A DNA stretch of 64,000 bases from a bacterium (GTDB lineage Bacteria; SAR324; XYD2-FULL-50-16), in contig JAHJTV010000063.1 of NCBI GenBank assembly GCA_018829445.1, positions 124,001-188,000 on the forward strand, read 5' to 3'. Positions within the stretch are counted from its first letter, which is position 1. The number at the start of each line of letters is the position of its first letter. The translations under genes and the position numbers were made by a program. Below the pieces are notes generated by a model. It made no database searches. It saw nothing but the letters and a program-made list of their open reading frames with translations, and was not told where the DNA came from. Shown here piece after piece: positions 1 to 64,000 of the stretch.

Positions 1-1
1 T

Positions 2-199
2 GTGAAAAACGAATATCAAAAGTCTTTATTGATCGAAATCCTTAAGCAAGCGCCATTGACTGTGCCGGAAATGGCGGAGCAAACCGGGATGCCGCTTTAC
101 ACTGTTTCTCAATGCCTGAATGATCTGGAGATCAATGGCTTGGCTGAATTTAAAGAATACGACGGCAGGAATCCAAGGTTTATGAGTCTGGTGACTTAA
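2..199 (+). CDS. small winged-helix (MarR/Lrp-like) DNA-binding protein, possibly 5'-partial
   Basis: This 65-residue open frame reads as a compact winged helix-turn-helix: a first helix (YQKSLLIEILKQAP), a turn-helix pair (TVPEMAEQTGMPLYTVSQCL) and a short wing (GLAEFKEYDGRNPRFM). It probably acts as a transcriptional regulator, or as a small accessory protein, for the HdrA/MvhD genes that start 91 bases downstream on the same strand. The first codon is GTG at the second base of the window, so the true start may lie upstream and the protein may be longer. The fold assignment rests on the helix pattern; target and ligand cannot be read from the sequence. Confidence 0.6.
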   Translation: MKNEYQKSLLIEILKQAPLTVPEMAEQTGMPLYTVSQCLNDLEINGLAEFKEYDGRNPRFMSLVT

Positions 200-290
200 T
201 GAACCATCGGATTCTCGTTCTTGCAAATATGGCAGGACTTTTCAATAAAGAAAATTAATACAAAAAAGCTAAAAAATTAAAAGGAAAAAG

Positions 291-3200
291 ATGACAAAAA
301 CGAAACCCGCAAGCAAAAAAGGTAGCGTTATGGTTGTCGGTGCCGGGGTTGCCGGGATACAAGCGTCTTTAGATCTTGCTGCTTCCGGTTACTATGTCCA
401 TCTGGTTGACAAATCGCCCAGTATTGGGGGTTTAATGGCTCAATTGGACAAAACCTTCCCCACAAACGATTGTGCCATGTGCATTTTATCACCTTTCTTA
501 GTGGAAGTGGGCCGCCATATCAATATTAATATTATACCCAACAGTGAAGTGGAATCACTGGAGGGTGAACCGGGTTGCTTTACCGCCCATTTAAGTAATA
601 CGCCCAGGTTTATTGATCCGGTTAAATGTACCGGATGCGGTCAGTGTCGTATGGCCTGTCCGGTAACGGCTGTCAATGAATTTGATTGTGGCTTGGATGA
701 ACGTCGAGCCAGCTACATAAAATACCCCCAGGCCGTACCATTAGCCTATCAGATTGATCGTAACATCTGTATCGGATGCGGCATGTGTGAAAAGGTGTGT
801 CTTGCAAAGGCAGTAAAATTTGATGATAAACCGCTAAACATCACTCTGGAGGTTGGGGCCGTAATTCTGGCACCGGGAAACGAGACTTTTGACCCGGCAG
901 GTCTGGACAGCTATCACTATACTGATCATCCCAATGTCGTTACCAGTATTGAGTTCGAAAGGATTCTGAGTGCTTCCGGTCCTTATAAGGGTCATCTGAT
1001 GAGACCTTCAGATCGAAAGGAACCAGCTAAAATCGCCTGGTTGCAATGTATCGGCTCCAGGGATATTAATCGTTGTGATAACTCTTATTGCTCTTCGGTT
1101 TGCTGTATGTATTCCATCAAGGAAGCAGTTATTGCTATGGAGCATGCCCACAATAGTCTGGATACAGCCATTTTTTATATGGATATGAGGACGCATGGAA
1201 AAGAGTTTGAACAGACATATAAAAAAGCAAAGGATCAACACGGCGTACGTTTTGTTCGCTCACGTATCCATTCCGTCGATCCCATCGAGAATGGCGACTT
1301 GCGCATTTCTTATTTGAATAGTGAGGGGCAGGTTGATCAGGAGATTTTTGATATGGTGATTCTATCTGTCGGATTCCAGGTAGATCAAAACGTCATAAAA
1401 ATGGCCCAACGTCTGGGAGTTGAGCTGAATAGTCATCAATTTGCTCGAACCAACTCATTTGATCCGGTAAGCACATCCAAACCGGGAATATATGTATGTG
1501 GAACCTTTCAGGGACCGAAAGACATCCCTCAATCGGTTGTGGAAGCTTCAGCAGCAGCCGGTGCATCAGGTATCCTGCTGGGGGATTCTCGCTGGCAAGA
1601 AACCAAGACCGTTGAAATACCCCCGGAATTGAATGTGATAGGTGAAAGACCGAATATCGGCGTATTTTTATGTCAATGCGGGATTAATATCGGCGGAGTG
1701 GTTAATATTCCGGAAGTCCGTGAATATGCTAAATCCCTCCCTTATGTTGTTCATGTTGAAGATAATCTTTATACCTGCTCCCAGGATACCCAGGTTAATA
1801 TCTCCCAAGTGATTAAAGAGAAAGGGATAAACCGTGTAATTGTTGCAGCTTGTACTCCAAAAACCCATGAACCTATGTTCCAGGAGACTTTGGTGGCCTC
1901 CGGGTTGAATAAATATCTGTTTGAGATGTGCAACATCCGTAATCAAAACTCCTGGGTTCATATGAATGACCCGCAAAAAGCAACTGAAAAAGCCAAAGAT
2001 CTGGTTCGAATGGCAGTTGCCAAAGCAGGATTGTTGGAACCGCTTTCAGAAAAAGAACTTCTGCTTAATAAAAACACCCTGGTTGTTGGCGGAGGGATAT
2101 CGGGCCTGGTAGCGGCAAAAACTCTTGCCAATCAGAATTATGAAGTCTGCCTGGTGGAACAGAATGAAAAACTGGGTGGACAGGCATTGAGCCTGAATCA
2201 CACCTGGCGGAATGAAAACATTAGCACTTACCTGGAAGAGTTGATCGAAGAAGTAATCCATCATCCAAAAATTCAGGTGCATACCACCTCAAAATTGGGT
2301 AATGTGGATGGTTTTGTCGGAAGCTTCAAAACGGATATCCAGGGCGAAAATGGAAGCACTTCCAATTATGAACACGGTGCCACAATCATCGCAACCGGGG
2401 CTTCTGAATATAAACCCAGTGAATATCTTTATGGAGAAGATGAGCGGGTTATGACTCTCCTGGAACTTTCCCGTAAAACACGAGATTCTCCCGATTTGGC
2501 AAAAGAGATCGGTTCGGTTGTATTTATTCAGTGTGTCGGTTCAAGGGAAAAAGAAAGACCTTATTGCAGCCGAGTCTGCTGCACTCACACGGTGAAGAGT
2601 GCTTTGAATTTTAAAAAACAGAATCCCAAACTTTCAGTTTATGTTTTGAATCGGGATATTCGGACATATGGTGAGCGGGAGGATTTATATTCAGAAGCCC
2701 GAGAAGCCGGTGTTATTTTCGTAAAATATGACCTGGAATCAAAACCGCAGGTTGTAGTCAATGGTGACTCTCTTATGGTGACCATTTTCGATAATATCCT
2801 GAATCGGTATTTAAGCATAACAACCGATCTTTTGGTTTTAGCAACAGCGATTGTTGCACCCAATAATGATCAATTAGCTCAGTTCTTTAAAATACCGATT
2901 AACGAAGACGGTTTTTTTGTCGAGGCACATGTTAAATTGCGTCCCGTGGATTTTCCAACCGACGGTGTATTTCTTTGTGGTATGGCTCATTATCCCAAGT
3001 CGGTTGATGAAAGTATTGCACAGGCAATGGCAGCAGCTTCCAGGGTTACCGGTCTTCTTTCGGCAGATAAAATATATTCCAGTGGGGTTGTCGCTAGTAT
3101 TAATCCGGTGAATTGCAGTGGTTGTGGGATTTGCGTCTCTATCTGCCCCTATTCAGCTCCTTTCAAAATTGAAGAGGGTCGATTTGTCGGCAAGGCGGAA

Positions 3201-3317
3201 ATAAACTCGATTTTGTGCAAAGGATGCGGATTATGTGCGGCTGCCTGCCGGTCAGGAGCAGCAAATCTGCGAGGATTTGAACAGGCCCAGGTGATGGCCA
3301 TGTTGGACGAAATCTAA
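291..3317 (+). CDS. hdrA: HdrA-like FAD/iron-sulfur heterodisulfide reductase subunit A
   Basis: A 1008-residue cytoplasmic flavoprotein of the HdrA family, which passes or bifurcates electrons between ferredoxin, thiol/disulfide and hydrogenase or dehydrogenase partners. It has two FAD/NAD-binding folds: GAGVAGIQASLDLA near residue 17 and GGGISGLVAAKTLA near 600. Four 4Fe-4S-type motifs are visible: CTGCGQCRMACP and CIGCGMCEKVC in the N-terminal third, and CSGCGICVSICP and CKGCGLCAAAC at the C-terminus. HdrA-specific Cys-rich stretches (NSYCSSVCCMYS and RPYCSRVCCTHT) each follow a CxGSR element. The length fits the long bacterial HdrA proteins in which an N-terminal partial copy is fused to a full copy. 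The start is supported by AAGGAAAAAG before the ATG. MvhD follows, so the two probably form one complex. HdrB, HdrC and a hydrogenase or dehydrogenase are not in view. Confidence 0.93.
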   Translation: MTKTKPASKKGSVMVVGAGVAGIQASLDLAASGYYVHLVDKSPSIGGLMAQLDKTFPTNDCAMCILSPFLVEVGRHININIIPNSEVESLEGEPGCFTAHLSNTPRFIDPVKCTGCGQCRMACPVTAVNEFDCGLDERRASYIKYPQAVPLAYQIDRNICIGCGMCEKVCLAKAVKFDDKPLNITLEVGAVILAPGNETFDPAGLDSYHYTDHPNVVTSIEFERILSASGPYKGHLMRPSDRKEPAKIAWLQCIGSRDINRCDNSYCSSVCCMYSIKEAVIAMEHAHNSLDTAIFYMDMRTHGKEFEQTYKKAKDQHGVRFVRSRIHSVDPIENGDLRISYLNSEGQVDQEIFDMVILSVGFQVDQNVIKMAQRLGVELNSHQFARTNSFDPVSTSKPGIYVCGTFQGPKDIPQSVVEASAAAGASGILLGDSRWQETKTVEIPPELNVIGERPNIGVFLCQCGINIGGVVNIPEVREYAKSLPYVVHVEDNLYTCSQDTQVNISQVIKEKGINRVIVAACTPKTHEPMFQETLVASGLNKYLFEMCNIRNQNSWVHMNDPQKATEKAKDLVRMAVAKAGLLEPLSEKELLLNKNTLVVGGGISGLVAAKTLANQNYEVCLVEQNEKLGGQALSLNHTWRNENISTYLEELIEEVIHHPKIQVHTTSKLGNVDGFVGSFKTDIQGENGSTSNYEHGATIIATGASEYKPSEYLYGEDERVMTLLELSRKTRDSPDLAKEIGSVVFIQCVGSREKERPYCSRVCCTHTVKSALNFKKQNPKLSVYVLNRDIRTYGEREDLYSEAREAGVIFVKYDLESKPQVVVNGDSLMVTIFDNILNRYLSITTDLLVLATAIVAPNNDQLAQFFKIPINEDGFFVEAHVKLRPVDFPTDGVFLCGMAHYPKSVDESIAQAMAAASRVTGLLSADKIYSSGVVASINPVNCSGCGICVSICPYSAPFKIEEGRFVGKAEINSILCKGCGLCAAACRSGAANLRGFEQAQVMAMLDEI

Positions 3318-3335
3318 AACTTAAACCCCTAATAT

Positions 3336-3360
3336 TTGGCACTTCTTGTAAGAGTGCCAA
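3336..3360 (+). promoter_or_regulatory. intercistronic stem-loop between hdrA and mvhD
   Basis: TTGGCAC and GTGCCAA form a seven-base perfect stem, extended by TTCTT/AGA pairing. It starts about 18 bases after the hdrA stop. No U-run follows, so it looks more like an mRNA-processing or stability element than a terminator. It could set the HdrA:MvhD ratio; that is inference. Confidence 0.35.
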
Positions 3361-3425
3361 AGAGTTAAAAGTTGGGGAAAAGAGATCTTTATCAATAAAT
3401 ATAGTGCATCAAAAGAGGAGAAAAC

Positions 3426-3857
3426 ATGGATAACTGGGAACCCAAGATTACAACATTTTTATGCAATTGGTGTTCTTATGGTGCGGCAGATTTGGCTGGG
3501 GTAAGTCGTTTTCAATACCCGCCTTATTTCAGAGTTGTAAGGTTACCCTGCTCCGGCAGGGTTAGTCCGAAATTTATTCTGCAAGCATTGAGAAATGGTT
3601 CGGATGGAGTCTGGGTATCCGGATGTCATCCTGGGGATTGTCATTATCTGGAAGGAAATTATTATGCGCGAAGACGTTTCACTTTGCTTAAAGAATTGCT
3701 TGAATATATGGGGCTTGAATCGGGAAGGCTCCATTTTTCCTGGATCTCCTCTGCAGAAGGAGTAAAGTTTGCCGAGGTAGCGCGGGAGGTGGCAGCAGCT
3801 GTTAAAAAACTGGGGCCAGCCAACTATTTTGTTAAAAAGCAGTCAATGGCCGGTTAG
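3426..3857 (+). CDS. mvhD: MvhD-type hydrogenase/HdrA iron-sulfur subunit
   Basis: A 143-residue protein of the MvhD (methyl-viologen-reducing hydrogenase delta subunit) family. It carries the 2Fe-2S cluster that links HdrA to an electron-donating hydrogenase or formate dehydrogenase. The family cysteines are visible: CNWCSYGAAD near the N-terminus, LPCSGRV and SGCHPGDCHYLEGN in the middle. A strong ribosome site (GAGGAG, then AAAAC) precedes the ATG. It lies about 110 bases downstream of hdrA on the same strand, the usual partner arrangement. No hydrogenase or dehydrogenase subunit follows, because the next gene is convergent, so the physiological electron donor must be encoded elsewhere or reached in trans. 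Confidence 0.92.
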   Translation: MDNWEPKITTFLCNWCSYGAADLAGVSRFQYPPYFRVVRLPCSGRVSPKFILQALRNGSDGVWVSGCHPGDCHYLEGNYYARRRFTLLKELLEYMGLESGRLHFSWISSAEGVKFAEVAREVAAAVKKLGPANYFVKKQSMAG

Positions 3858-3873
3858 CAGATCGGCCGGAAAA

Positions 3874-3914
3874 TATGTCCCTTGATTAATCATTTCGATA
3901 AACAACGGGACATA
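3874..3914. repeat. inverted repeat between convergent mvhD and 5'-nucleotidase genes
   Basis: TATGTCCC and GGGACATA are perfect eight-base arms separated by 25 bases, lying almost entirely between the two stop codons. A bidirectional terminator is the likely role because the genes converge here, but no U-run is present on either side. Confidence 0.35.
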
Positions 3915-3922
3915 CTCCTTTA

Positions 3923-5878
3923 TTAACGAGATTTTCTTCGTTTGTATACTCTTACCGGGATATAGATAATCAAGAATAAAATCAGTAACAAAAGCACGAT
4001 AACCCCAAAGGTGATCCAGGTGACGTAGCTTCCTCCCCACAACAGGTTAATCGGGTTGATGCTGGGGGCGATAATCTGCCTTCCTTCTGCTGTTTTATAA
4101 CGGGCGGGGATCTCCGGGATGCCGTTACCATCTATATCATCGAAAGTCTGTACGTAGTTCATTAGCGCACTCCAGTCTTTCACCTCCTGAATCCCCGGCT
4201 TGTTCCTGTCACCATCCACTCTGACGGTTTCCAGATCGCTGATCGGATTACCCTGTTTATCCTTTGGAACAATCACCAATATATTATTAGTAAACCCACC
4301 GATAATCTTCAAAAAAGTGGCGTTGTAAATATTGCTGGTTACTTTGTATAGCTTCTTATTAGCAGTCGAAACATCAAGTTGTTCAAAGGAGCCATCGAGA
4401 TTCTCAATAAAGACCTTGGTTACCCTGTCAAAGAACATTCTGTTGGGGTTGTACTCGATTTTGAGACCGGAAAACTGGAGAAAATAGTCGGATCCTTTTA
4501 AGGGATAGATGGTCGTTAGGATTTCAGAGGTCTTTTTGATCTCTTCCGCTTTGACATAAAATGAAACCAGGGGATAGCTCAGAGTTTCATCCATCCCAAC
4601 CCCCAGGGGAACAACTCTGAATAGGTCATTAACAATTACTTTGCCTGTTTGCCCTTTGAGAAGGTGGTCGCGGATGACTCCGTTGGATTGTACGGCAATC
4701 TGGACGCGTGAAGAAGGATCGGCAGGATCGTATTCAGCTTGGTCGGTTGCCCATCTCAAGGCATCGGTAATCAAATTACCCAGGTTGGTTTCCGCTTCAG
4801 TAATTTTGAGATCAAATTCGGTTTCAACCAGAACCTGGTCAAACTTCAGGTTTAGATCTTTCAGTACCTCCCGGTTTACCAACCCAATGGAATCATTAAT
4901 TTTATCATTAATAGCGGTATCACCTTTGATGGAGTCATCTATTTCCCTTAAAGAATAGTTTTTTACCCTGACCTTGCCGGATTCCAGTTCAACGTCTAGA
5001 ACTCCCAGGTTGTAACCATAAGCGCCGGTTTGAACAATGATGGTGTCGTTGGCCACGATAGGCTCTTCCAATTGTGTATGAGTGTGGCCGCTGATGATAA
5101 TGTCGATTCCAGGGACTTCCTTTGCCAGAATGACATCTTCCGACTTCTCAATTTCTGAGGAGAGCCCGCTATGTGAAAGGCAGATAACAACATCGACCTT
5201 TTCCACCTCTTTCAATTGCTGCACCATTCGCTTTGAAGAGATTAAAATATCATCAAATTTGACCGGTGAGGCAAAGGGAGCTACTTCAGCAGCATCAGCA
5301 CCGACCAGCCCGAAGATACCAAATTTGATTCCCTGCTTTTCCAGGACTGTATAGGGTTTTACGTATCCTTTATTGTAAACCTCTTCCAGCGTATCATCCC
5401 TGTCATCCTCTTGATTGAACAATAAATTTGAGGCAACGATGGCCGGTACTTTTCCGTTTCTGTGAGCAGTGATCAAAATTCTTGCCAGCCCGTCAGGTCT
5501 GAGATCAAACTCATGATTTCCCAGGGTGATAGCATCAAAACCCATTTCACTCATCAATGTCAATTCCAGAGCATGTTCGCGGCAAACCATGTGAAAGAGA
5601 GATCCCATTAAAAAATCACCTGCATCCAGGATCAAAACCGGATTGTCCCGGTTGTTTTGTTCATCTTTTATGGCTGTTGCAAGCCTGGCCCAGCCGCCCC
5701 TGGTTAAGTCATTGTTTGTTTCAAGAGGTGTATAATCGATATTTGGGGAAAATCCCAACAGATGAGAATGCAGATCATTAGTATGAAGAATAGTAAAAGA
5801 TTTTCCGGCCGCAAATGTTGATATTGAGGTTAATAAAAAAACCAACAGGTATATCAATAGCTTCACATTGTATTTCAT
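3923..5878 (-). CDS. membrane-anchored periplasmic 5'-nucleotidase/UshA-family phosphoesterase
   Basis: A 651-residue two-domain nucleotidase of the UshA/5'-nucleotidase family, which removes phosphate from nucleotides or nucleotide sugars outside the inner membrane. It starts with a signal peptide (LLIYLLVFLLTSISTFAAG). The dinuclear-metal motifs appear in order: HTNDLHSHL, DAGDF, GNHEFD, SHSG and SGHTHT. The C-terminal nucleotide-recognition domain includes ETNLGNLITDAL and SNGVIR. A single hydrophobic segment (VTWITFGVIVLLLLILFLIIYIPV) followed by KRRKSR ends the protein, so it is probably tethered to the inner membrane, unlike soluble UshA. AAGGATACC before the ATG supports the start. Substrate is not determinable; nucleotide scavenging is the default expectation. 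Confidence 0.88.
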   Translation of the reverse strand: MKYNVKLLIYLLVFLLTSISTFAAGKSFTILHTNDLHSHLLGFSPNIDYTPLETNNDLTRGGWARLATAIKDEQNNRDNPVLILDAGDFLMGSLFHMVCREHALELTLMSEMGFDAITLGNHEFDLRPDGLARILITAHRNGKVPAIVASNLLFNQEDDRDDTLEEVYNKGYVKPYTVLEKQGIKFGIFGLVGADAAEVAPFASPVKFDDILISSKRMVQQLKEVEKVDVVICLSHSGLSSEIEKSEDVILAKEVPGIDIIISGHTHTQLEEPIVANDTIIVQTGAYGYNLGVLDVELESGKVRVKNYSLREIDDSIKGDTAINDKINDSIGLVNREVLKDLNLKFDQVLVETEFDLKITEAETNLGNLITDALRWATDQAEYDPADPSSRVQIAVQSNGVIRDHLLKGQTGKVIVNDLFRVVPLGVGMDETLSYPLVSFYVKAEEIKKTSEILTTIYPLKGSDYFLQFSGLKIEYNPNRMFFDRVTKVFIENLDGSFEQLDVSTANKKLYKVTSNIYNATFLKIIGGFTNNILVIVPKDKQGNPISDLETVRVDGDRNKPGIQEVKDWSALMNYVQTFDDIDGNGIPEIPARYKTAEGRQIIAPSINPINLLWGGSYVTWITFGVIVLLLLILFLIIYIPVRVYKRRKSR

Positions 5879-6100
5879 TGGTATCCTTTCTTAAATTTTG
5901 TCTGTTCCTTTTGAGCGTTTTAATATTATTTTTCAGCTTTTTTTATTGAATTGCAGGATGGGCAAGTCTTTCCGCCCATGTGGGCGAATTATTGGGACAT
6001 TGAGTCTCCCGGTGGTTAACGGGGGCGTTCTGTTTCCATTGTAAAACAAAGAAGAAAATACTAAATCTCAGCACCTATGTAAAGCAAAAGCATAGCTCTA

Positions 6101-6955
6101 TTATTGCCACCAGGGGATAGCCCCATTGTCTCGTTTGCTGAAATACAAGCCGATGAGAACAAAGCTCATGGCGCAGACGGCAATGCAAAGACCGGGTGGG
6201 AGATACCAGAACCACATGCCATTGGCAAAACCCCCGCGTTTGAAGGCATAGTGCATCATGGTACCCCAGCTGACTTTTGTCGGATCTCCCAGACCCAGAA
6301 AACTCAGGGAAGCCTCGCTCAGCATAGCTCCGGCCACCGAGACCACAAACTTTGCTGATATAATCTCCATTACATTGGGAAGGATGTGTCTGGAAAGGAT
6401 GCGTGTTACAGGAATGTCCAGAGCTATCATGGCGTCGATAAAAGGCAGTTCGCGCAGCTTCAGCGTTTTTGCCCGGACAGCCCGGGCCGTCGAACACCAC
6501 CCCAGCAGGACAATCACAAATACAATATTCCAGATACTGGCTCCCAAGTAGGAAGCGAGAATAATCATCAACGGTAGAGCCGGAATCAGAAGAAAAAGGT
6601 CAATGGCTCCGGTTACCATTTCACCCATGATCCCTCTGAAATAGCCTGAAACAATACCGATCAGGCTACCAATAAAAGCAGAGATTGAGGCTGCTACCAA
6701 GCCGATGATCAACGAAACCCTGCTGGAATGCAATAATTCGGAAAAAATATCATACCCCATGTCATTGGTACCGAGTGGGTGTTGCCAGGAAGGTGATAAA
6801 AAGGGGAAAAAGCTTGTATCGAGGGCATGGGGAGATAACCATGGCGCCAGAACCGATATCAGGCAGAAGATAAAAAGACATAGGAACCCACATGCTCCAA
6901 ATATTGTTTCGACGGATCTTATCTTAAAATGTTCTGGCTGCTTCATCTTTTTCAT
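6101..6955 (-). CDS. DppC/OppC-type ABC importer permease
   Basis: A 284-residue inner-membrane permease with an N-terminal helix (GACGFLCLFIFCLISVLAPWLSP) and the BPD-transporter core. SFLGLGDPTKVSWGTMM is typical of DppC/OppC/NikC proteins, and the EAA-loop region (RILSRHILPNVMEIISAKF) contacts the ATPases. Its ATG overlaps the stop of the partner permease gene in an ATGA, so the two are translationally coupled. It is the last gene of the importer operon. The substrate class (peptide, nickel or metal chelate) cannot be told from the permease. Confidence 0.9.
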   Translation of the reverse strand: MKKMKQPEHFKIRSVETIFGACGFLCLFIFCLISVLAPWLSPHALDTSFFPFLSPSWQHPLGTNDMGYDIFSELLHSSRVSLIIGLVAASISAFIGSLIGIVSGYFRGIMGEMVTGAIDLFLLIPALPLMIILASYLGASIWNIVFVIVLLGWCSTARAVRAKTLKLRELPFIDAMIALDIPVTRILSRHILPNVMEIISAKFVVSVAGAMLSEASLSFLGLGDPTKVSWGTMMHYAFKRGGFANGMWFWYLPPGLCIAVCAMSFVLIGLYFSKRDNGAIPWWQ

Positions 6956-7917
6956 GCCCGAACCCTGGGATCTAATATCCCATAAATGAAGTCAACCAGG
7001 GTGTTTAATCCCAGGACAATAACGGTTAAAACAAGAAAACATCCCTGCAGAACCGGATAATCCCTGTTTATTGCCGCCTCATAGATCAATATGCCCATAC
7101 CATTAATTGAGAACACAATCTCAACAAGCAATGCTCCTGATACCATAAAAGCGAGATGCAGGGCAATCAGACTCAAAAGGGGCAGACTGGCATTCTTTAG
7201 AATATGAACCAACCAGATTGCCCTGGTGCTGATTCCCTTGGCACGGGCATAGAGAACATAGTCTTGCTGTTTCTCTTCAATGACACTGTTGCGGGTGACC
7301 ATAAATTTTACCGCAGCAGATGAGATTGAAAGAATGGCAACTGGGAGAACCAGATGCAAGAGAACGTCACCCGGACAGGATAACAGATCCCCGGTACAGC
7401 TGGGGGATTTTAGTCCACCTAAGGGAAAGAGATTGTATCGAAAACTGAAGAGATCCAGTCCGACCATCGCTAGCAGGAATGTCGGCATTGCATAAACGGC
7501 CAAAAATGCTAGCGTGATCAGAACATCAATGGCAGCGCCGGAAAACCTCCCTGACACCATTCCCATGATCACAGCTAGCAACGATGAAATAAGTACCGAT
7601 GGGAACAGCAGCAATAGGGTTCGAGTCAGATGGTCAATAATTAGGAGTGCTACTGGTCTGTGATGATGGTAGGAATATCCCAGATCCCAGTGAAGCAGCT
7701 TGGTGAGATATTCCCTGTATTGTGCCAACAGTGTTGCATTAAGGCCGTACTCTTCCTCTAACTCCCGGTATTCTTTCTGGCTTAGTCCTACTACATCGGG
7801 GCCTAATATGGTGAAAAGAGGATTACCCGGCATTATTCGGGGAATCAGAAAATTCAAAGATAGGATAAACAACAGGCTGATTGCCAACCTGGAAAACTTA
7901 AGCAGAAAAAACGTCAT
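6952..7917 (-). CDS. DppB/OppB-type ABC importer permease
   Basis: A 321-residue inner-membrane permease of the DppB/OppB/NikB type with about six membrane segments. It begins with the family-typical hydrophobic helix (LAISLLFILSLNFLIPRIMPGNP). The coupling-loop region is present near KQQDYVLYARAKGIS, followed by the conserved C-terminal segment (DYPVLQGCFLVLTVIVLGLNTLVDFIYGILDPRVR). Its start overlaps the methyltransferase stop by four bases (ATGA) and its end overlaps the DppC-type start in the same way. This back-to-back coupling indicates that permease and methyltransferase are made from one transcript in fixed order. Confidence 0.9.
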   Translation of the reverse strand: MTFFLLKFSRLAISLLFILSLNFLIPRIMPGNPLFTILGPDVVGLSQKEYRELEEEYGLNATLLAQYREYLTKLLHWDLGYSYHHHRPVALLIIDHLTRTLLLLFPSVLISSLLAVIMGMVSGRFSGAAIDVLITLAFLAVYAMPTFLLAMVGLDLFSFRYNLFPLGGLKSPSCTGDLLSCPGDVLLHLVLPVAILSISSAAVKFMVTRNSVIEEKQQDYVLYARAKGISTRAIWLVHILKNASLPLLSLIALHLAFMVSGALLVEIVFSINGMGILIYEAAINRDYPVLQGCFLVLTVIVLGLNTLVDFIYGILDPRVRA

Positions 7918-8768
7918 TCTGCCCCATCCCCTTTTTTATTTATTTTCCACCAGATGACAGCAATGGTTCCCTGCTGATCATCTGAAATTTGTCCATTTTC
8001 GGCTTTGACTTTAAAGAAGGATTGAATCTTCTGTTCCACTTGTTTGCTATTTTTTCCGAAAACTCTGAAATAGTCCGTATAATGCAGAACCATTTCCTCA
8101 ATGGGGTAAGACGGTGTCCAATGATAGGGGTAAAACCTAATGTTAGGAAAGAAGCCTTCCAAATAGAGTAGGTTAAATGGAAACTGAATATCGAAGGCTC
8201 GACTTTTCAAGGGAGCTTCCATGATTTGCTGCCAGATCTGGCTGCGTAAAGTGGATTGGTAAGAACCGGCAAAACTGATCAGGCAACAGCTACAACGGGA
8301 CAAACGGTTCATCTTCATCAGAGAATCGTAATCTTTTATAGCTGGCGTATTGGCTCCCAACACAAGATCATATGTCTCTCCTTCTGCAAATGATAGCCAG
8401 CTTCCTTCAAATGTCTTTACTCTGTCGGCAACGCCGTATTCTTTTGATTCATTTTTCATAACTTCCAGCATTTGCCTGGCGGTATCAATACCGGTTACGG
8501 AAGCTGTTTTAGCAGCCAGAGGAATTGTATAGGTTCCGGGGCCACAACCGATATCCAGTATCCTGCTTGTCGTTGATATCACACCATCGGTCAGCAGTTG
8601 ATCAACGATGCCCTTGGAAAAGAAAAAATGTTGCCGGTTCTCGCGCCCGTATCGTTCGGCGTATTGATTCCAGAACGCTTCCCAGTTGTCAGGGCTTCTG
8701 TATCCCGGGGCCAGTGAGGATGTTTGCTGAGCCTTTGTCCATTCAGATTTCCAAAAATCAAGATCCAT
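7914..8768 (-). CDS. class I SAM-dependent methyltransferase embedded in importer operon
   Basis: A soluble methyltransferase with the Rossmann SAM-binding motif I (ILDIGCGPGTYTIPLA), an acidic motif II (VTGIDTARQMLEVM) and the motif-IV-like DLVLGANTPAI. The ORF track begins at 8798, but AGGAG seven bases before the second Met (MDLDFWKSEWTK) and the absence of overlap with the upstream gene favour the start given here, for 284 residues. It lies between the binding protein (two bases upstream) and the first permease (four-base overlap). An enzyme coupled this tightly to an importer probably acts on the imported compound or on a chelator or metal cofactor linked to it. The substrate is unknown. 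Confidence 0.82.
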   Translation of the reverse strand: MDLDFWKSEWTKAQQTSSLAPGYRSPDNWEAFWNQYAERYGRENRQHFFFSKGIVDQLLTDGVISTTSRILDIGCGPGTYTIPLAAKTASVTGIDTARQMLEVMKNESKEYGVADRVKTFEGSWLSFAEGETYDLVLGANTPAIKDYDSLMKMNRLSRCSCCLISFAGSYQSTLRSQIWQQIMEAPLKSRAFDIQFPFNLLYLEGFFPNIRFYPYHWTPSYPIEEMVLHYTDYFRVFGKNSKQVEQKIQSFFKVKAENGQISDDQQGTIAVIWWKINKKGDGAE

Positions 8769-8770
8769 GA

Positions 8771-10366
8771 TTAATCTCCTGTTGTCAGGTTGAACCATGT
8801 TTCCTCCCAGAGGAATCCGTACATGGGGTTTTCCACCCAGCCGGTGAAACGTTTGTGATAGGGTTGAATCATTTTATTCCAGTAAAGCGGTATCGCCGGT
8901 ACCATATCAGAGTAGTATAGTTGCAGCTCTGCCACCGCGTTTATATAAACATCACTTTCCAGAGTCCCATTCATGTGATCGACAATACTATGAAATTTTA
9001 GATCATCCAAAACTGACCACCCGATATTTCTTGAATCAAGATACCCGGTTCCACAGCCTGCCCACATCATCATTCCCCAGGGAGTTGTTCTGGAAAGTAG
9101 CATTGTGTGTGAACGCTCCTTGTCACTGATTTGTCGGAACAGGGTATTGTCAACCGCTTTTATCGAAAGTTTTACACCAACAGCGGCCAGGTAGTTTTTC
9201 AGCAGTTCCGCCAGTCTCAAGCTGCCTGCTGTATCTGTTCTGGCAATAATCTCAATTTCAACGGGTTGGCCATTTGCTTCCCTGATACCATCCTCATCCT
9301 GATCTATCAACCCAAGTTGTGTTAGCTCCTGACGGGCTTTTTCAGGCGAATAGGAAAAAGAATCTGTTTTGATGTAACCCAGTGATCCTTCAGGGATAAA
9401 TCCTTTGTTTGGAATTTCACCATTACTAGCGGCAAACAATTTCAGGATCTCTTCATAGTTGATGGCATAACTCAGGGCTTTTCTAAAATCCGGGTTACTA
9501 ACAAATGGCTTTTGTGTATTAAAGAACAGAACATTTGGGATTCCCGGGTTATTCATCAACCTGAGCTTGATATCCGGGTTGTGTTTAAGAGTATTGATAT
9601 AAACCGGGTCTGTGCCTGTAGCATAAAAATAGGGAAGATCTATTTCACCTTTGCGAAACGCCAGATTGAGAGTGTCAGGGTTTTTAAACAGACGGAATAC
9701 AATTTCGCGAACGTTCGGTTTTCCACGGTAGTATCTCTCAAAGGCTTCAAAGCGGATGACACCAGAGGCATTGTCATACTGCTTAAAAACGTAGGGACCA
9801 CTTCCGATTGCTGCCTTTAATCCTTGGAACTGCTTTGGATTTGCCACATCCTTAAAGATGTGTTCTGGAATCACCCTCAAAACCAGAAGATTAACCAGAA
9901 AACGGGGATTGGATTCAGAGAGATTTATTACGACTGTCCTGTCATTTATCTTTTCAACGTTCGACACCAATTTAAAGTGCCAGCGATATACCGGAATTTT
10001 TTCCAGCAGGTACTCCATACTAAATTTGACATCATCTGCTGTGACAGCAACACCATCATGCCAGATGAGTTTTGGCCTCAGGTGGAAAACCCATCTTTTG
10101 GCATCGGTGGTTTCCCAGGATTCGGCCATATCCTTGACTACAGCGCCTTTCTCAGCCAGTTGAACCAGGGACCGGTGGGTCAGCATGGCTCGCATGATAC
10201 CAAAATAGTAGTCATCGATATCGATATTGTTCATGGTCATGGTCGTCCCTACGGTTAACCGATCGATTTTATAATTTTCAGCAACGCTAATTTGAAACCA
10301 GGAAAGGAAAAGGAAAACAACAAAAATGGTGCAAGTTTTAATGGTTGTTGTTTTTAAAGCAGTCAT
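8771..10366 (-). CDS. periplasmic substrate-binding protein of Opp/Dpp/Nik ABC importer (SBP_bac_5)
   Basis: A 531-residue family-5 extracytoplasmic binding protein that delivers ligand to the DppB/DppC-type permeases. It has a signal peptide (TIFVVFLFLSWFQISVAEN) and the family pattern LRPKLIWHDGVAVTADDVKFSMEYL near residue 100. GSGPYVFKQYD and RKALSYAINYEEIL follow further on. It lies between the ATPase genes and the methyltransferase. Members bind peptides, nickel, opine-type metallophores or heme; nothing visible fixes the ligand. Length is typical of the family. Confidence 0.9.
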   Translation of the reverse strand: MTALKTTTIKTCTIFVVFLFLSWFQISVAENYKIDRLTVGTTMTMNNIDIDDYYFGIMRAMLTHRSLVQLAEKGAVVKDMAESWETTDAKRWVFHLRPKLIWHDGVAVTADDVKFSMEYLLEKIPVYRWHFKLVSNVEKINDRTVVINLSESNPRFLVNLLVLRVIPEHIFKDVANPKQFQGLKAAIGSGPYVFKQYDNASGVIRFEAFERYYRGKPNVREIVFRLFKNPDTLNLAFRKGEIDLPYFYATGTDPVYINTLKHNPDIKLRLMNNPGIPNVLFFNTQKPFVSNPDFRKALSYAINYEEILKLFAASNGEIPNKGFIPEGSLGYIKTDSFSYSPEKARQELTQLGLIDQDEDGIREANGQPVEIEIIARTDTAGSLRLAELLKNYLAAVGVKLSIKAVDNTLFRQISDKERSHTMLLSRTTPWGMMMWAGCGTGYLDSRNIGWSVLDDLKFHSIVDHMNGTLESDVYINAVAELQLYYSDMVPAIPLYWNKMIQPYHKRFTGWVENPMYGFLWEETWFNLTTGD

Positions 10367-10448
10367 AATTTTTCCAGGAAAAAGGGTTCAGAAAGGGGCA
10401 ATAAAAAGCCCGGAAGCAGAATTCAAAATTGGTTGTACGAGATCATAA

Positions 10449-11162
10449 TCAGTTAAGATATGTCGAAGAATCTGTCTGGCAGACGATCTCGCCTTTTTCT
10501 ATCACTGCCAGGCGACTGCAGAAATGCCTGATGACTGATACATCATGTGAAATTAGCAGAATTCCGATTCCCTGTTCAATCTGCAGCTTCTTCAAAAGAG
10601 CCAGAATCTGCGCCTGAGCTGAAATGTCCAACATGGAAGTAGGTTCATCGGCTACAATAAGAAATGGGTTTACTCCCAGAGCTCTGGCAATGACAACACG
10701 CTGCGCCTGTCCCCCGGATATCTGGTGCGGATATCGATCAAGTATCTCATGGGATAGATGTGTTACTTCCAGCAGATGTTCCACTTTTTTCCTAGCGGCC
10801 CTTCCAGAGGAGACAAGATTATGAACAAGTAGGGGTTCAGCAATGGCATTGAATATCGTCTGTTTGGGATCAAGCGCTTGAATGGGTTGCTGAAAGATGA
10901 TCTGTATCCTTTTGCGATAGGGTGCATATTCTTTCTTTGAGAGGGATAGTAGCTCTTTTCCGCGGAAAAAGACTTTGCCCTTGTCAGCGTTTATCAAGCG
11001 TAAGATGAGTCGAGCGATTGTTGATTTACCGCTACCACTGCTCCCCATCAGCCCAAATGCTTCACCTTCGTTGATACTAAAGCTCACATTTTTTACCGCA
11101 CTCATGGGGGAAGAAAAAATCCCATTTCGAAACGATTTTGATAAACCTTTAATCACCAACAT
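10449..11162 (-). CDS. OppF/DppF-type ABC importer ATPase, short form
   Basis: An ATPase that energises the importer. Visible motifs are Walker A (GSSGSGKST), the Q-loop (IIFQQPIQALDP), the signature (QISGGQAQRVVIARAL), Walker B (LIVADEPTSMLD) and the switch His (LLISHDVSVI). The reading frame allows a start at 11198, but AGGTG five bases before the internal Met (MLVIKGLSKSF), at the usual distance from the first beta strand, supports the start chosen, giving 237 residues. It lacks the C-terminal Cys-containing oligopeptide domain seen in its partner and in standard OppF. It overlaps the end of the partner gene by 14 bases. Confidence 0.88.
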   Translation of the reverse strand: MLVIKGLSKSFRNGIFSSPMSAVKNVSFSINEGEAFGLMGSSGSGKSTIARLILRLINADKGKVFFRGKELLSLSKKEYAPYRKRIQIIFQQPIQALDPKQTIFNAIAEPLLVHNLVSSGRAARKKVEHLLEVTHLSHEILDRYPHQISGGQAQRVVIARALGVNPFLIVADEPTSMLDISAQAQILALLKKLQIEQGIGILLISHDVSVIRHFCSRLAVIEKGEIVCQTDSSTYLN

Positions 11163-12111
11163 AAAAACACCTGACTCCAGCTCCGTTAATGATCTCAAGG
11201 GGAGGATGTAATTCGCAACATTCCGACTTTTTTCTCTGACATCTTGAGTGAAAGCGACAACCTTTTAGGGGCGTGCTAAAACTGAATGTTTGTCCCGGAA
11301 TCGGCACCATTCCCCTGTCAGGGTGGGCTTGCAGTAATCCCATGGTATAAGGATGCCGAGGCCTGTTCAACACCTGATCCACAGCCCCAATCTCCACAAT
11401 CTCACCCCCATACATTACCATCACCCTATCGCAACATTTCGCCACTTCAAGATTGTGCGTAATCATTAATAGACTGCAATTCTGATAGAGTTTTTTGATA
11501 AGCTCCAAATATCGCTGTTGATTTTTTATGTCCAACCCCCTGGTGGGTTCGTCAGCCACTACGAAATCAGGGGTTCCCGACAACCCAATAGCCAGCAAAA
11601 CCCGTTGAGCCATACCGCCTGAAAGCTGATGAGGGTACATTGTGGATACTATTTCAGGTTCCTCAAATCCTACTCTGGATAACAGATCCAGAATGATATG
11701 CTTCTTCTGCCGTCCGGATAAGGAGCGACGGTTTTTTATTCCTTCTCGAATTTGATATCCAATTCGTAGGGATGGATTTAAATGACTTAAGGGGTTCTGC
11801 GGAACCAAAACCAGTTGATTTCCTCTTAAATGATGTTCTTTTAGGTTTGAAGTGCCTAAAAGATCCAGCTCATTTTTAAAAACCGCCCGTCCTGTAATTT
11901 GAGCCGTTTTCGGTAATAACCCGAACAATGCTTGTGCTAAAACCGATTTGCCACTTCCACTTTCACCCACTAAAGCCGTTTTGCTCTTGTTTTTCAGAAT
12001 AAAATTCACCCTGTCGATGATTCTTAAGCTTTGTTGCTTAGCAATAAAAGAAACAGATAAATTTTTGACTTCAAAAATGTTTTGTTCTATTTCTTGGATT
12101 GGGAAAAGCAT
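11149..12111 (-). CDS. OppD/DppD-type ABC importer ATPase
   Basis: A 320-residue ATPase and first gene of the importer operon. It has Walker A (GESGSGKSV), Q-loop (LVPQNPLSHLNP), signature (QLSGGMAQRVLLAIGL), Walker B (FVVADEPTRGLD) and switch His (LMITHNLEV). The C-terminal oligo_HPY-type extension is present, with the Cys spacing GCRFHSRCQRKKSECC, as in OppD/DppD/NikD. With the short OppF-type partner it forms the ATPase pair. No strong ribosome site is visible before the ATG. Confidence 0.9.
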   Translation of the reverse strand: MLFPIQEIEQNIFEVKNLSVSFIAKQQSLRIIDRVNFILKNKSKTALVGESGSGKSVLAQALFGLLPKTAQITGRAVFKNELDLLGTSNLKEHHLRGNQLVLVPQNPLSHLNPSLRIGYQIREGIKNRRSLSGRQKKHIILDLLSRVGFEEPEIVSTMYPHQLSGGMAQRVLLAIGLSGTPDFVVADEPTRGLDIKNQQRYLELIKKLYQNCSLLMITHNLEVAKCCDRVMVMYGGEIVEIGAVDQVLNRPRHPYTMGLLQAHPDRGMVPIPGQTFSFSTPLKGCRFHSRCQRKKSECCELHPPLEIINGAGVRCFYVGD

Positions 12112-12155
12112 TTGTCATGTGTTGGTAGCATGTAAAAATAATTAAAGCGTCATGA

Positions 12156-12184
12156 GTAATACAAAAAGTAAAATAATAACACAA
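12156..12184 (-). promoter_or_regulatory. candidate sigma-70 promoter of the importer operon
   Basis: Read on the minus strand, TTGTGT and TATTAC are separated by 17 bases in an AT-rich stretch, placing a start site roughly 40 bases before the first ATPase codon. This is a visual match only. Confidence 0.35.
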
Positions 12185-12376
12185 TAAGTAACTAAAATTG
12201 GATTTTGTGGCAAGTTCTTTTTTAACTTCCCATCATGACATTAAAATAAAAAACCGGGTGATGATATAAAAATGGCAGGATAAACCGGAACAAGGAGAGG
12301 TAGTGGAACCGGATCATTTGCAGGGATAACTTCAATCAGTGCTAATCTGAAGCAGATAATAGTGCAGGGATACTAA

Positions 12377-12408
12377 ATTGTGCGGTACTTCAGTGAATAC
12401 CGCACAAT
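12377..12408. repeat. perfect 11-bp inverted repeat downstream of chemoreceptor gene
   Basis: ATTGTGCGGTA and TACCGCACAAT are perfect arms with a ten-base loop (CTTCAGTGAA) that can itself pair TTC with GAA. It lies about 110 bases after the chemoreceptor stop. No U-run follows on either strand, so a REP-like, processing or operator element is as likely as a terminator. Confidence 0.5.
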
Positions 12409-12519
12409 CATAAGAAATGTGGAAAAGTTGCATGAAAATTACGCTTTGGTTGATTGGTGCAGTAGAGCAGTTAGTCAGCCACCTAACAGTCCCAATCAGC
12501 AAGGGATCTTGAATGAGAG

Positions 12520-14610
12520 TTAATACCTTTCAAATTCGCTGTCATCATAATGTTCATTTCCAAGGTTTAAATTGACACCTGAATTGTGCTTACTTTTATT
12601 TTCCAGGACAGGTATAGGCGCTATTTTGGATGAAGCAGGCCTGGCTGCGATTTGAGCAACCTGGGCTGCTGACCGCGTTTTCCCGGTCTGGTGGATAACA
12701 GGGTTTCTTCGGGTTTCGATTGACCGGTTTCGCCCGTTTATCCTGAAAAAACCAATGGTGTCTTGGAGCTGCTGAGCTTGGGAAGCGAGTTCTTCGGCAG
12801 TGGACGCCATCTCTTCCGAAGCGCCGGCATTCTGTTGAATAACCTGATCAAGCTGCTGGAGAGCTTTATTGATCTGGTCTGCACCGGCATTCTGCTCATT
12901 ACTGGCAGCAGTGATTTCCTGCACTAATTCAGAGGTTTTTTGAATGTCCGGCACCAGTTTTGCCAGCATCTCTCCGGCTTTTTCTGCCACTTCCACACTG
13001 GTGGCGGATAATTCGGATATCTCCCCGGCTGCAATTTGGCTCCGTTCAGCCAGTTTTCGAACTTCAGCCGCTACCACTGCAAAACCTTTTCCGTGTTCTC
13101 CAGCCCTGGCAGCCTCAATGGCAGCATTTAGTGCCAGAAGGTTTGTCTGTCGGGCAATTTCTTCGATGATGGAGATTTTTCCGGCTATCTCTTTCATGGC
13201 CGCAACCGACTGAACAACGGCTTCACCGCTGTCTTTTGCATCTTTGGCAGCTTTTAGTGAAATTTTTTCAGTTTGGCTGGAATTATCCGCATTCTGCTGA
13301 ATATTTGAACTCATCTCCTCCATGGAGGAGGTAGTTTCTTCGATTGAAGCAGCTTGCTCTGTTGCTCCCTGTGATATCAATTGAGAGCTGGAGCTGAGCT
13401 CACCGCTCCCGGCGGTAACATTTTCCGTTGCCGATACTATTTCGCCGATAATACCTTTGAGTTGACTCACCATTTTATTCAAGGCGGCTGCCAACTGACC
13501 GACTTCATCTTTCTGATCAATGTCCAGCTGTTGGCTGAGATTGCCATCGGCAATTATCTCTGCGAATTTAACTCCTTTTTTGATCGGATTGGAGATGGAT
13601 CTGGTGATCAGAATACCCAGTGGAATCCCGATTATCAAAGCAATGATGCTGATAATTATCACAGCCGCCCTGGTTGCTTCGGCTTTGCTCAGCATTTGAT
13701 CTTCGGAAATCACATTATCTTTGGCAACCTCAATCATTTTATGCAGGAGTGTTTTGACCGTTTGCAAGTGGACATCGGTTTCCGTTGCGTAAATTTGACG
13801 AGCCTGTTTTGCTCCTTGCAGATTATCACTGGCTCTTTTCTGCATCATCTTAATACCGGTCCTGGTTTTTTCAAGGGCTGGAATTGTTTCACTGACATAT
13901 ATCCTGTAAGCTGCCTCAAAATCGGATTTCGCCAGTGCGGCGTCAATCTTTTCTCCTGAATGATGCAGAATCTCATGAGGACCTTTTATGTCTTCCATCA
14001 TCCTAGCCAATTCCGGATCGGAACGGCTCATTTCCCTCCCGGCTTCCCCGTATAGCATTCCGCCGAAAGCGCACTTGGTATGATCCAGTTGAACACCGAT
14101 GTTCTTTCTTTTACTCAGAATAGCCGATTGAACTTTTTCAGCCCAACTCAGATGATCCGCTTCTTTGTTGGCTAAAATGGCGGGCAATTCATCGTCTGCG
14201 GCTTTAAAAACCTTGTCGATTTTAATGGCTGATTCATGCAGTAGTCGATGGGGCGACTCGATGGCTTCCAGTGGTTGTTTTAACAGGGGAAGAAACTCTT
14301 CGGCATGTTTGCGGCCTTCACCATAATACCACTTTCCGAAACCACATTTGGTATGGTCAGTCTCCACAGCTAATCTTGTGATGCTATCATCGGTCAATAG
14401 CTTGTTGACAGCTCCGGCCCAATTCAGATGATCTACTTCCCGTTGCAGTAGAGTCCCGGTTAGCTTGTTCCCCTCCGACAATTCCTGGGCATCATCAACA
14501 ATGCTGTCAATGCCAAAAAAGGACCAACCTCCGATAATGATCATTAAAATCAGCACAACACCGATTCCAATCATGATTTTTGTTCCCAGTTTGATGTTTT
14601 TCCAGTTCAT
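12520..14610 (-). CDS. methyl-accepting chemotaxis protein with two extracytoplasmic CZB domains
   Basis: A 696-residue chemoreceptor. It has a membrane helix ([23 protein letters not shown], residues about 11-33), an outside region, a second helix ([21 protein letters not shown], about 313-335), a HAMP linker and a full signalling hairpin with the tip [20 protein letters not shown]. The outside region holds two CZB-like zinc-binding units. The first reads [30 protein letters not shown]; the second reads [33 protein letters not shown] domains sense zinc or zinc-thiol oxidation (for example by HOCl) and are more often cytoplasmic. The protein should feed CheA/CheW; the CheR-binding pentapeptide is not evident at the C-terminus (DDSEFERY). 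Confidence 0.9.
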
Positions 14611-15587
14611 GATAACCTCCCAGATAATTTATGACTGGTTTTTAGAAAAAAGCAGTTTTCCTATACCTGCAATAATCGCATTACAATTCTACTTGTTGCT
14701 ATCCATCGACATTGTTGTCCAGGCAGGCTCCCCAATGACCCAAATTATTTCATTAAAAAATGTAAAGTTGGGATGTGAGGCACATAACTGCGAAGAAGTA
14801 TCCCTGATATTTAAATTTTTCCGTTTTGAATCGGATGCCAGTCTAAGGGAAAAGTTTATATTTCAACGTTGTACACTGGTTTTTCATTGAGTATTAGCTC
14901 AACCACCTTAAAACGAAATGATGCTCCATTATATCAAAAACCCAAACTTCTCTGTCAATAAAAAGAAAAAGACCAAAAAAAAGAAATCAAGAGTTATCCA
15001 TTTAGAGCCATCTACATATTTTTCCACAAAAGGTTCATCAAAAACCTGGTCTTTTTAAAAATCCTGATGATACTACGGTAAAAAAGTACAATATCCATGC
15101 TCCTAAGTTTAAAGCCCAGGTTTGGCAGATAGAAACTTTGCCGCTGACAGGTATTAGTATTTTTAGTGTCCAGACTTCTCTGGTTGTCACTTATGGGCAA
15201 TCCACTGAAACTCTGATGCCCACACGATTCTGGAATTTCCACTGAAACGATGATTTTCAGAAAATATTTTTAAATCGTACAAGCCCATTTCCAAAGAAAT
15301 AAGGGGCGCGATTAGTAAGGCCAGAGCAAATCTGAGGAAGGAAAGCGTACCGCGAAAAGCACTAAATTTTTGCTAGGAGGTGTGTGCTTTTCGCTTGACC
15401 CAAGCTTTAATGGGTGGCCCTGCATTTTTTTTGACCGCAATGTATTCTGTGGAGAAATTAACATATTTTTGCAGGCTTACAGGCATGATTCGTTTAGATT
15501 ACACTGGCATTCGAATAGTAAGCTTGTATCATTCCATTCCATTAGTATCATAAAAAGAGATGTCGTTTTCATATTTGTACCAATGGT
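14611..15587. other. 977-base intergenic region
   Basis: No convincing gene. It contains the chemoreceptor upstream region, a pair of weak overlapping open frames on both strands around 15000-15240 that match no family I know, and a perfect 11-base inverted repeat (listed separately). It may hold a decayed insert. Confidence 0.5.
15352..15394. repeat. perfect 11-bp inverted repeat with a Shine-Dalgarno-like loop
   Basis: GCGAAAAGCAC and GTGCTTTTCGC are exact arms separated by 21 bases. The loop contains TAGGAGG on the plus strand. It lies about 190 bases beyond the response-regulator stop and lacks a U-run. Role unknown. Confidence 0.5.
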
Positions 15588-16256
15588 TTATCCGTCGAGT
15601 AGCCCAACTTGTTTGCCTTTGATAATGGCTTCCGAGCGTGAATGAACATTAAGTTTTTGATAGATTTTCTCAATATGGCGACGGACTGTATGAGGGCTGA
15701 TGGAAAAAGCATCCGCAATTCCGGAGTAGGTATATCCCAAGGAAATGTGGTTAAGAACCTCCCGTTCCCTGGAGGTTAGCATCTGCTCAAAAGCAGTACC
15801 CTTTTTTTCAGCGGTTTCGGTCTCGTCTTTGTTTACTGAGCTCAGGCGGTTGATGATTTTGAGAGCAATTGCTGGTGACATGGGAGCACCTCCCAGTTGC
15901 ATAACTTTCAGCTCGGCCATCAGAAGCGCAATATTGGTATCTTTAAGCAGATAGCCATTTGCACCAGCTTCAATGGCACTCAAAATACTGGCAGCATCCT
16001 CAAAAACCGTGAGAACGATGATTTTTAAATCCGGTAACTGTCGACGCAGTCTTCGAATTGTCTCAACACCGTCAATACCCGGTAAGCCGATATCCATTAT
16101 AACAAAATCAGGGATGTCGATAGCTAAACCCTTGATCGCCTGTTCGCCGCTGCCATACCATTTCAGAAATCTGAAATCGGTACTTTGATCTAACACCTGG
16201 CGAAGTTCTAGAGCTGTCTGTTCGTGATCCTCAACAATTGAAACAAGATTTTTCAT
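15588..16256 (-). CDS. NarL/FixJ-type response regulator
   Basis: A two-domain regulator: receiver domain with acidic pocket (SIVEDHE), phosphoacceptor Asp (FVIMDIGLPGIDG) and Lys (YLLKDTN), followed by a LuxR-type helix-turn-helix (LTSREREVLNHISLGYTYSGIADAFSISPHTVRRHIEKIYQKL). The ORF track starts at 16400, but the receiver begins at the internal Met (MKNLVSIVEDHEQ). Starting there gives a normal 222 residues and removes overlap with the kinase, so I use it. It lies 25 bases after the hybrid kinase on the same strand. Its natural partner is that kinase's C-terminal HisKA_3 module, the type that pairs with NarL regulators. Confidence 0.9.
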   Translation of the reverse strand: MKNLVSIVEDHEQTALELRQVLDQSTDFRFLKWYGSGEQAIKGLAIDIPDFVIMDIGLPGIDGVETIRRLRRQLPDLKIIVLTVFEDAASILSAIEAGANGYLLKDTNIALLMAELKVMQLGGAPMSPAIALKIINRLSSVNKDETETAEKKGTAFEQMLTSREREVLNHISLGYTYSGIADAFSISPHTVRRHIEKIYQKLNVHSRSEAIIKGKQVGLLDG

Positions 16257-16281
16257 AATCTTTACCTGCTGATCAGTATGA

Positions 16282-18780
16282 TTAAACACTTGAAATCGGC
16301 CGCTCCTGACCTGTAGGAATAGAAACCAAAAATAGTGTTCCTTGCGACTGCAAATTGAGAGCTCTGGCTTTCGCTTTAAGCGTTCTGACACGGGCGGCAA
16401 TGCCTTTCAGGCCAGTTCCTCCCAAATCGCCTTTGAACCTCCAGCTGAAACCTTTGCCGTCGTTAATGATGACCAGATAGATCCTGCTGCGTTTCCTAAA
16501 CCATCGGATCTCGACATTTTTTGCGTCGGCATGGCGAATAGTATTTGTCATCCATTCTTGAAAAATCCTTAACAGGTTTAAATTTTCCCCCATTTCAAGC
16601 TGAGAACTGATTGCCTCAATCTTATGGTTGACAGAGTATTTACCGGTCTGTTGCAGCCGTTCGATAAATCCAAGGATCTCATCTTCAAGTCTGATTGAGA
16701 AGTTTTCCGGTTGATGCAGGATATAGACGATATCACGAAGTTTTTCCAGTGTGATTCTTACCTGTCCGGCAAGTGTTGACATTTCCTGGGTGTATGAATT
16801 AGATTTATCGCACGTTTCCGATCTGTGGGATATAGAATCGAGTCTCAGAATCAAGCTGGTAAGTTCCGATCCAATAGAATCATGAATATCGCGACTGATT
16901 CTCAGTCGTTCCTGGATCGTCTTTTCCCTGTGTTCCCTTTCTTGCGCCAGTTCCTTTTGCTGCTGTTCCCGTTGCCGTAAGAGGAGTCCATCCAGCTTTG
17001 CCAGCAGTACTTTTCTCGAAAACGGTTTCGAGAGGCAATCGTATGCTCCTGATTCCAAACCCTCAATAAATACATTTTCCGAGACCTTCGCCGTCAATAA
17101 CACAATGGGGATGTGGCCTGTTTCCGGGTTTTCCCTTATCAGTTTACACATCTGAATTCCGTCCAAGCCAGGCATCATTACATCACTTACGATCAGGTCG
17201 GGTTTGTTTTTTACAGCGCTGTCATACCCTTCACAACCATTTTCCGCTTCAATTACCGTATATTGAATCTCCAGGCATCTGCGGATATAAGCTCTCATAT
17301 CCCTGTTATCCTCCACAACCAGGATACATTTGCTGTTTTCATCTGATGGGTGGGTTTCTCTTATCTCCGTTTCCTCGTCTTCCAGATCTATCAGGGCTTG
17401 ATATGGTTCGGTTTCTATCTGATGAAATTCGGTTGCAGGATCATTATTCACCTGGTGAAGGCTTTCTCTGAAGATAGTCACGATAAATTCGGTTCCCTGC
17501 CTAATAGTGTTGTTTGCTTCAATTTTCCATCCCTGGATTTCGACCAGCTCCTTAACCAGTGCCAGGCCAATGCCTGTTCCCTGCTTCTCTCTGGTCGCTG
17601 TACCATCAACCTGGGTAAAACGGTCAAAAATATTCAAGATCTCATGGTCTGGAATTCCCGGTCCGGTATCCCGAACTGAAATCCGGGCACTGTTGTTTTG
17701 ATGATTATCATAAACCGAAATCCTGATTTCACCTGCGGGAGGGGTAAACTTGACAGCGTTGGATATCAGGTTAAACAGGATCTTTTTCAGCATTTCCGGA
17801 TCAAAGATTAGCTGAGGTTGCTCGCATTTATTAACGAAGATGAGACGAATGCCTGATTTTTCGGCAGATGGGAAAAACAGATCGGATACATTGCGGCAAA
17901 AGGCTACCAGATCCCCCTGAACAGGCCGCACAACCATCTTCCCGGCATCCAGTCTGGAAAGATCGAGCAACTGGTTTATCAGCCCCAGTAGATGTCGCGC
18001 ATTTCTCAACATCATTTTAACTTGTCTGCGACCGATTTGATTCAGGAATTCGGAGGTGCCTGACAGTGCATCTTGCAGGGGGCCGATAATCAGTGTCAGG
18101 GGAGTGCGAAACTCATGTGAAATGTTCTGGAAGAAAATTGTTTTCTGTCGGTCAAGTTTGGAGAGTTTCATAAAAAGACTGTCTGTTTTTCGCTTTTCAC
18201 GCTTCAACTCGTCTTCAGCTGCAATGGCACCATAGCGGCTGATCAACGCATTGCCTATGATTAAGATGATAAACAAAACCTCAATCACGGCGTTCAGTTT
18301 AAACTGCTCAGAGGGCTCCAAGTCGTATAGCGGGTGGATCCAAATGGAGAGTGTAAATGCCCCATAATAAATCATAATGCTGATAATGATTGAGACTACC
18401 ATGAGGTTCGTCTGATCCCTCTTGAACAACATGATGGATCCCCAGGCACGGAAAAAGATCAGATAGTGCACTTCAATATCCCAGCCGAAGGCAACCGATG
18501 TGATAACAAGATGAATATCAAGGAAGCTACCAAACCAAACCAATGCAGGTGTTCTCTTGTGAATTCCGTTCAGAAAGAATATCGGAACCATGAGTGCACC
18601 AAAAACAAGCTGCTCGATCACCAGCAGCATCCAACCTTTCATAAAGAAAAACAGGGCAATGGGAGGAACCGTAGACATCATGATCAAAGCCCCCAAATTT
18701 GTCATGCCGATGTATTTTGCATCCTCCGGCTCCAGCTGTTCACTGATTCCAAAGTTATATACCTTTTTCAAAACGTTCAT
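16282..18780 (-). CDS. membrane hybrid sensor with two histidine-kinase modules (HisKA and HisKA_3)
   Basis: An 832-residue sensor with unusual architecture. About five or six membrane helices fill residues 25-190. A HisKA/HATPase module follows (SHEFRTPLTLIIGP near 222, NLISNAVKFTPP, DTGPGIP, GTGIGLALV). Next is a receiver domain (LIVSDVMMPGLDG, Asp near 531). Last is a second kinase core of the NarX/HisKA_3 type (RLRISRDIHDSIGSELTSLI near 630) with its own ATPase (NTIRHADAKN, GTGLKGIAARV). The start used is supported by AGGA eight bases before the ATG; an upstream Met lacks a ribosome site. No periplasmic sensor domain is obvious, so the membrane bundle is the likely input. The NarL-type regulator follows directly. 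The internal receiver may link the two kinase modules. Confidence 0.88.
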   Translation of the reverse strand: MNVLKKVYNFGISEQLEPEDAKYIGMTNLGALIMMSTVPPIALFFFMKGWMLLVIEQLVFGALMVPIFFLNGIHKRTPALVWFGSFLDIHLVITSVAFGWDIEVHYLIFFRAWGSIMLFKRDQTNLMVVSIIISIMIYYGAFTLSIWIHPLYDLEPSEQFKLNAVIEVLFIILIIGNALISRYGAIAAEDELKREKRKTDSLFMKLSKLDRQKTIFFQNISHEFRTPLTLIIGPLQDALSGTSEFLNQIGRRQVKMMLRNARHLLGLINQLLDLSRLDAGKMVVRPVQGDLVAFCRNVSDLFFPSAEKSGIRLIFVNKCEQPQLIFDPEMLKKILFNLISNAVKFTPPAGEIRISVYDNHQNNSARISVRDTGPGIPDHEILNIFDRFTQVDGTATREKQGTGIGLALVKELVEIQGWKIEANNTIRQGTEFIVTIFRESLHQVNNDPATEFHQIETEPYQALIDLEDEETEIRETHPSDENSKCILVVEDNRDMRAYIRRCLEIQYTVIEAENGCEGYDSAVKNKPDLIVSDVMMPGLDGIQMCKLIRENPETGHIPIVLLTAKVSENVFIEGLESGAYDCLSKPFSRKVLLAKLDGLLLRQREQQQKELAQEREHREKTIQERLRISRDIHDSIGSELTSLILRLDSISHRSETCDKSNSYTQEMSTLAGQVRITLEKLRDIVYILHQPENFSIRLEDEILGFIERLQQTGKYSVNHKIEAISSQLEMGENLNLLRIFQEWMTNTIRHADAKNVEIRWFRKRSRIYLVIINDGKGFSWRFKGDLGGTGLKGIAARVRTLKAKARALNLQSQGTLFLVSIPTGQERPISSV

Positions 18781-19126
18781 ACGTTTTCCTGTTAGGTTTT
18801 TTTCTTTGCTTCTCATTTATACTTCAGAAGCATTCACCATGCTCCTGAATCATTGGTTTGGCGGCAATTCTCTTATCCTGATTGTTGAAAAACAAAACAG
18901 TTGAGAAAAAGATTCGCTCAGTAAATTGCAAGTTCCGGTGATTCTTTCATTCCTGGCCGTTTTATTCAAGAGGGAGTCTAGTGAAGTTAGGATTCAGGGG
19001 AATACACTTTGATTTTATTTTTATTTAATATCTGTTGGAGGGAAAAAACCGTATAGACGGATAATGAAAGGGGTGTGAACCGGCCTTACGGTCGGCCCAC
19101 GGATAGACAGTTGGAAACCTGACTAT
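18781..19126. other. intergenic region upstream of hybrid kinase
   Basis: About 350 bases without a gene between two minus-strand genes. It presumably carries the kinase promoter and the 3' end of the lipoprotein transcript. A short GC-rich imperfect hairpin (around GGCCTTACGGTCGGCC) lies near the lipoprotein stop without a U-run. Confidence 0.4.
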
Positions 19127-21415
19127 CTATCTTCCATTAGCATTGAATCTCTTCAAGGTAATACCAGTCAAGGTATTCCCGTTGGTGAATCCTCCGGCTG
19201 AAATCAGATTGCCGTGGCCCTGATAACTCCCAATGTTGGGAGTATGAAGACAGGTTTCGTCGGATTCGCAGAGTCCGTTTTCATTACCGATCTTATCACC
19301 GATAATCTCCACGGCATTTCTCAGAAATGTCGATTGACATCCAGTGTTGGTAGTGCCCGTATATTCTGATCCGATAAATGCACCTGTGCAGTCGTTTTGG
19401 CCGGTGGGAGGAGTTGCCAGATACCACTTATGAGTAATAGTATTGGCGGCATCGCCTGTTGATTTTAGGCTCAATACATCAAGGATTACCGTATCCGCAC
19501 TGGCCACCGACCAGTCCCAGATCTGGCAGGTGCCGCTTGAACAGCGACTTCTATTGTCGTTGTTTGGAAAAATACTACCGGCATTTCCCCAGGACCGAAA
19601 ACTATTTTCAAAATTGAACCAGTCGAGAGATGCATCATAGGTAGCCTGACCTGAGGCGTCTTCACTTGAATTGATTAAATCAGATGTAATTTGTGCCAGA
19701 AAAATCGTTGCCAGATTAATACCGGTCGTTAAGATAAAATCAGAAACATTTGTTGGATTACAGCTTCCATCAATTCCATCGTAGGTATTAAAAACTGAAC
19801 AATCTATTCTATTACCACCAGTTTTGAAACTTCCGGTAAAATAGTTGTTTGTTGCATTGTTAAGACGTATTCCCCATCCGGTGCTTGCACTAAAGTTACG
19901 AGCAGTTAAAAGGTGCTGGATGGTTGTATATCCCACACTTTCTAATCCAAGACCATTCCAATTGTTTCCTGTTGATAGTCCAGATAACAGGGTTCCATTT
20001 GTACTGGCTACAGAAACTCCAAAGTGGCTGTCGCTAGCTGAATCATTCATAGCTGTAAGATTTAGAACCATTATATTGGGTGAGGAGTCAATACGTAATC
20101 CATTTTGCTGATTGTTGGCTATTGTATTGTTTACTAAAGTGTTCGAGTTGGAATTAGTCAATCCTATTCCAAAATAGCCATTATTAAAGGCTCTGACATT
20201 TTGCAGGATATTGTTATTTGCCGAGGTGCTGATTTTAATACCATTTTGAGCACAATTGGCTGCAATAATATCAGACAGATAATTATTGCGGGTATTGCTC
20301 CCATCCAATACAATTCCATCAACACCGGAGTTGGCCACTTTGACATTCCTGAATGTGTAAAAAGTACTCTGGGTATTGAGGTGAATGGTTGCTGAAGTTC
20401 CGCCTTTAAACTGACCTTCAATCCATCCAAAACTGCTGTTCGTTGAAGTGACGCCATCTGAACTCGAAAGAGTTACTGAAGAGCCGGGCTTGACCACCAA
20501 GCCCACCTTGCTGTTATTGAAAATATAGGAAGCAACGGAAACATCCGTATCGACCAGATAGATTGTCCCGGCGGTGGAAAGTGATCCGCCACTGTTGTTT
20601 ACAGCCAGCGAATTGGCCCACCAGATTGAAGTGCTGGAAATAATATAGTTTGTGCCGTTGTCGGAGATTGTGACAGAATTGGATCTCCAGGCCGGGGTGG
20701 CAAAATCGATCAAATCGGAAAGATATTTTCCCTTGTTAAATCCCATCGACACCATCCTTACAGGGTTGGAACCTGAGTCACAGCTCCAATTGAATACCCC
20801 GAGAGCATCAGTAGCTGTCAATCCGGTGCAGATGTCCTTTCCTGTCACGGATACCGTCCGCATCTCTCCTCCATGGAGGCAGGCAGCATATCCCGGACCA
20901 TCGCCAGCACCACAAGCCGTATCAGTTGCCGAAATCGAACTGCTACCGTCATTTTTGACATAATCCATCCAATCAGAACCGTTATTGCTGTATAGTGGGG
21001 AAACCAAAATCGTTGAACAGTTGATGGCAATATCTGTTGCATTAGCTCCGGAAACCTTGCCGCTGTTATTGGTAACCGAACAGCCTTGCCCTGCCGCATG
21101 GGTTTTTACAGTAACACTGTAAGTGACGGCATCCAAAACTGTAGCACTGAAAGTAAACGATGTGGCCCCGGATTCAACCGTCAGTTCTTCTCCACCATTA
21201 TTCTGAAGGATGAGCCCCGATCCGGATAATCCACTGATGGTGCCGCCGATTGAATATTGGGCGATATCAGTTGTTGCATCAGTGGTAGCGTCGCTTGTAA
21301 AAACGCTGTCTCGATGGTAACTGACACTGCCTTCATCGTCATCTGCACAGCCGAAACCGAAAAACAGGAATACCGCTATCAATCCAAATGAAATTAGTTT
21401 TGACAATGAGTTCAT
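19127..21415 (-). CDS. surface lipoprotein with right-handed beta-helix repeats
   Basis: A 762-residue exported protein. It begins with a lipoprotein-like signal (LISFGLIAVFLFFGFGCADDDEG). A bacterial Ig-like or carbohydrate-recognition-like module follows (GGTISGLSGSGLILQNNGGEELTV to CSVTNNSGKVSG), a module seen in many secreted bacterial proteins. Residues about 300-560 show parallel beta-helix periodicity (NNYLSDIIAANCAQNGIKIS, NTLVNNTIANNQQNGLRI, MVLNLTAMND), as in NosD/polysaccharide-binding folds. The C-terminal section is Cys-containing (CESDETCLHTPNIGSYQG). It is probably outer-membrane or surface located; polysaccharide binding or adhesion is inference. No catalytic motif is visible. 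It stands alone between signalling genes. Confidence 0.72.
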   Translation of the reverse strand: MNSLSKLISFGLIAVFLFFGFGCADDDEGSVSYHRDSVFTSDATTDATTDIAQYSIGGTISGLSGSGLILQNNGGEELTVESGATSFTFSATVLDAVTYSVTVKTHAAGQGCSVTNNSGKVSGANATDIAINCSTILVSPLYSNNGSDWMDYVKNDGSSSISATDTACGAGDGPGYAACLHGGEMRTVSVTGKDICTGLTATDALGVFNWSCDSGSNPVRMVSMGFNKGKYLSDLIDFATPAWRSNSVTISDNGTNYIISSTSIWWANSLAVNNSGGSLSTAGTIYLVDTDVSVASYIFNNSKVGLVVKPGSSVTLSSSDGVTSTNSSFGWIEGQFKGGTSATIHLNTQSTFYTFRNVKVANSGVDGIVLDGSNTRNNYLSDIIAANCAQNGIKISTSANNNILQNVRAFNNGYFGIGLTNSNSNTLVNNTIANNQQNGLRIDSSPNIMVLNLTAMNDSASDSHFGVSVASTNGTLLSGLSTGNNWNGLGLESVGYTTIQHLLTARNFSASTGWGIRLNNATNNYFTGSFKTGGNRIDCSVFNTYDGIDGSCNPTNVSDFILTTGINLATIFLAQITSDLINSSEDASGQATYDASLDWFNFENSFRSWGNAGSIFPNNDNRSRCSSGTCQIWDWSVASADTVILDVLSLKSTGDAANTITHKWYLATPPTGQNDCTGAFIGSEYTGTTNTGCQSTFLRNAVEIIGDKIGNENGLCESDETCLHTPNIGSYQGHGNLISAGGFTNGNTLTGITLKRFNANGR

Positions 21416-21590
21416 TTATTCTCCTTTTAAATGAAATTTTACTTCCTGAGTTTTCCACCTGTTACAAAATCTCTTTAATTTGAAATCGGATGAAAAAAGG
21501 GTTCTAAAATCGGAATTCCAGTTTGCACCGCTTCTTGGGGCTCACATGGGAGTTATTGTATTACGACAATATCATTACGGCAGAGAATGT

Positions 21591-21613
21591 ATATAGGGCA
21601 GTATGCCCTATAT
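21591..21613. promoter_or_regulatory. perfect 10-bp palindrome (candidate operator)
   Basis: ATATAGGGCA and TGCCCTATAT are exact arms with a three-base spacer. The short spacer and location about 180 bases upstream of the lipoprotein gene suggest a dimeric regulator site rather than an RNA hairpin. There is no U-run. Confidence 0.4.
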
Positions 21614-22191
21614 GCTGTTACCGATGGATACGTCTTTCCTTAGTCTCTTTGATGTTATTCAGTCGGGTGTGCGAAACTTGATTTACTGATCTTTATGCTC
21701 TTTGGCGGGAAATATGGAATTTAAAAAACAGTTCTGAAATTACTACTCTATGTGCTCCTGAAGATGACAGTGGAGAATGATCTATTATTTTTTCGATTCT
21801 CGATATCAGCAACAAAAAGCAGAAATAAGCTCTCAAGCGGGTTTTTTCCATGATACTTAGAATATTGCTGGAGGACTGAGTGGTTATTCGTAATTTATGA
21901 TTAACGAATCAGTCTTTTTATGTTTCTTAAAAATCAATACATTATATTTGACATTGATGAGCTTGCCGGAATATAAAGACGGTTGAGTCTTCCAACATGA
22001 GTGCCAAGCAGACTGAAGGCATTATTTCGATCTCAAGGTATTCAGATTCAATATTTTAAATCGAACTGATGAATAAAAACAGTCTGGAATGATTTAACCT
22101 CGCAAACCTGTCCACAGAACTTGAACATTCATTGATTAATGGTGTATGATCGGTCTATGAATTCACCATAAATTCCAGCTTTTCAGTAACA

Positions 22192-22221
22192 GAGGGCTAA
22201 TTGTAGCCCTCCCGATTTTTT
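22192..22221 (+). terminator. terminator-like hairpin in the leader of the first GAF kinase
   Basis: GAGGGCT and AGCCCTC form a seven-base stem with a six-base loop, followed closely by TTTTTT. It has the shape of an intrinsic terminator but no plus-strand gene precedes it; the kinase ATG comes 19 bases later. It could end an unannotated small RNA or attenuate the kinase genes. Confidence 0.6.
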
Positions 22222-22240
22222 GTCTCTAAATTCAATTAAA

Positions 22241-24994
22241 ATGCATTCTGATAACGTCAACCTGGCTCTATATGAAATATCGAACGCTGTAAACACCACC
22301 GATGATCTCGATGAGCTTTATCACAAAATCCACCTCTCATTGAAGGGCATAATTGATGTAACCAACTTCTATATTGCAATCTATGATCCCAAGGAGGACT
22401 TGCTTCATTTCCCATACTGGATTGATGAATTCACAACTTCGAGAATAGCAAACAAGTACCATCTGGATGAGCGCAGAGATTCCATTACCGCTTTGGTGAT
22501 AAAAGCGGGGAAGCCCCTGATTTTTAGAAAAAACCAACTCATTGAATACTGGAAAAAACAGAAATGTAATTACCAGGAACCCATCTGTGAAATCTGGCTG
22601 GGAGTTCCCCTCATTGTCAACAGAGAGGTTATTGGAGTCATCACCTTGCAGCATTATACTGATCCCAATCGATATGATGATAGTGATGTCAGTTTGCTCA
22701 ATTCCATTTCCGAGCAGATCGCTATTGCGATTGATAGAAAACAAAGCCAAACCCGCTATCGTAACTTGGTGGAAAATATCAAAGATATTGTTTATACCAC
22801 TAACTCCGCCGGTAGAATTATCTATATCAGTCCATCTGCAACAGGCATAACCGGCTACAGGCCGGAAGAGCTTCGAAGAATCTATCGCTGGTGTTCAAAT
22901 TCCACAAGGGAACAGGAAGTCAATAGTTTTATTCACTCTGAGGATCTGCCGGAGGTATCATCATTAATAGAATGCTCGGTCGGACGTATGACTCCCTTTG
23001 AGACAGAGTACCGGGTGATGACCGGGGATGGTGATTCGAAGTGGGTACTGGAAAGAGGGCAGTTTTTTTATGATGATATGGGAAACTCCTATCTTGAAGG
23101 AGTAATCACGGATATCCAGGAAAGAAAAAGAGCCGAATTGCTGAACAGGGTTTTGTACAATATATCCAATGCCGTTAACACAGCATTTGACCTGTATGAA
23201 TTGTATGAAAGGATTCATAAGGCACTTGAGCCTATTATCAATGTCCAACATTTCTATATAGCTCTTTATGATCGCTCCAACGACATCATTCGGTTCACTT
23301 TTGATACGGATTCTGTTGATCTGATCCACCCGGAAGAAATACTCAATGCAAGCAACTCCACCTCACTGACAGCAAAGGTTATTCGAGCAGGCAAGCCATT
23401 GATATTCAGCAAGGAGGAGCAACTAAAATTTGCTGAGAAACAAGGAGGTCCGGTGATCGGAATCCCGTCCGAATCCTGGCTTGGGGCACCCTTAATCGTC
23501 AGGGATGAAGTTTTCGGTGCCATGGTTTCACAAGTGTATTCAGGTTCAAAACCGTACACCGAGGAGGACATAAGGGTTTACAACTCTGTTTCAGGACAGA
23601 TAGCGCTAGGGATTGAGCGCAAACAGGCGGAAGAGCAGATTCAATTCAGGGAGATGCTCATTACGACGTTACACAAGATTTCGAATGCCATGCACTCCAC
23701 GGCAAATCTTTACCAACTGTATGAATCTATCCATCACGCATTAAGTAGCGTAATGAATGTGGATAATTTCACTATTGTTTTATACGACTGGATTGATGAT
23801 ACGCTTCGTTTTTATTACTCGGCAGATCAGGTCGATCCGACCATAACTCAACCGATAGAAAAAGCGAGCGAATCTAACTCGCTGACTTATCAGGTGTTTA
23901 AAGCCGGGAAAACACTGCTGCTTAGGGAGAATGAAAAAGCAAGTTTTAAAAAGGAAATCGGTGGGAGAGAAATCGGAAAAGTATCTTCCAAGTGCTGGTT
24001 GGGGGTACCTTTGGTGGGAAGAGGTAAGGTGCTGGGAGTCATTATCAACCAGAGCTATTCTGATCCTGATTGTTACAGTAAAAGAGATATTGAACTGCTG
24101 GAATCGATATCGGAACAGGTGGCGTTTGCCATAGAGTTTAAAAAAGCGGAAGCAGATCTTGTTTCAGCACAAACCGAACTGCTGGAAAAAGCTCATAAGG
24201 CAGGTATGGCGGATATTGCATCAGACAGCATTCACAACCTTGGCAATATTCTCAATAGTGTCAAAACCTCTAATGACGTGATTGATAACATTTTAAGGCA
24301 ATCCAGTATCTCCGGGCTAAAAAAAGCTACAGACCTTTTAAAGCAGAATATGGGCAGTCTGGACGAGTTCATTTGTAACAATCCCAATGGCGTAACCCTG
24401 ATGCAATACTTCATCACAATCAGGGAAGCCCTGAATGCTGAGATAAACCAGATAAAAGAACAAACCCTCAGACTTTCCGGCAAAATCGGATTGATGACCA
24501 GTGTTATCAGAACGCAACAGAACTACATTTATGAGGGAACAACTATAGAGGAAGTTGCCATTAATGAAATAGTGGATAATATTCTGAACATGTATGAAAG
24601 CATCCTGAATCAGCGTGGAATTGCTGTTTTCAGGGACTACGACACTATTTCAAGAATTCAGGTGCAGAAGACAAAACTGATTCATATTATCATGAACCTC
24701 ATTGATAATGCGAAGGACTCAATGACGAACCCAAGTGATACCAATCAAATGCTATCAGTGTCACTTGTTCAAGATACTGAAAGTGTTGTTTTGAAAATTA
24801 AGGACAATGGAGAAGGAATAGTTGCAGAAAATATGGATAGAGTTTTTTCTCCCGGATATACAACCAAACCCCATGGGAAAGGCCTTGGATTATACAATTG
24901 TGTCAATCTGGCCTCGGAAATGAAAGGCTCCCTCCGGGCAGAAAGCGATGGTTTGGGCGAGGGAGCGACCTTTATCCTGGAGCTTCCGAAATGA
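22241..24994 (+). CDS. GAF-PAS-GAF-GAF sensor histidine kinase (first of tandem pair)
   Basis: A soluble-looking 917-residue kinase. Three related GAF domains each open with a repeat of the form LYxISNAVNTTxDLxELYxxIH (residues about 8-165, 300-465 and 475-630), and a PAS domain (about 175-295; YISPSATGITGYRPEEL) lies between the first two. The kinase core has the H-box SDSIHNLGNILNSVKTSN and an ATPase domain (MNLIDNAKDSM, KDNGEGI, GKGLGLYNCVNLA). The ORF track starts at a TTG inside the U-run of the upstream hairpin; the ATG used here starts cleanly before the first GAF, though no strong ribosome site is seen. There is no membrane segment and no receiver. A paralog follows 18 bases later, so the two are probably co-expressed. 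Confidence 0.88.
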   Translation: MHSDNVNLALYEISNAVNTTDDLDELYHKIHLSLKGIIDVTNFYIAIYDPKEDLLHFPYWIDEFTTSRIANKYHLDERRDSITALVIKAGKPLIFRKNQLIEYWKKQKCNYQEPICEIWLGVPLIVNREVIGVITLQHYTDPNRYDDSDVSLLNSISEQIAIAIDRKQSQTRYRNLVENIKDIVYTTNSAGRIIYISPSATGITGYRPEELRRIYRWCSNSTREQEVNSFIHSEDLPEVSSLIECSVGRMTPFETEYRVMTGDGDSKWVLERGQFFYDDMGNSYLEGVITDIQERKRAELLNRVLYNISNAVNTAFDLYELYERIHKALEPIINVQHFYIALYDRSNDIIRFTFDTDSVDLIHPEEILNASNSTSLTAKVIRAGKPLIFSKEEQLKFAEKQGGPVIGIPSESWLGAPLIVRDEVFGAMVSQVYSGSKPYTEEDIRVYNSVSGQIALGIERKQAEEQIQFREMLITTLHKISNAMHSTANLYQLYESIHHALSSVMNVDNFTIVLYDWIDDTLRFYYSADQVDPTITQPIEKASESNSLTYQVFKAGKTLLLRENEKASFKKEIGGREIGKVSSKCWLGVPLVGRGKVLGVIINQSYSDPDCYSKRDIELLESISEQVAFAIEFKKAEADLVSAQTELLEKAHKAGMADIASDSIHNLGNILNSVKTSNDVIDNILRQSSISGLKKATDLLKQNMGSLDEFICNNPNGVTLMQYFITIREALNAEINQIKEQTLRLSGKIGLMTSVIRTQQNYIYEGTTIEEVAINEIVDNILNMYESILNQRGIAVFRDYDTISRIQVQKTKLIHIIMNLIDNAKDSMTNPSDTNQMLSVSLVQDTESVVLKIKDNGEGIVAENMDRVFSPGYTTKPHGKGLGLYNCVNLASEMKGSLRAESDGLGEGATFILELPK

Positions 24995-25012
24995 TGGATA
25001 CCTCAGAGTTGC

Positions 25013-27847
25013 ATGAGTATTTTGGCGGCAATCTTTAATAAATTCGCATCATCTAGTGATCAAACAAAACTGAATATTGGCTGTTTATCAATGCAATTCG
25101 ACCAATTTAAAAAAACTCTCTATCAGATCTCCAACGCCGTTAGTACAACTGACGATCTTGTCGATCTCTATCGGAAAATCCACCTGTCGTTAAGCAACAT
25201 CATCGATGTTACTAATTTTTACATCGCTCTATACGATTCCAGGGAGGAGATGATCTATTTCCCCTATTATGTCGATGAACGATCCCAACAGAAAACAGGG
25301 TACAAGTACCCGTTAAAAAGCGGTCGTGGCTCATTAACGTCGTGGGTAATCCAGAAAGGGGAGGCGGATATTTTCAGAAGAAGGGATGTTCTAGCATTAT
25401 GTAAGGAGCTGGATGTTGAACCTTCGGGTCCTGTCAGTGAAATCTGGCTGGGAGTGCCGCTGGTTGTAAAAAAAGAGGTCATTGGAGTTGTGGCTGTTCA
25501 GAGTTATACGGATCCCGATTGTTACGATGAGAATGATCTTAAGCTTTTGAGCTCTATTTCGGACCAGATCGCAATTGCCATTGACAGGAAAAAAAATCAG
25601 ACCCAATACAAAAACCTTGTTGAAAACATAAAGGACGTTATTTATATAACAAACTCATCAGGGAAAATGACCTATGTTAGCCCGGCAACATTGTTGGTGA
25701 CCGGATATTCGCCATCCGAGCTGAAGGATACCTGTCGCTGGCAATCGGGTAAATCTCAAACGAACCGGATCAATTTTTTTATCCATCCCGTTGATCAGAA
25801 AAAAGTTCATTCTCTTATCAAAGAGGCTGTCGATACCTTGACACCGTTTGAATACGAGTATCGAATCGTAAAGAAAGATGGCAGTGTTATCTGGGTTTTG
25901 GACAGGGGGCAGCCATTCAGGGATAACCTGGACAGGGTTTACCTGGAAGGAGTAATTACCGATATACAGGAGAGGAAAAGAGCGGAACGGATTAATGCCG
26001 CATTTTACAATATTTCCAATGCGGTTAATACTACATCCGATCTGGACGAACTTTACCTGTCCATCTATGAATCTCTAAAACCCATTATAAACATCGAGCA
26101 TTTTAGTATCGGCTTGTATGACCATCAGAGAGATACCATTACATTTACGTTTAGTTCCGCAACAAGAGAGATTGAACACCCCGGGGAGATTCTTCAGGCG
26201 AGCAGATCAACGTCACTAACGGCGGAGGTTATTCGTCAAAAGAAGCCGATTGTTTTTACCAGGGAAGAACAGTTGCAATTCGCCGCCAGTCAAGGTGGGA
26301 AGATCATAGGAACACCCTCGGAGTTCTGGTTGGGAGTGCCTTTGATTGTTGGAGGTAATATAATAGGTGCCATGCTCACCGAGACCCTGGACAATTCCAA
26401 AGCGTATTCCCGGGAAGATGTTGACTGTTTTATGTCTGTGTCGGATCAGGTGGCGTTCGCCATAGAGCGGAAACGGAATGAGGAGCAGATATTAACCCGG
26501 GAAAAGGTTATCACATCCCTTTACCGGATATCCAGTGCCATGCACACCACAACCAGTTTGCACCAGCTCTATCAATCCATTCACCGGATTCTGGAGGATA
26601 TCATTGATGTACAAAACTTTTCCATCGCCCTGTACGATGAAGAGAAAGATACTTTATACTTCCAGTACTCTTCCGATAAGGTGGATAAAAATATTTTTGT
26701 CCCCATTAAGAATGCCAGCCACAGCGGATCGCTGACATATAAGGTGATTAACGAAGAAAAATCGATTTTGATAAATAAATCAAACAAAGAGGAACGTCTG
26801 GGAAAATATGCCAGGAATTTAATAGGTGAAAAATCCACCCAATGCTGGTTAGGGGTTCCATTAAGAGGTAAAAGCAAAATCCTTGGAGCAATAGTCAATC
26901 AGAGTTATACCGATCTTTATTGTTACAATGAAAAGCACATCACCCTGCTGGAAGCCGTTTCCGACCAAATCGCCTTTGCCATTGAGTATAAAAATGCTGA
27001 AACCGGCTTGGCGTATGCTCAAAAAGAGTTGGTGGAGAAAGCACACAAAGCGGGGATGGCAGATATTGCATCCGACACGATTCATAATCTGGGAGATATT
27101 ATGAACAGTGTCAGAATCTCAAATGAGTTGATCAGCGGTATTTTAAAAAATTCTCACATCGATCACTTTAACAAGGCCATGGATTTGCTTCAAGAGAAGA
27201 TGAATAATCTAAAGGAGTTTGTCTGTAATGATCCCAACGGTGAAAAATTGATGCAGTATATCATCACCATTGAACAGTCCCTGGCCTCTGAATTTCTGGA
27301 TATTTCCGGGCATACCGAGCGATTAACGGAAAAAGTTGCGCTTATGACCAACGCAATCCGCACGCAACAGAACTATGTCAATGAAGAATACGTTGAGGAA
27401 GATTGTTCAATCGAAGATATCATTAATAAGCTACTAACGATGCATGGGGATAACCTCAAAAACTCCGGTATCAAGGTCATTAAAAACTATGCCTATGTTC
27501 CCCAAATCCTGGTTCAGAAAACAAAGCTGGAGCATGTTATCATGAACCTCATCAGTAACGCCAAAGACTCCCTGAAAAACAACGGTGACAAGGAGAAAAC
27601 ACTGACAGTTGCCTTGGATCAGGATTCCGATAATGTCTATCTGCGTTTTCATGATAACGGAGAGGGAATAGCCAAAGAAAACCTGAACAGGATCTTTTCC
27701 CACGGATTTACAACCAAAGCCAGGGGACAGGGATTTGGTCTGCACAACGCTGCCAACTTCCTGTCTGAAATGAAAGGGAAAATATGGGCCGAAAGCGACG
27801 GCCCCGGTAAAGGAGCAACATTTGTGCTGCGATTTCAGAAGAGGTAA
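25013..27847 (+). CDS. GAF-PAS-GAF-GAF sensor histidine kinase (second of tandem pair)
   Basis: A 944-residue paralog of the upstream kinase with the same order GAF, PAS, GAF, GAF, DHp, ATPase. Matching landmarks are NVVSTT-like entry repeats (ISNAVSTTDDLVDLYRKIH, ISNAVNTTSDLDELYLSIY, ISSAMHTTTSLHQLYQSIH), PAS (YVSPATLLVTGYSPSEL), H-box SDTIHNLGDIMNSVRISN and ATPase motifs (MNLISNAKDSL, HDNGEGI, GQGFGLHNAANFL). It carries about 26 extra N-terminal residues before the first GAF; MQFDQFKKTLYQ is an alternative start. The pair clearly arose by whole-gene duplication after internal GAF triplication. Ligands and the response regulator are unknown. Confidence 0.88.
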   Translation: MSILAAIFNKFASSSDQTKLNIGCLSMQFDQFKKTLYQISNAVSTTDDLVDLYRKIHLSLSNIIDVTNFYIALYDSREEMIYFPYYVDERSQQKTGYKYPLKSGRGSLTSWVIQKGEADIFRRRDVLALCKELDVEPSGPVSEIWLGVPLVVKKEVIGVVAVQSYTDPDCYDENDLKLLSSISDQIAIAIDRKKNQTQYKNLVENIKDVIYITNSSGKMTYVSPATLLVTGYSPSELKDTCRWQSGKSQTNRINFFIHPVDQKKVHSLIKEAVDTLTPFEYEYRIVKKDGSVIWVLDRGQPFRDNLDRVYLEGVITDIQERKRAERINAAFYNISNAVNTTSDLDELYLSIYESLKPIINIEHFSIGLYDHQRDTITFTFSSATREIEHPGEILQASRSTSLTAEVIRQKKPIVFTREEQLQFAASQGGKIIGTPSEFWLGVPLIVGGNIIGAMLTETLDNSKAYSREDVDCFMSVSDQVAFAIERKRNEEQILTREKVITSLYRISSAMHTTTSLHQLYQSIHRILEDIIDVQNFSIALYDEEKDTLYFQYSSDKVDKNIFVPIKNASHSGSLTYKVINEEKSILINKSNKEERLGKYARNLIGEKSTQCWLGVPLRGKSKILGAIVNQSYTDLYCYNEKHITLLEAVSDQIAFAIEYKNAETGLAYAQKELVEKAHKAGMADIASDTIHNLGDIMNSVRISNELISGILKNSHIDHFNKAMDLLQEKMNNLKEFVCNDPNGEKLMQYIITIEQSLASEFLDISGHTERLTEKVALMTNAIRTQQNYVNEEYVEEDCSIEDIINKLLTMHGDNLKNSGIKVIKNYAYVPQILVQKTKLEHVIMNLISNAKDSLKNNGDKEKTLTVALDQDSDNVYLRFHDNGEGIAKENLNRIFSHGFTTKARGQGFGLHNAANFLSEMKGKIWAESDGPGKGATFVLRFQKR

Positions 27848-27895
27848 GCTGAAATAAGGGAGTACGTGCTTTGGTACGTATACCCGTATTTCAGC
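27848..27895 (+). terminator. long hairpin directly after the kinase pair
   Basis: GCTGAAATA and TATTTCAGC pair perfectly, extended after one mismatch by GGG/CCC, with an inner TACGT-containing palindrome. It starts at the first base after the stop codon. No U-run follows, so it may be an RNA-stabilising 3' end rather than a classic terminator. Confidence 0.45.
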
Positions 27896-27956
27896 GGTAC
27901 CGGTGTGGCAATTAGTGTGCTATGTGGCAGTATTGCCTGATTTTTCAAAAAAATAA

Positions 27957-29300
27957 ATGCCTAATCTTATGACTGATTTTAACTCACCAAGTCCCAATCG
28001 TTGCCTCTTGATCCTTCTGGATGGATTAGGAGATCGCTCATACGAAGAACTAAACTTCCAGACTCCGTTACAGGCGGCTCATACGCCTAATCTGGATCAA
28101 CTGGCAAAAACAGGTGCTAATGGGCTTTTCCACGCGACATTCTTGGGAGAGGCTCTGCCAAGTGAAAACGCTCATTTTGTCATGTTTGGATATGATTTGA
28201 GCGATTTTCCCGGACGAGGTGTTTTTGAGGCCTTGGGAGAAAATGTCCAGCTTGCGGCTGATGACACAGCTCTTTTAAGCCATTTTGTCTCGCTTGATAT
28301 TGCAGAGGATACATTCATACTCAAGGATGGGAAACCGGAATTGACCGCAAACGAGATCGCTTCGTTCTCCGGCGCGATTGCCGAATATACCGCTCAAAAA
28401 ATCCAAATCGAATTTATTCCCACCGGCGGCATCAGGGGAATTTTGAAGTTGCAGCATCAAACTTCGCCTGCCATTACCGACACCGATCCCTTTTTTGAGG
28501 AACAACCCTTGATAGAACCTCTTCCGTTGGAGGGATATGAGTCGCACCAGCCAACTGTTGCAACGGCCGCAGCCTTAAAAGAATACCTTGTCTGGTGCCA
28601 TCAGCAATTAATAAACCATCCATTAAATGATGTCCGCCGAAGACAGAACCGTTCGTTGATTAATGGGCTGGTCACCCAACGGGCCGGACAGTTAAAACCC
28701 ATTTTGCCATTCGGGCAGAAAAACGGAATCAGGGGTTTGAGCATTTCATCAGGTCCAATGTACCGGGGATTAGCCTCGTATGTAGGTCTGGACTTTTTGG
28801 AGGGACATAACAGCGATAATCCTGAAATCGATCTTAAACAGAGATTGGCAATGGCCGAGACAGTTTGGAATGAATATGACTTTATCCATATCCATTCCAA
28901 ATGGCCGGATAAGGCTGCCCACACCAAAAAACCGGGATTTAAAAAACAGGTTATCGAGGCCCTGGACAAGGCTGTTGGATCTTCTCTTGTGCCCTTTGTG
29001 CAGGACCCGAATACATTGATTGTCATCACAGCCGACCATTCAACTCCCAGTGGAGGCCCCCTGGTTCATTCGGGGGAGCCGGTTCCCGTTATTTTCCATG
29101 GCACAGGCATGAGGCGTGATCAGGTGTCGAGCTATGACGAAATAAATGCAGCTTCGGGATCACTGGGATTGATGCGGGGGAAGGAATTTATGTTAACGCT
29201 TTTAAACGCCATCAATCGTGCGAAGTTGCGGGGGATTATGCAAACACCCCATGATTGCCCCGTCTGGACAACTGACTATCAACCATTCCGACGACCTTAA
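27957..29300 (+). CDS. archaeal-type cofactor-independent phosphoglycerate mutase family protein
   Basis: A 447-residue metalloenzyme of the alkaline-phosphatase superfamily, closest by eye to archaeal-type 2,3-bisphosphoglycerate-independent phosphoglycerate mutase (ApgM). Metal and nucleophile motifs are in place: LLDGLGDRS near the N-terminus, the catalytic Ser in LPSENAHFVMFGYD, HIHSKWPDKAAH, and ADHSTPSGGPLVHSG near the C-terminus. It is slightly longer than typical archaeal ApgM. It could interconvert 3- and 2-phosphoglycerate or act on a related phosphoester. An NMN-adenylyltransferase-like gene follows 12 bases later, so the two are probably co-transcribed. No good ribosome site precedes the ATG; MTDFNSP four codons on is an alternative start. 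Confidence 0.8.
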   Translation: MPNLMTDFNSPSPNRCLLILLDGLGDRSYEELNFQTPLQAAHTPNLDQLAKTGANGLFHATFLGEALPSENAHFVMFGYDLSDFPGRGVFEALGENVQLAADDTALLSHFVSLDIAEDTFILKDGKPELTANEIASFSGAIAEYTAQKIQIEFIPTGGIRGILKLQHQTSPAITDTDPFFEEQPLIEPLPLEGYESHQPTVATAAALKEYLVWCHQQLINHPLNDVRRRQNRSLINGLVTQRAGQLKPILPFGQKNGIRGLSISSGPMYRGLASYVGLDFLEGHNSDNPEIDLKQRLAMAETVWNEYDFIHIHSKWPDKAAHTKKPGFKKQVIEALDKAVGSSLVPFVQDPNTLIVITADHSTPSGGPLVHSGEPVPVIFHGTGMRRDQVSSYDEINAASGSLGLMRGKEFMLTLLNAINRAKLRGIMQTPHDCPVWTTDYQPFRRP

Positions 29301-29312
29301 CCTGGAGGCCAT

Positions 29313-29891
29313 ATGACAACCAAGCGTTATAAAACCGGGGTTATCCACGGACGGTTCCAAGTGTTGCACAAAGATCATCTGAAATACCTGCAATCGGGAA
29401 TGGAGCTCTGCCAACACCTGGTTGTGGGAATCACTAACCCAGCTCCGGCCCAGTCAAAGCCGGAGAGTAGTGATGCAAATCGCGGGCAGGCTGCCGCCAA
29501 TCCGTTGACCTATTTCGAACGCTATACACTGTTACGCGCTACCTTAATTGATGCAGGTCTAACCTTTGATCAGTTCTCGGTGGTGCCCTTTCCCATTAAC
29601 TATCCGGAGCGCTATCAATACTACGTTCCCATGGATGCCACCTTTTTTCTAACCATCTATGACAACTGGGGGCGACAGAAACTGGACTACTTCAAGTCAC
29701 AGGGATTAACTGTTCATATCCTGCGTGATGTGACACCTGAGGAAAAAGGGATCAGTGCTTCGGCCGTCCGCTCCCTGATGATTGAAGATAAAAACTGGGA
29801 AGACTTCACTCCTAAGGCAGTGACAATCCTGCTAAAATCCTGGGATGTTCCTTCTCGATTAAAAACCTTAAAGAAGATGGAAGACAGCTGA
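29313..29891 (+). CDS. NadM-like nucleotidyltransferase (NMN adenylyltransferase family)
   Basis: A 192-residue nucleotidyltransferase of the NadM/NMNAT type, expected to join a mononucleotide such as NMN with ATP. The N-terminal motif is GVIHGRFQVLHKDHLKYL and the C-terminal ISxxxxR-type motif is GISASAVRSLM. In the usual (H/T)xGH signature the Gly is replaced by Asp here (HKDH) while both His residues remain, which could tune activity or substrate. GGAGG before the ATG is a strong ribosome site. Position after the ApgM-like gene suggests a shared operon. Cytidylyltransferase activity on another phosphate is an alternative. Confidence 0.78.
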   Translation: MTTKRYKTGVIHGRFQVLHKDHLKYLQSGMELCQHLVVGITNPAPAQSKPESSDANRGQAAANPLTYFERYTLLRATLIDAGLTFDQFSVVPFPINYPERYQYYVPMDATFFLTIYDNWGRQKLDYFKSQGLTVHILRDVTPEEKGISASAVRSLMIEDKNWEDFTPKAVTILLKSWDVPSRLKTLKKMEDS

Positions 29892-29931
29892 TCAACTGTT
29901 CAACTGTTCAACTGTTCAACTGATCAACCGT
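29892..29931. repeat. five tandem copies of an 8-bp unit
   Basis: TCAACTGT is repeated three times exactly, then TCAACTGA and TCAACCGT, starting one base after the upstream stop codon. This simple tandem repeat could vary in copy number by slippage. It is not a CRISPR array: there are no spacers. Confidence 0.9.
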
Positions 29932-29946
29932 TCCAATACTTTTTTG

Positions 29947-29977
29947 TTTCCCGGACAGGTAAGCTAAAACCGGGAAA
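29947..29977 (+). terminator. candidate 3' hairpin of the ApgM/NadM-like operon
   Basis: TTTCCCGG and CCGGGAAA are perfect eight-base arms with a 15-base loop, about 55 bases after the stop. The downstream tract (TATATT) is only partly U-rich. Confidence 0.4.
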
Positions 29978-30188
29978 TATATTCCTGCAATTTCTCCCTG
30001 GTTTCAACGGATTGCGTACCATCCATTTCTCATTTATTTTTGAAAAAATAAAGATTTGCTATAGATAAAATCAATAATAATGCAACGTTTTTTAGACATT
30101 ATCTATTTGCCCTTGGCGGGGATTGTTGAGACAATAAAAGCTTTTATATTCTATTTGAAGAGCACAACTGTCCTGCCAAAGAGTTTAA

Positions 30189-31004
30189 ATGTCCAAATTG
30201 CTTTCACAAGCTTTGTCTGCAGTTACCGGTGAATCCACTCCAACTATTGCAGTATCTGCAAAGTGGTATTCCTTTCCCGATCGTTTTGAGTGGCTTGCTT
30301 CACAGGGGTTTTCATTCGAATACACATCTGATCCTGAGCAGCTTTCGTTGATCGGGGATCACACCAGACCGTTTTTAGATAAAGGAATAGCGATCCGTCA
30401 TCACGGTTTTTTCCCCGGATTTGAGATTGGTGATAAGGACAGCAAACAAGCGGATACTGCCATGGATCTGCATTTTAAAACGTTGGATGCCATTCGGGGA
30501 ATCGGAGAACCCTTCATCACTCTTCATGTTGGTCTGACCAGGCGTGTCGAAATTGTACCTAATCGGGTATGTGATAATCTGGGACGTTTGGTGGATTATG
30601 CCAAAAACCTTGGCATCACCGTCAGTCTCGAAAACCTGAAGCAAGGCGTCACCAGCAATCCAAAAACGGTCAGGGAATGGGCTGACTGTACCGGAGCAAT
30701 GATCACGCTGGATATTGGACATGCCGTCAGTAGCGAACTGGTATCCAGTGGCGAAGAGACGGTACTCGGGATTATCGACCTCTTTGAAGACCGACTGGCT
30801 GAGGTTCACCTGTATGAGCGGGAAATTGATCGGCATTATGCACCCGAAAATATGGTGATTTTGGGTCCGATTATTGATCGTCTGCTTAAAGCCCGATGTC
30901 CATGGTGGACTATCGAACTGGATGATTATGAAGATATTTTAAAAACACGGCAGTTGATAGAGACCCATTTGCTGTCAAAACTTCCGGGTAGACTATTCAA
31001 TTGA
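30189..31004 (+). CDS. TIM-barrel sugar phosphate isomerase/epimerase-like protein (AP_endonuc_2 family)
   Basis: A 271-residue protein of the xylose-isomerase-like TIM-barrel family. Family landmarks with likely metal ligands are ITLHVGLT, VSLENLKQG (Glu), ITLDIGHAVS (Asp/His), EVHLYERE (His) and the late Glu in WTIELDDYE. Members include sugar isomerases, epimerases and inosose-cycle enzymes; the sequence does not choose among them. It begins about 300 bases after the ApgM/NadM-like pair and directly precedes a broken binding-protein gene, so a lost transport/catabolism cluster is possible. Confidence 0.75.
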   Translation: MSKLLSQALSAVTGESTPTIAVSAKWYSFPDRFEWLASQGFSFEYTSDPEQLSLIGDHTRPFLDKGIAIRHHGFFPGFEIGDKDSKQADTAMDLHFKTLDAIRGIGEPFITLHVGLTRRVEIVPNRVCDNLGRLVDYAKNLGITVSLENLKQGVTSNPKTVREWADCTGAMITLDIGHAVSSELVSSGEETVLGIIDLFEDRLAEVHLYEREIDRHYAPENMVILGPIIDRLLKARCPWWTIELDDYEDILKTRQLIETHLLSKLPGRLFN

Positions 31005-31020
31005 TGTTGATCCAAACCGA

Positions 31021-31511
31021 ATGGAGAAGAAGATAAAATTAAGGATTTCCATGCCTTTTATGATACTGGTTGTGCTGCTGTGGGCAGCGTTGTCGCCTGC
31101 AGCGTCATTCGCAGTGGAAGCGGATAGGGAAAAAGTACTGAGCCTGTATGTGGCATACGATGGGCCTGATGTTAATGCCAGGGAATTTGAAAAGGTTTCG
31201 GGGATCAAGGTTGAATACTTGACCGTGTCATCAGGAGAGGTGCTTGCCCGCCTGAGAGCTGAAAAATTAAATCCTCAAATCGATATCTGACTTGGTGGTG
31301 TATCTGATGCCTTTATTCGCGCCAGGGAGGAAAACCTGATTGCTGCCTACCAGTCTTCCAATCTTAAGAATGTTAAACCGATTTTTCGTAATGAGGAAGG
31401 CAATTGGACGGGAGTTTCGGTTGTTGTCGTCGGTTTTCTGGTAAACCTGGAACGACTGAAAAAAAAGGATTAAAGGTTCCCGATTCCTGGGCTGATCTTG
31501 CTGATCCATTT
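31021..31511 (+). pseudogene. broken extracytoplasmic binding protein (iron/AfuA-like SBP)
   Basis: The first 89 codons encode a signal peptide (ISMPFMILVVLLWAALSPAASFAVEA) and the start of a binding protein (VLSLYVAYDGPDVNAREFEKVSGIKVEYL). An in-frame TGA then falls where the family usually has Trp (DIW-GG). The reading resumes as LGGVSDAFIRAREENLIAAY and VSVVVVGFLVNLERLKK, then shifts frame in an A-run to GLKVPDSWADLADPFF. It stops abruptly where an ATPase fragment on the opposite strand begins. Nonsense, frameshift and truncation together mark it as a decaying gene. Confidence 0.85.
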
Positions 31512-31828
31512 TTTCGGGTACTGGAACCGCAAAGTGAAAAGCAGACATCCGCATTTTCCATCAACCGATGTATTTCATCCAATAACTCCGGGACTTTTTG
31601 TATCTCATCGATAACGACATGTTTGATGGAAGGATTTGCCTGAATAATCTCCCTTAGTTCATTCGGGGCCTGCATAAATCTTCGATACTGGTCTGATTTC
31701 AGCAAATCGATCCAGTAAGAGTCCTTAAATAAAGACTTGAGCAAGGTCGTTTTTCCGGTTTGACGAGGTCCCCAAAGCAAAAAGGTTTCATCTTTCTCTT
31801 CTTCCAGATTTAGCTTTCGTTTGAACAT
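31505..31828 (-). pseudogene. AAA (AAA_14) ATPase N-terminal fragment
   Basis: The N-terminal half of an AAA_14/DUF4143 ATPase: Walker A (LLWGPRQTGKTTLL), Walker B (VVIDEIQKVPELLDEIH) and the sensor-like strand FSLCGSSTRK. After that the frame runs into the antisense of the broken binding protein, and the expected rest of the gene, including the DUF4143 domain, is missing. The junction is around 31505-31515. A separate DUF4143 fragment lies 1.2 kb away on the other strand. Confidence 0.82.
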
Positions 31829-32319
31829 AATGTCTAAAATGTCATGATAATTTGAAGTTCAATATCAAATATACCCACTTACTAATTCTCTGTAAAAGAA
31901 AATGCAAGTCTGGCAGCAGACCTAACTCCACCATCACTATTTTTCTAGCCGCATCAACTAGAGGACACCTGACGAAGTACATGCCCCCTAATTAATGCCA
32001 GACCTTTCTTGATATGCATTGCGAGGTTGGGATGATATCAAAAGTTGATGGTGGATTTGGGAGAATGTCCCCAAAACATCAGGTGTGAATAGCCATCACT
32101 ACACCGGGATGCCTTGAATAGAACAGAATTAGCGAAAAGTCGCTTACTGAAAGGTGAGAGTTTGAAGTATGAGGAAAACCAATTTCTGGAGTTTCGCATT
32201 GTATCAGCTGTCAATCGTAGCTTGAAGAGGAGCAGAAAACCGTCTCGCTATTCAATCGAAGCGGCAGCATAGACAGTCAACTCAAATAAGATTGTCGATT
32301 ACATCTTTCTTTCTTCGAC
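31829..32319. other. intergenic decay zone
   Basis: About 490 bases without a convincing gene between the ATPase fragment and a small outer-membrane protein. A short open stretch near 32150-32265 (LKYEENQFLEFRIVSAVNRS) has protein-like composition but matches nothing I recognise. Probably debris from rearrangement. Confidence 0.4.
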
Positions 32320-32904
32320 TTAAAATGCGACTCGTACTCCGATATCAGCGCTTGTTCCAGATCCATTAATGGTTCCGGAATTGTCACCATCTTTATAGTC
32401 GAAACTGGCGGAAACAGTATGAATTCCGAACCTCAAACCGAAAGTTTCGCCGCCCCAATCAATAAACAATCCACCGGAAGAAGTATTTGTCGACGCTTCA
32501 ATATCCAGATCTTCAGTTTTGTTTTTATAGGTGACATTCCCCGGCCCGTAACCTGCGTAAACTCCAGCTTGTAGATCACTTCCAGGTCCCATAAAAATCC
32601 AGATAACAGATAAATGAGCATTGTACATCAAAAGCTCAGTATCCTCATTCGAAGATTCGTTTTTATAGAATTTATGGGTTTTAATAGCTAATCCCCAAGA
32701 TTCTGACGGATACCATTCCAGAAACTCAGTTCCATAGAGTAAGCCGTCTATATCATTAAAATCCTCATCCTCAAAATTAAAATCACCCAAGCTGAATCCA
32801 AGCACAAAAGTGTTTTCGGCTTTCGCAGATATCGGGGTTGAAATGGCCATGAGAAGACATGTTAAAACCAAAACTGCTTTTATTAATAAAAATCGACCTG
32901 CCAT
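32320..32904 (-). CDS. small outer-membrane beta-barrel-like protein
   Basis: A 194-residue exported protein with a clear signal peptide (LLIKAVLVLTCLLMAISTPISAKAEN). It then shows alternating hydrophobic/polar strands (LQAGVYAGYGPGNVTYKN, GLFIDWGGETFGLRFGIHTVSASFDY) and ends in Phe (ADIGVRVAF). This is the pattern of a small OmpX/OmpW-like barrel or an outer-membrane surface protein, though no family signature is evident. It appears intact although it sits between broken genes. Confidence 0.65.
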   Translation of the reverse strand: MAGRFLLIKAVLVLTCLLMAISTPISAKAENTFVLGFSLGDFNFEDEDFNDIDGLLYGTEFLEWYPSESWGLAIKTHKFYKNESSNEDTELLMYNAHLSVIWIFMGPGSDLQAGVYAGYGPGNVTYKNKTEDLDIEASTNTSSGGLFIDWGGETFGLRFGIHTVSASFDYKDGDNSGTINGSGTSADIGVRVAF

Positions 32905-33005
32905 TGAGACTCCTGTTTATTACGTTTTGAAGACTTGGATGCTCTTTCTTATCTATTCAGGAAATGCAAAAGGTATGCATTCAAGAAGTTAAAATCCGGA
33001 GTTAA

Positions 33006-33563
33006 ATGGTTGCGCATTATCACGGACAGGTGTGGAACGCAGCGGAATTTGCTAGATCAATGGGCACTGCAGAAAACACAGCCCGCCGATACCTCGACAT
33101 CCTGGCCGGTGCCTATATGGTTAGAGTGCTTCCCCCCTGGTATCAGAATTTAAAAAAACGACAGGTCAAATCGCCAAAAATTTATGTGAGGGACAGTGGG
33201 GTATTTCACAGTCTACAACAGATTTCAGGCCTGTCAGAATTGCAGGGACACCCCAAAATTGGTGCGCCATGGGAAGGGTTCGCATTAGAACATGTTATTG
33301 AAACATTCCAAACAAGAGATTTTTACTTCTGGGCAACTCATGCCGGAACAGAGCTTGATCTCCTTATAATCTCCGGGGGCAAGCGTTATGGCTTTGAGTT
33401 TAAATATGCTGACGCGCCCGGGCCAACCCGCTCAATGAGTACTGCAATTAAAGATCTGGAGCTTGAACACCTCTGGGTTGTATACCCCGGTGATCAAAGA
33501 TATGCTTTAAACGAAAAAATCACAGTGATTCCCTTTGAGGAGATTTCTCGTTTAAAAGTATGA
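33006..33563 (+). pseudogene. DUF4143 C-terminal fragment of an AAA ATPase gene
   Basis: A 185-codon open frame that matches only the C-terminal half of AAA_14/DUF4143 ATPases. It has the winged-helix entry (HYHGQVWNAAEFARSMG, ENTARRYLDILAGAYMVRVLPPW) and the nuclease-like core (KSPKIYVRDSGVFHSLQQI, WEGFALEHVIETF, GTELDLLIISGGKRYGFEFKY). The ATPase domain is absent; a stop codon lies directly before the first ATG. It may be a remnant, either of the gene whose N-terminal part lies at 31.5-31.8 kb on the other strand or of a different copy. Expression as a truncated protein cannot be excluded. Confidence 0.75.
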
Positions 33564-33975
33564 TACTCCGCCATAAAGTAGAAAACGGGACAAATTGCAC
33601 CAACTTCCCATTTCAAACCACATAACCTCAATACCTGCCCTTTGAAAGCTATGTATTCTTGTCTGCTAGGCAAACACAGCTTCGGACGAAATGATATCGA
33701 AAAAAAAATCAGATTATCTGATGGTTTTTGTATACATAGTCAATAATGTCCCCAGTAATTCTACACGTGATAGAGCCGAGTGATCACAATGGGATGCGGG
33801 GAAAGTTGAAAACAGGGCTTCTTCTCGTTGACAGAATAGGTAATTTCCCTCAAACAAGAAGAAGTATTTTTCGGATGAGCCATCGGTTCGATTGAGGGGC
33901 CGTATAAAACTAAATGGTTGTATCTGCTGGGTCTGCTCAATCCAAACCAGGCAAAACATATTACAGGAAAAAAGA
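33564..33975. other. intergenic region upstream of sugar symporter
   Basis: About 410 bases with no supported gene. It follows the DUF4143 fragment and presumably carries the promoter of the symporter. No notable repeat seen. Confidence 0.45.
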
Positions 33976-35475
33976 ATGGCCAATACCCAACGTCCGCTAG
34001 ACAACATCAGCAAATGGGTCTTTTCCTCCAGCGGAATCGGAAGAGATGCAGCTTATACCTTGATAAGTCTTTTTCTGCTGGTCTACATCCAGTTTACGGT
34101 TACACTTTCTGTGGCGCAGTTTAGTGCACTGAGCGTTATTATCGTTCTTTGCAGGGTCTGGGATGCTGTCAATGATCCTATGATGGGCACCATTATTGAA
34201 AATACAAAAAGTAAATACGGGAAGTTCAAGCCGTGGATTATTATCGGGGCATTTACCAATTCTTTCATTATTGTTGCTTTGTTTTGGTTTCGTCCTGAAG
34301 GTTGGGCGTTTGTAGCCTTTTTCGGAGTTGCCTATCTCTTGTGGGGAATGACCTTTACGATAAATGATATTTCCTGGTGGTCCATGATTCCGGCTTTGAC
34401 TTCGGATGCTAAAACCCGTGACCAGCTGATGACCCTGGTTTCTTTTTTCGCTAATGCCGGAGCATTTGTTGTTGCTGGTCTAGTTCCCGTTTTTACGACC
34501 GGGAACGCCGTGGAGGCTTATCGGGTTACCGGTCTGTTAGTAGCACTGGGATTCGTGCTCTGCCAGTGCGCAGTACTTCTGTTTGTGTCTGAAAACCGGG
34601 ATACAGCACCAAATAAGGAAAAAATGCGATTTTCCGACATGTTCAGAATTTTATCCAAAAACAAACAGCTGCTTTGGTCGGTCATGTCGGTTTTTCTCCT
34701 CTATCTTCTGGGGGCGATCATCAACTCGTTGGGAATGACATTTTTCTATTTTGAATTTGGTTATGATGGTGCAGCCATGTCCACTTTCATTATCTTTTAT
34801 GCTATCGGCTCACTGCTTGGGACTATAGTATATCCTTTTCTAACGAGAAAGTTCAATCGTGCCCAGCTTCTTCGAGGTGCCATTTACATGATGACACTGG
34901 GATACCTGATCATGTTCCTGACCGGTTATCTTCCCTTTATTCCGCATTCCATCTGGAGTTTTTCCGCAGGCGGTCTGGTTATCTTTACGGCACAAGCGGT
35001 AATGTACCTCATCATACTGGTACAGCTGACCAATACAATTGAGTATGAACAATATTTAACCGGAAACCGGAATGAAGCGATTCTGTTTTCACTTCGCCCG
35101 CTAACCGCAAAAGCGTCGGGTGCAGTTCAACAGGGTCTTGTTTCACTGATTCTGATAGTCAGCGGTATTTACAGCCTTTCCAACAGAATAGCAACGCTGG
35201 AACAACAAAATGTCGGAGTGAATGTGGACATCTCCGGAGCAGCCAATGTCATTATCGATCAGGCAACGCCTGCCATGCTGTTGATGCTGCGAGCAGGGAT
35301 TACACTGGTGCCCATGGTGCTGGCTTGGATTACCTATCTGCTGATCAAGAAGAAATATTTTATCAATGAAGAAACTTACGAAGTGATACTGAAGGAACTC
35401 AAGATGCGAGAGGATGACCCGCATCACTTCGATACGTCAGCTATCTATAAAGTAGCGGGGGGGCTGAAAAATTAA
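33976..35475 (+). CDS. GPH-family (MelB-like) sugar:cation symporter
   Basis: A 499-residue inner-membrane transporter of the glycoside-pentoside-hexuronide:cation family, with about 12 membrane segments. Family marks are the N-terminal GIGRDAAYTLISLFLLVYIQF, the cation-site region RVWDAVNDPMMGTIIENTKSKYGKFKPWI, and the later LTNTIEYEQYLTGNRNEAILFSL. The ORF track begins at 33892, but AGGAAAAAAGA before the internal ATG (MANTQRPLDN) places the start here. It imports a sugar or glycoside with sodium or protons; the exact sugar is unknown. It stands alone. Confidence 0.9.
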   Translation: MANTQRPLDNISKWVFSSSGIGRDAAYTLISLFLLVYIQFTVTLSVAQFSALSVIIVLCRVWDAVNDPMMGTIIENTKSKYGKFKPWIIIGAFTNSFIIVALFWFRPEGWAFVAFFGVAYLLWGMTFTINDISWWSMIPALTSDAKTRDQLMTLVSFFANAGAFVVAGLVPVFTTGNAVEAYRVTGLLVALGFVLCQCAVLLFVSENRDTAPNKEKMRFSDMFRILSKNKQLLWSVMSVFLLYLLGAIINSLGMTFFYFEFGYDGAAMSTFIIFYAIGSLLGTIVYPFLTRKFNRAQLLRGAIYMMTLGYLIMFLTGYLPFIPHSIWSFSAGGLVIFTAQAVMYLIILVQLTNTIEYEQYLTGNRNEAILFSLRPLTAKASGAVQQGLVSLILIVSGIYSLSNRIATLEQQNVGVNVDISGAANVIIDQATPAMLLMLRAGITLVPMVLAWITYLLIKKKYFINEETYEVILKELKMREDDPHHFDTSAIYKVAGGLKN

Positions 35476-35588
35476 ACAGTTCCGATGGTATTGGAAACAG
35501 ACGATGATTGACCATCGTTAATCGGATTAAGATAAGAGATGATCGCCTGGTTTCAATAATCGACTGCTTTGGGGATAGCGCGCAGCAT

Positions 35589-35623
35589 GCAGGGGGGGGG
35601 AGAATTTTAAATCCCTCCCCTGC
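35589..35623. terminator. GC-rich bidirectional terminator-like hairpin
   Basis: GCAGGGG pairs with CCCCTGC and the stem continues through GGG/CCC with G-T wobbles to about 12 pairs around an AT-rich loop. It lies between the convergent symporter and ABC-F genes. A run of nine G residues makes this spot prone to length error. Confidence 0.55.
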
Positions 35624-35669
35624 GACTCGTTCAGTCAAAACTAGCGGCCTTTAAACCATTTCTGCTACA

Positions 35670-37256
35670 TTACCCCGCCAGTTCCATATACTGATCAAAA
35701 TCGATATACTTGTCTTCTACCAATCTGACATCAATCTCAATGACACGGTTGGCCACGGTATTGATAAATTCACGGTCGTGAGAGGTGAAGAGCAGGGTTC
35801 CGGGAAACCTGGTTAATCCCTCATTCACAGAGATAATACTCTCCAGATCAAGGTGATCGGTTGGTCCGTCCATCAATAGAACATTGGCGCCCGACAGCAT
35901 CATTTTGGACAGCATACATCGGACTTTTTCTCCTCCTGATAACACATTGGTCTTTTTAAATACCTCTTCGCCGGAAAAAAGCATTCGTCCCAGAAACCCT
36001 CGTACAAAGGAGGGATCTTTATCCTCCGAATACTGAGTTAGCCAGTTTAACAGGTCATACCTGTCATTATCGAAATAGGAGGAATTGTCTTTTGGGAAAT
36101 AGGCCGAAGAGGTTGTCACCCCCCACTCGTATGTCCCTGCATCCGGCGCCATCTCGCCTGATAGAATTTGGAGTAGAGCGGTTTTTGCGATATCGTTATC
36201 TCCCATAAAAATCACCTTATCTCCTTTTTTTAAGGAGAAGCTGATATTATCAAGCAGCAAGACACCATCAATGCTTTTGGTCAGTCCCTTCACCGTCAGC
36301 AGGTTTTTGCCGGCTTCTCTTTTTGGTTCAAAACAAACATACGGGTACTTTCGATTTGAAGGGGGTAAGTTGTCCAATTCCAGCTTTTCAAGTTGCTTTT
36401 GCCTGGAGGTGGCTTGTCTTGCTTTTGAAGCGTTAGCACTGAAACGGGCGATAAAATTTTTCAATTCATTGGCCTTTTCCTCATTTTTCTTATTGGAATC
36501 GGACCGCAGTCTAAGGGCCAACTCACTGGATTTCTTCCAGAAATCATAGTTGCCCGGGTAAATGGTTATCTGTCCGTAATCCACATCGGCGGTATGGGTG
36601 CAAACCTTATTTAGAAAGTGTCTGTCATGGGAGACAACGATCACGGTATTTTCGAATTGCAGGAGAAAATTCTCCAGCCATTGAATCGCTTTGAGATCCA
36701 GATGGTTAGTAGGTTCATCCAGAAGCAGAATATCGGGTTGACCGAACAGGGCTTGAGCAAGCAGCACTTTAACCTTATCAGTGGCATTTAACTCTTTCAC
36801 CGATTTGTCATGTTCGGTTGCTTCGATTCCCAAGCCGGTCAGGATAATCCCGGCATCTGATTCGGCTTCCCAGCCGTTCATTTCCGCAAAGGTCGTTTCC
36901 AACTCTGCAGCCCGAACACCATCTTCATCAGAAAAATCCGGCTTTGCATAAATGGTATCTTTTTCGTCCATTATCCTTACCAGCTCTTCATTTCCCATTA
37001 GAACAGCTTTTAGAATAGTATACTCATCATACGCAAAGTGGTTCTGTTCTAGAATGGAAAGTCTCTTTCCCTTTGTGATATTTACTGTTCCGCTTTGGGC
37101 TTCAATTTCACCGGAAAGGATTCTGATGAAAGTCGATTTTCCTGAACCATTGGCACCGATCAAACCGTAGCAGTTTCCCTGGGTAAACTTAATGGTTACA
37201 TCTTCGAAGAGTTTTTTCTTCCCATAGTTTAAGGTAATTTTGGATGTGCTGATCAT
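35670..37256 (-). CDS. YbiT-like ABC-F translation factor with degenerate second ATPase domain
   Basis: A 528-residue soluble protein with two ABC ATPase domains and no membrane part. Landmarks resembling YbiT are YGLIGANGSGKSTFIRIL, HFLNKVCTHTADVDYG, the linker ARFSANASKARQATSR and the late SHDREFINTVANRVIEI. ABC-F proteins bind the ribosomal E site and modulate translation. Domain 1 has an intact Walker A and LLLDEPTNHLD but the signature is LNATDKVKV, which is also weak in YbiT. Domain 2 departs further: Walker A reads GDNDIAKTALL (two Gly lost) and Walker B reads MDGPTDHLD (catalytic Glu replaced by Gly), while its signature LSGGEKVRC is normal. It may therefore hydrolyse ATP at one composite site only. 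Confidence 0.9.
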   Translation of the reverse strand: MISTSKITLNYGKKKLFEDVTIKFTQGNCYGLIGANGSGKSTFIRILSGEIEAQSGTVNITKGKRLSILEQNHFAYDEYTILKAVLMGNEELVRIMDEKDTIYAKPDFSDEDGVRAAELETTFAEMNGWEAESDAGIILTGLGIEATEHDKSVKELNATDKVKVLLAQALFGQPDILLLDEPTNHLDLKAIQWLENFLLQFENTVIVVSHDRHFLNKVCTHTADVDYGQITIYPGNYDFWKKSSELALRLRSDSNKKNEEKANELKNFIARFSANASKARQATSRQKQLEKLELDNLPPSNRKYPYVCFEPKREAGKNLLTVKGLTKSIDGVLLLDNISFSLKKGDKVIFMGDNDIAKTALLQILSGEMAPDAGTYEWGVTTSSAYFPKDNSSYFDNDRYDLLNWLTQYSEDKDPSFVRGFLGRMLFSGEEVFKKTNVLSGGEKVRCMLSKMMLSGANVLLMDGPTDHLDLESIISVNEGLTRFPGTLLFTSHDREFINTVANRVIEIDVRLVEDKYIDFDQYMELAG

Positions 37257-37334
37257 TATGTTCTCTTTCCTTCAATTTAATGTTTTTAGTTAGGCTTTAT
37301 CTTGTGTTGATGGGGACATTGTTTGGTGCTTTAA

Positions 37335-37377
37335 CCGGATAATCCTGGATTCTTTCCAGTTTATTTGTACAATCCGG
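37335..37377 (-). terminator. candidate hairpin after the DEAD-box gene
   Basis: CCGGAT/ATCCGG arms enclose a second stem CTGGA/TCCAG. It lies just beyond the helicase stop and before the ABC-F gene. Weak U-tracts only. Confidence 0.3.
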
Positions 37378-37391
37378 ATTTAAAAGGTAAT

Positions 37392-38543
37392 TTACTCTAT
37401 TAATTCGAACGGATCGACTACTTCACCTTTTTTAATATGTTTCAGACGGAGCTTTATATTCAGCTCCTTCTCAAAGCGTCGAATCAGGTGATTCTCTTTT
37501 GTTGACAGGATTGAGACTGCCATTCCTTTTACTCCCGCACGCGCTGTTCGGCCGACCCGGTGACGGTAATTGCCTGCGGCTGAGGGAACATCCATATTGA
37601 TAATATGCGTTACAGCTTTAATGTCGAGTCCTCTGGAGGCAATATCGGACGCGATCAGTAATTGTGCGGTACCATTCTTGAAATCCTGCAGGGCTTGTTT
37701 ACGCTCTTGCTTTTTTCGGTAGCTGTGGATGTCAACGGCTTTGAATCCGTGATACCGCAGTTCCTCACTCATCACCTCTGCGTTTTCGAATTCATGAACA
37801 AAAACAATGGCTCGTTCCGGCTTTAAGGCATGAAGCACTTTCCTTAAAAACTTTGGTTTGTCCCGCGGATCCAAAATCTGAAAATAGATATGTTCAATAT
37901 CATTGGTAATCACATCGGTATCGGTGACGGTGATTTTATCCGCCTGTGGTGATAAAACATTGATTACTTCCAGGGCACTGGATGAAAGAGTGGCGGAAAA
38001 GAACAGCAACTGCCTCTCCTTCAGAGTACTGTTAATAACACTCCGGACATCCGCAAGGCTGTCACCGGTGAGCAAGGCATCCGCTTCATCAACAACGATA
38101 GTTTTAATAGTGTGTGATTTGATTTTTTTCTGTTTTATCAGGTCGGCGATTCGTCCCGGAGAACCGATGACAATCTGTGGTTTCTTTTTCAGTTTTTCTA
38201 TCTGCCGTTTGATGCTGACATTTCCGATGGCAAGCATCGATTTGATTGCCAGACCGGAGTTTTGGGATAAACGGACAGCCTGCTCGTGAATCTGTATGGC
38301 GAGTTCATGAGTCGGAACCAGGACAATAACCTGATTGTTAATTATCGATAAGTCCACCTTCTGAAAAAGTGGCAGCAGAAAGGCCAGTGTTTTTCCAGTT
38401 CCGGTTTCCGATTGTGCTGCAATGTCGTTGCCGGCTAGAATTGCAGGAATAACCTTCTCCTGAATACTTGTCGGAATCTCAAGCAACTCAGCCTTCAGGG
38501 CATCTACCCACGGCGTGTCCAGCTTTAATTCTGAAAAATTCAT
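37392..38543 (-). CDS. DEAD-box ATP-dependent RNA helicase
   Basis: A compact 383-residue DEAD-box helicase that unwinds or remodels RNA. Motifs appear in order: Q motif (PTSIQEKVIP), I (SETGTGKT), Ia (PTHELAIQI), II (DEAD), III (FSAT), V (SDIASRGLDIKA) and VI (HRVGRTARAG). It lacks the long basic C-terminal tail of CsdA/SrmB types, so RNA targeting may depend on partners. An RRM protein and a zinc-ribbon protein are encoded just upstream on the same strand, which suggests a cold-shock or RNA-remodelling unit. Confidence 0.93.
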   Translation of the reverse strand: MNFSELKLDTPWVDALKAELLEIPTSIQEKVIPAILAGNDIAAQSETGTGKTLAFLLPLFQKVDLSIINNQVIVLVPTHELAIQIHEQAVRLSQNSGLAIKSMLAIGNVSIKRQIEKLKKKPQIVIGSPGRIADLIKQKKIKSHTIKTIVVDEADALLTGDSLADVRSVINSTLKERQLLFFSATLSSSALEVINVLSPQADKITVTDTDVITNDIEHIYFQILDPRDKPKFLRKVLHALKPERAIVFVHEFENAEVMSEELRYHGFKAVDIHSYRKKQERKQALQDFKNGTAQLLIASDIASRGLDIKAVTHIINMDVPSAAGNYRHRVGRTARAGVKGMAVSILSTKENHLIRRFEKELNIKLRLKHIKKGEVVDPFELIE

Positions 38544-38735
38544 AGTTTTATACTTCTTGTTTAACGTCTTTCGTCTACAGATATTGTGTAAGTATAACAG
38601 GCAATCAAAGGTCTCAGGGTGGTGAGCGCCTATTTTTAGGTGTTGGTCGTGTCAGTCACCAAAACCTGATTTGGAAGGTGATAATGACAGATCACGCCTT
38701 TTTACACCACAATCAAGTAAACATTAACGTCTAGT

Positions 38736-39032
38736 TCATTTCTCTTTAGACTTCTTCGGGCTGTCTTTAAACCGCTGCCGAGTGACGGCTTTTGCCTGTT
38801 TTTTGGTGAGCTCCAGGCTGACGCGCAGCGGGCGATTTTTGAATTCACTCTGATCAAGATTTTGAATGGCTGCAGCCGCCTCTTCCGGGCTAGACATTTC
38901 AACAAAGGCAAAACCTTTTTTCGGTCGCATACGAATGTTTTGGATAGTGCCGTATGCTGAAAACAGCGCTTTGATGTCGTCTTCCGTTGTTTCAAAATTC
39001 AGATTGCCAATAAACAGTTTTTGTTTTTCCAT
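38736..39032 (-). CDS. single-RRM RNA-binding protein
   Basis: A 98-residue protein consisting of one RNA recognition motif plus a basic tail. RNP2 is LFIGNL and RNP1 is KGFAFVEM, in the expected beta-alpha-beta-beta-alpha-beta frame; the tail is Lys-rich (RFKDSPKKSKEK). Such bacterial RRM proteins bind single-stranded RNA and are often cold-induced. It lies 49 bases after the zinc-ribbon gene and 192 bases before the DEAD-box helicase, all on one strand. Confidence 0.92.
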   Translation of the reverse strand: MEKQKLFIGNLNFETTEDDIKALFSAYGTIQNIRMRPKKGFAFVEMSSPEEAAAAIQNLDQSEFKNRPLRVSLELTKKQAKAVTRQRFKDSPKKSKEK

Positions 39033-39081
39033 TGGGTTCCTTTAAAATAATTTTGGTAGCCGGGTAGAAAATTTTCAGGCT

Positions 39082-39279
39082 TTATTTTGAGACGGTTTTT
39101 TTCCCGTTTAGAAAAGAATCACTATAAAAATAGTGTTGTCCACACTTTTTACACTCCCAACGGTAACTCTCTGCACTTCTTCCGTCTGTTACATTAATTC
39201 TTAACAGATCACATTGACCCCCCGAAGCGCACTTCAACTTAGGTTTTTTATAACCAAAGAAATGATCTAACAAGCTCAT
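39082..39279 (-). CDS. small zinc-ribbon-like protein
   Basis: A 65-residue basic protein with two Cys pairs: CASGGQC and WECKKCGQHYFYSD. This is the shape of a short zinc ribbon. It is unrelated to any family I can name. Its place directly upstream of the RRM and DEAD-box genes suggests a role with RNA, possibly as a small partner; that is inference from position. Confidence 0.6.
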   Translation of the reverse strand: MSLLDHFFGYKKPKLKCASGGQCDLLRINVTDGRSAESYRWECKKCGQHYFYSDSFLNGKKTVSK

Positions 39280-39794
39280 AATAGTAGTAGTATAATGTTA
39301 ACGTACATTTGTTATAATTTCCATACGTCAGGATTGTGAGAACAGAACTTTGTTCAAACCTGATGTGCAATCCTCCAATATCCAGCTTTTCCCAAACACC
39401 CTTACTATTTTTTTGGGATTGGGAAACGCTTCAACCTTTAAACCCAGTATAATTGGGAATTGTTGTGAATTGAAATTGGAATGACTCTAAGGCTGGAAAC
39501 TCTGGAAAGTGTCTGATATTACATGGTATCCCTGCCAGGACTCAATCCTGGTGCCGAGGATTAGAAAACCGAGATCGTTCTTATATACTATTTTATTATT
39601 GGGTTCCTGTAAACAGGGATAAGTTGATTGTGTAGGGCAAATGTATGAAATTGGATTGAACGCAATTTCAGAGGCTTGAAATCAGACGCACTCTTCTGTT
39701 ATCCTCAACGCAGTGAGGGATCTCCCTGTGAAACAAGCATTGGTGCATGAATCGACAAATTTTTATACTTCGGCTACATTACCTTTCATTTAAT
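39280..39794. other. 515-base intergenic region
   Basis: No gene seen. Near 39695-39735 it contains TCCTCAACGCAGTGAGGGATCT, which resembles short dispersed intergenic repeats found in many genomes. The rest is AT-rich. Confidence 0.4.
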
Positions 39795-40217
39795 TTAACA
39801 GAAACGAAGAGATGTGCCAGCGTCATACGTGGTGAAACCGTTTTCTTCAAAATGTTTGTCAAAAGCAAAAGCACAGTCGATCTGGAGTACCTCCATGATT
39901 TCAAAACTGAGATAGTCCACAAGGCTGATTTCTCTGTCATTCTGTGCCAAAAGACGCTGCACGGCTTTTGTATACCAAATGGAATCGACCCATATGATTT
40001 CCAGCAAGGGAAGAATCTTTAAGTTAAAATCATTAACCGGTTCCAATCCAATACGTCTCTGTAAAAGCGCTGTTGTCTCAACAAGAACAAAGGAGCTGGT
40101 GACCAGTTGGATATTATTTTCAGCAAAATATTGAAAGTTTTGCTTGGCTCTAATGTGCATAAAGTCATTATTCACCAGCAGCGCAAAAAGCCCTGAAGTG
40201 TCAGCAAAAATGTTCAT
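39795..40217 (-). CDS. vapC: VapC-type PIN-domain toxin
   Basis: A 140-residue PIN-domain ribonuclease. The four acidic active-site positions are visible: Asp in MNIFADTSG, Glu in FVLVETTALL, Asp in SLVDYLSFE and Asp in CAFAFDKHF. VapC toxins cleave tRNA or rRNA when their antitoxin is lost. The ATG overlaps the stop of the antitoxin gene by four bases, the standard coupled arrangement. Confidence 0.9.
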   Translation of the reverse strand: MNIFADTSGLFALLVNNDFMHIRAKQNFQYFAENNIQLVTSSFVLVETTALLQRRIGLEPVNDFNLKILPLLEIIWVDSIWYTKAVQRLLAQNDREISLVDYLSFEIMEVLQIDCAFAFDKHFEENGFTTYDAGTSLRFC

Positions 40218-40459
40218 GATCCGAAAGCCTCCTCAAGATAGCGGTCATGTTCCACAGCCGTATCCGGTTGCTCTGTTGTATATTTGCCAACTAAAGACAT
40301 GGCCTGTCGGTACTGTGCACCGCGATTCGGCTTGCCTGTAAGCAGAAATCGATCAATCGCCTCGCGGATCAGGGCTGCTACAGATTTATTGTTGGAAAGA
40401 GAAAGTTCCCTCAACATTCGTGCCTGATCCTCAGTTAGCTGAATTTGTGTGCGAACCAT
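40214..40459 (-). CDS. vapB: VapB-type ribbon-helix-helix antitoxin
   Basis: An 81-residue antitoxin with an N-terminal ribbon-helix-helix (RTQIQLTEDQARMLRELS, KSVAALIREAIDRFL) and a C-terminal toxin-binding tail. It should bind VapC and autoregulate the operon. AGGAG seven bases before the ATG gives a strong ribosome site. Confidence 0.9.
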   Translation of the reverse strand: MVRTQIQLTEDQARMLRELSLSNNKSVAALIREAIDRFLLTGKPNRGAQYRQAMSLVGKYTTEQPDTAVEHDRYLEEAFGS

Positions 40460-40498
40460 AGTATTCTCCTGATAGCCATGTTATCACTTTTGATGTTA

Positions 40499-40526
40499 TG
40501 ATTACACTTATCAATTTTATTGTCAA
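40499..40526 (-). promoter_or_regulatory. candidate vapBC promoter
   Basis: On the minus strand a consensus -35 (TTGACA) is followed after 16 bases by TAATCA, about 40 bases before the vapB start. TTGAT/ATCAA half-sites nearby could be the VapB operator. Confidence 0.45.
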
Positions 40527-40736
40527 TCAAAGCTCACAGAAATAGGATGATGACCAATGAAGTGGTCAAATCTTGTTTTATGATCAAATCCCAACTTTAG
40601 CCGGTCTTTACTTAATTTTGGTCCATGGTTGTACCCACTATTTGCTTTGCTCTGATTTTAAGCTTATATTTACCGATTTCAACAGCCTGGAAAGCATGTT
40701 CTTTAATTGCTGATAACTCTCAAAAAAACCAAACTG

Positions 40737-41330
40737 ATGCAACGTTTTCTAATTGTTTTACCTGTATTCCTTATGATCCTGGCAACATCTCTCCCGATTG
40801 TAGCTGGAGAGAATCCGCTTCCTGAAAAGTCGGTTTTTTACAAAGGCAACTGGAATATCGATTTTGGAATACCGCTCTATTACCAGTTTACAACAGCTGC
40901 CGATGGTGAAAGTTTGAAAACCAACCGATTTCCGGCAGGTATATTGGTTTATTTGAGGTCACCATATAATATCGGGACAGGTCTGGAATATTATGAAATA
41001 CCGCTGGAAATCATGGAAAACCGGTCAGGAACAAGGAGCAAGGTTTCCAGAACCATGCTTGATCTTTACTATGAGCTCGCATTTTCCTATTTCACTGTCG
41101 CTCTTGGGGGCGGGGTAGGGGAAACAGTAATTAAAGGAGATTATGAAAATCTCTTCAACACAACCCCGTCCTCCCAGGTATATCTTAAGATCGGTGGATC
41201 AATACCCGATCTGATCCGGATTTATCTTAGCCTGCACCGGGTTTTTGCCCAGGTGGAATTTAGAGATTATAACTACCTCCTGGAAACAGGGGGATTAATG
41301 GCTAGTCTCGGATTTGGAGTTGAGTTTTGA
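40737..41330 (+). CDS. hypothetical exported outer-membrane protein
   Basis: A 197-residue exported protein of no family I recognise. It has a signal peptide (FLIVLPVFLMILATSLPIVAGEN). Amphipathic strands follow (VYLRSPYNIGTGLEYYEIPL, AFSYFTVALGGGVGETVI), and the chain ends in Phe (ASLGFGVEF), which fits a small outer-membrane barrel. The ORF track begins at an upstream TTG; the ATG that starts the signal peptide is preferred. It lies just before asnS, about 85 bases away. Confidence 0.6.
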   Translation: MQRFLIVLPVFLMILATSLPIVAGENPLPEKSVFYKGNWNIDFGIPLYYQFTTAADGESLKTNRFPAGILVYLRSPYNIGTGLEYYEIPLEIMENRSGTRSKVSRTMLDLYYELAFSYFTVALGGGVGETVIKGDYENLFNTTPSSQVYLKIGGSIPDLIRIYLSLHRVFAQVEFRDYNYLLETGGLMASLGFGVEF

Positions 41331-41415
41331 TTTTACTTTTTGCGTAATTAATTCTAAATTGAATGTTTAAGTACAAAAAACTCAACGAATTAAAAACAGA
41401 TTGAAGATTAATGCC

Positions 41416-42720
41416 ATGCGCTGGAACGAACGATTGTATATCAGGGATCTGCCTGACAAAATAGGGGAAACGCATACACTCCACGGTTGGATTCAATTCA
41501 CTCGCAAGTCCGGGAAGATCAGGTTTTTGGGTCTCAGGGACGGATCAAGTATTATGCAGGGAGTATTGGTGGAGGGAGAGACTGAAGAGGAAGCTTTCAA
41601 TCTCTTTAAGGAGTTGCGTCAGGAAACAAGTGTTGAAGTTACCGGTGTTGTGCAAGAGAGCACACAATCTCAGTACAAAGTGGAGCTTCTGGTTAAAACC
41701 ATCAAAATCCTGGGAAAATCGGAACAGTACCCCATTACGCCCAAAGAGCACGGCATTGATTTTTTACTATCCAATCGGCATCTCTGGCTGCGTTCGAAAA
41801 AACAGGTTGCCCTCTTTCAGGTTCGCAGCACAGTCATTCAGGCAATCCGCGACTTTCTGTTTCAATACCGATTTGTTCAGATGGATTCTCCTATTCTGAC
41901 CTGCAGTGTCGGTGAAGATCCTTCCGGATTATTTGGTGTTGAATATTTTGATATGGGAACGGCCTATCTGGCACAGACCGGACAACTTTATCTGGAAGCA
42001 AGCATCGCTGCTCACGGCAATGTTTTCTGTTTTGGCCCCACTTTCAGGGCTGAAAAATCCAAAACCCGTCGGCATTTGACTGAATTCTGGATGATGGAAG
42101 CAGAAATGGCTTTCTTTGACAGCAATGATAATATGGATTTTCAGGAAGACCTGATCCAGTTTATCATCAAACGTGTTTTAGAAACATGTGACTGGTATCT
42201 ACAGCAGTTGGAACGAGATCCTGAAATCCTTAAACAGGCTTTGGCTCCGTTTAAGCGATACAGTTATTCGGAAGCTGTGGAGCTGCTTCAGTCCAAGGAT
42301 TCTAAAATTAAATGGGGAGAAGATCTGGGAGCTGCAGAGGAAACGCTACTGACGGATGGCAGTTATCTGCCGGCATTCGTACATGACTATCCCAAAGAGG
42401 TTAAGGCTTTTTACATGAAAGAGAACCCGGAAGACCCGCGAACAGTCAGATGTGACGACATGCTGGCTCCGGAGGGGTACGGGGAGATCATTGGAGGCAG
42501 CCAAAGAGAGGACTCATATGAGAAGCTTCTCAACCGTATCAAAGAGGAGAAACTTCCTGTTGAAAGTTACGATTGGTACCTGGATTTACGAAAATATGGA
42601 ACAGTGGTTCATTCGGGATTCGGACTTGGGTTGGAACGACTGGTTGGGTGGATTTGCGGAATCCCTCATGTCAGGGAAACCATACCTTTTCCGCGTTTAA
42701 TGGAACGGCTGACACCATAA
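41416..42720 (+). CDS. asnS: asparaginyl-tRNA synthetase
   Basis: A class IIb aminoacyl-tRNA synthetase that charges tRNA-Asn. An N-terminal OB-fold anticodon domain (HGWIQFTRKSGKIRFLGLRDG) is followed by the class II core: motif 2 (FGPTFRAEKSKTRRHLTEFWMMEAE) and motif 3 (GFGLGLERLVGWICG). About 434 residues is the usual AsnRS length, and ETIPFPR after motif 3 fits AsnRS. The track's TTG start is five codons upstream; the ATG (MRWNERLY) is the more likely start. A phosphoesterase gene follows after seven bases and may be co-transcribed. Confidence 0.93.
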   Translation: MRWNERLYIRDLPDKIGETHTLHGWIQFTRKSGKIRFLGLRDGSSIMQGVLVEGETEEEAFNLFKELRQETSVEVTGVVQESTQSQYKVELLVKTIKILGKSEQYPITPKEHGIDFLLSNRHLWLRSKKQVALFQVRSTVIQAIRDFLFQYRFVQMDSPILTCSVGEDPSGLFGVEYFDMGTAYLAQTGQLYLEASIAAHGNVFCFGPTFRAEKSKTRRHLTEFWMMEAEMAFFDSNDNMDFQEDLIQFIIKRVLETCDWYLQQLERDPEILKQALAPFKRYSYSEAVELLQSKDSKIKWGEDLGAAEETLLTDGSYLPAFVHDYPKEVKAFYMKENPEDPRTVRCDDMLAPEGYGEIIGGSQREDSYEKLLNRIKEEKLPVESYDWYLDLRKYGTVVHSGFGLGLERLVGWICGIPHVRETIPFPRLMERLTP

Positions 42721-42727
42721 GGGAAAC

Positions 42728-43432
42728 ATGAAAATATGGGGAATCGCAGACACACACCTGGCAGCTCACCGAGTCGATACCATGGGTATCCACGGATCGA
42801 TTTGGAGCAATCACAGGGGGCAAATCATTGAAAACTGGCATTCGACGATTAATGAGGAGGACACCGTTTTAATCGGGGGGGATGTAACCTGGGCTACCAG
42901 TTTTCAATATGCCATGATCGATATAAACATGCTGGATCGGCTCCCCGGAAAAAACAAATTCATCGTCAAAGGCAATCATGACATCTGGTGGAAGAAATAT
43001 CCGGAGGTAAAAAAGATGATGCCAAAGACAATGAACCCTCTTGCCGGAACAGCTATCAAAGAAGGTAGACATGTTATCTGCGGAACAATGGGCTGGTTGT
43101 CTCCGAACGATCCCTGCTTTGACGGTCTGGATATGAACGCTTATAAAAAAGAGCTTAACCTCTTGGAGGACGCTTTAAAAGCGGCCGTTAAATTAAAGCC
43201 AAAGGACGGTTTGCACCTGTTGATGCATTTCCCTCCCTTTACCACTAAGGGGTGTGAAACCCCATTTTTTGACCTTATCACCAAGTATCCGGTTACTACC
43301 TGTACATTCGGACATTTTCACATTGAAGAGGAGTGGGATTGCCTTCCCCAGGGAAATATTAACGGGGTTGAATTCCGGTTGATCTCGACCGATTTCCTCT
43401 GCCACAAACCCTACTTAATCTGGGACGCGTAA
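42728..43432 (+). CDS. calcineurin-like metallophosphoesterase
   Basis: A 234-residue metallophosphoesterase. Dinuclear-metal motifs appear in order: GIADTHLAAH, IGGDVTWA, VKGNHDIWW, LLMHFPPF and FGHFHIEEE. There is no signal peptide, so it is cytoplasmic. The target phosphoester is unknown. AAGGGAAAC before the ATG and the seven-base gap after asnS suggest a shared transcript. Confidence 0.85.
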   Translation: MKIWGIADTHLAAHRVDTMGIHGSIWSNHRGQIIENWHSTINEEDTVLIGGDVTWATSFQYAMIDINMLDRLPGKNKFIVKGNHDIWWKKYPEVKKMMPKTMNPLAGTAIKEGRHVICGTMGWLSPNDPCFDGLDMNAYKKELNLLEDALKAAVKLKPKDGLHLLMHFPPFTTKGCETPFFDLITKYPVTTCTFGHFHIEEEWDCLPQGNINGVEFRLISTDFLCHKPYLIWDA

Positions 43433-43552
43433 GACATCAAGAGATTTTTAAACCAAGTGGATTCTTCTCAAATTGCTCCCTGTACAAACCTTTCTCAAAC
43501 AAGTAGTCATAAACCAACCGGATTGTTAAAAATTTTCTGCCATCAAATGGGG

Positions 43553-43578
43553 GTCAATATTGGAATTTTGGCTATTTT
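43553..43578. repeat. 26-bp direct repeat, copy 1
   Basis: GTCAATATTGGAATTTTGGC plus TATTTT matches the copy at 43702-43727 at 24 of 26 positions. Confidence 0.85.
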
Positions 43579-43586
43579 TAACGGAA

Positions 43587-43642
43587 GGGCGGTTTTACAT
43601 GGCCGCCTTCGAGTTGATTCTGGCGGAGATGTAACCCCGCCC
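43587..43642. repeat. MITE-like imperfect inverted repeat
   Basis: A 21-base arm beginning GGGCGGTTTTACATGG pairs with a downstream arm ending GATGTAACCCCGCCC, with 17 of 21 positions matching and a 14-base loop. The sequence type resembles short mobile intergenic elements with GC-rich ends. Confidence 0.6.
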
Positions 43643-43701
43643 TACCATAATCCCTGCTCTTGGCAAGATTTGTTTAAGTACGCGCTCATGTGTCACAAGA
43701 A

Positions 43702-43727
43702 GTCAATGTCGGAATTTTGGCTATTTT
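43702..43727. repeat. 26-bp direct repeat, copy 2
   Basis: Second copy of the repeat at 43553-43578, differing at two positions. Together they bracket the inverted repeat. Confidence 0.85.
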
Positions 43728-43859
43728 GATGGCGGGAGAATTTAAGAAAGAGTCTTTTTTCATAGTCGAAGGAACTAAAGAGAAAACTATAAACCTGGTG
43801 AACCGATGAGGTTGTTCACCACCCTGCAAAGCCGTTTTGGAAAGTGAATTCCTGTAATT

Positions 43860-44585
43860 ATGCCCATGAAACTTGAAACCAGCAATCTTGTTAAGATCTA
43901 TAACAAACGTACCGTTGTTAAAAACGTTTCTTTCCAGATTTCCCAGGGAGAAGTGGTGGGATTGTTGGGGGCAAACGGAGCCGGTAAAACCACCAGTTTT
44001 TATATGGTTGTCGGTATTATCAGGCCCAACTCCGGTCACATTACCATCGATAAAAAAGACATTACCTCTCTCCCCATGTATAAACGAGCCCGATGCGGCA
44101 TTGGCTATCTGCCTCAGGAAGCCTCTGTTTTCAGAAAAATGACTGTTGAGGAGAACCTGTATGCTGTTCTCCAGACTCTGAAGTTGTCTAAAAAAGAGCA
44201 GACCAGACGAGTGGACAACCTGCTTGAGGATTTGAGAATTCAGCACATCCGAAAAAACAAGGGTTTCTCGCTATCCGGAGGTGAAAGAAGGCGAGTAGAA
44301 ATTGCCCGCGCTCTGGCTACGGAACCTCATTTTATGCTGCTGGACGAACCGTTTGCGGGAGTTGACCCCATTGCTGTCATCGATATCCAGGAAGTGATCA
44401 ACGAACTGGCGGCCAGAAATATCGGTATCCTGATTACAGATCACAATGTTCGCGAAACGCTGGGGATAACCGACCGGGCTTACATCATGAATGACGGTGA
44501 AATTCTGGTTGATGGAACCCCCGAATATATCGTAAATAATGAGTTAGCAAAAAAAGTATATTTGGGCGAAAATTTTACCCTGTAA
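43860..44585 (+). CDS. lptB: LPS-export ABC ATPase LptB
   Basis: A 241-residue ATPase that powers lipopolysaccharide transport to the outer membrane with LptFG/C. Motifs: Walker A ([13 protein letters not shown]), Q-loop ([20 protein letters not shown]), signature ([17 protein letters not shown]), Walker B ([16 protein letters not shown]) and switch His ([10 protein letters not shown]). The sequence pattern and length are typical of LptB. lptA, lptC and rpoN, common neighbours elsewhere, are absent; smc follows 20 bases later on the same strand. Confidence 0.93.
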
Positions 44586-44605
44586 CCTTTCTGTTAGATC
44601 CTGTC

Positions 44606-47600
44606 ATGCGTCTATTACGTCTGGAGGCTTCCGGCTTCAAATCATTTTGTGATAAGGTCTCCATAAATTTTGTGCAAAACGGCATCTCCATTGTGGTGGG
44701 ACCAAACGGCTGCGGTAAGAGCAATATCGTTGATGCCATCCGCTGGGCATTGGGCGAACAAAGTGCCAAGCATCTCCGCGGTACTGCCATGGAAGATTTT
44801 ATTTTCAACGGCAGCAGCGTCAGACAACCTGTTAGCATGGCACAGGTGACTCTGGTTTTCTCCAATGAAGAGCATGATACCCTCTCCAAGTATTCCGAAT
44901 TCACTGAAATTTCAGTCAGTCGTCGACTTTATCGCAATGGTGAAAGTCAGTATCTCATCAACAAAACTCCCTGCCGATTGACCGACGTTCGTGAACTTTT
45001 TATGGATACCGGAATTGGAGGAAAAGGATATTCCATCATTGAGCAGGGTAAAATCGATCAGATTATTACCAGCAGAGCGGAAGACCGACGGTTTATCATT
45101 GATGAGGCGGCTGGCATTGTTAAATTTAAAACAAAGCGAAAAGAAGCGGAAAGAAAGTTTGCAGCCTCCAAACAAAACCTGATGAGGGTTGAAGATGTTT
45201 TAGCAGAATTGATACGGCAGGAGGAGACTCTTGTGGTTCAGGTGGAGAAAGCGGAAGATTATCTTGCTGCAAAATCCAGACTGGAAAGGCTGCAAAACTG
45301 TATCGCCGCCACCCGCTGGTATCAGTTAAATGAGCAGGCAATTCGGAACGACAACAATCGAGTAACTAATGAACAGCAACAGCAGGATCTAAAAACTTCG
45401 CTCTCAGGCATAGAAGCCAATGAAGCGACTCTTTCCCTGGAGATCGAACGAAAAACCAGGGAGCTGGATGATTTCAGAAAAACGATTCAGGATCTCAAAG
45501 AGCAAGTCATAAAATCCGAAGGCAAACTGCAGTCGAATAAAATAACCCTGGAAAACCTGGATGAATGGGAAAGCAAGAACGCTGAAGAGATTGAGCTACT
45601 GGATAAGCAGATCAAAACCATTGAGTTTCAGCTGGAAACCTATCATACGGAAAGCAAATCCCTGGAGAAGGAGATAGCGGAAAAGTCACAATTGCTGGAA
45701 ACACTCAGGGAGAAAGAGGAGACAAGTGACAGTGACCTCTCCAATCAAAAGCTACGATTAAAAAATCTTCAGAGAAATGAAGTTGATATCATAACCGCTG
45801 TTGCCGGAGAACAGAATCAGCTTTCACAATTGCAGGAGCGCTCCGGTGAGACATCGGATAAATCACTGCAACTGCTGCAACAGTTGGAAACAATTGAGTT
45901 GAAAGAAAAAGAGGTTCAAGCCCAATCCAAACAGCTCTCCACAAAACTGGAAGAGAAGCAGGAGGAGCGGGAACAATGCCTGGAGACCATACAATCATTT
46001 ACCGATCAAAAGGAGGAAAAAGAGGAGATTCTGAACGAACTCAACCGTAAAATCAAGTCCGTAAACCAGGATATCAGTCAAATGGAGAATCGCCTGCAGT
46101 CACTGGAAGAACTGGTTTTAAGCCACGAAGAGTACGATGTGGCCACCAAAAAGGTCTTCGATTACATGGAGAAAAACAGATCCTCTGCGGAGAAACTGGG
46201 CTTTCTGGGATCATTGGCGGAACTGATAGATATCCCGGAAGACATAGATAACCGCTCCCTGGCTTTCCTCAATCGCTATTTTAACCTGCTTGTCTTTTCT
46301 TCAGTCGATCAATTGGAAGCCATTATTAAACTGGCAAAAAAAGAGAATTTTGAACAGGTGCAGCTTTCTTTTCTGGATCTGCTGCCTTCAAAAAAGACGG
46401 GCAAAGACAAAACGGGTGCATCACTGGTCTGTAAACCCGAATTAAACCTAACCATCCCCTTTATCGAATCATTTAAAAGCATCGATCTACCCATCTACCA
46501 GTTATCAAAGGACAAGCTTGAAAAGGCGGAGGGATTGATCGATCCTGAGGCTTCCATCATGACCGTCGGCAAGATTTTTCTGGTGGGGCATCCCGGAAAA
46601 TCCAATCTGGCGGAATCATTTATGAAAAGAAGAAATGAGATCTCGGCCTTAAAGGGGAAACTTGAGAAGATATCTTCAGAACAGGAATCCCTGGAATCAA
46701 TCCTGGATCAGGAAACCGAAATTCAGGAGGAGATCGTCCGGTCTCTGAACTCAGCTCAAAAGAAAAAGGCGGAACTGGATCTGGAGATTGTTGCGTTGGA
46801 GAAGGAGTCTGATAGTAAAACTATTGAAACACAGCGGCTCGCTAATGAAAAAAAGGGACTTCGTAACGAAATCGATCACATCGATCAATCATCCAGACAA
46901 TTTATTGAAAAAATAGAGAAACTAAAAAAATCAATTCAGGATAATCAACAGAAACTGGATACCATCCAAAAAGTCTGCGGCGATCTGCAGGCTCAAATCG
47001 AGCAAACCGAGCAAACCAGGGAAAAAACAACCCAAGATTTGCATCAGTTAAGGGTTTCACTGGCAAGTTTGAATGAGAAACTGCAGAGTAACCACACCAA
47101 TATTGAACGACTAACGAAAGATGTCAGCGAACGGAAAAGTCGAAAAGAGGAGATCGACGTTCGATCGGGTGATACCATAGAAAAACGCCGCTCCATTTTG
47201 TCTTCTCTATCAAACATTGAAGCTGAACTTCCCAAGCTTTTGGAGAGTGTCGGCGAACAGGAAAAAATGGAAAAAGATCTCGGCAATCACATTGAGGTTA
47301 ATCGCACCAGGCAGATGGAGCTGAAAGAGGAGATTAAAACAACCGTCCAGAATCTTGAAGCCTTAAAAGACAAGAATCACAAGCTGGAGGTCAAGTTAGC
47401 CCAGTTAAAGCAGGAAGCGAAGAATATAGAAGATAATCTGTTTCTTGAGAGCAGTCTAAAACCTGAAGATCTTTTACGAACTTTTGATGCAAACCAGTTC
47501 AATATCGATAAGGAATCGGAAGTCATTGCCGGATTAAAGAAAAAAATCGGAGGAATGGATGATATCAATCTGGCTGCCAAAAGTGAATATGACACGCTTA

Positions 47601-48181
47601 AGGAACGACTGGATTTCCTGAGTACCCAGTCAAATGATTTAAAGCAGAGTATTGAAGCATTGGAAAACTCCATCAATAAAATAAACCAGGAATCAAGAAA
47701 ACGATTCCGAACTGCCTTCAAACTGATCAATGAGCAGTTCAGCATACTATTCCCGCAACTGTTTGGAGGAGGAGAAGCCTACCTGAGATTAACAGATGAA
47801 TCGGACCTTTTGGAATCCGGAGTGGAAATCATTGCTCAGCCTCCCGGTAAAAAGCTGCAAAACATGACCCTGCTCAGCGGTGGTGAGAAAGCCTTAACCG
47901 CCATTTCACTGATCTTTGCCGTTTTCATGATCAAGCCGAGCCCCTTCTGCCTGCTTGATGAGGTCGATGCTCCTCTGGATGATGCCAATAATGTCAGGTT
48001 TAATAAACATGTCCAGGCAATGACTGCGAATTCGCAGTTTATCATCATTACCCACAATAAAAAAACCATGGAAATTGGTGACAGCCTGTTTGGGATTACC
48101 ATGGAGGAACCGGGGATTTCAAAAGTCGTATCCGTTGATTTTGCTAATTTTGACGCAGACTCTCTCCAGAAAGCCGGTTAA
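44606..48181 (+). CDS. smc: chromosome segregation SMC ATPase
   Basis: A full-length 1191-residue SMC protein that, with ScpA/ScpB, loops and segregates chromosomal DNA. The N-terminal head has Walker A (VGPNGCGKSNIVDAIRWALGE). Two long coiled coils (about 170-500 and 680-1020) flank a hinge (about 520-670). The C-terminal head has the signature LLSGGEKALTAISLIFAVF and Walker B (FCLLDEVDAPLDDANN). All ATPase motifs are intact. scpA and scpB are not in the window. Confidence 0.95.
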   Translation: MRLLRLEASGFKSFCDKVSINFVQNGISIVVGPNGCGKSNIVDAIRWALGEQSAKHLRGTAMEDFIFNGSSVRQPVSMAQVTLVFSNEEHDTLSKYSEFTEISVSRRLYRNGESQYLINKTPCRLTDVRELFMDTGIGGKGYSIIEQGKIDQIITSRAEDRRFIIDEAAGIVKFKTKRKEAERKFAASKQNLMRVEDVLAELIRQEETLVVQVEKAEDYLAAKSRLERLQNCIAATRWYQLNEQAIRNDNNRVTNEQQQQDLKTSLSGIEANEATLSLEIERKTRELDDFRKTIQDLKEQVIKSEGKLQSNKITLENLDEWESKNAEEIELLDKQIKTIEFQLETYHTESKSLEKEIAEKSQLLETLREKEETSDSDLSNQKLRLKNLQRNEVDIITAVAGEQNQLSQLQERSGETSDKSLQLLQQLETIELKEKEVQAQSKQLSTKLEEKQEEREQCLETIQSFTDQKEEKEEILNELNRKIKSVNQDISQMENRLQSLEELVLSHEEYDVATKKVFDYMEKNRSSAEKLGFLGSLAELIDIPEDIDNRSLAFLNRYFNLLVFSSVDQLEAIIKLAKKENFEQVQLSFLDLLPSKKTGKDKTGASLVCKPELNLTIPFIESFKSIDLPIYQLSKDKLEKAEGLIDPEASIMTVGKIFLVGHPGKSNLAESFMKRRNEISALKGKLEKISSEQESLESILDQETEIQEEIVRSLNSAQKKKAELDLEIVALEKESDSKTIETQRLANEKKGLRNEIDHIDQSSRQFIEKIEKLKKSIQDNQQKLDTIQKVCGDLQAQIEQTEQTREKTTQDLHQLRVSLASLNEKLQSNHTNIERLTKDVSERKSRKEEIDVRSGDTIEKRRSILSSLSNIEAELPKLLESVGEQEKMEKDLGNHIEVNRTRQMELKEEIKTTVQNLEALKDKNHKLEVKLAQLKQEAKNIEDNLFLESSLKPEDLLRTFDANQFNIDKESEVIAGLKKKIGGMDDINLAAKSEYDTLKERLDFLSTQSNDLKQSIEALENSINKINQESRKRFRTAFKLINEQFSILFPQLFGGGEAYLRLTDESDLLESGVEIIAQPPGKKLQNMTLLSGGEKALTAISLIFAVFMIKPSPFCLLDEVDAPLDDANNVRFNKHVQAMTANSQFIIITHNKKTMEIGDSLFGITMEEPGISKVVSVDFANFDADSLQKAG

Positions 48182-48448
48182 AAATATCGTCCATGAGTAT
48201 TTACATAGCCGTTTATTTTGAAGCACAATAACCTTTCATTGATGCACACCCTCAAACCAACCCGGTTACGTTTCCATGAATAAAACAAATCCATTTTCCG
48301 GTGCGGTCTGTCTTTATCCGGAAAAGTATTTTCAAATTAGGGCTCACGGAACAATAGTACATGCCCCCCCATTTGAAAAATGCTTTTCTGGCGCAGTCCT
48401 ATGCTGCCAGTACATAATTCGAGCAATGAACCTTTAAGGAACAAACTC

Positions 48449-51400
48449 ATGCAAAAGATTGCTGTTATTGAAATGTCCTGTTTATTCCCGGGTGCAAAAA
48501 CACCCCGGGAGTTTATTGAGAATCTTAACAACCGGATAGATTCAACCTCAAATCACAGCAGCAGGCAAATGGGAGTAGACCCCCAACTTTACTACCATGA
48601 AAAAAAGGGGTTAGCGGATAAATATTACAGTCAAAGAGGCGGCTACATTACGGATTTTACGTTTGATCCCTCCGGTTACCTGATCGAAGAGGATTTTTTA
48701 AATCAACTCGATGATCTCTATAAATGGTCATTGTACGTAGCGAAAGAAGCCCTGGTCAATGGTGGTTATTACAATCAGCCGACACTTCAAAACTGCGGAT
48801 TGATTCTTGGCAATCTTTCCTTTCCCACCAAAACCTCCAACAAACTGTTTTTGCCTATTTATCACCGGGCTATTGAAACCGGGGTGAAAGAGTTGCTTGA
48901 CCTGGAAGATTTTAAGCTTATCGGAGAGAACCATACTGATGAAGCCAATTATATCAACAGCCGTATTTCCGGTTATCCTGCGGCTTTGATCTCCGAAGCG
49001 CTAGGATTATCAGGGCCCTATTTTGCCTTGGATGCTGCCTGTGCCTCTTCTCTTTTCGCCGTAAAACTGGCCTGTGATTACCTGGAGACAGGAAAAGCCG
49101 ACATCATGCTTGCCGGAGCGGTCAGCGCCGGAGATCCCTTTTTTATTAACCAGGGATTTTCGACTTTCACCGCCTATTCACAAAACGATATCAGCTGTCC
49201 ATTGGACAAACACTCGGAAGGTTTGATTTCAGGTGAGGGTGCAGGAATGTTCCTGCTGAAGCGTTTCGAAGACGCCCAAAGAGACAATGATCAAATCTTC
49301 GCAGTGATCTCAGGCATTGGTCTTTCAAATGATGGCAGGGGCAGATCGGTCTTGAGTCCTAATGTGAAAGGCCAGTTGCTAGCTTATCAACGGGCTTATG
49401 AGTCAACCGACATCAAACCTGAACAGGTTAACTATGTTGAATGCCATGCCACCGGAACCATGATAGGCGATGTGTCAGAGATTGAATCACTGGGAACTTT
49501 TTTTTCTAAGTACAATTCCGATCCCTATATCGGTTCCGTGAAAGCTAATTTTGGGCACCTGCTGAGTTGTGCCGGAATGGCCAGCATGATAAAAGTTATC
49601 CTGAGCATGGGGCAATCTGAAATCCCGGCAACCATCAATATTAAGACACCTATTGTCTCTTCGGGCAAAGTGGTGTCGTCCGGACTGCCCTGGACAAACC
49701 TGCAGCAACCAAAAATCGCAGCTGTTAATGCGTTTGGCTTTGGCGGAACCAATGCCCATCTTATTTTTGAACCCAATTCGGCTGAACAGAAAACTGGCGT
49801 GTTATCATCCGGAAGGAATCAAAAACAGTGTGACATGACCATCATTGGAATGGATGCCAGTTTCGGAGCCTGCAAAACGTTGGGTGAATTTGAACAAAGT
49901 ATTTATAAAGGAGAGCAACTCTTTACCGATCTCCCCCAAAAACGATGGAAAGGCCTGGAAAACCATGATTCAATCCTGAAAGCCTATGGTTTCGAAAGAG
50001 GGCAAGCCCCTCAGGGAGCTTATATTGAGGCGTTTGAATTTGATGCGCTTCATTTTAAGATCCCCCCCAAGGAAGTTGAAGCGATGATCCCTCAGCAATT
50101 GCTAATGCTTAAAGTAGCGGATAAAGCCCTCCAGGATGCTCAAATCAGAGAAGGAGAAAACGTGGGGGTGATAATTGCCATGGAATCCGATAAATCCTTG
50201 CATCAATTCAGAGGTCGCATTGACCTGGACTGGATGCTGGAGAAGGCTTTACAAACCAACCCTTTGCCGCTTACCAGCTCCCAACTTGCGACCCTGAAAA
50301 AAATATTAAAGGATGCCATCAGGAAACCGGTACAGGTCAACGAATTCACAAGCTTTATCGGTAACATCATGGCCAGCCGGATTGCAGCGCTCTGGGATTT
50401 TTCAGGTCCGGCCTTCACCCTGTCAGCAGAGGAAAATTCCGTATACAAGGCACTGGAAGTTGCCCAGATGATGCTAGGTAACAATGAGGTCGATGCCATC
50501 GTCGTCGGTGCCGTTGATCTTGCAGGCAATTTTGAGGATGTCCTGGTCAGAAACAGACTGATGGCTTCTGTTAGCTCAGGCAAATATACCATGGGTTTGG
50601 AATCTGGCGCTGAAGGCTGGATGGTTGGGGAAGGAGCCGGAGCAATTGTTTTGAAACGATCAGATCGAGCCCAAAAGGATCAAAACCGGGGTTATGCCGT
50701 TATCAACGCGGTTAGTCTGAACAATGGCGGTGATGAAAACGCCTTGGTTCTCAATTGCGGTAAAGCACTTACAGAGGCTGGAATAGCGGCATCCGATGTC
50801 GAGTATTTGGAACTGTCAGGAACAGTCGGTAATGAAGAAGAGGAGATAAGGGGATTGATAGAGTCTTACCAGCAGGCTCCCAGATTAAGCTGTGCCATGG
50901 GAAGTGTCTCTGCCAATATTGGTCATACTTTTGTCGCTTCCGGAATTGCCAGTATAATTAAAACGGCACTTTGCCTACACGGACAATACATTCCGGCGGT
51001 ACCGGGCTGGCAGTCCCCTAAGTCGGGTGCCTGGGGAAACAGCGCTTTTTATGTGGCAACCGATTCCAAAAGTTGGATAGTGAAAGAAGGGATTAAAAGA
51101 ACCGCCGCCGTAAACGGAACAGATGCAGATGGCACAGTAGCCCACGTTATCATGTCCGAAAACCCGATTCCACAGAGAAAAGAGAACACATACCGGACAC
51201 AAACCACCCCTTTTATTTTTCCCCTTGCTTCGGGTGATAATACAGGTCTCAAATCTCAACTGGAGTTTTTGGCGGAGGTTATTAAAAAATCGGAAAATCT
51301 CTATCTTTCGGCTTGTGAAAACTATATCCGATTTTCCCAAATCGATGAAAAAAAGAGGATCATTTCTATTTTAGGAAATGACAAAAACCAATTGGCAGGA

Positions 51401-54400
51401 GAAATTTCATCAGCCTTGACATTCCTGAACTCGGACCGATCTACCGATAAAGGCTGGCAATCTTCCCTGGGAAGTTATTTTACGCCAAAACCATTGTACA
51501 AAGCCGGTTCAGTCTCTTTTGTCTACCCCGGAGCTTTTAACTCGTATCTGGGAATGGGTAGGGACCTTCTTCGATCTTTTCCTGAACTGTCCGGTCTTTT
51601 GCCCACCTACACCTCCCATGTGGAAGCAGTTTTCCATGATCCGCTTGTTTTCCCAAGATCCATGAGTTCGCTGAGTGCATCAGAGATCGATCTGTTTCAG
51701 GAAAAGCTGGAAAGCGAGGTTATTCCAAACTTTGAAGCCGGTATAAATTTTGCCATTTTACATACAGCCCTATTAAGAGGCGCCTTTGGAATTCAACCGG
51801 ATTCAGCTTTCGGATATAGCATGGGTGAAGTCTCCATGGCATTTTCATTGGGTCTTTGGCAGAACACCGACAAAATACATACAGTATTGAACTCGGAGCC
51901 CCTGTTCCTGGAAAGACTGGCTGGTGCTATGAAAACAGCCCGGGAGGCTTGGAATCTCCCTTTGGACCAAACCGGGGAGAATCAGGATTCTCCCTGGGAA
52001 GCTTTTATCATCACCCACGATATCGAAGCCGTCAAACAAGCGGTTCAAAAGGAAGATCGGGTTTTTCTATTATTGATCAATTCCCCCGGGGAAATTGTTT
52101 TGGGCGGGGAGAAAAAAGCCTGTCAGAAATTTATTCAGTCAAATAATATAGCAGTAACGCCAGCCGGATTGTTTGATATTATTCACTGTGAACTTGTGAA
52201 GAAAGAGTATGAAAGCATCTATCAGATGTTTCATTCACCGGTTGTTCAAGAATCATCAATAAAATTTTATACCGCTGCCAACTACAAGCAGATAGAACTA
52301 TCCAGTCACACCCTGGCTGATAATATCGCTCAATTATACTGCCAGACCCTGGATTTTCCAAGGCTGGTAAACCAGGTGTACGAGGACGGGGCCAGAATAT
52401 TTATCGAGATCGGTCCTAAAAATACGTGTACAAACTGGATAGAAAAGATTTTGGATGAAAAGGAGCACCTGACAGTTTTAATGGACAGCAAATCTGAAAA
52501 CGGGTATTCCTCTCTGTTAAAAGCAATGGCCAGACTGATCTGCCACGGTACACCGGTGGATTTGTCGGCCCTATATCCCCGAACTGCTACGGAAATTGTT
52601 CAAAAAGATCACCGCGGTAGATCGATCAAGATTGGCGGAAACTCGATTTCGGATTCTATTTTGCTTCATGCGGACACAGAGGTGTTCCGCTTCCTGGAAG
52701 TCGAACAGCAACAAAATGATGTAATCCTGAAAGGGGTTGGAGAAAAAGAAACATTGGCCAAGCCAACTTTGCAGGAAAACCGACTTCCCGACTTGGCAGA
52801 TGATCTCTCTCAACAAACCCAATCCGAAGTTGACCAGTACAGAAGTCAGTTCAGTCGCAGCCATGGTGCTTTTCTGGAGGCCAGAAAGGCTTCCCTTAAC
52901 CATCTGAGAGAGATGATCAAGCTGCAGATTCTTCTGTCATCAGATCAACCTGCAGCACCTGTTTCCCCGGAGGAAAAAACGCCTTTCAAAGGAGATCCCT
53001 ATTTTTATCCTGAAGTCAGAAAACCGGTTTTTTCAAAGGAAATAATATGGGACGAAAACGATCTCCTTGAGTTCGCCGGTGGAAAAATAGCCAGGGTATT
53101 CGGAGAGGAATACGCCATTATAGATGGTTATCAATATCGGGTCAGACTGCCTTTACCTCCTTACCTTCTGGTCAACCGTGTTACCAAAATCGATGCTGCC
53201 TGTGGAGAATACAAGCCTTCATCACTGGTCACCGAATATGATATTCCGAAGAACGCCTGGTACAGCATCGACGGTCAGATCCCCTGGGCTATTGCCAGCG
53301 AAGCCGGTCAGTGCGACCTGTTATTGATCAGTTTCCTGGGGATTGATTTTCGGAGTAAAGGAGAGCGGTATTATCGGTTAACCGATTATACCATGACTTT
53401 TTTTGATCACCTGCCTAAAGAGGGAGACACACTCAGATACGAGATAAAAATCGAATCCTTTCTGAAGTTTGGGGAAGCCCTGTTTTTTAATTTCGGTTAT
53501 GACTGCTTTGTTAAGGATAAGCTGGTCTATAAAATGACCGGAGGTCGGGCAGGATTTACTTCAGATAAAGAACTGGCTCAGGGAAAGGGCATTGTGTTTT
53601 CAAAAACCGAAGAGCAGCAGCGGCTGAATGTCACCAGAAAATCGTTTACTCCCCTGTTACCGTGTTTAAAGGCCCGATTCTCCAGACAGGATCTTCTCAA
53701 TATATCCCAAGGGCGGATTGCCGATTGTTTTGGCCCCCGGTACGATCAACAGGGAGCTAATCCCTCTCTTAGATTTGCTTCCGAAGAGATATTGATGATC
53801 GACCGCATTGTTTCCATCGATAGACAGGGAGGCCCCTGGGGACTGGGAGAGATCGTGGCGGAAAAGGATCTTGCCCCGGATCATTGGTATTTCCCCTGCC
53901 ATTTCAAAGATGATAATGTTCTGGCCGGAACCCTGGTAACGGAAGGCTGTGTTCAATTGTTGGGATTCTATATGCTGTACCTGGGATTGCAAATCAACAC
54001 CAAGGATGCAAGGTTCCAGCCCATTCAAAACCGATCTTATGCAATCCGGGCCAGGGGACAGATTGTACCGACTGATACACGGTACAGTTATAAAATGGAG
54101 ATCATCGATATCGGAACAACTCCCCGACCTTATGCCAGAGCCAATTTCTATATCATCATGAACGACAGGATTCTGGTGGATTTTCGGGATCTTGGCATCG
54201 AGATGGTGGAAAAATCAAGTGATGATCCCTCTCTGAATCGTTCTCCGGCAAAGATTACCAGTCCGATAAAAAAGCCTCTATATGATTACAGCACCCTTGA
54301 AGAATTTGCCACCGGTTCCCTCGAAAAGGTATTCGGTCCGGAATTCAAAATCTATGACAACAAACGGGGGCCCAGGATTCCCAATAGTGATCTGTTATTG

Positions 54401-55417
54401 GTCAGCCGCATCCTGGAACTTAAGGGCGAGCGATTCAATTTTAAGGAGATCTCTGAAATAACCACCGAATATGATGTCCCTGCTGACGCCTGGTTTTTTG
54501 AGCAAAATTCGGTTCCCATTGTACCCTATTCGATTATTATGGAGATCGCGCTGCAGCCCAGCGCTTTTTTAAGTGGCTACATGGGAACGACTTTGCTTTA
54601 TCCGGATGCAGAGATGTGTTATCGCAACCTCAGTTCTGACGCTGAATTAGTCATTGTTCCCGATCTCCGTGGAAAAACCATCGTTAATAAAACCAGGATG
54701 CTGAATGTGTCTAAAGCTGCAGAAACGGTGGTGATGAACTTTGAATATGATCTCAGTTGCGATGATTTTACCTTCTATAAAGGGATTACCCAATTTGGAT
54801 ATTTTACTCCTCAGGCCCTGGACATGCAGAAAGGACTTGATCGTGGAGCAAAGATCCCCCCCTGGTTCACCAAAGAGAACCTTTTGCTGGATTCTGCCCG
54901 AAAGATAAACCTGCATTCTCCGGAAGCCCGAAATCGCTATTATCAAGCTTTGCCCACTCAACCCCGTTATCGGCTCGCTGGTGGCCAGCTTGAGTTTCTG
55001 GATGAAGCCTACATTTTTGAAAACCGGGGAAAATATGGAAAGGGTTATGTTTTTGCAACAAAAACCGTTGATCCAACGGACTGGTTTTACCCCTGTCATT
55101 TTTTTAAAGACCCTGTTATGCCAGGATCACTTGGAGTTGAAGCCATTCTTCAGACCATGAGACTATTTGTACTTCAACAGGACTTGGGTAAGACCCTGGT
55201 ATCACCCTACTTTACACATTATCCCGGAATCACCAAGTGGATTTACAGGGGACAGATAACACCGGATAATGAAGTGATGGATCTTGAGGTTCACATCAAA
55301 CAGATCGACCAACAGCCTGGTCAGGTTACGATAATCGCTGATGCCAATCTCTGGAAAAACAAACTTCGCATCTACCAGATTACTGACGCCGCAATTATGT
55401 TGAAAGGAGACAGATGA
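48449..55417 (+). CDS. pfaC: PfaC-like PUFA synthase: KS-CLF-AT-DH-DH megasynthase
   Basis: A 2322-residue multidomain synthase of the secondary-lipid/PUFA type, making long-chain polyunsaturated or related acyl products on ACP. Order: ketosynthase with Cys-His-His intact (LDAACASSLF near 195, ECHATGT near 331, ANFGHLL near 367); chain-length factor lacking the Cys (TLSAEENSVYK near 657); acyltransferase (GYSMGEVSMAF near 1122); then four hotdog units from about 1540 to the end. Two units carry FabA-like catalytic motifs (CHFKDDNVLAGTLVTEG and CHFFKDPVMPGSLGVEA), so two DH pairs. The track starts upstream, but AAGGA before the chosen ATG and the KS start support this one. Shewanella PfaC lacks the AT; the layout is closer to myxobacterial Pfa3 without its AGPAT. 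No ACP is present. Confidence 0.9.
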   Translation: MQKIAVIEMSCLFPGAKTPREFIENLNNRIDSTSNHSSRQMGVDPQLYYHEKKGLADKYYSQRGGYITDFTFDPSGYLIEEDFLNQLDDLYKWSLYVAKEALVNGGYYNQPTLQNCGLILGNLSFPTKTSNKLFLPIYHRAIETGVKELLDLEDFKLIGENHTDEANYINSRISGYPAALISEALGLSGPYFALDAACASSLFAVKLACDYLETGKADIMLAGAVSAGDPFFINQGFSTFTAYSQNDISCPLDKHSEGLISGEGAGMFLLKRFEDAQRDNDQIFAVISGIGLSNDGRGRSVLSPNVKGQLLAYQRAYESTDIKPEQVNYVECHATGTMIGDVSEIESLGTFFSKYNSDPYIGSVKANFGHLLSCAGMASMIKVILSMGQSEIPATINIKTPIVSSGKVVSSGLPWTNLQQPKIAAVNAFGFGGTNAHLIFEPNSAEQKTGVLSSGRNQKQCDMTIIGMDASFGACKTLGEFEQSIYKGEQLFTDLPQKRWKGLENHDSILKAYGFERGQAPQGAYIEAFEFDALHFKIPPKEVEAMIPQQLLMLKVADKALQDAQIREGENVGVIIAMESDKSLHQFRGRIDLDWMLEKALQTNPLPLTSSQLATLKKILKDAIRKPVQVNEFTSFIGNIMASRIAALWDFSGPAFTLSAEENSVYKALEVAQMMLGNNEVDAIVVGAVDLAGNFEDVLVRNRLMASVSSGKYTMGLESGAEGWMVGEGAGAIVLKRSDRAQKDQNRGYAVINAVSLNNGGDENALVLNCGKALTEAGIAASDVEYLELSGTVGNEEEEIRGLIESYQQAPRLSCAMGSVSANIGHTFVASGIASIIKTALCLHGQYIPAVPGWQSPKSGAWGNSAFYVATDSKSWIVKEGIKRTAAVNGTDADGTVAHVIMSENPIPQRKENTYRTQTTPFIFPLASGDNTGLKSQLEFLAEVIKKSENLYLSACENYIRFSQIDEKKRIISILGNDKNQLAGEISSALTFLNSDRSTDKGWQSSLGSYFTPKPLYKAGSVSFVYPGAFNSYLGMGRDLLRSFPELSGLLPTYTSHVEAVFHDPLVFPRSMSSLSASEIDLFQEKLESEVIPNFEAGINFAILHTALLRGAFGIQPDSAFGYSMGEVSMAFSLGLWQNTDKIHTVLNSEPLFLERLAGAMKTAREAWNLPLDQTGENQDSPWEAFIITHDIEAVKQAVQKEDRVFLLLINSPGEIVLGGEKKACQKFIQSNNIAVTPAGLFDIIHCELVKKEYESIYQMFHSPVVQESSIKFYTAANYKQIELSSHTLADNIAQLYCQTLDFPRLVNQVYEDGARIFIEIGPKNTCTNWIEKILDEKEHLTVLMDSKSENGYSSLLKAMARLICHGTPVDLSALYPRTATEIVQKDHRGRSIKIGGNSISDSILLHADTEVFRFLEVEQQQNDVILKGVGEKETLAKPTLQENRLPDLADDLSQQTQSEVDQYRSQFSRSHGAFLEARKASLNHLREMIKLQILLSSDQPAAPVSPEEKTPFKGDPYFYPEVRKPVFSKEIIWDENDLLEFAGGKIARVFGEEYAIIDGYQYRVRLPLPPYLLVNRVTKIDAACGEYKPSSLVTEYDIPKNAWYSIDGQIPWAIASEAGQCDLLLISFLGIDFRSKGERYYRLTDYTMTFFDHLPKEGDTLRYEIKIESFLKFGEALFFNFGYDCFVKDKLVYKMTGGRAGFTSDKELAQGKGIVFSKTEEQQRLNVTRKSFTPLLPCLKARFSRQDLLNISQGRIADCFGPRYDQQGANPSLRFASEEILMIDRIVSIDRQGGPWGLGEIVAEKDLAPDHWYFPCHFKDDNVLAGTLVTEGCVQLLGFYMLYLGLQINTKDARFQPIQNRSYAIRARGQIVPTDTRYSYKMEIIDIGTTPRPYARANFYIIMNDRILVDFRDLGIEMVEKSSDDPSLNRSPAKITSPIKKPLYDYSTLEEFATGSLEKVFGPEFKIYDNKRGPRIPNSDLLLVSRILELKGERFNFKEISEITTEYDVPADAWFFEQNSVPIVPYSIIMEIALQPSAFLSGYMGTTLLYPDAEMCYRNLSSDAELVIVPDLRGKTIVNKTRMLNVSKAAETVVMNFEYDLSCDDFTFYKGITQFGYFTPQALDMQKGLDRGAKIPPWFTKENLLLDSARKINLHSPEARNRYYQALPTQPRYRLAGGQLEFLDEAYIFENRGKYGKGYVFATKTVDPTDWFYPCHFFKDPVMPGSLGVEAILQTMRLFVLQQDLGKTLVSPYFTHYPGITKWIYRGQITPDNEVMDLEVHIKQIDQQPGQVTIIADANLWKNKLRIYQITDAAIMLKGDR

Positions 55418-57063
55418 TGACAGCTTTACCCAACACCCTGACCTGTTCTGAGACAATCAGACCCAATCTGGCATGGAGCGGGAAAGAAGAAACAATCGAA
55501 TATGAGGAATCTTCAATCAGGGACAGGCTACTGGCACTAGAACAGCCCTGCTTTATCATAAAAACAAAAAAGGGAATCGGAGTAAGCGGTGAGGGCACAA
55601 TTCAGGGTGAGTTCTCAGACAAAAGCGATCATCGATTATTGTGTTTCATCCCGGCTCTGACAGCAAAAAACCTGGGTGATGAAGGATTTAAAAATTCTTA
55701 TAAAACACCTTATGCCTATTATACGGGTTCCATGGCCCATGGGATCTCTTCGGTGGATATGGTTATGTCCCTGGGAAAACAGGGTTTTCTCTCCTCCTTT
55801 GGAGCCGGTGGTGTCATCCCTGCTAAACTGGAAGAGGCGATCAATCAGATCCAGGGAGAGTTGCCGGAAGGACCATACGCCTTTAATCTGATCCATAATC
55901 CCTTTTTTGAAGCGCTGGAACGTAATTCCGTGGAAACCTATTTGAAGTATGGCATTACCACAGTGGAAGCGTCCGCCTATATGGATCTGACCCCTTATGT
56001 GGTCTTATACCGGGTGGCAGGGTTAAGCGAAGCACCGGATGGAAGTGTTCTTAAGAAAAACAGAATTATAGCAAAAATATCAAGGAGAGAAGTCGCCACT
56101 AAATTCATGGAGCCGCCCCCGGAGAAGATCCTGGCAAAGCTGCTGGAGCAGAAACTGATCACTCAGGAGCAAGCCAACATGGCAAAACAGGTGCCCATGG
56201 CTGATGATGTAACAGTTGAAGCTGACTCAGGAGGTCATACCGACAACCGCCCCCTGGTATCGATATTACCTTCCATGATTGCCCTGCGCAACGAGATTCA
56301 ATCCAGATACAATTATGATCAACCCATACGTATTGGTGCCGCCGGAGGAATCGCGACTCCTGAGTCCGCACTGGCGGCTTTTATGATGGGTGCTTCTTAT
56401 GTGGTAACCGGTTCCGTGAACCAGGCGTGTATCGAAGCGGGAACATCCCCGGCAGTTCAAAACCTGCTGGCGCAAACACAGATGGCCGATGTTGTCATGG
56501 CACCGGCGTTTGATATGTTTGAGATGGGGGGCAGACTTCAGGTTTTAAAAAGGGGAACTCTGTTTGCCATGAGGGCTCAAAAGCTGGCTGATTTTTATCA
56601 CAACTACCGCTCAATTGAGGAGATCCCGGTAGCGGAAAAAGAGAAACTTGAAAAGCAGGTCTTCCGCAAGAGCCTGGAGGAGATCTGGCAGGGTACAGTC
56701 GAGTTTTTTAACCAAAGAGACCCGGAACAGATCGAAAAAGCCAATAAGAATCCAAGGAAAAAGATGGCCCTGGTATTCCGTTGGTACCTGGGCCTGGCAT
56801 CCCACTGGGCTAACTCGGGTGAAAAAGGCAGGGAGATGGATTACCAGATCTGGTGTGGACCCTCAATGGGAGCTTTCAACGATTGGGTTCGCGGGTCTTA
56901 TTTAGAGGAGGTTGGTAACAGGAAAGTGGTCGATGTGGCGAAAAACATTCTCGATGGGGCTGCATACCTTTATCGTATTCAACAACTAAAAATGCGAAAT
57001 ATCCACCTTCCCGTTTTTTTCAGCCAATATACGCCACGGCCGATTAAATCGATATCCATGTAA
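55414..57063 (+). CDS. pfaD: PfaD-like trans enoyl reductase of PUFA synthase
   Basis: A 549-residue FMN-dependent TIM-barrel enoyl reductase of the PfaD/nitronate-monooxygenase superfamily, which reduces selected double bonds for the Pfa synthase. Landmarks: GSMAHGISSVDMVMSLGKQG, SFGAGGVIPAKLEEAI, FNLIHNPFFEALE, VTVEADSGGHTDNRP (the catalytic-region His), IGAAGGIATPESALAAFMMGA and YVVTGSVNQACIEAGTS. The length is typical of PfaD. The ATG overlaps the pfaC stop (ATGATGA, after AAAGGAGACAG), so the two are translationally coupled. Confidence 0.93.
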   Translation: MMTALPNTLTCSETIRPNLAWSGKEETIEYEESSIRDRLLALEQPCFIIKTKKGIGVSGEGTIQGEFSDKSDHRLLCFIPALTAKNLGDEGFKNSYKTPYAYYTGSMAHGISSVDMVMSLGKQGFLSSFGAGGVIPAKLEEAINQIQGELPEGPYAFNLIHNPFFEALERNSVETYLKYGITTVEASAYMDLTPYVVLYRVAGLSEAPDGSVLKKNRIIAKISRREVATKFMEPPPEKILAKLLEQKLITQEQANMAKQVPMADDVTVEADSGGHTDNRPLVSILPSMIALRNEIQSRYNYDQPIRIGAAGGIATPESALAAFMMGASYVVTGSVNQACIEAGTSPAVQNLLAQTQMADVVMAPAFDMFEMGGRLQVLKRGTLFAMRAQKLADFYHNYRSIEEIPVAEKEKLEKQVFRKSLEEIWQGTVEFFNQRDPEQIEKANKNPRKKMALVFRWYLGLASHWANSGEKGREMDYQIWCGPSMGAFNDWVRGSYLEEVGNRKVVDVAKNILDGAAYLYRIQQLKMRNIHLPVFFSQYTPRPIKSISM

Positions 57064-57080
57064 GGGAGCCGTATATATCT

Positions 57081-57124
57081 GCAAATCGAGGAAAACGCGA
57101 TCTGATCCCTCTTCCTCGATTTGC
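57081..57124. terminator. bidirectional hairpin between pfaD and the MBL/cNMP gene
   Basis: GCAAATCGAGGAA and TTCCTCGATTTGC are perfect 13-base arms with an 18-base loop, exactly between two convergent stop codons. The AT-rich outer stem gives a modest U-tract in both directions. Confidence 0.7.
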
Positions 57125-57160
57125 TATAAAATAGAGACCACAAAAAGCAACACCATGCAA

Positions 57161-59575
57161 TTACAGGGTTTGATCAACCTGGGGCAGATCCAGATAAATC
57201 CCCTTTCTTCTCTGCCGAATAACCCGCCTGATATTGTCTATTATGACAGGAACATGACAGGCAAATTCCGCTTCAAATTCAAGAACATCAATATCTTCCA
57301 ATGCTGTTACTGTGTGTAAACGAGTATCATTCTGAGTGATATTCTGCAAAAAGAACTCACACTCACCAACCAAATCGGGTCCTGTAAACCTCTTTTCCTT
57401 TTCCCCAATTTTTATAACAACAGGTCCGTTGGCAATGAAGAGTCGTTTATCATGCTCTCCAATTTTAATTAAGGCGTCTCCCTTAAGTACCCTTTTTTGA
57501 TGGCTGTTTCTGGCAATTCTATTCAAAACCGTGGTGGACAAATCCTGCGAAAAATCACTGGCTGATTGGAGTATCAGCCGTCTTTCAAACATCTCTTTGA
57601 AATATCCGTCATAATTGACATTCAATGCATTCATCGCCTCAATAAATAGGCTCGCGGGGATACGGAGGAATCGGAGCCGATTGAGGGTTTTAACCGAAGC
57701 CATTCGAGGTTGCCGGGCAAGAACACCAATATCACCCATTACCTCTCCGTCCCCGACACCTGAACGTGCTATTACTTCTCCCTGGCTGTCATAGGACAAA
57801 AACTCCGCTCTTCCTCTGACAATGATGTAGACGCTGTCCGAAATATCCCCTTGTTCAATCATGAAGGTTCCGATATTCGGATTTACCTGGGTGGGAGTGT
57901 TCGCAAAAACATAGGCATAGTAGCGCATGGTCTTGTATTGATTATCATCTATCTCATCACCAAGAATGCTTTTAAAATAATCCAGGATAAGGTTGAAGGC
58001 TTGAAAGAAATAGGGAATCACGGGATCTAAACCAACACCAAAGTTTTTTACGCTGCCATCCGGCATCCTGATGGTTTTATCCAGATCGCCTACCCTGACA
58101 AAACGTCCCTCCTTTTCATAATCCTTGCTTAGCAGACTTTTTGTGACATGAGTAAAAACACGATTAGACCGTTCTGTTTTCGCTTTTTTCAAATCCTGCC
58201 ACTGGCCATGCACCGTAAATGGCAGGGAATTTTCTGTTGCACATCCGGCATCGTACTTGATCAGGTCGTACGTTTGCTTGCGTATCACATTGTCGAGATG
58301 CTCCAGATGAGCTTCGGGCATCCACCCATCCTTAACCATCTTTTTCATTCGTTTAAAGGCCACTATATCCAAGAAGTGCCCATATCGATACTGATCCCCT
58401 TCAAGTTGAAAATCAAAGGAGTAAACCGTTGTGGGAACACTGTGGCAACTCAGATGTCCGGTAATTTTGATCCCTTCCAGGTTATAAGTCTCTGTTTGGT
58501 ATGGGTTCTCCTTCAAAAATGGCAGAATCGTCCAAGAAAAACAGTTTTCTACCTGCTTCTCCGGAATATCCACCAGAGTGGAGATTTTCCTGACGACAGA
58601 AAATTTGACCGGCTCGGTGGTAATTATATGGCAGGGACTGTTCCGTCTGAACAGTTCCACCATGGCACCAATATGATCGTCATGGTTATGGGTAACCAGG
58701 ATATGATGAATTGATTGTTTCGATAAACCGTTATGGTTAATAATATCCGTCATGTTGGATGGATAATCGATCATGATCGGTTCATACTTGTGGATGACGG
58801 TGGTATGAGCACAGCTGTTATAAGGGTCCATGCCGTCGAATTCCCCCGTGTGCCAGATACCGAAATTGGTGATGGGGAATTTTAGATGTTTATATTCCAC
58901 CGGAGCTCTGAAGCGCTCAGTTACCTCCAGCGATACATCTATATCAATTGAATCACTTTGATAGATGATACGATACCGGTTATAGTCAAGGCGCCCAATA
59001 TAAACACCATCTCCGATATCGCTGTAGTCGCTTTCGCCTTTTGGCTTTGGATCCAGATGGATCGAGTTGACGAAGGAGTGACTGTCTTTTATCTCATTCC
59101 CGACAGAAAGGCCAAGGATCTCCTTTCTCAAGGCATCCCGTGTTCCTTCCGGGATGTCCATATCATCCAGCTCTTCCAACCGATCTACACCGTAGTTACC
59201 ATACTTGATCATCATCAGGGCTTTTTGAACATCCGGTTCCAAACCGATCAGGGTTGGATACTGTCCGGCATAAAAAGCGGGCAGCAGTTTGCCTTCTGAT
59301 TCAACCAGGCAGAGATAAAGCGCATAAAGGATTGGAAACTCAACCAACACCCAGCAGATCGAATCGTCCTGAATCTTGGAGTCAACCAACACAAACGAAT
59401 TAACCGCATTTCTTCCGTAGTAGCCGACTTGCTGTAAACGTTTCACCACATCAGGCGGTTGACCGAAACTGATCCTCCGGTCTTTTTCAGTTATTTCAAC
59501 CACAAAAACACCGGGGTCCAATTTGTTAACAACTATCTTACCTTTTGGACTTACGGACTGCAGCCTTCGTTTCAT
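57161..59575 (-). CDS. metallo-beta-lactamase-fold protein with two cyclic-nucleotide-binding domains
   Basis: A soluble protein of about 804 residues. An N-terminal region of about 200 residues matches nothing I know. A metallo-beta-lactamase fold follows, with the HxHxDH metal site LVTHNHDDHIGAM near 295 and later ligand candidates GHLSCHSVPTT and YGHFLDI. Two cNMP/CRP-like domains close the chain: FMIEQGDISDSVYIIVRGRAE with GEVMGDIGVLARQPRMASV (about 565-635), and KGDALIKIGEHDKRLF with LVGECEFFL (about 690-760). No DNA-binding helix-turn-helix is seen. A cyclic-nucleotide-gated hydrolase is the simplest reading. Start chosen by GGAGAG before the internal Met (MKRRLQSVSPKG); the track start is 22 codons upstream. 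It converges on pfaD. Confidence 0.8.
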   Translation of the reverse strand: MKRRLQSVSPKGKIVVNKLDPGVFVVEITEKDRRISFGQPPDVVKRLQQVGYYGRNAVNSFVLVDSKIQDDSICWVLVEFPILYALYLCLVESEGKLLPAFYAGQYPTLIGLEPDVQKALMMIKYGNYGVDRLEELDDMDIPEGTRDALRKEILGLSVGNEIKDSHSFVNSIHLDPKPKGESDYSDIGDGVYIGRLDYNRYRIIYQSDSIDIDVSLEVTERFRAPVEYKHLKFPITNFGIWHTGEFDGMDPYNSCAHTTVIHKYEPIMIDYPSNMTDIINHNGLSKQSIHHILVTHNHDDHIGAMVELFRRNSPCHIITTEPVKFSVVRKISTLVDIPEKQVENCFSWTILPFLKENPYQTETYNLEGIKITGHLSCHSVPTTVYSFDFQLEGDQYRYGHFLDIVAFKRMKKMVKDGWMPEAHLEHLDNVIRKQTYDLIKYDAGCATENSLPFTVHGQWQDLKKAKTERSNRVFTHVTKSLLSKDYEKEGRFVRVGDLDKTIRMPDGSVKNFGVGLDPVIPYFFQAFNLILDYFKSILGDEIDDNQYKTMRYYAYVFANTPTQVNPNIGTFMIEQGDISDSVYIIVRGRAEFLSYDSQGEVIARSGVGDGEVMGDIGVLARQPRMASVKTLNRLRFLRIPASLFIEAMNALNVNYDGYFKEMFERRLILQSASDFSQDLSTTVLNRIARNSHQKRVLKGDALIKIGEHDKRLFIANGPVVIKIGEKEKRFTGPDLVGECEFFLQNITQNDTRLHTVTALEDIDVLEFEAEFACHVPVIIDNIRRVIRQRRKGIYLDLPQVDQTL

Positions 59576-59948
59576 CTTTGATCTCTCTCCAAAAGCTCTA
59601 TATGCGATGGTAAACGCTCTAGCCAAGGCTAAAGTACCCATCTTTTTGTGCCGGATAATATGGTTACTAATATACTGAAATAGCGGCTACAAATCAATCA
59701 TTACAGGGAATTTGAAATTATTTAAGGTTTTTTCGAAACAAGCTAAGCATAATTCAAGCCTAAATCAGCAAATGGAGAGAGTTTCCGCCATATTGATTTT
59801 TGAAGGAAATCGGATTGGTACGTATGATTGACAGGCAACTTTGAATATAAAAAGGGATGAATTAATTCCGAGAGGTGCAACCCATTCCTGCAAGACAGCT
59901 AATCAGGCAGAAATGGGTCAGAGTTGACAGGGGAGAGTATCAGTGAGC
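59576..59948. other. intergenic region upstream of MBL/cNMP gene
   Basis: About 370 bases without a supported gene between two minus-strand genes. It should carry the MBL/cNMP promoter. No strong repeat or terminator seen. Confidence 0.45.
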
Positions 59949-61379
59949 CTATTCGATAGCCAGGGAATTTTCAACAGCAATGGGAAGCTGCTCTGCAGTT
60001 CTTTCTATCACCAGCATCTTCTTCCAACTTCCATTTCTAAATCGTAGGAAGAAAATCAATCCCAGGGAAGCAATATATACCGATGCAATTCCCCAAGCCA
60101 CGAAAAGATGCCATTTAAAGACCACAATGGCAAAATAGCTGGGAATCACCAACAATCCCCATGATGCAATCATAATTGCCTTCATTACGAATTTTGTATC
60201 GCCGGCGCCTTTAATCGCCGAAGAGAAGATAATGAGAAATGCATCGAACAGGGAATAAAAGGCGACGAACCGTAACAAAATAATACCATAGTCTAAAATC
60301 TGCGCAAAAGCCTTGGCATCACCCACGGCACCAAAGGGTTGCAGAAAAACCTTCGGAAAAACCAGATAACAAACAGATATGAGAGACATGTAAATAAAGG
60401 ACAAATGAGCTGCAGACCATGTTGCATACTCAGCTGCCTCAGCCTTGTTATCTCCCAGATTCTGTCCGACTAAAACAGATACTGCTATTCCCAATCCAAT
60501 CATTGGCATAAACGCCAAATTGTTAATATTAAATGCAATATTGGTCGCTGCCAATTCTATTTTTCCGTATCTACCCACTAACATCAGGAAGAGGGTGAAG
60601 CCCAGCATATCAATAAAAAATTGGAATCCGGCGGGAAACCCGTATCTGATAAGCCTTTGAAAAAGCTCTTTGTCGAACGGCATCCCCTTGATGATCCCAT
60701 ATTTCTCACGATAGGACTTTTGGAATATCATTATAAAAAACAGAATCATGCCAAACGCAATAGCCAATACCGTTGCGATGGCGGCGCCCTTGATCCCTAA
60801 TTCCGGGAATCCGAAATTGCCGAAAATCAGCAGATAATCCAAAATGATATTAATAACGGTCACAACCGCATTTACCCACATTACCGTCCAGGTTGATCCC
60901 AAACCGCTGAAAAAACCGGAAAGTGCAGAAGAGACTACCGGGAAAAAGCCCCCCAGGCATAATATTGTAAAATACTGACTCTCCAGCTCCATTACTTCCG
61001 GCGAATGACCCGCAAGTTTAAAAATCGGATCGGACAGAGGGATAAAAATCAACATCACCACAATCACTATCAAGGAAAAATAAATTCCCTGCCAAACAGC
61101 TTTCCCGATTTTTTCGTATTGCTTCGAACCGTAATACTGAGCGACAAAGGCGCTAACATAAGACGCTGTTCCAATAAAAAGACTCAATATTGTAAAATTT
61201 AAAATCCCGGCTGGCATTGCAGCTGCGATTGCTTCCGGTGAGTACCATGTCAGAAATATCCGATCCACAAAATGCTGTATGGACATAGCAGCTGTACTTA
61301 AAATCAAAGGTATGGCAATTGTTAACACTTCCCGATACCCGCTTTTCCCATGCCAGCGGGCAATTACTCGATTTAACAT
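59949..61379 (-). CDS. MATE-family multidrug/metabolite exporter
   Basis: An inner-membrane MATE antiporter of about 476 residues with 12 predicted helices in two six-helix halves. Landmarks: ILTIAIPLILSTAAMSIQHFVDRIFL at the first helix, FVAQYYGSKQYEKIGKAVWQG, and the second-half equivalent LVGQNLGDNKAEAAEYATWSA. AGGTG seven bases before MLNRVIARWHG and the position of helix 1 support this start over the track's. MATE proteins export drugs or metabolites against Na+ or H+; the substrate here is unknown. Confidence 0.9.
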   Translation of the reverse strand: MLNRVIARWHGKSGYREVLTIAIPLILSTAAMSIQHFVDRIFLTWYSPEAIAAAMPAGILNFTILSLFIGTASYVSAFVAQYYGSKQYEKIGKAVWQGIYFSLIVIVVMLIFIPLSDPIFKLAGHSPEVMELESQYFTILCLGGFFPVVSSALSGFFSGLGSTWTVMWVNAVVTVINIILDYLLIFGNFGFPELGIKGAAIATVLAIAFGMILFFIMIFQKSYREKYGIIKGMPFDKELFQRLIRYGFPAGFQFFIDMLGFTLFLMLVGRYGKIELAATNIAFNINNLAFMPMIGLGIAVSVLVGQNLGDNKAEAAEYATWSAAHLSFIYMSLISVCYLVFPKVFLQPFGAVGDAKAFAQILDYGIILLRFVAFYSLFDAFLIIFSSAIKGAGDTKFVMKAIMIASWGLLVIPSYFAIVVFKWHLFVAWGIASVYIASLGLIFFLRFRNGSWKKMLVIERTAEQLPIAVENSLAIE

Positions 61380-62348
61380 CTCATTCACCTGAATATAACT
61401 CTGTCTGCCCGAGAAACGAGCAAGACCCAAATTCCCTTTTAGAAAATATATAAAACCAAAAATTAACTGTGAGTTAAATTTTGGTTTCTGACAAGTTTTT
61501 TTTGCATCCAATTATGTTTTACCAAAATCAGTTTTGACTGTGGATTAATCACCAAATATGGACTCACATGAAAAGTTGAGAAATAGGCAATATATCAGGA
61601 GATTATCATTCAACACGATCAATATCTTAAATGAGCAATATTGCTAATGACATCCCGTAAAAAACCGATCTGATCTTTTAATTAATCTCTAACAAAAGGA
61701 TATTAACACCAATTACATTTGCTATGTGATAACAGATCAATATCAAGAAAAATATTTGAGGATCAGCCTGGAGATTCTCCATTACCAATATTATATCAAT
61801 TCCCCATGTATTTTACGGTTGCAGAACAGTGTGCCATCTGCTTACAATTGCGCCAAACAGATAATGATTACAACGACTGGGTGACTAAGGCCGCAGAGAA
61901 CTTCTATTGAAGGGTCTATGGCACATAATACTCATATTTTGATATGAATATTTTCAGTTGATGCCCGTTTTCTTGGGATATTCCAACAATGCCGACCAGT
62001 TAGGAGCTTGATTCGTTTCCAAAGGTACCCCTTGATATCCACGAATCAAAATGTTTCTTCCAAGGTTTGATTACATACCTGAATAGTCGAAGTTTGCAGA
62101 CACAGGGATGTGACCGATATATTATCATTTTTTAAATTGATCTATAATTATGGCAGTTGTCTTGGTAAAATTTGCCCCTGTACCAAGAAGCAGGTATTGA
62201 AAAGTCCCCGTTATTCCGAGTTTTAGTTTTAATCCGGGAAACGCATTCCCGATTTTCAGAGATCTAAATTTGGCATACTATTCGGGTAGCACGAGCGAAT
62301 TAGTTTATCTCACAGTTAGACAAAAAATAGTCATAAAAGAACTGAACT
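61380..62348. other. 969-base intergenic region
   Basis: Separates two divergent genes. The only sizeable open frame (63 codons near 61.7-61.9 kb) has no recognisable similarity and no ribosome site. A CGGGAA/TTCCCG hairpin followed by ATTTT (62235-62255) resembles a weak terminator about 95 bases before the kinase start. Nothing else seen. Confidence 0.45.
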
Positions 62349-63590
62349 ATGCTAGCTTCATACGAAAATGGTACGGGTGACTTTGACAACTTCATGGTTT
62401 TCTCCGATAAATTTAAGCCTGAACAACCTTTAAAAGACGAAAATATGTGGGAAGTACTGATTGTCGATGACGAACAGGATGTTCACAAAATGACCAAGAT
62501 GGTCTTAAGAAATTATTCTTTTTTGGGGCAGAAAATAAATTTCCACAGCGCCTATTCGGCGCGAGAGGCAAAAGAGTTCCTAAGAAGCCATCAAAATATT
62601 GCGCTCGTCCTGTTGGATGTTGTTATGGAAGAAAGAAACGCCGGTCTAAAACTGGTTGAGTTCATACGACAGGACTTGGAAAACGAATCGATCAGGATTA
62701 TAATTCGGACCGGGCAACCGGGAGAAGCGCCCGAAGAAACCGTTATCCGTGACTACATTATCAATGATTATATAGAAAAGGGCGATATCACCACTCGTCG
62801 ACTTTACACAACCATCACGACGTCATTAAGGGGTTATAGAAACCTGATTGCGCTTCAGGACAGTATATATGAGCTGGAGCGGTTGTCATCCAGCCTGAGA
62901 ACAGCCTATACTCGTCTGGAAGCCCTGGATAAAGAAAAAGCAAAAATTATCCAGTTTCTCTATCATGAATTGCTAACCCCCTTGAACCATGTGGGCGCTT
63001 CCCAGGTATTCGATGTATCGGAGCTTTCCGAACAGAATCGGGCAATACTGGAAATGGTCAAAAAAGGATTCAACCGCCTGAATGCTCTAATCAAAGCCTT
63101 TCTCGATTACTTTGAGTTTATGGGCAGTAACTTGAATCTGAAACCGGAACCGATAATCATTGAAGATCACATTTCCCGTATTATAGAAGATTTAAAACCT
63201 AACGCCGACCGCAAAAAACTTATCATGGATTCAGATCTATCCCAGCAGGTATCCATTACAGCAGATCCCAACCTTTTTGATGTCGTGCTGCAAATTATTG
63301 TGGACAATGCCATCAATCATTCCGAAGAGAAGGGCAGAATATTGATCAAAACTCAAACAACCGCGGAGGGAGCTGTGCAACTTCTGATAGAAGACAATGG
63401 AACCGGGATTCCTAAGAAAAACCTGGAGAGAGTTTTTCAAGCCTATGACCTTGAGAATTATTACAGACGTGAAGGAGGATTTGGTCTTAATCTATCAAAA
63501 TCCAGATATATTATTGAATCCCATGGTGGCAAATTATGGGCAGAGAGTGATGGCTTGGATAAAGGAGCCAGGTTTATCATCGAGTTGTAA
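62349..63590 (+). CDS. receiver-first histidine kinase (REC-HisKA-HATPase)
   Basis: A soluble 413-residue protein in which a receiver domain (VLIVDDEQDVHKM, phosphoacceptor LVLLDVVMEERNAG) precedes a kinase core. After a short coiled linker (ELERLSSSLRTAYTRLEALDKEKAK) the H-box is YHELLTPLNHVG. The ATPase domain shows VDNAINHSEE, EDNGTGIP and GGFGLNLSKSRYI. The order is reversed from classic hybrid kinases and fits a phosphorelay node that receives phosphate or a signal before using its kinase. A family-3 binding protein follows 86 bases later and may belong to the same signalling unit. No clear ribosome site is seen. Confidence 0.87.
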   Translation: MLASYENGTGDFDNFMVFSDKFKPEQPLKDENMWEVLIVDDEQDVHKMTKMVLRNYSFLGQKINFHSAYSAREAKEFLRSHQNIALVLLDVVMEERNAGLKLVEFIRQDLENESIRIIIRTGQPGEAPEETVIRDYIINDYIEKGDITTRRLYTTITTSLRGYRNLIALQDSIYELERLSSSLRTAYTRLEALDKEKAKIIQFLYHELLTPLNHVGASQVFDVSELSEQNRAILEMVKKGFNRLNALIKAFLDYFEFMGSNLNLKPEPIIIEDHISRIIEDLKPNADRKKLIMDSDLSQQVSITADPNLFDVVLQIIVDNAINHSEEKGRILIKTQTTAEGAVQLLIEDNGTGIPKKNLERVFQAYDLENYYRREGGFGLNLSKSRYIIESHGGKLWAESDGLDKGARFIIEL

Positions 63591-63676
63591 GTTGGATTAC
63601 CAAAATCAGATCTATAATTTTCCCGCATTAAGACAGATAACGTGAGAACCATTCAGTCTTTTGGTGTCATATCTAT

Positions 63677-64000
63677 ATGAACAGGAATTGTTGCTTAATT
63701 TACTGCACGGTTTTAAGCTTCTTTCTGGCTTTTCCTACCTCTTCATTGGCCAAACCGCTAAAGGTTCAAATCAAGTTGTTGGAGCCATGGGGTTATTACT
63801 CTTCCATTAATCAAAACAGCAAAGAATTCACCGGAATCTGGATCGATATTATTAAATTATATGCAAAAAAAACGGGAATAGAATTCCAAATCAGCCTCGC
63901 CCCACAAGCAAGAGTCATTCAAAATCTGGAAAGCGGAAAAACGGATATGAGCTTTCTGGCAAAATCCGAAGAGGAGAATCCGAATCTTGTTTATGTCGCA
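63677..64000 (+). CDS. family-3 solute-binding protein, 3'-partial
   Basis: Not in the ORF track because the window ends first. The 108 visible codons encode a signal peptide (LIYCTVLSFFLAFPTSSLAKP) followed by the start of an amino-acid-type binding fold (VQIKLLEPWGYYSSI, FTGIWIDIIKLYAKKTGIEFQI, VIQNLESGKTDMSFLAKSEEE). This matches the SBP_bac_3 pattern in which GxxxDxxxxxAKKTG is typical. It may be a stand-alone periplasmic protein or the sensor part of a larger receptor; the C-terminal part is beyond the window. Confidence 0.75.
   Translation, partial: MNRNCCLIYCTVLSFFLAFPTSSLAKPLKVQIKLLEPWGYYSSINQNSKEFTGIWIDIIKLYAKKTGIEFQISLAPQARVIQNLESGKTDMSFLAKSEEENPNLVYVA

Follow-up and report, generated by a model that had tools for sequence, protein, structure and literature searches.

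The locus and its neighborhood

The window, meaning the whole 64,000-nucleotide stretch of DNA analyzed here, derives from a bacterium that is probably marine. It encodes a protein of 804 amino acids, in which a conserved N-terminal region (the N-domain) is followed by a metallo-β-lactamase (MBL) domain and two cyclic-nucleotide (cNMP)-binding domains, CNBD1 and CNBD2 (Table 1). A further in-frame ATG lies upstream at position 59641; according to the alignment, the start at 59575 is the position used in most orthologs. The product is a standalone protein, presumably located in the cytosol.

Table 1. Coordinates of the 804-residue protein and its features in the window
Feature	Position	Strand	Basis
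CDS, 804 aa: N-domain, MBL, CNBD1, CNBD2	57161..59575	-	ORF, alignment, AlphaFold2
N-terminal conserved domain, residues 1-190	59006..59575	-	conserved in 39 members
MBL-fold catalytic domain, residues 237-512	58040..58867	-	Pfam in relatives, profile and Foldseek matches
HNHDDH metal motif, residues 296-301	58673..58690	-	HxHDDH invariant in A1 and A3
H378, third-motif ligand candidate	58442..58444	-	invariant; aligns with Apyc1 histidine
D403, candidate bridging aspartate	58367..58369	-	invariant in A1 and A3; role inferred
H476, last-motif ligand candidate	58148..58150	-	invariant in A1 and A3; role inferred
CNBD1 (Pfam cNMP_binding), phosphate-binding cassette GDIGVLARQPRMAS with R624	57629..57871	-	
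CNBD2, cassette GECEFFL...TRLHT with R752	57266..57496	-	

A MATE transporter gene (59949-61511) lies upstream on the same strand, with a gap of 374 bp. An operon of the two genes was considered and discarded, as a same-genus relative has no MATE gene at this place, though it keeps the histidine kinase gene beyond. Promoter and terminator scans at the locus remained at chance level. No conserved operon partner was found across the family: the 101 immediate neighbors scanned were heterogeneous, and none of the domains for histidine kinase, response regulator, hemerythrin or cyclase occurred in more than six of them, the cyclase domain in three. At two family loci (L077:12645-14870 and L088:1204-3465) a CHASE2/cyclase-type gene adjoins the family member. 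On the other side of the 804-residue CDS is pfaD (55414-57063, plus strand), convergent with it at a distance of about 100 bp. Adjoining pfaD is the gene of a 2345-residue protein (48380-55417, plus strand) with ketosynthase, PfaB-type and FabA/FabZ-type dehydratase regions.

The catalytic half and the N-domain

The first-pass annotation had described an HxHxDH metal site and two CNBDs in one chain, behind some 200 residues of unassigned fold, and had proposed structure prediction of the full chain as a check. The AlphaFold2 model of all 804 residues (mean pLDDT 86.5, pTM 0.90) agrees with this description, as does that of the core, residues 1-512 (pLDDT 86.8, pTM 0.90). For the protein alone, the Pfam match to Lactamase_B was below the cut-off (1e-3); the same family was matched by all 22 aligned family members, the best at 2e-10. 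Two alignments were used for the metal site, A1 with 22 family members and A3 with 39. Twelve residues are invariant in A1 (H296, H298, D299, D300, H301, H378, H400, D403, D442, H456, D461 and H476), and the same candidate ligands are invariant in A3, with a single mismatch, at H400 in L131. Loss of the metal ligands, which the first-pass annotation had named as evidence against its reading, was thus not observed.

The folds closest to the core in Foldseek were PhnP, RNase Z/ELAC1, Apyc1 and YhfI, at target TM scores of about 0.6-0.7, and an MBL arylsulfatase was also among its structural neighbors. Apyc1 was the best PDB profile match of the catalytic half (3e-9). As PhnP, RNase Z and the arylsulfatase scored equally with Apyc1 against the core, the substrate cannot be read from the fold. 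By profile and predicted structure, the catalytic half matches the RNase Z/class II-type phosphodiesterase branch of the MBL superfamily and points to no single substrate. Pfam gave no match to PDEase_II (PF02112), either in the protein or in its genome. In RNase Z, a flexible arm sits between the third-motif histidine and the bridging aspartate. Here, H378 and D403 are spaced by 25 residues with a β hairpin between them (alignment and AlphaFold2 core model), so the arm is absent, which speaks against a function as RNase Z in tRNA 3′ processing.

The N-terminal region of about 200 residues has no Pfam match, yet it is conserved in both A1 and A3, and seven of its residues (P40, K45, E79, F80, G111, G129 and E135) are invariant across the 39 members of A3. 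It is perhaps a degenerate MBL pseudo-domain. Foldseek suggests as much, as ELAC2, the long form of tRNase Z, aligned to the core over 671 columns with a query TM of 0.51, compared to about 0.37 for single-domain relatives. The other two tests gave no support to an MBL duplication: profile-profile comparison of the two core halves returned E = 0.42, and in the secondary-structure order test 47 of 150 shuffles scored equally high, which is not significant. The possible likeness to ELAC2 would lie in a tandem of degenerate and active MBL domains; ELAC2 differs in having no CNBDs and in its RNase Z arm.

The CNBDs and the protein family

Pfam found two cNMP_binding stretches in the protein (1.7e-19, whole protein), and a PDB comparison with the full chain matched the tandem CNBDs to the regulatory domains of PKG and PKA. 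No helix-turn-helix family was matched in Pfam, and NCBIfam gave only CNBD cross-matches. The protein lacks the C-terminal helix-turn-helix of a CRP/FNR regulator, just as the first-pass annotation had maintained. An anti-phage system was likewise set aside, the PADLOC matches consisting of CNBD cross-matches and a weak MBL match to LmuA. Within the phosphate-binding cassettes, CNBD2 has both the glutamate and the arginine, whereas CNBD1 has the arginine with an aspartate at the position of the usual ribose-binding glutamate.

Nine of 52 genomes from the phylum carry a close ortholog, about 56-73% identical. In the tree, the eight full-length sequences group in a single clade on a long stem (SH-aLRT 99), and all eight have G-D-x8-R in CNBD1 and GE...R in CNBD2. 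Members of the wider family are mostly 20-30% identical to the window protein. Among the matches listed, they are spread over many phyla and come from Magnetococcales, Magnetospirillum, Spirochaetes, Betaproteobacteria and others, a spread that is a lower bound. The CNBD1 arginine is absent in 41 of 43 wider-family members; that of CNBD2 was counted in 14 of 43 with a loose pattern, a figure on which we do not rely. Judged by the cassette arginines, binding of cNMP seems within reach of the window clade, but not of most of the wider family. As the CNBD1 arginine is mostly missing there, cNMP switching is not a trait common to all family members.

Relatives of about 480 residues without CNBDs form a clade in the tree. 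One paralog in the same genome (L010, G000:C97:31172-32578) is of this length and lacks CNBDs; another (L011, G000:C44:53256-54440) has CNBDs and a hemerythrin-like C-terminus. In L011 and L018, the C-terminal hemerythrin-like region is fused to MBL and CNBD. An HMM built from two members located such a region in 28 of 74 family members (ORFs in L059-L138), and Pfam confirmed hemerythrin in the two source members. Judging by this fusion, oxygen or redox may serve as input in the wider family, which mostly lacks the arginine. With respect to the ligand, the genome of the window gave 12 Guanylate_cyc matches, corresponding to several class III cyclase genes, and cNMP is plausibly available in the cell, judging by these gene matches. 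All 52 genomes of the class, however, had Guanylate_cyc matches, and for this reason the presence of cyclases does not discriminate.

A proposed cNMP-switched phosphodiesterase, its rivals and known systems

Dictyostelium GbpA (cGMP) and GbpB (cAMP) are class IIb MBL phosphodiesterases, intracellular single chains in which the MBL domain is followed by two CNBDs and in which cNMP binding activates hydrolysis (PMC11988041). The window protein has the same domain order by Pfam and AlphaFold2. By analogy, it would be a cNMP-switched, probably feedback-activated phosphodiesterase, a reading to which we assign a probability of roughly 0.5. The two C-terminal CNBDs would bind cAMP or cGMP; the bound nucleotide would switch the RNase Z/class II-type MBL phosphodiesterase of the same chain, in the direction suggested by GbpA/GbpB; and the MBL domain would, most likely, hydrolyze cyclic mononucleotides. 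In favor of this proposal are the domains, the intact metal ligands, the cassette arginines of the clade, the nearest folds and the cyclase genes. Against it stand the aspartate of CNBD1, the non-discriminating distribution of the cyclases, their scarcity among the neighbors (3/101) and the missing arginine of the wider family. The first-pass model of a hydrolase switched by a cyclic nucleotide is accordingly plausible in its core, by the GbpA/GbpB precedent, and loses its connection to the pfa pathway (see below).

A lesser possibility, still to be taken seriously, is that the CNBDs tie the reaction to the cAMP or cGMP level while the substrate is not cNMP: it could be RNA, a sulfate ester or, as in PhnP, some different cyclic phosphate. 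In structure, PhnP, RNase Z, ELAC1 and the MBL arylsulfatase are as close as Apyc1. The absence of the RNase Z arm argues against such a substrate, as does the fact that the only characterized proteins found with this domain order hydrolyze cNMP (PMC11988041). We consider it rather unlikely that the CNBDs of the window protein have a structural role or a ligand other than cNMP, leaving its MBL domain free of control by cNMP, a state that is likely in a large part of the wider family. The loss of the CNBD1 arginine in that family, the clade of CNBD-less relatives and the aspartate in CNBD1 of the window protein itself are in line with it; the retention of the CNBD1 arginine and of GE...R in CNBD2 throughout the full-length window clade is not. 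Very improbable is the first-pass proposal of a pfa-pathway enzyme acting on lipids or lipid-linked signals, for which the convergent pfaD speaks in the window and both linkage and co-occurrence fail elsewhere. Among the orthologs of the nine genomes, only the one in the window has pfaD next to it; in the two same-genus relatives the genes are on different contigs. A whole-genome family-model search, a firmer test for pfaD than ORF picking, which is crude in the high-GC relatives, found none above the cut-off in six of these nine; at 3 of 9 versus 29 of 43 other genomes, pfaD is if anything rarer with the ortholog (Fisher p = 0.07), absence in a single genome being weak evidence, given that incomplete genomes and short ortholog contigs are among them. 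The annotation had itself named a lack of conserved pfa neighborhood as counter-evidence, and the fatty-acid genes are probably beside the 804-residue CDS by chance.

To our knowledge, bacterial phosphodiesterases that end cAMP or cGMP signals rarely carry CNBDs of their own. Bd1971 is a bacterial enzyme with a CNBD, joined to an EAL phosphodiesterase domain instead of the MBL. Apyc1 and Bacillus subtilis YhfI, which have been reported to hydrolyze cyclic mononucleotides (PMC9117128), share the HxHxDH MBL fold; they differ in being homodimeric single-domain proteins of about 250 residues, with neither CNBD nor N-domain. A literature search for MBL or class II phosphodiesterases combined with CNBDs, within open-license papers, returned nothing except the Dictyostelium review. 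The window protein is best read as a bacterial counterpart of GbpA/GbpB, a putative cNMP-switched phosphodiesterase that may share descent with them; those proteins are eukaryotic, and the likeness is one of published domain order. More speculatively, this widespread and apparently undescribed bacterial family might correspond in prokaryotes to the cNMP-activated phosphodiesterases of Dictyostelium and perhaps be their source, with one clade keeping cNMP sensing and most members having exchanged it for a different signal, for instance oxygen or redox by way of the fused hemerythrin. The split between a clade with the CNBD1 arginine and a wider family that mostly lacks it provides a built-in experimental control. 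If the enzyme is feedback-activated, it would make the origin of GbpA/GbpB a question for a phylogenetic tree to settle, and it would offer a control loop open to direct testing, its parts ordered as in the amoeba enzymes, in a phylum that has class III cyclases in every genome searched.
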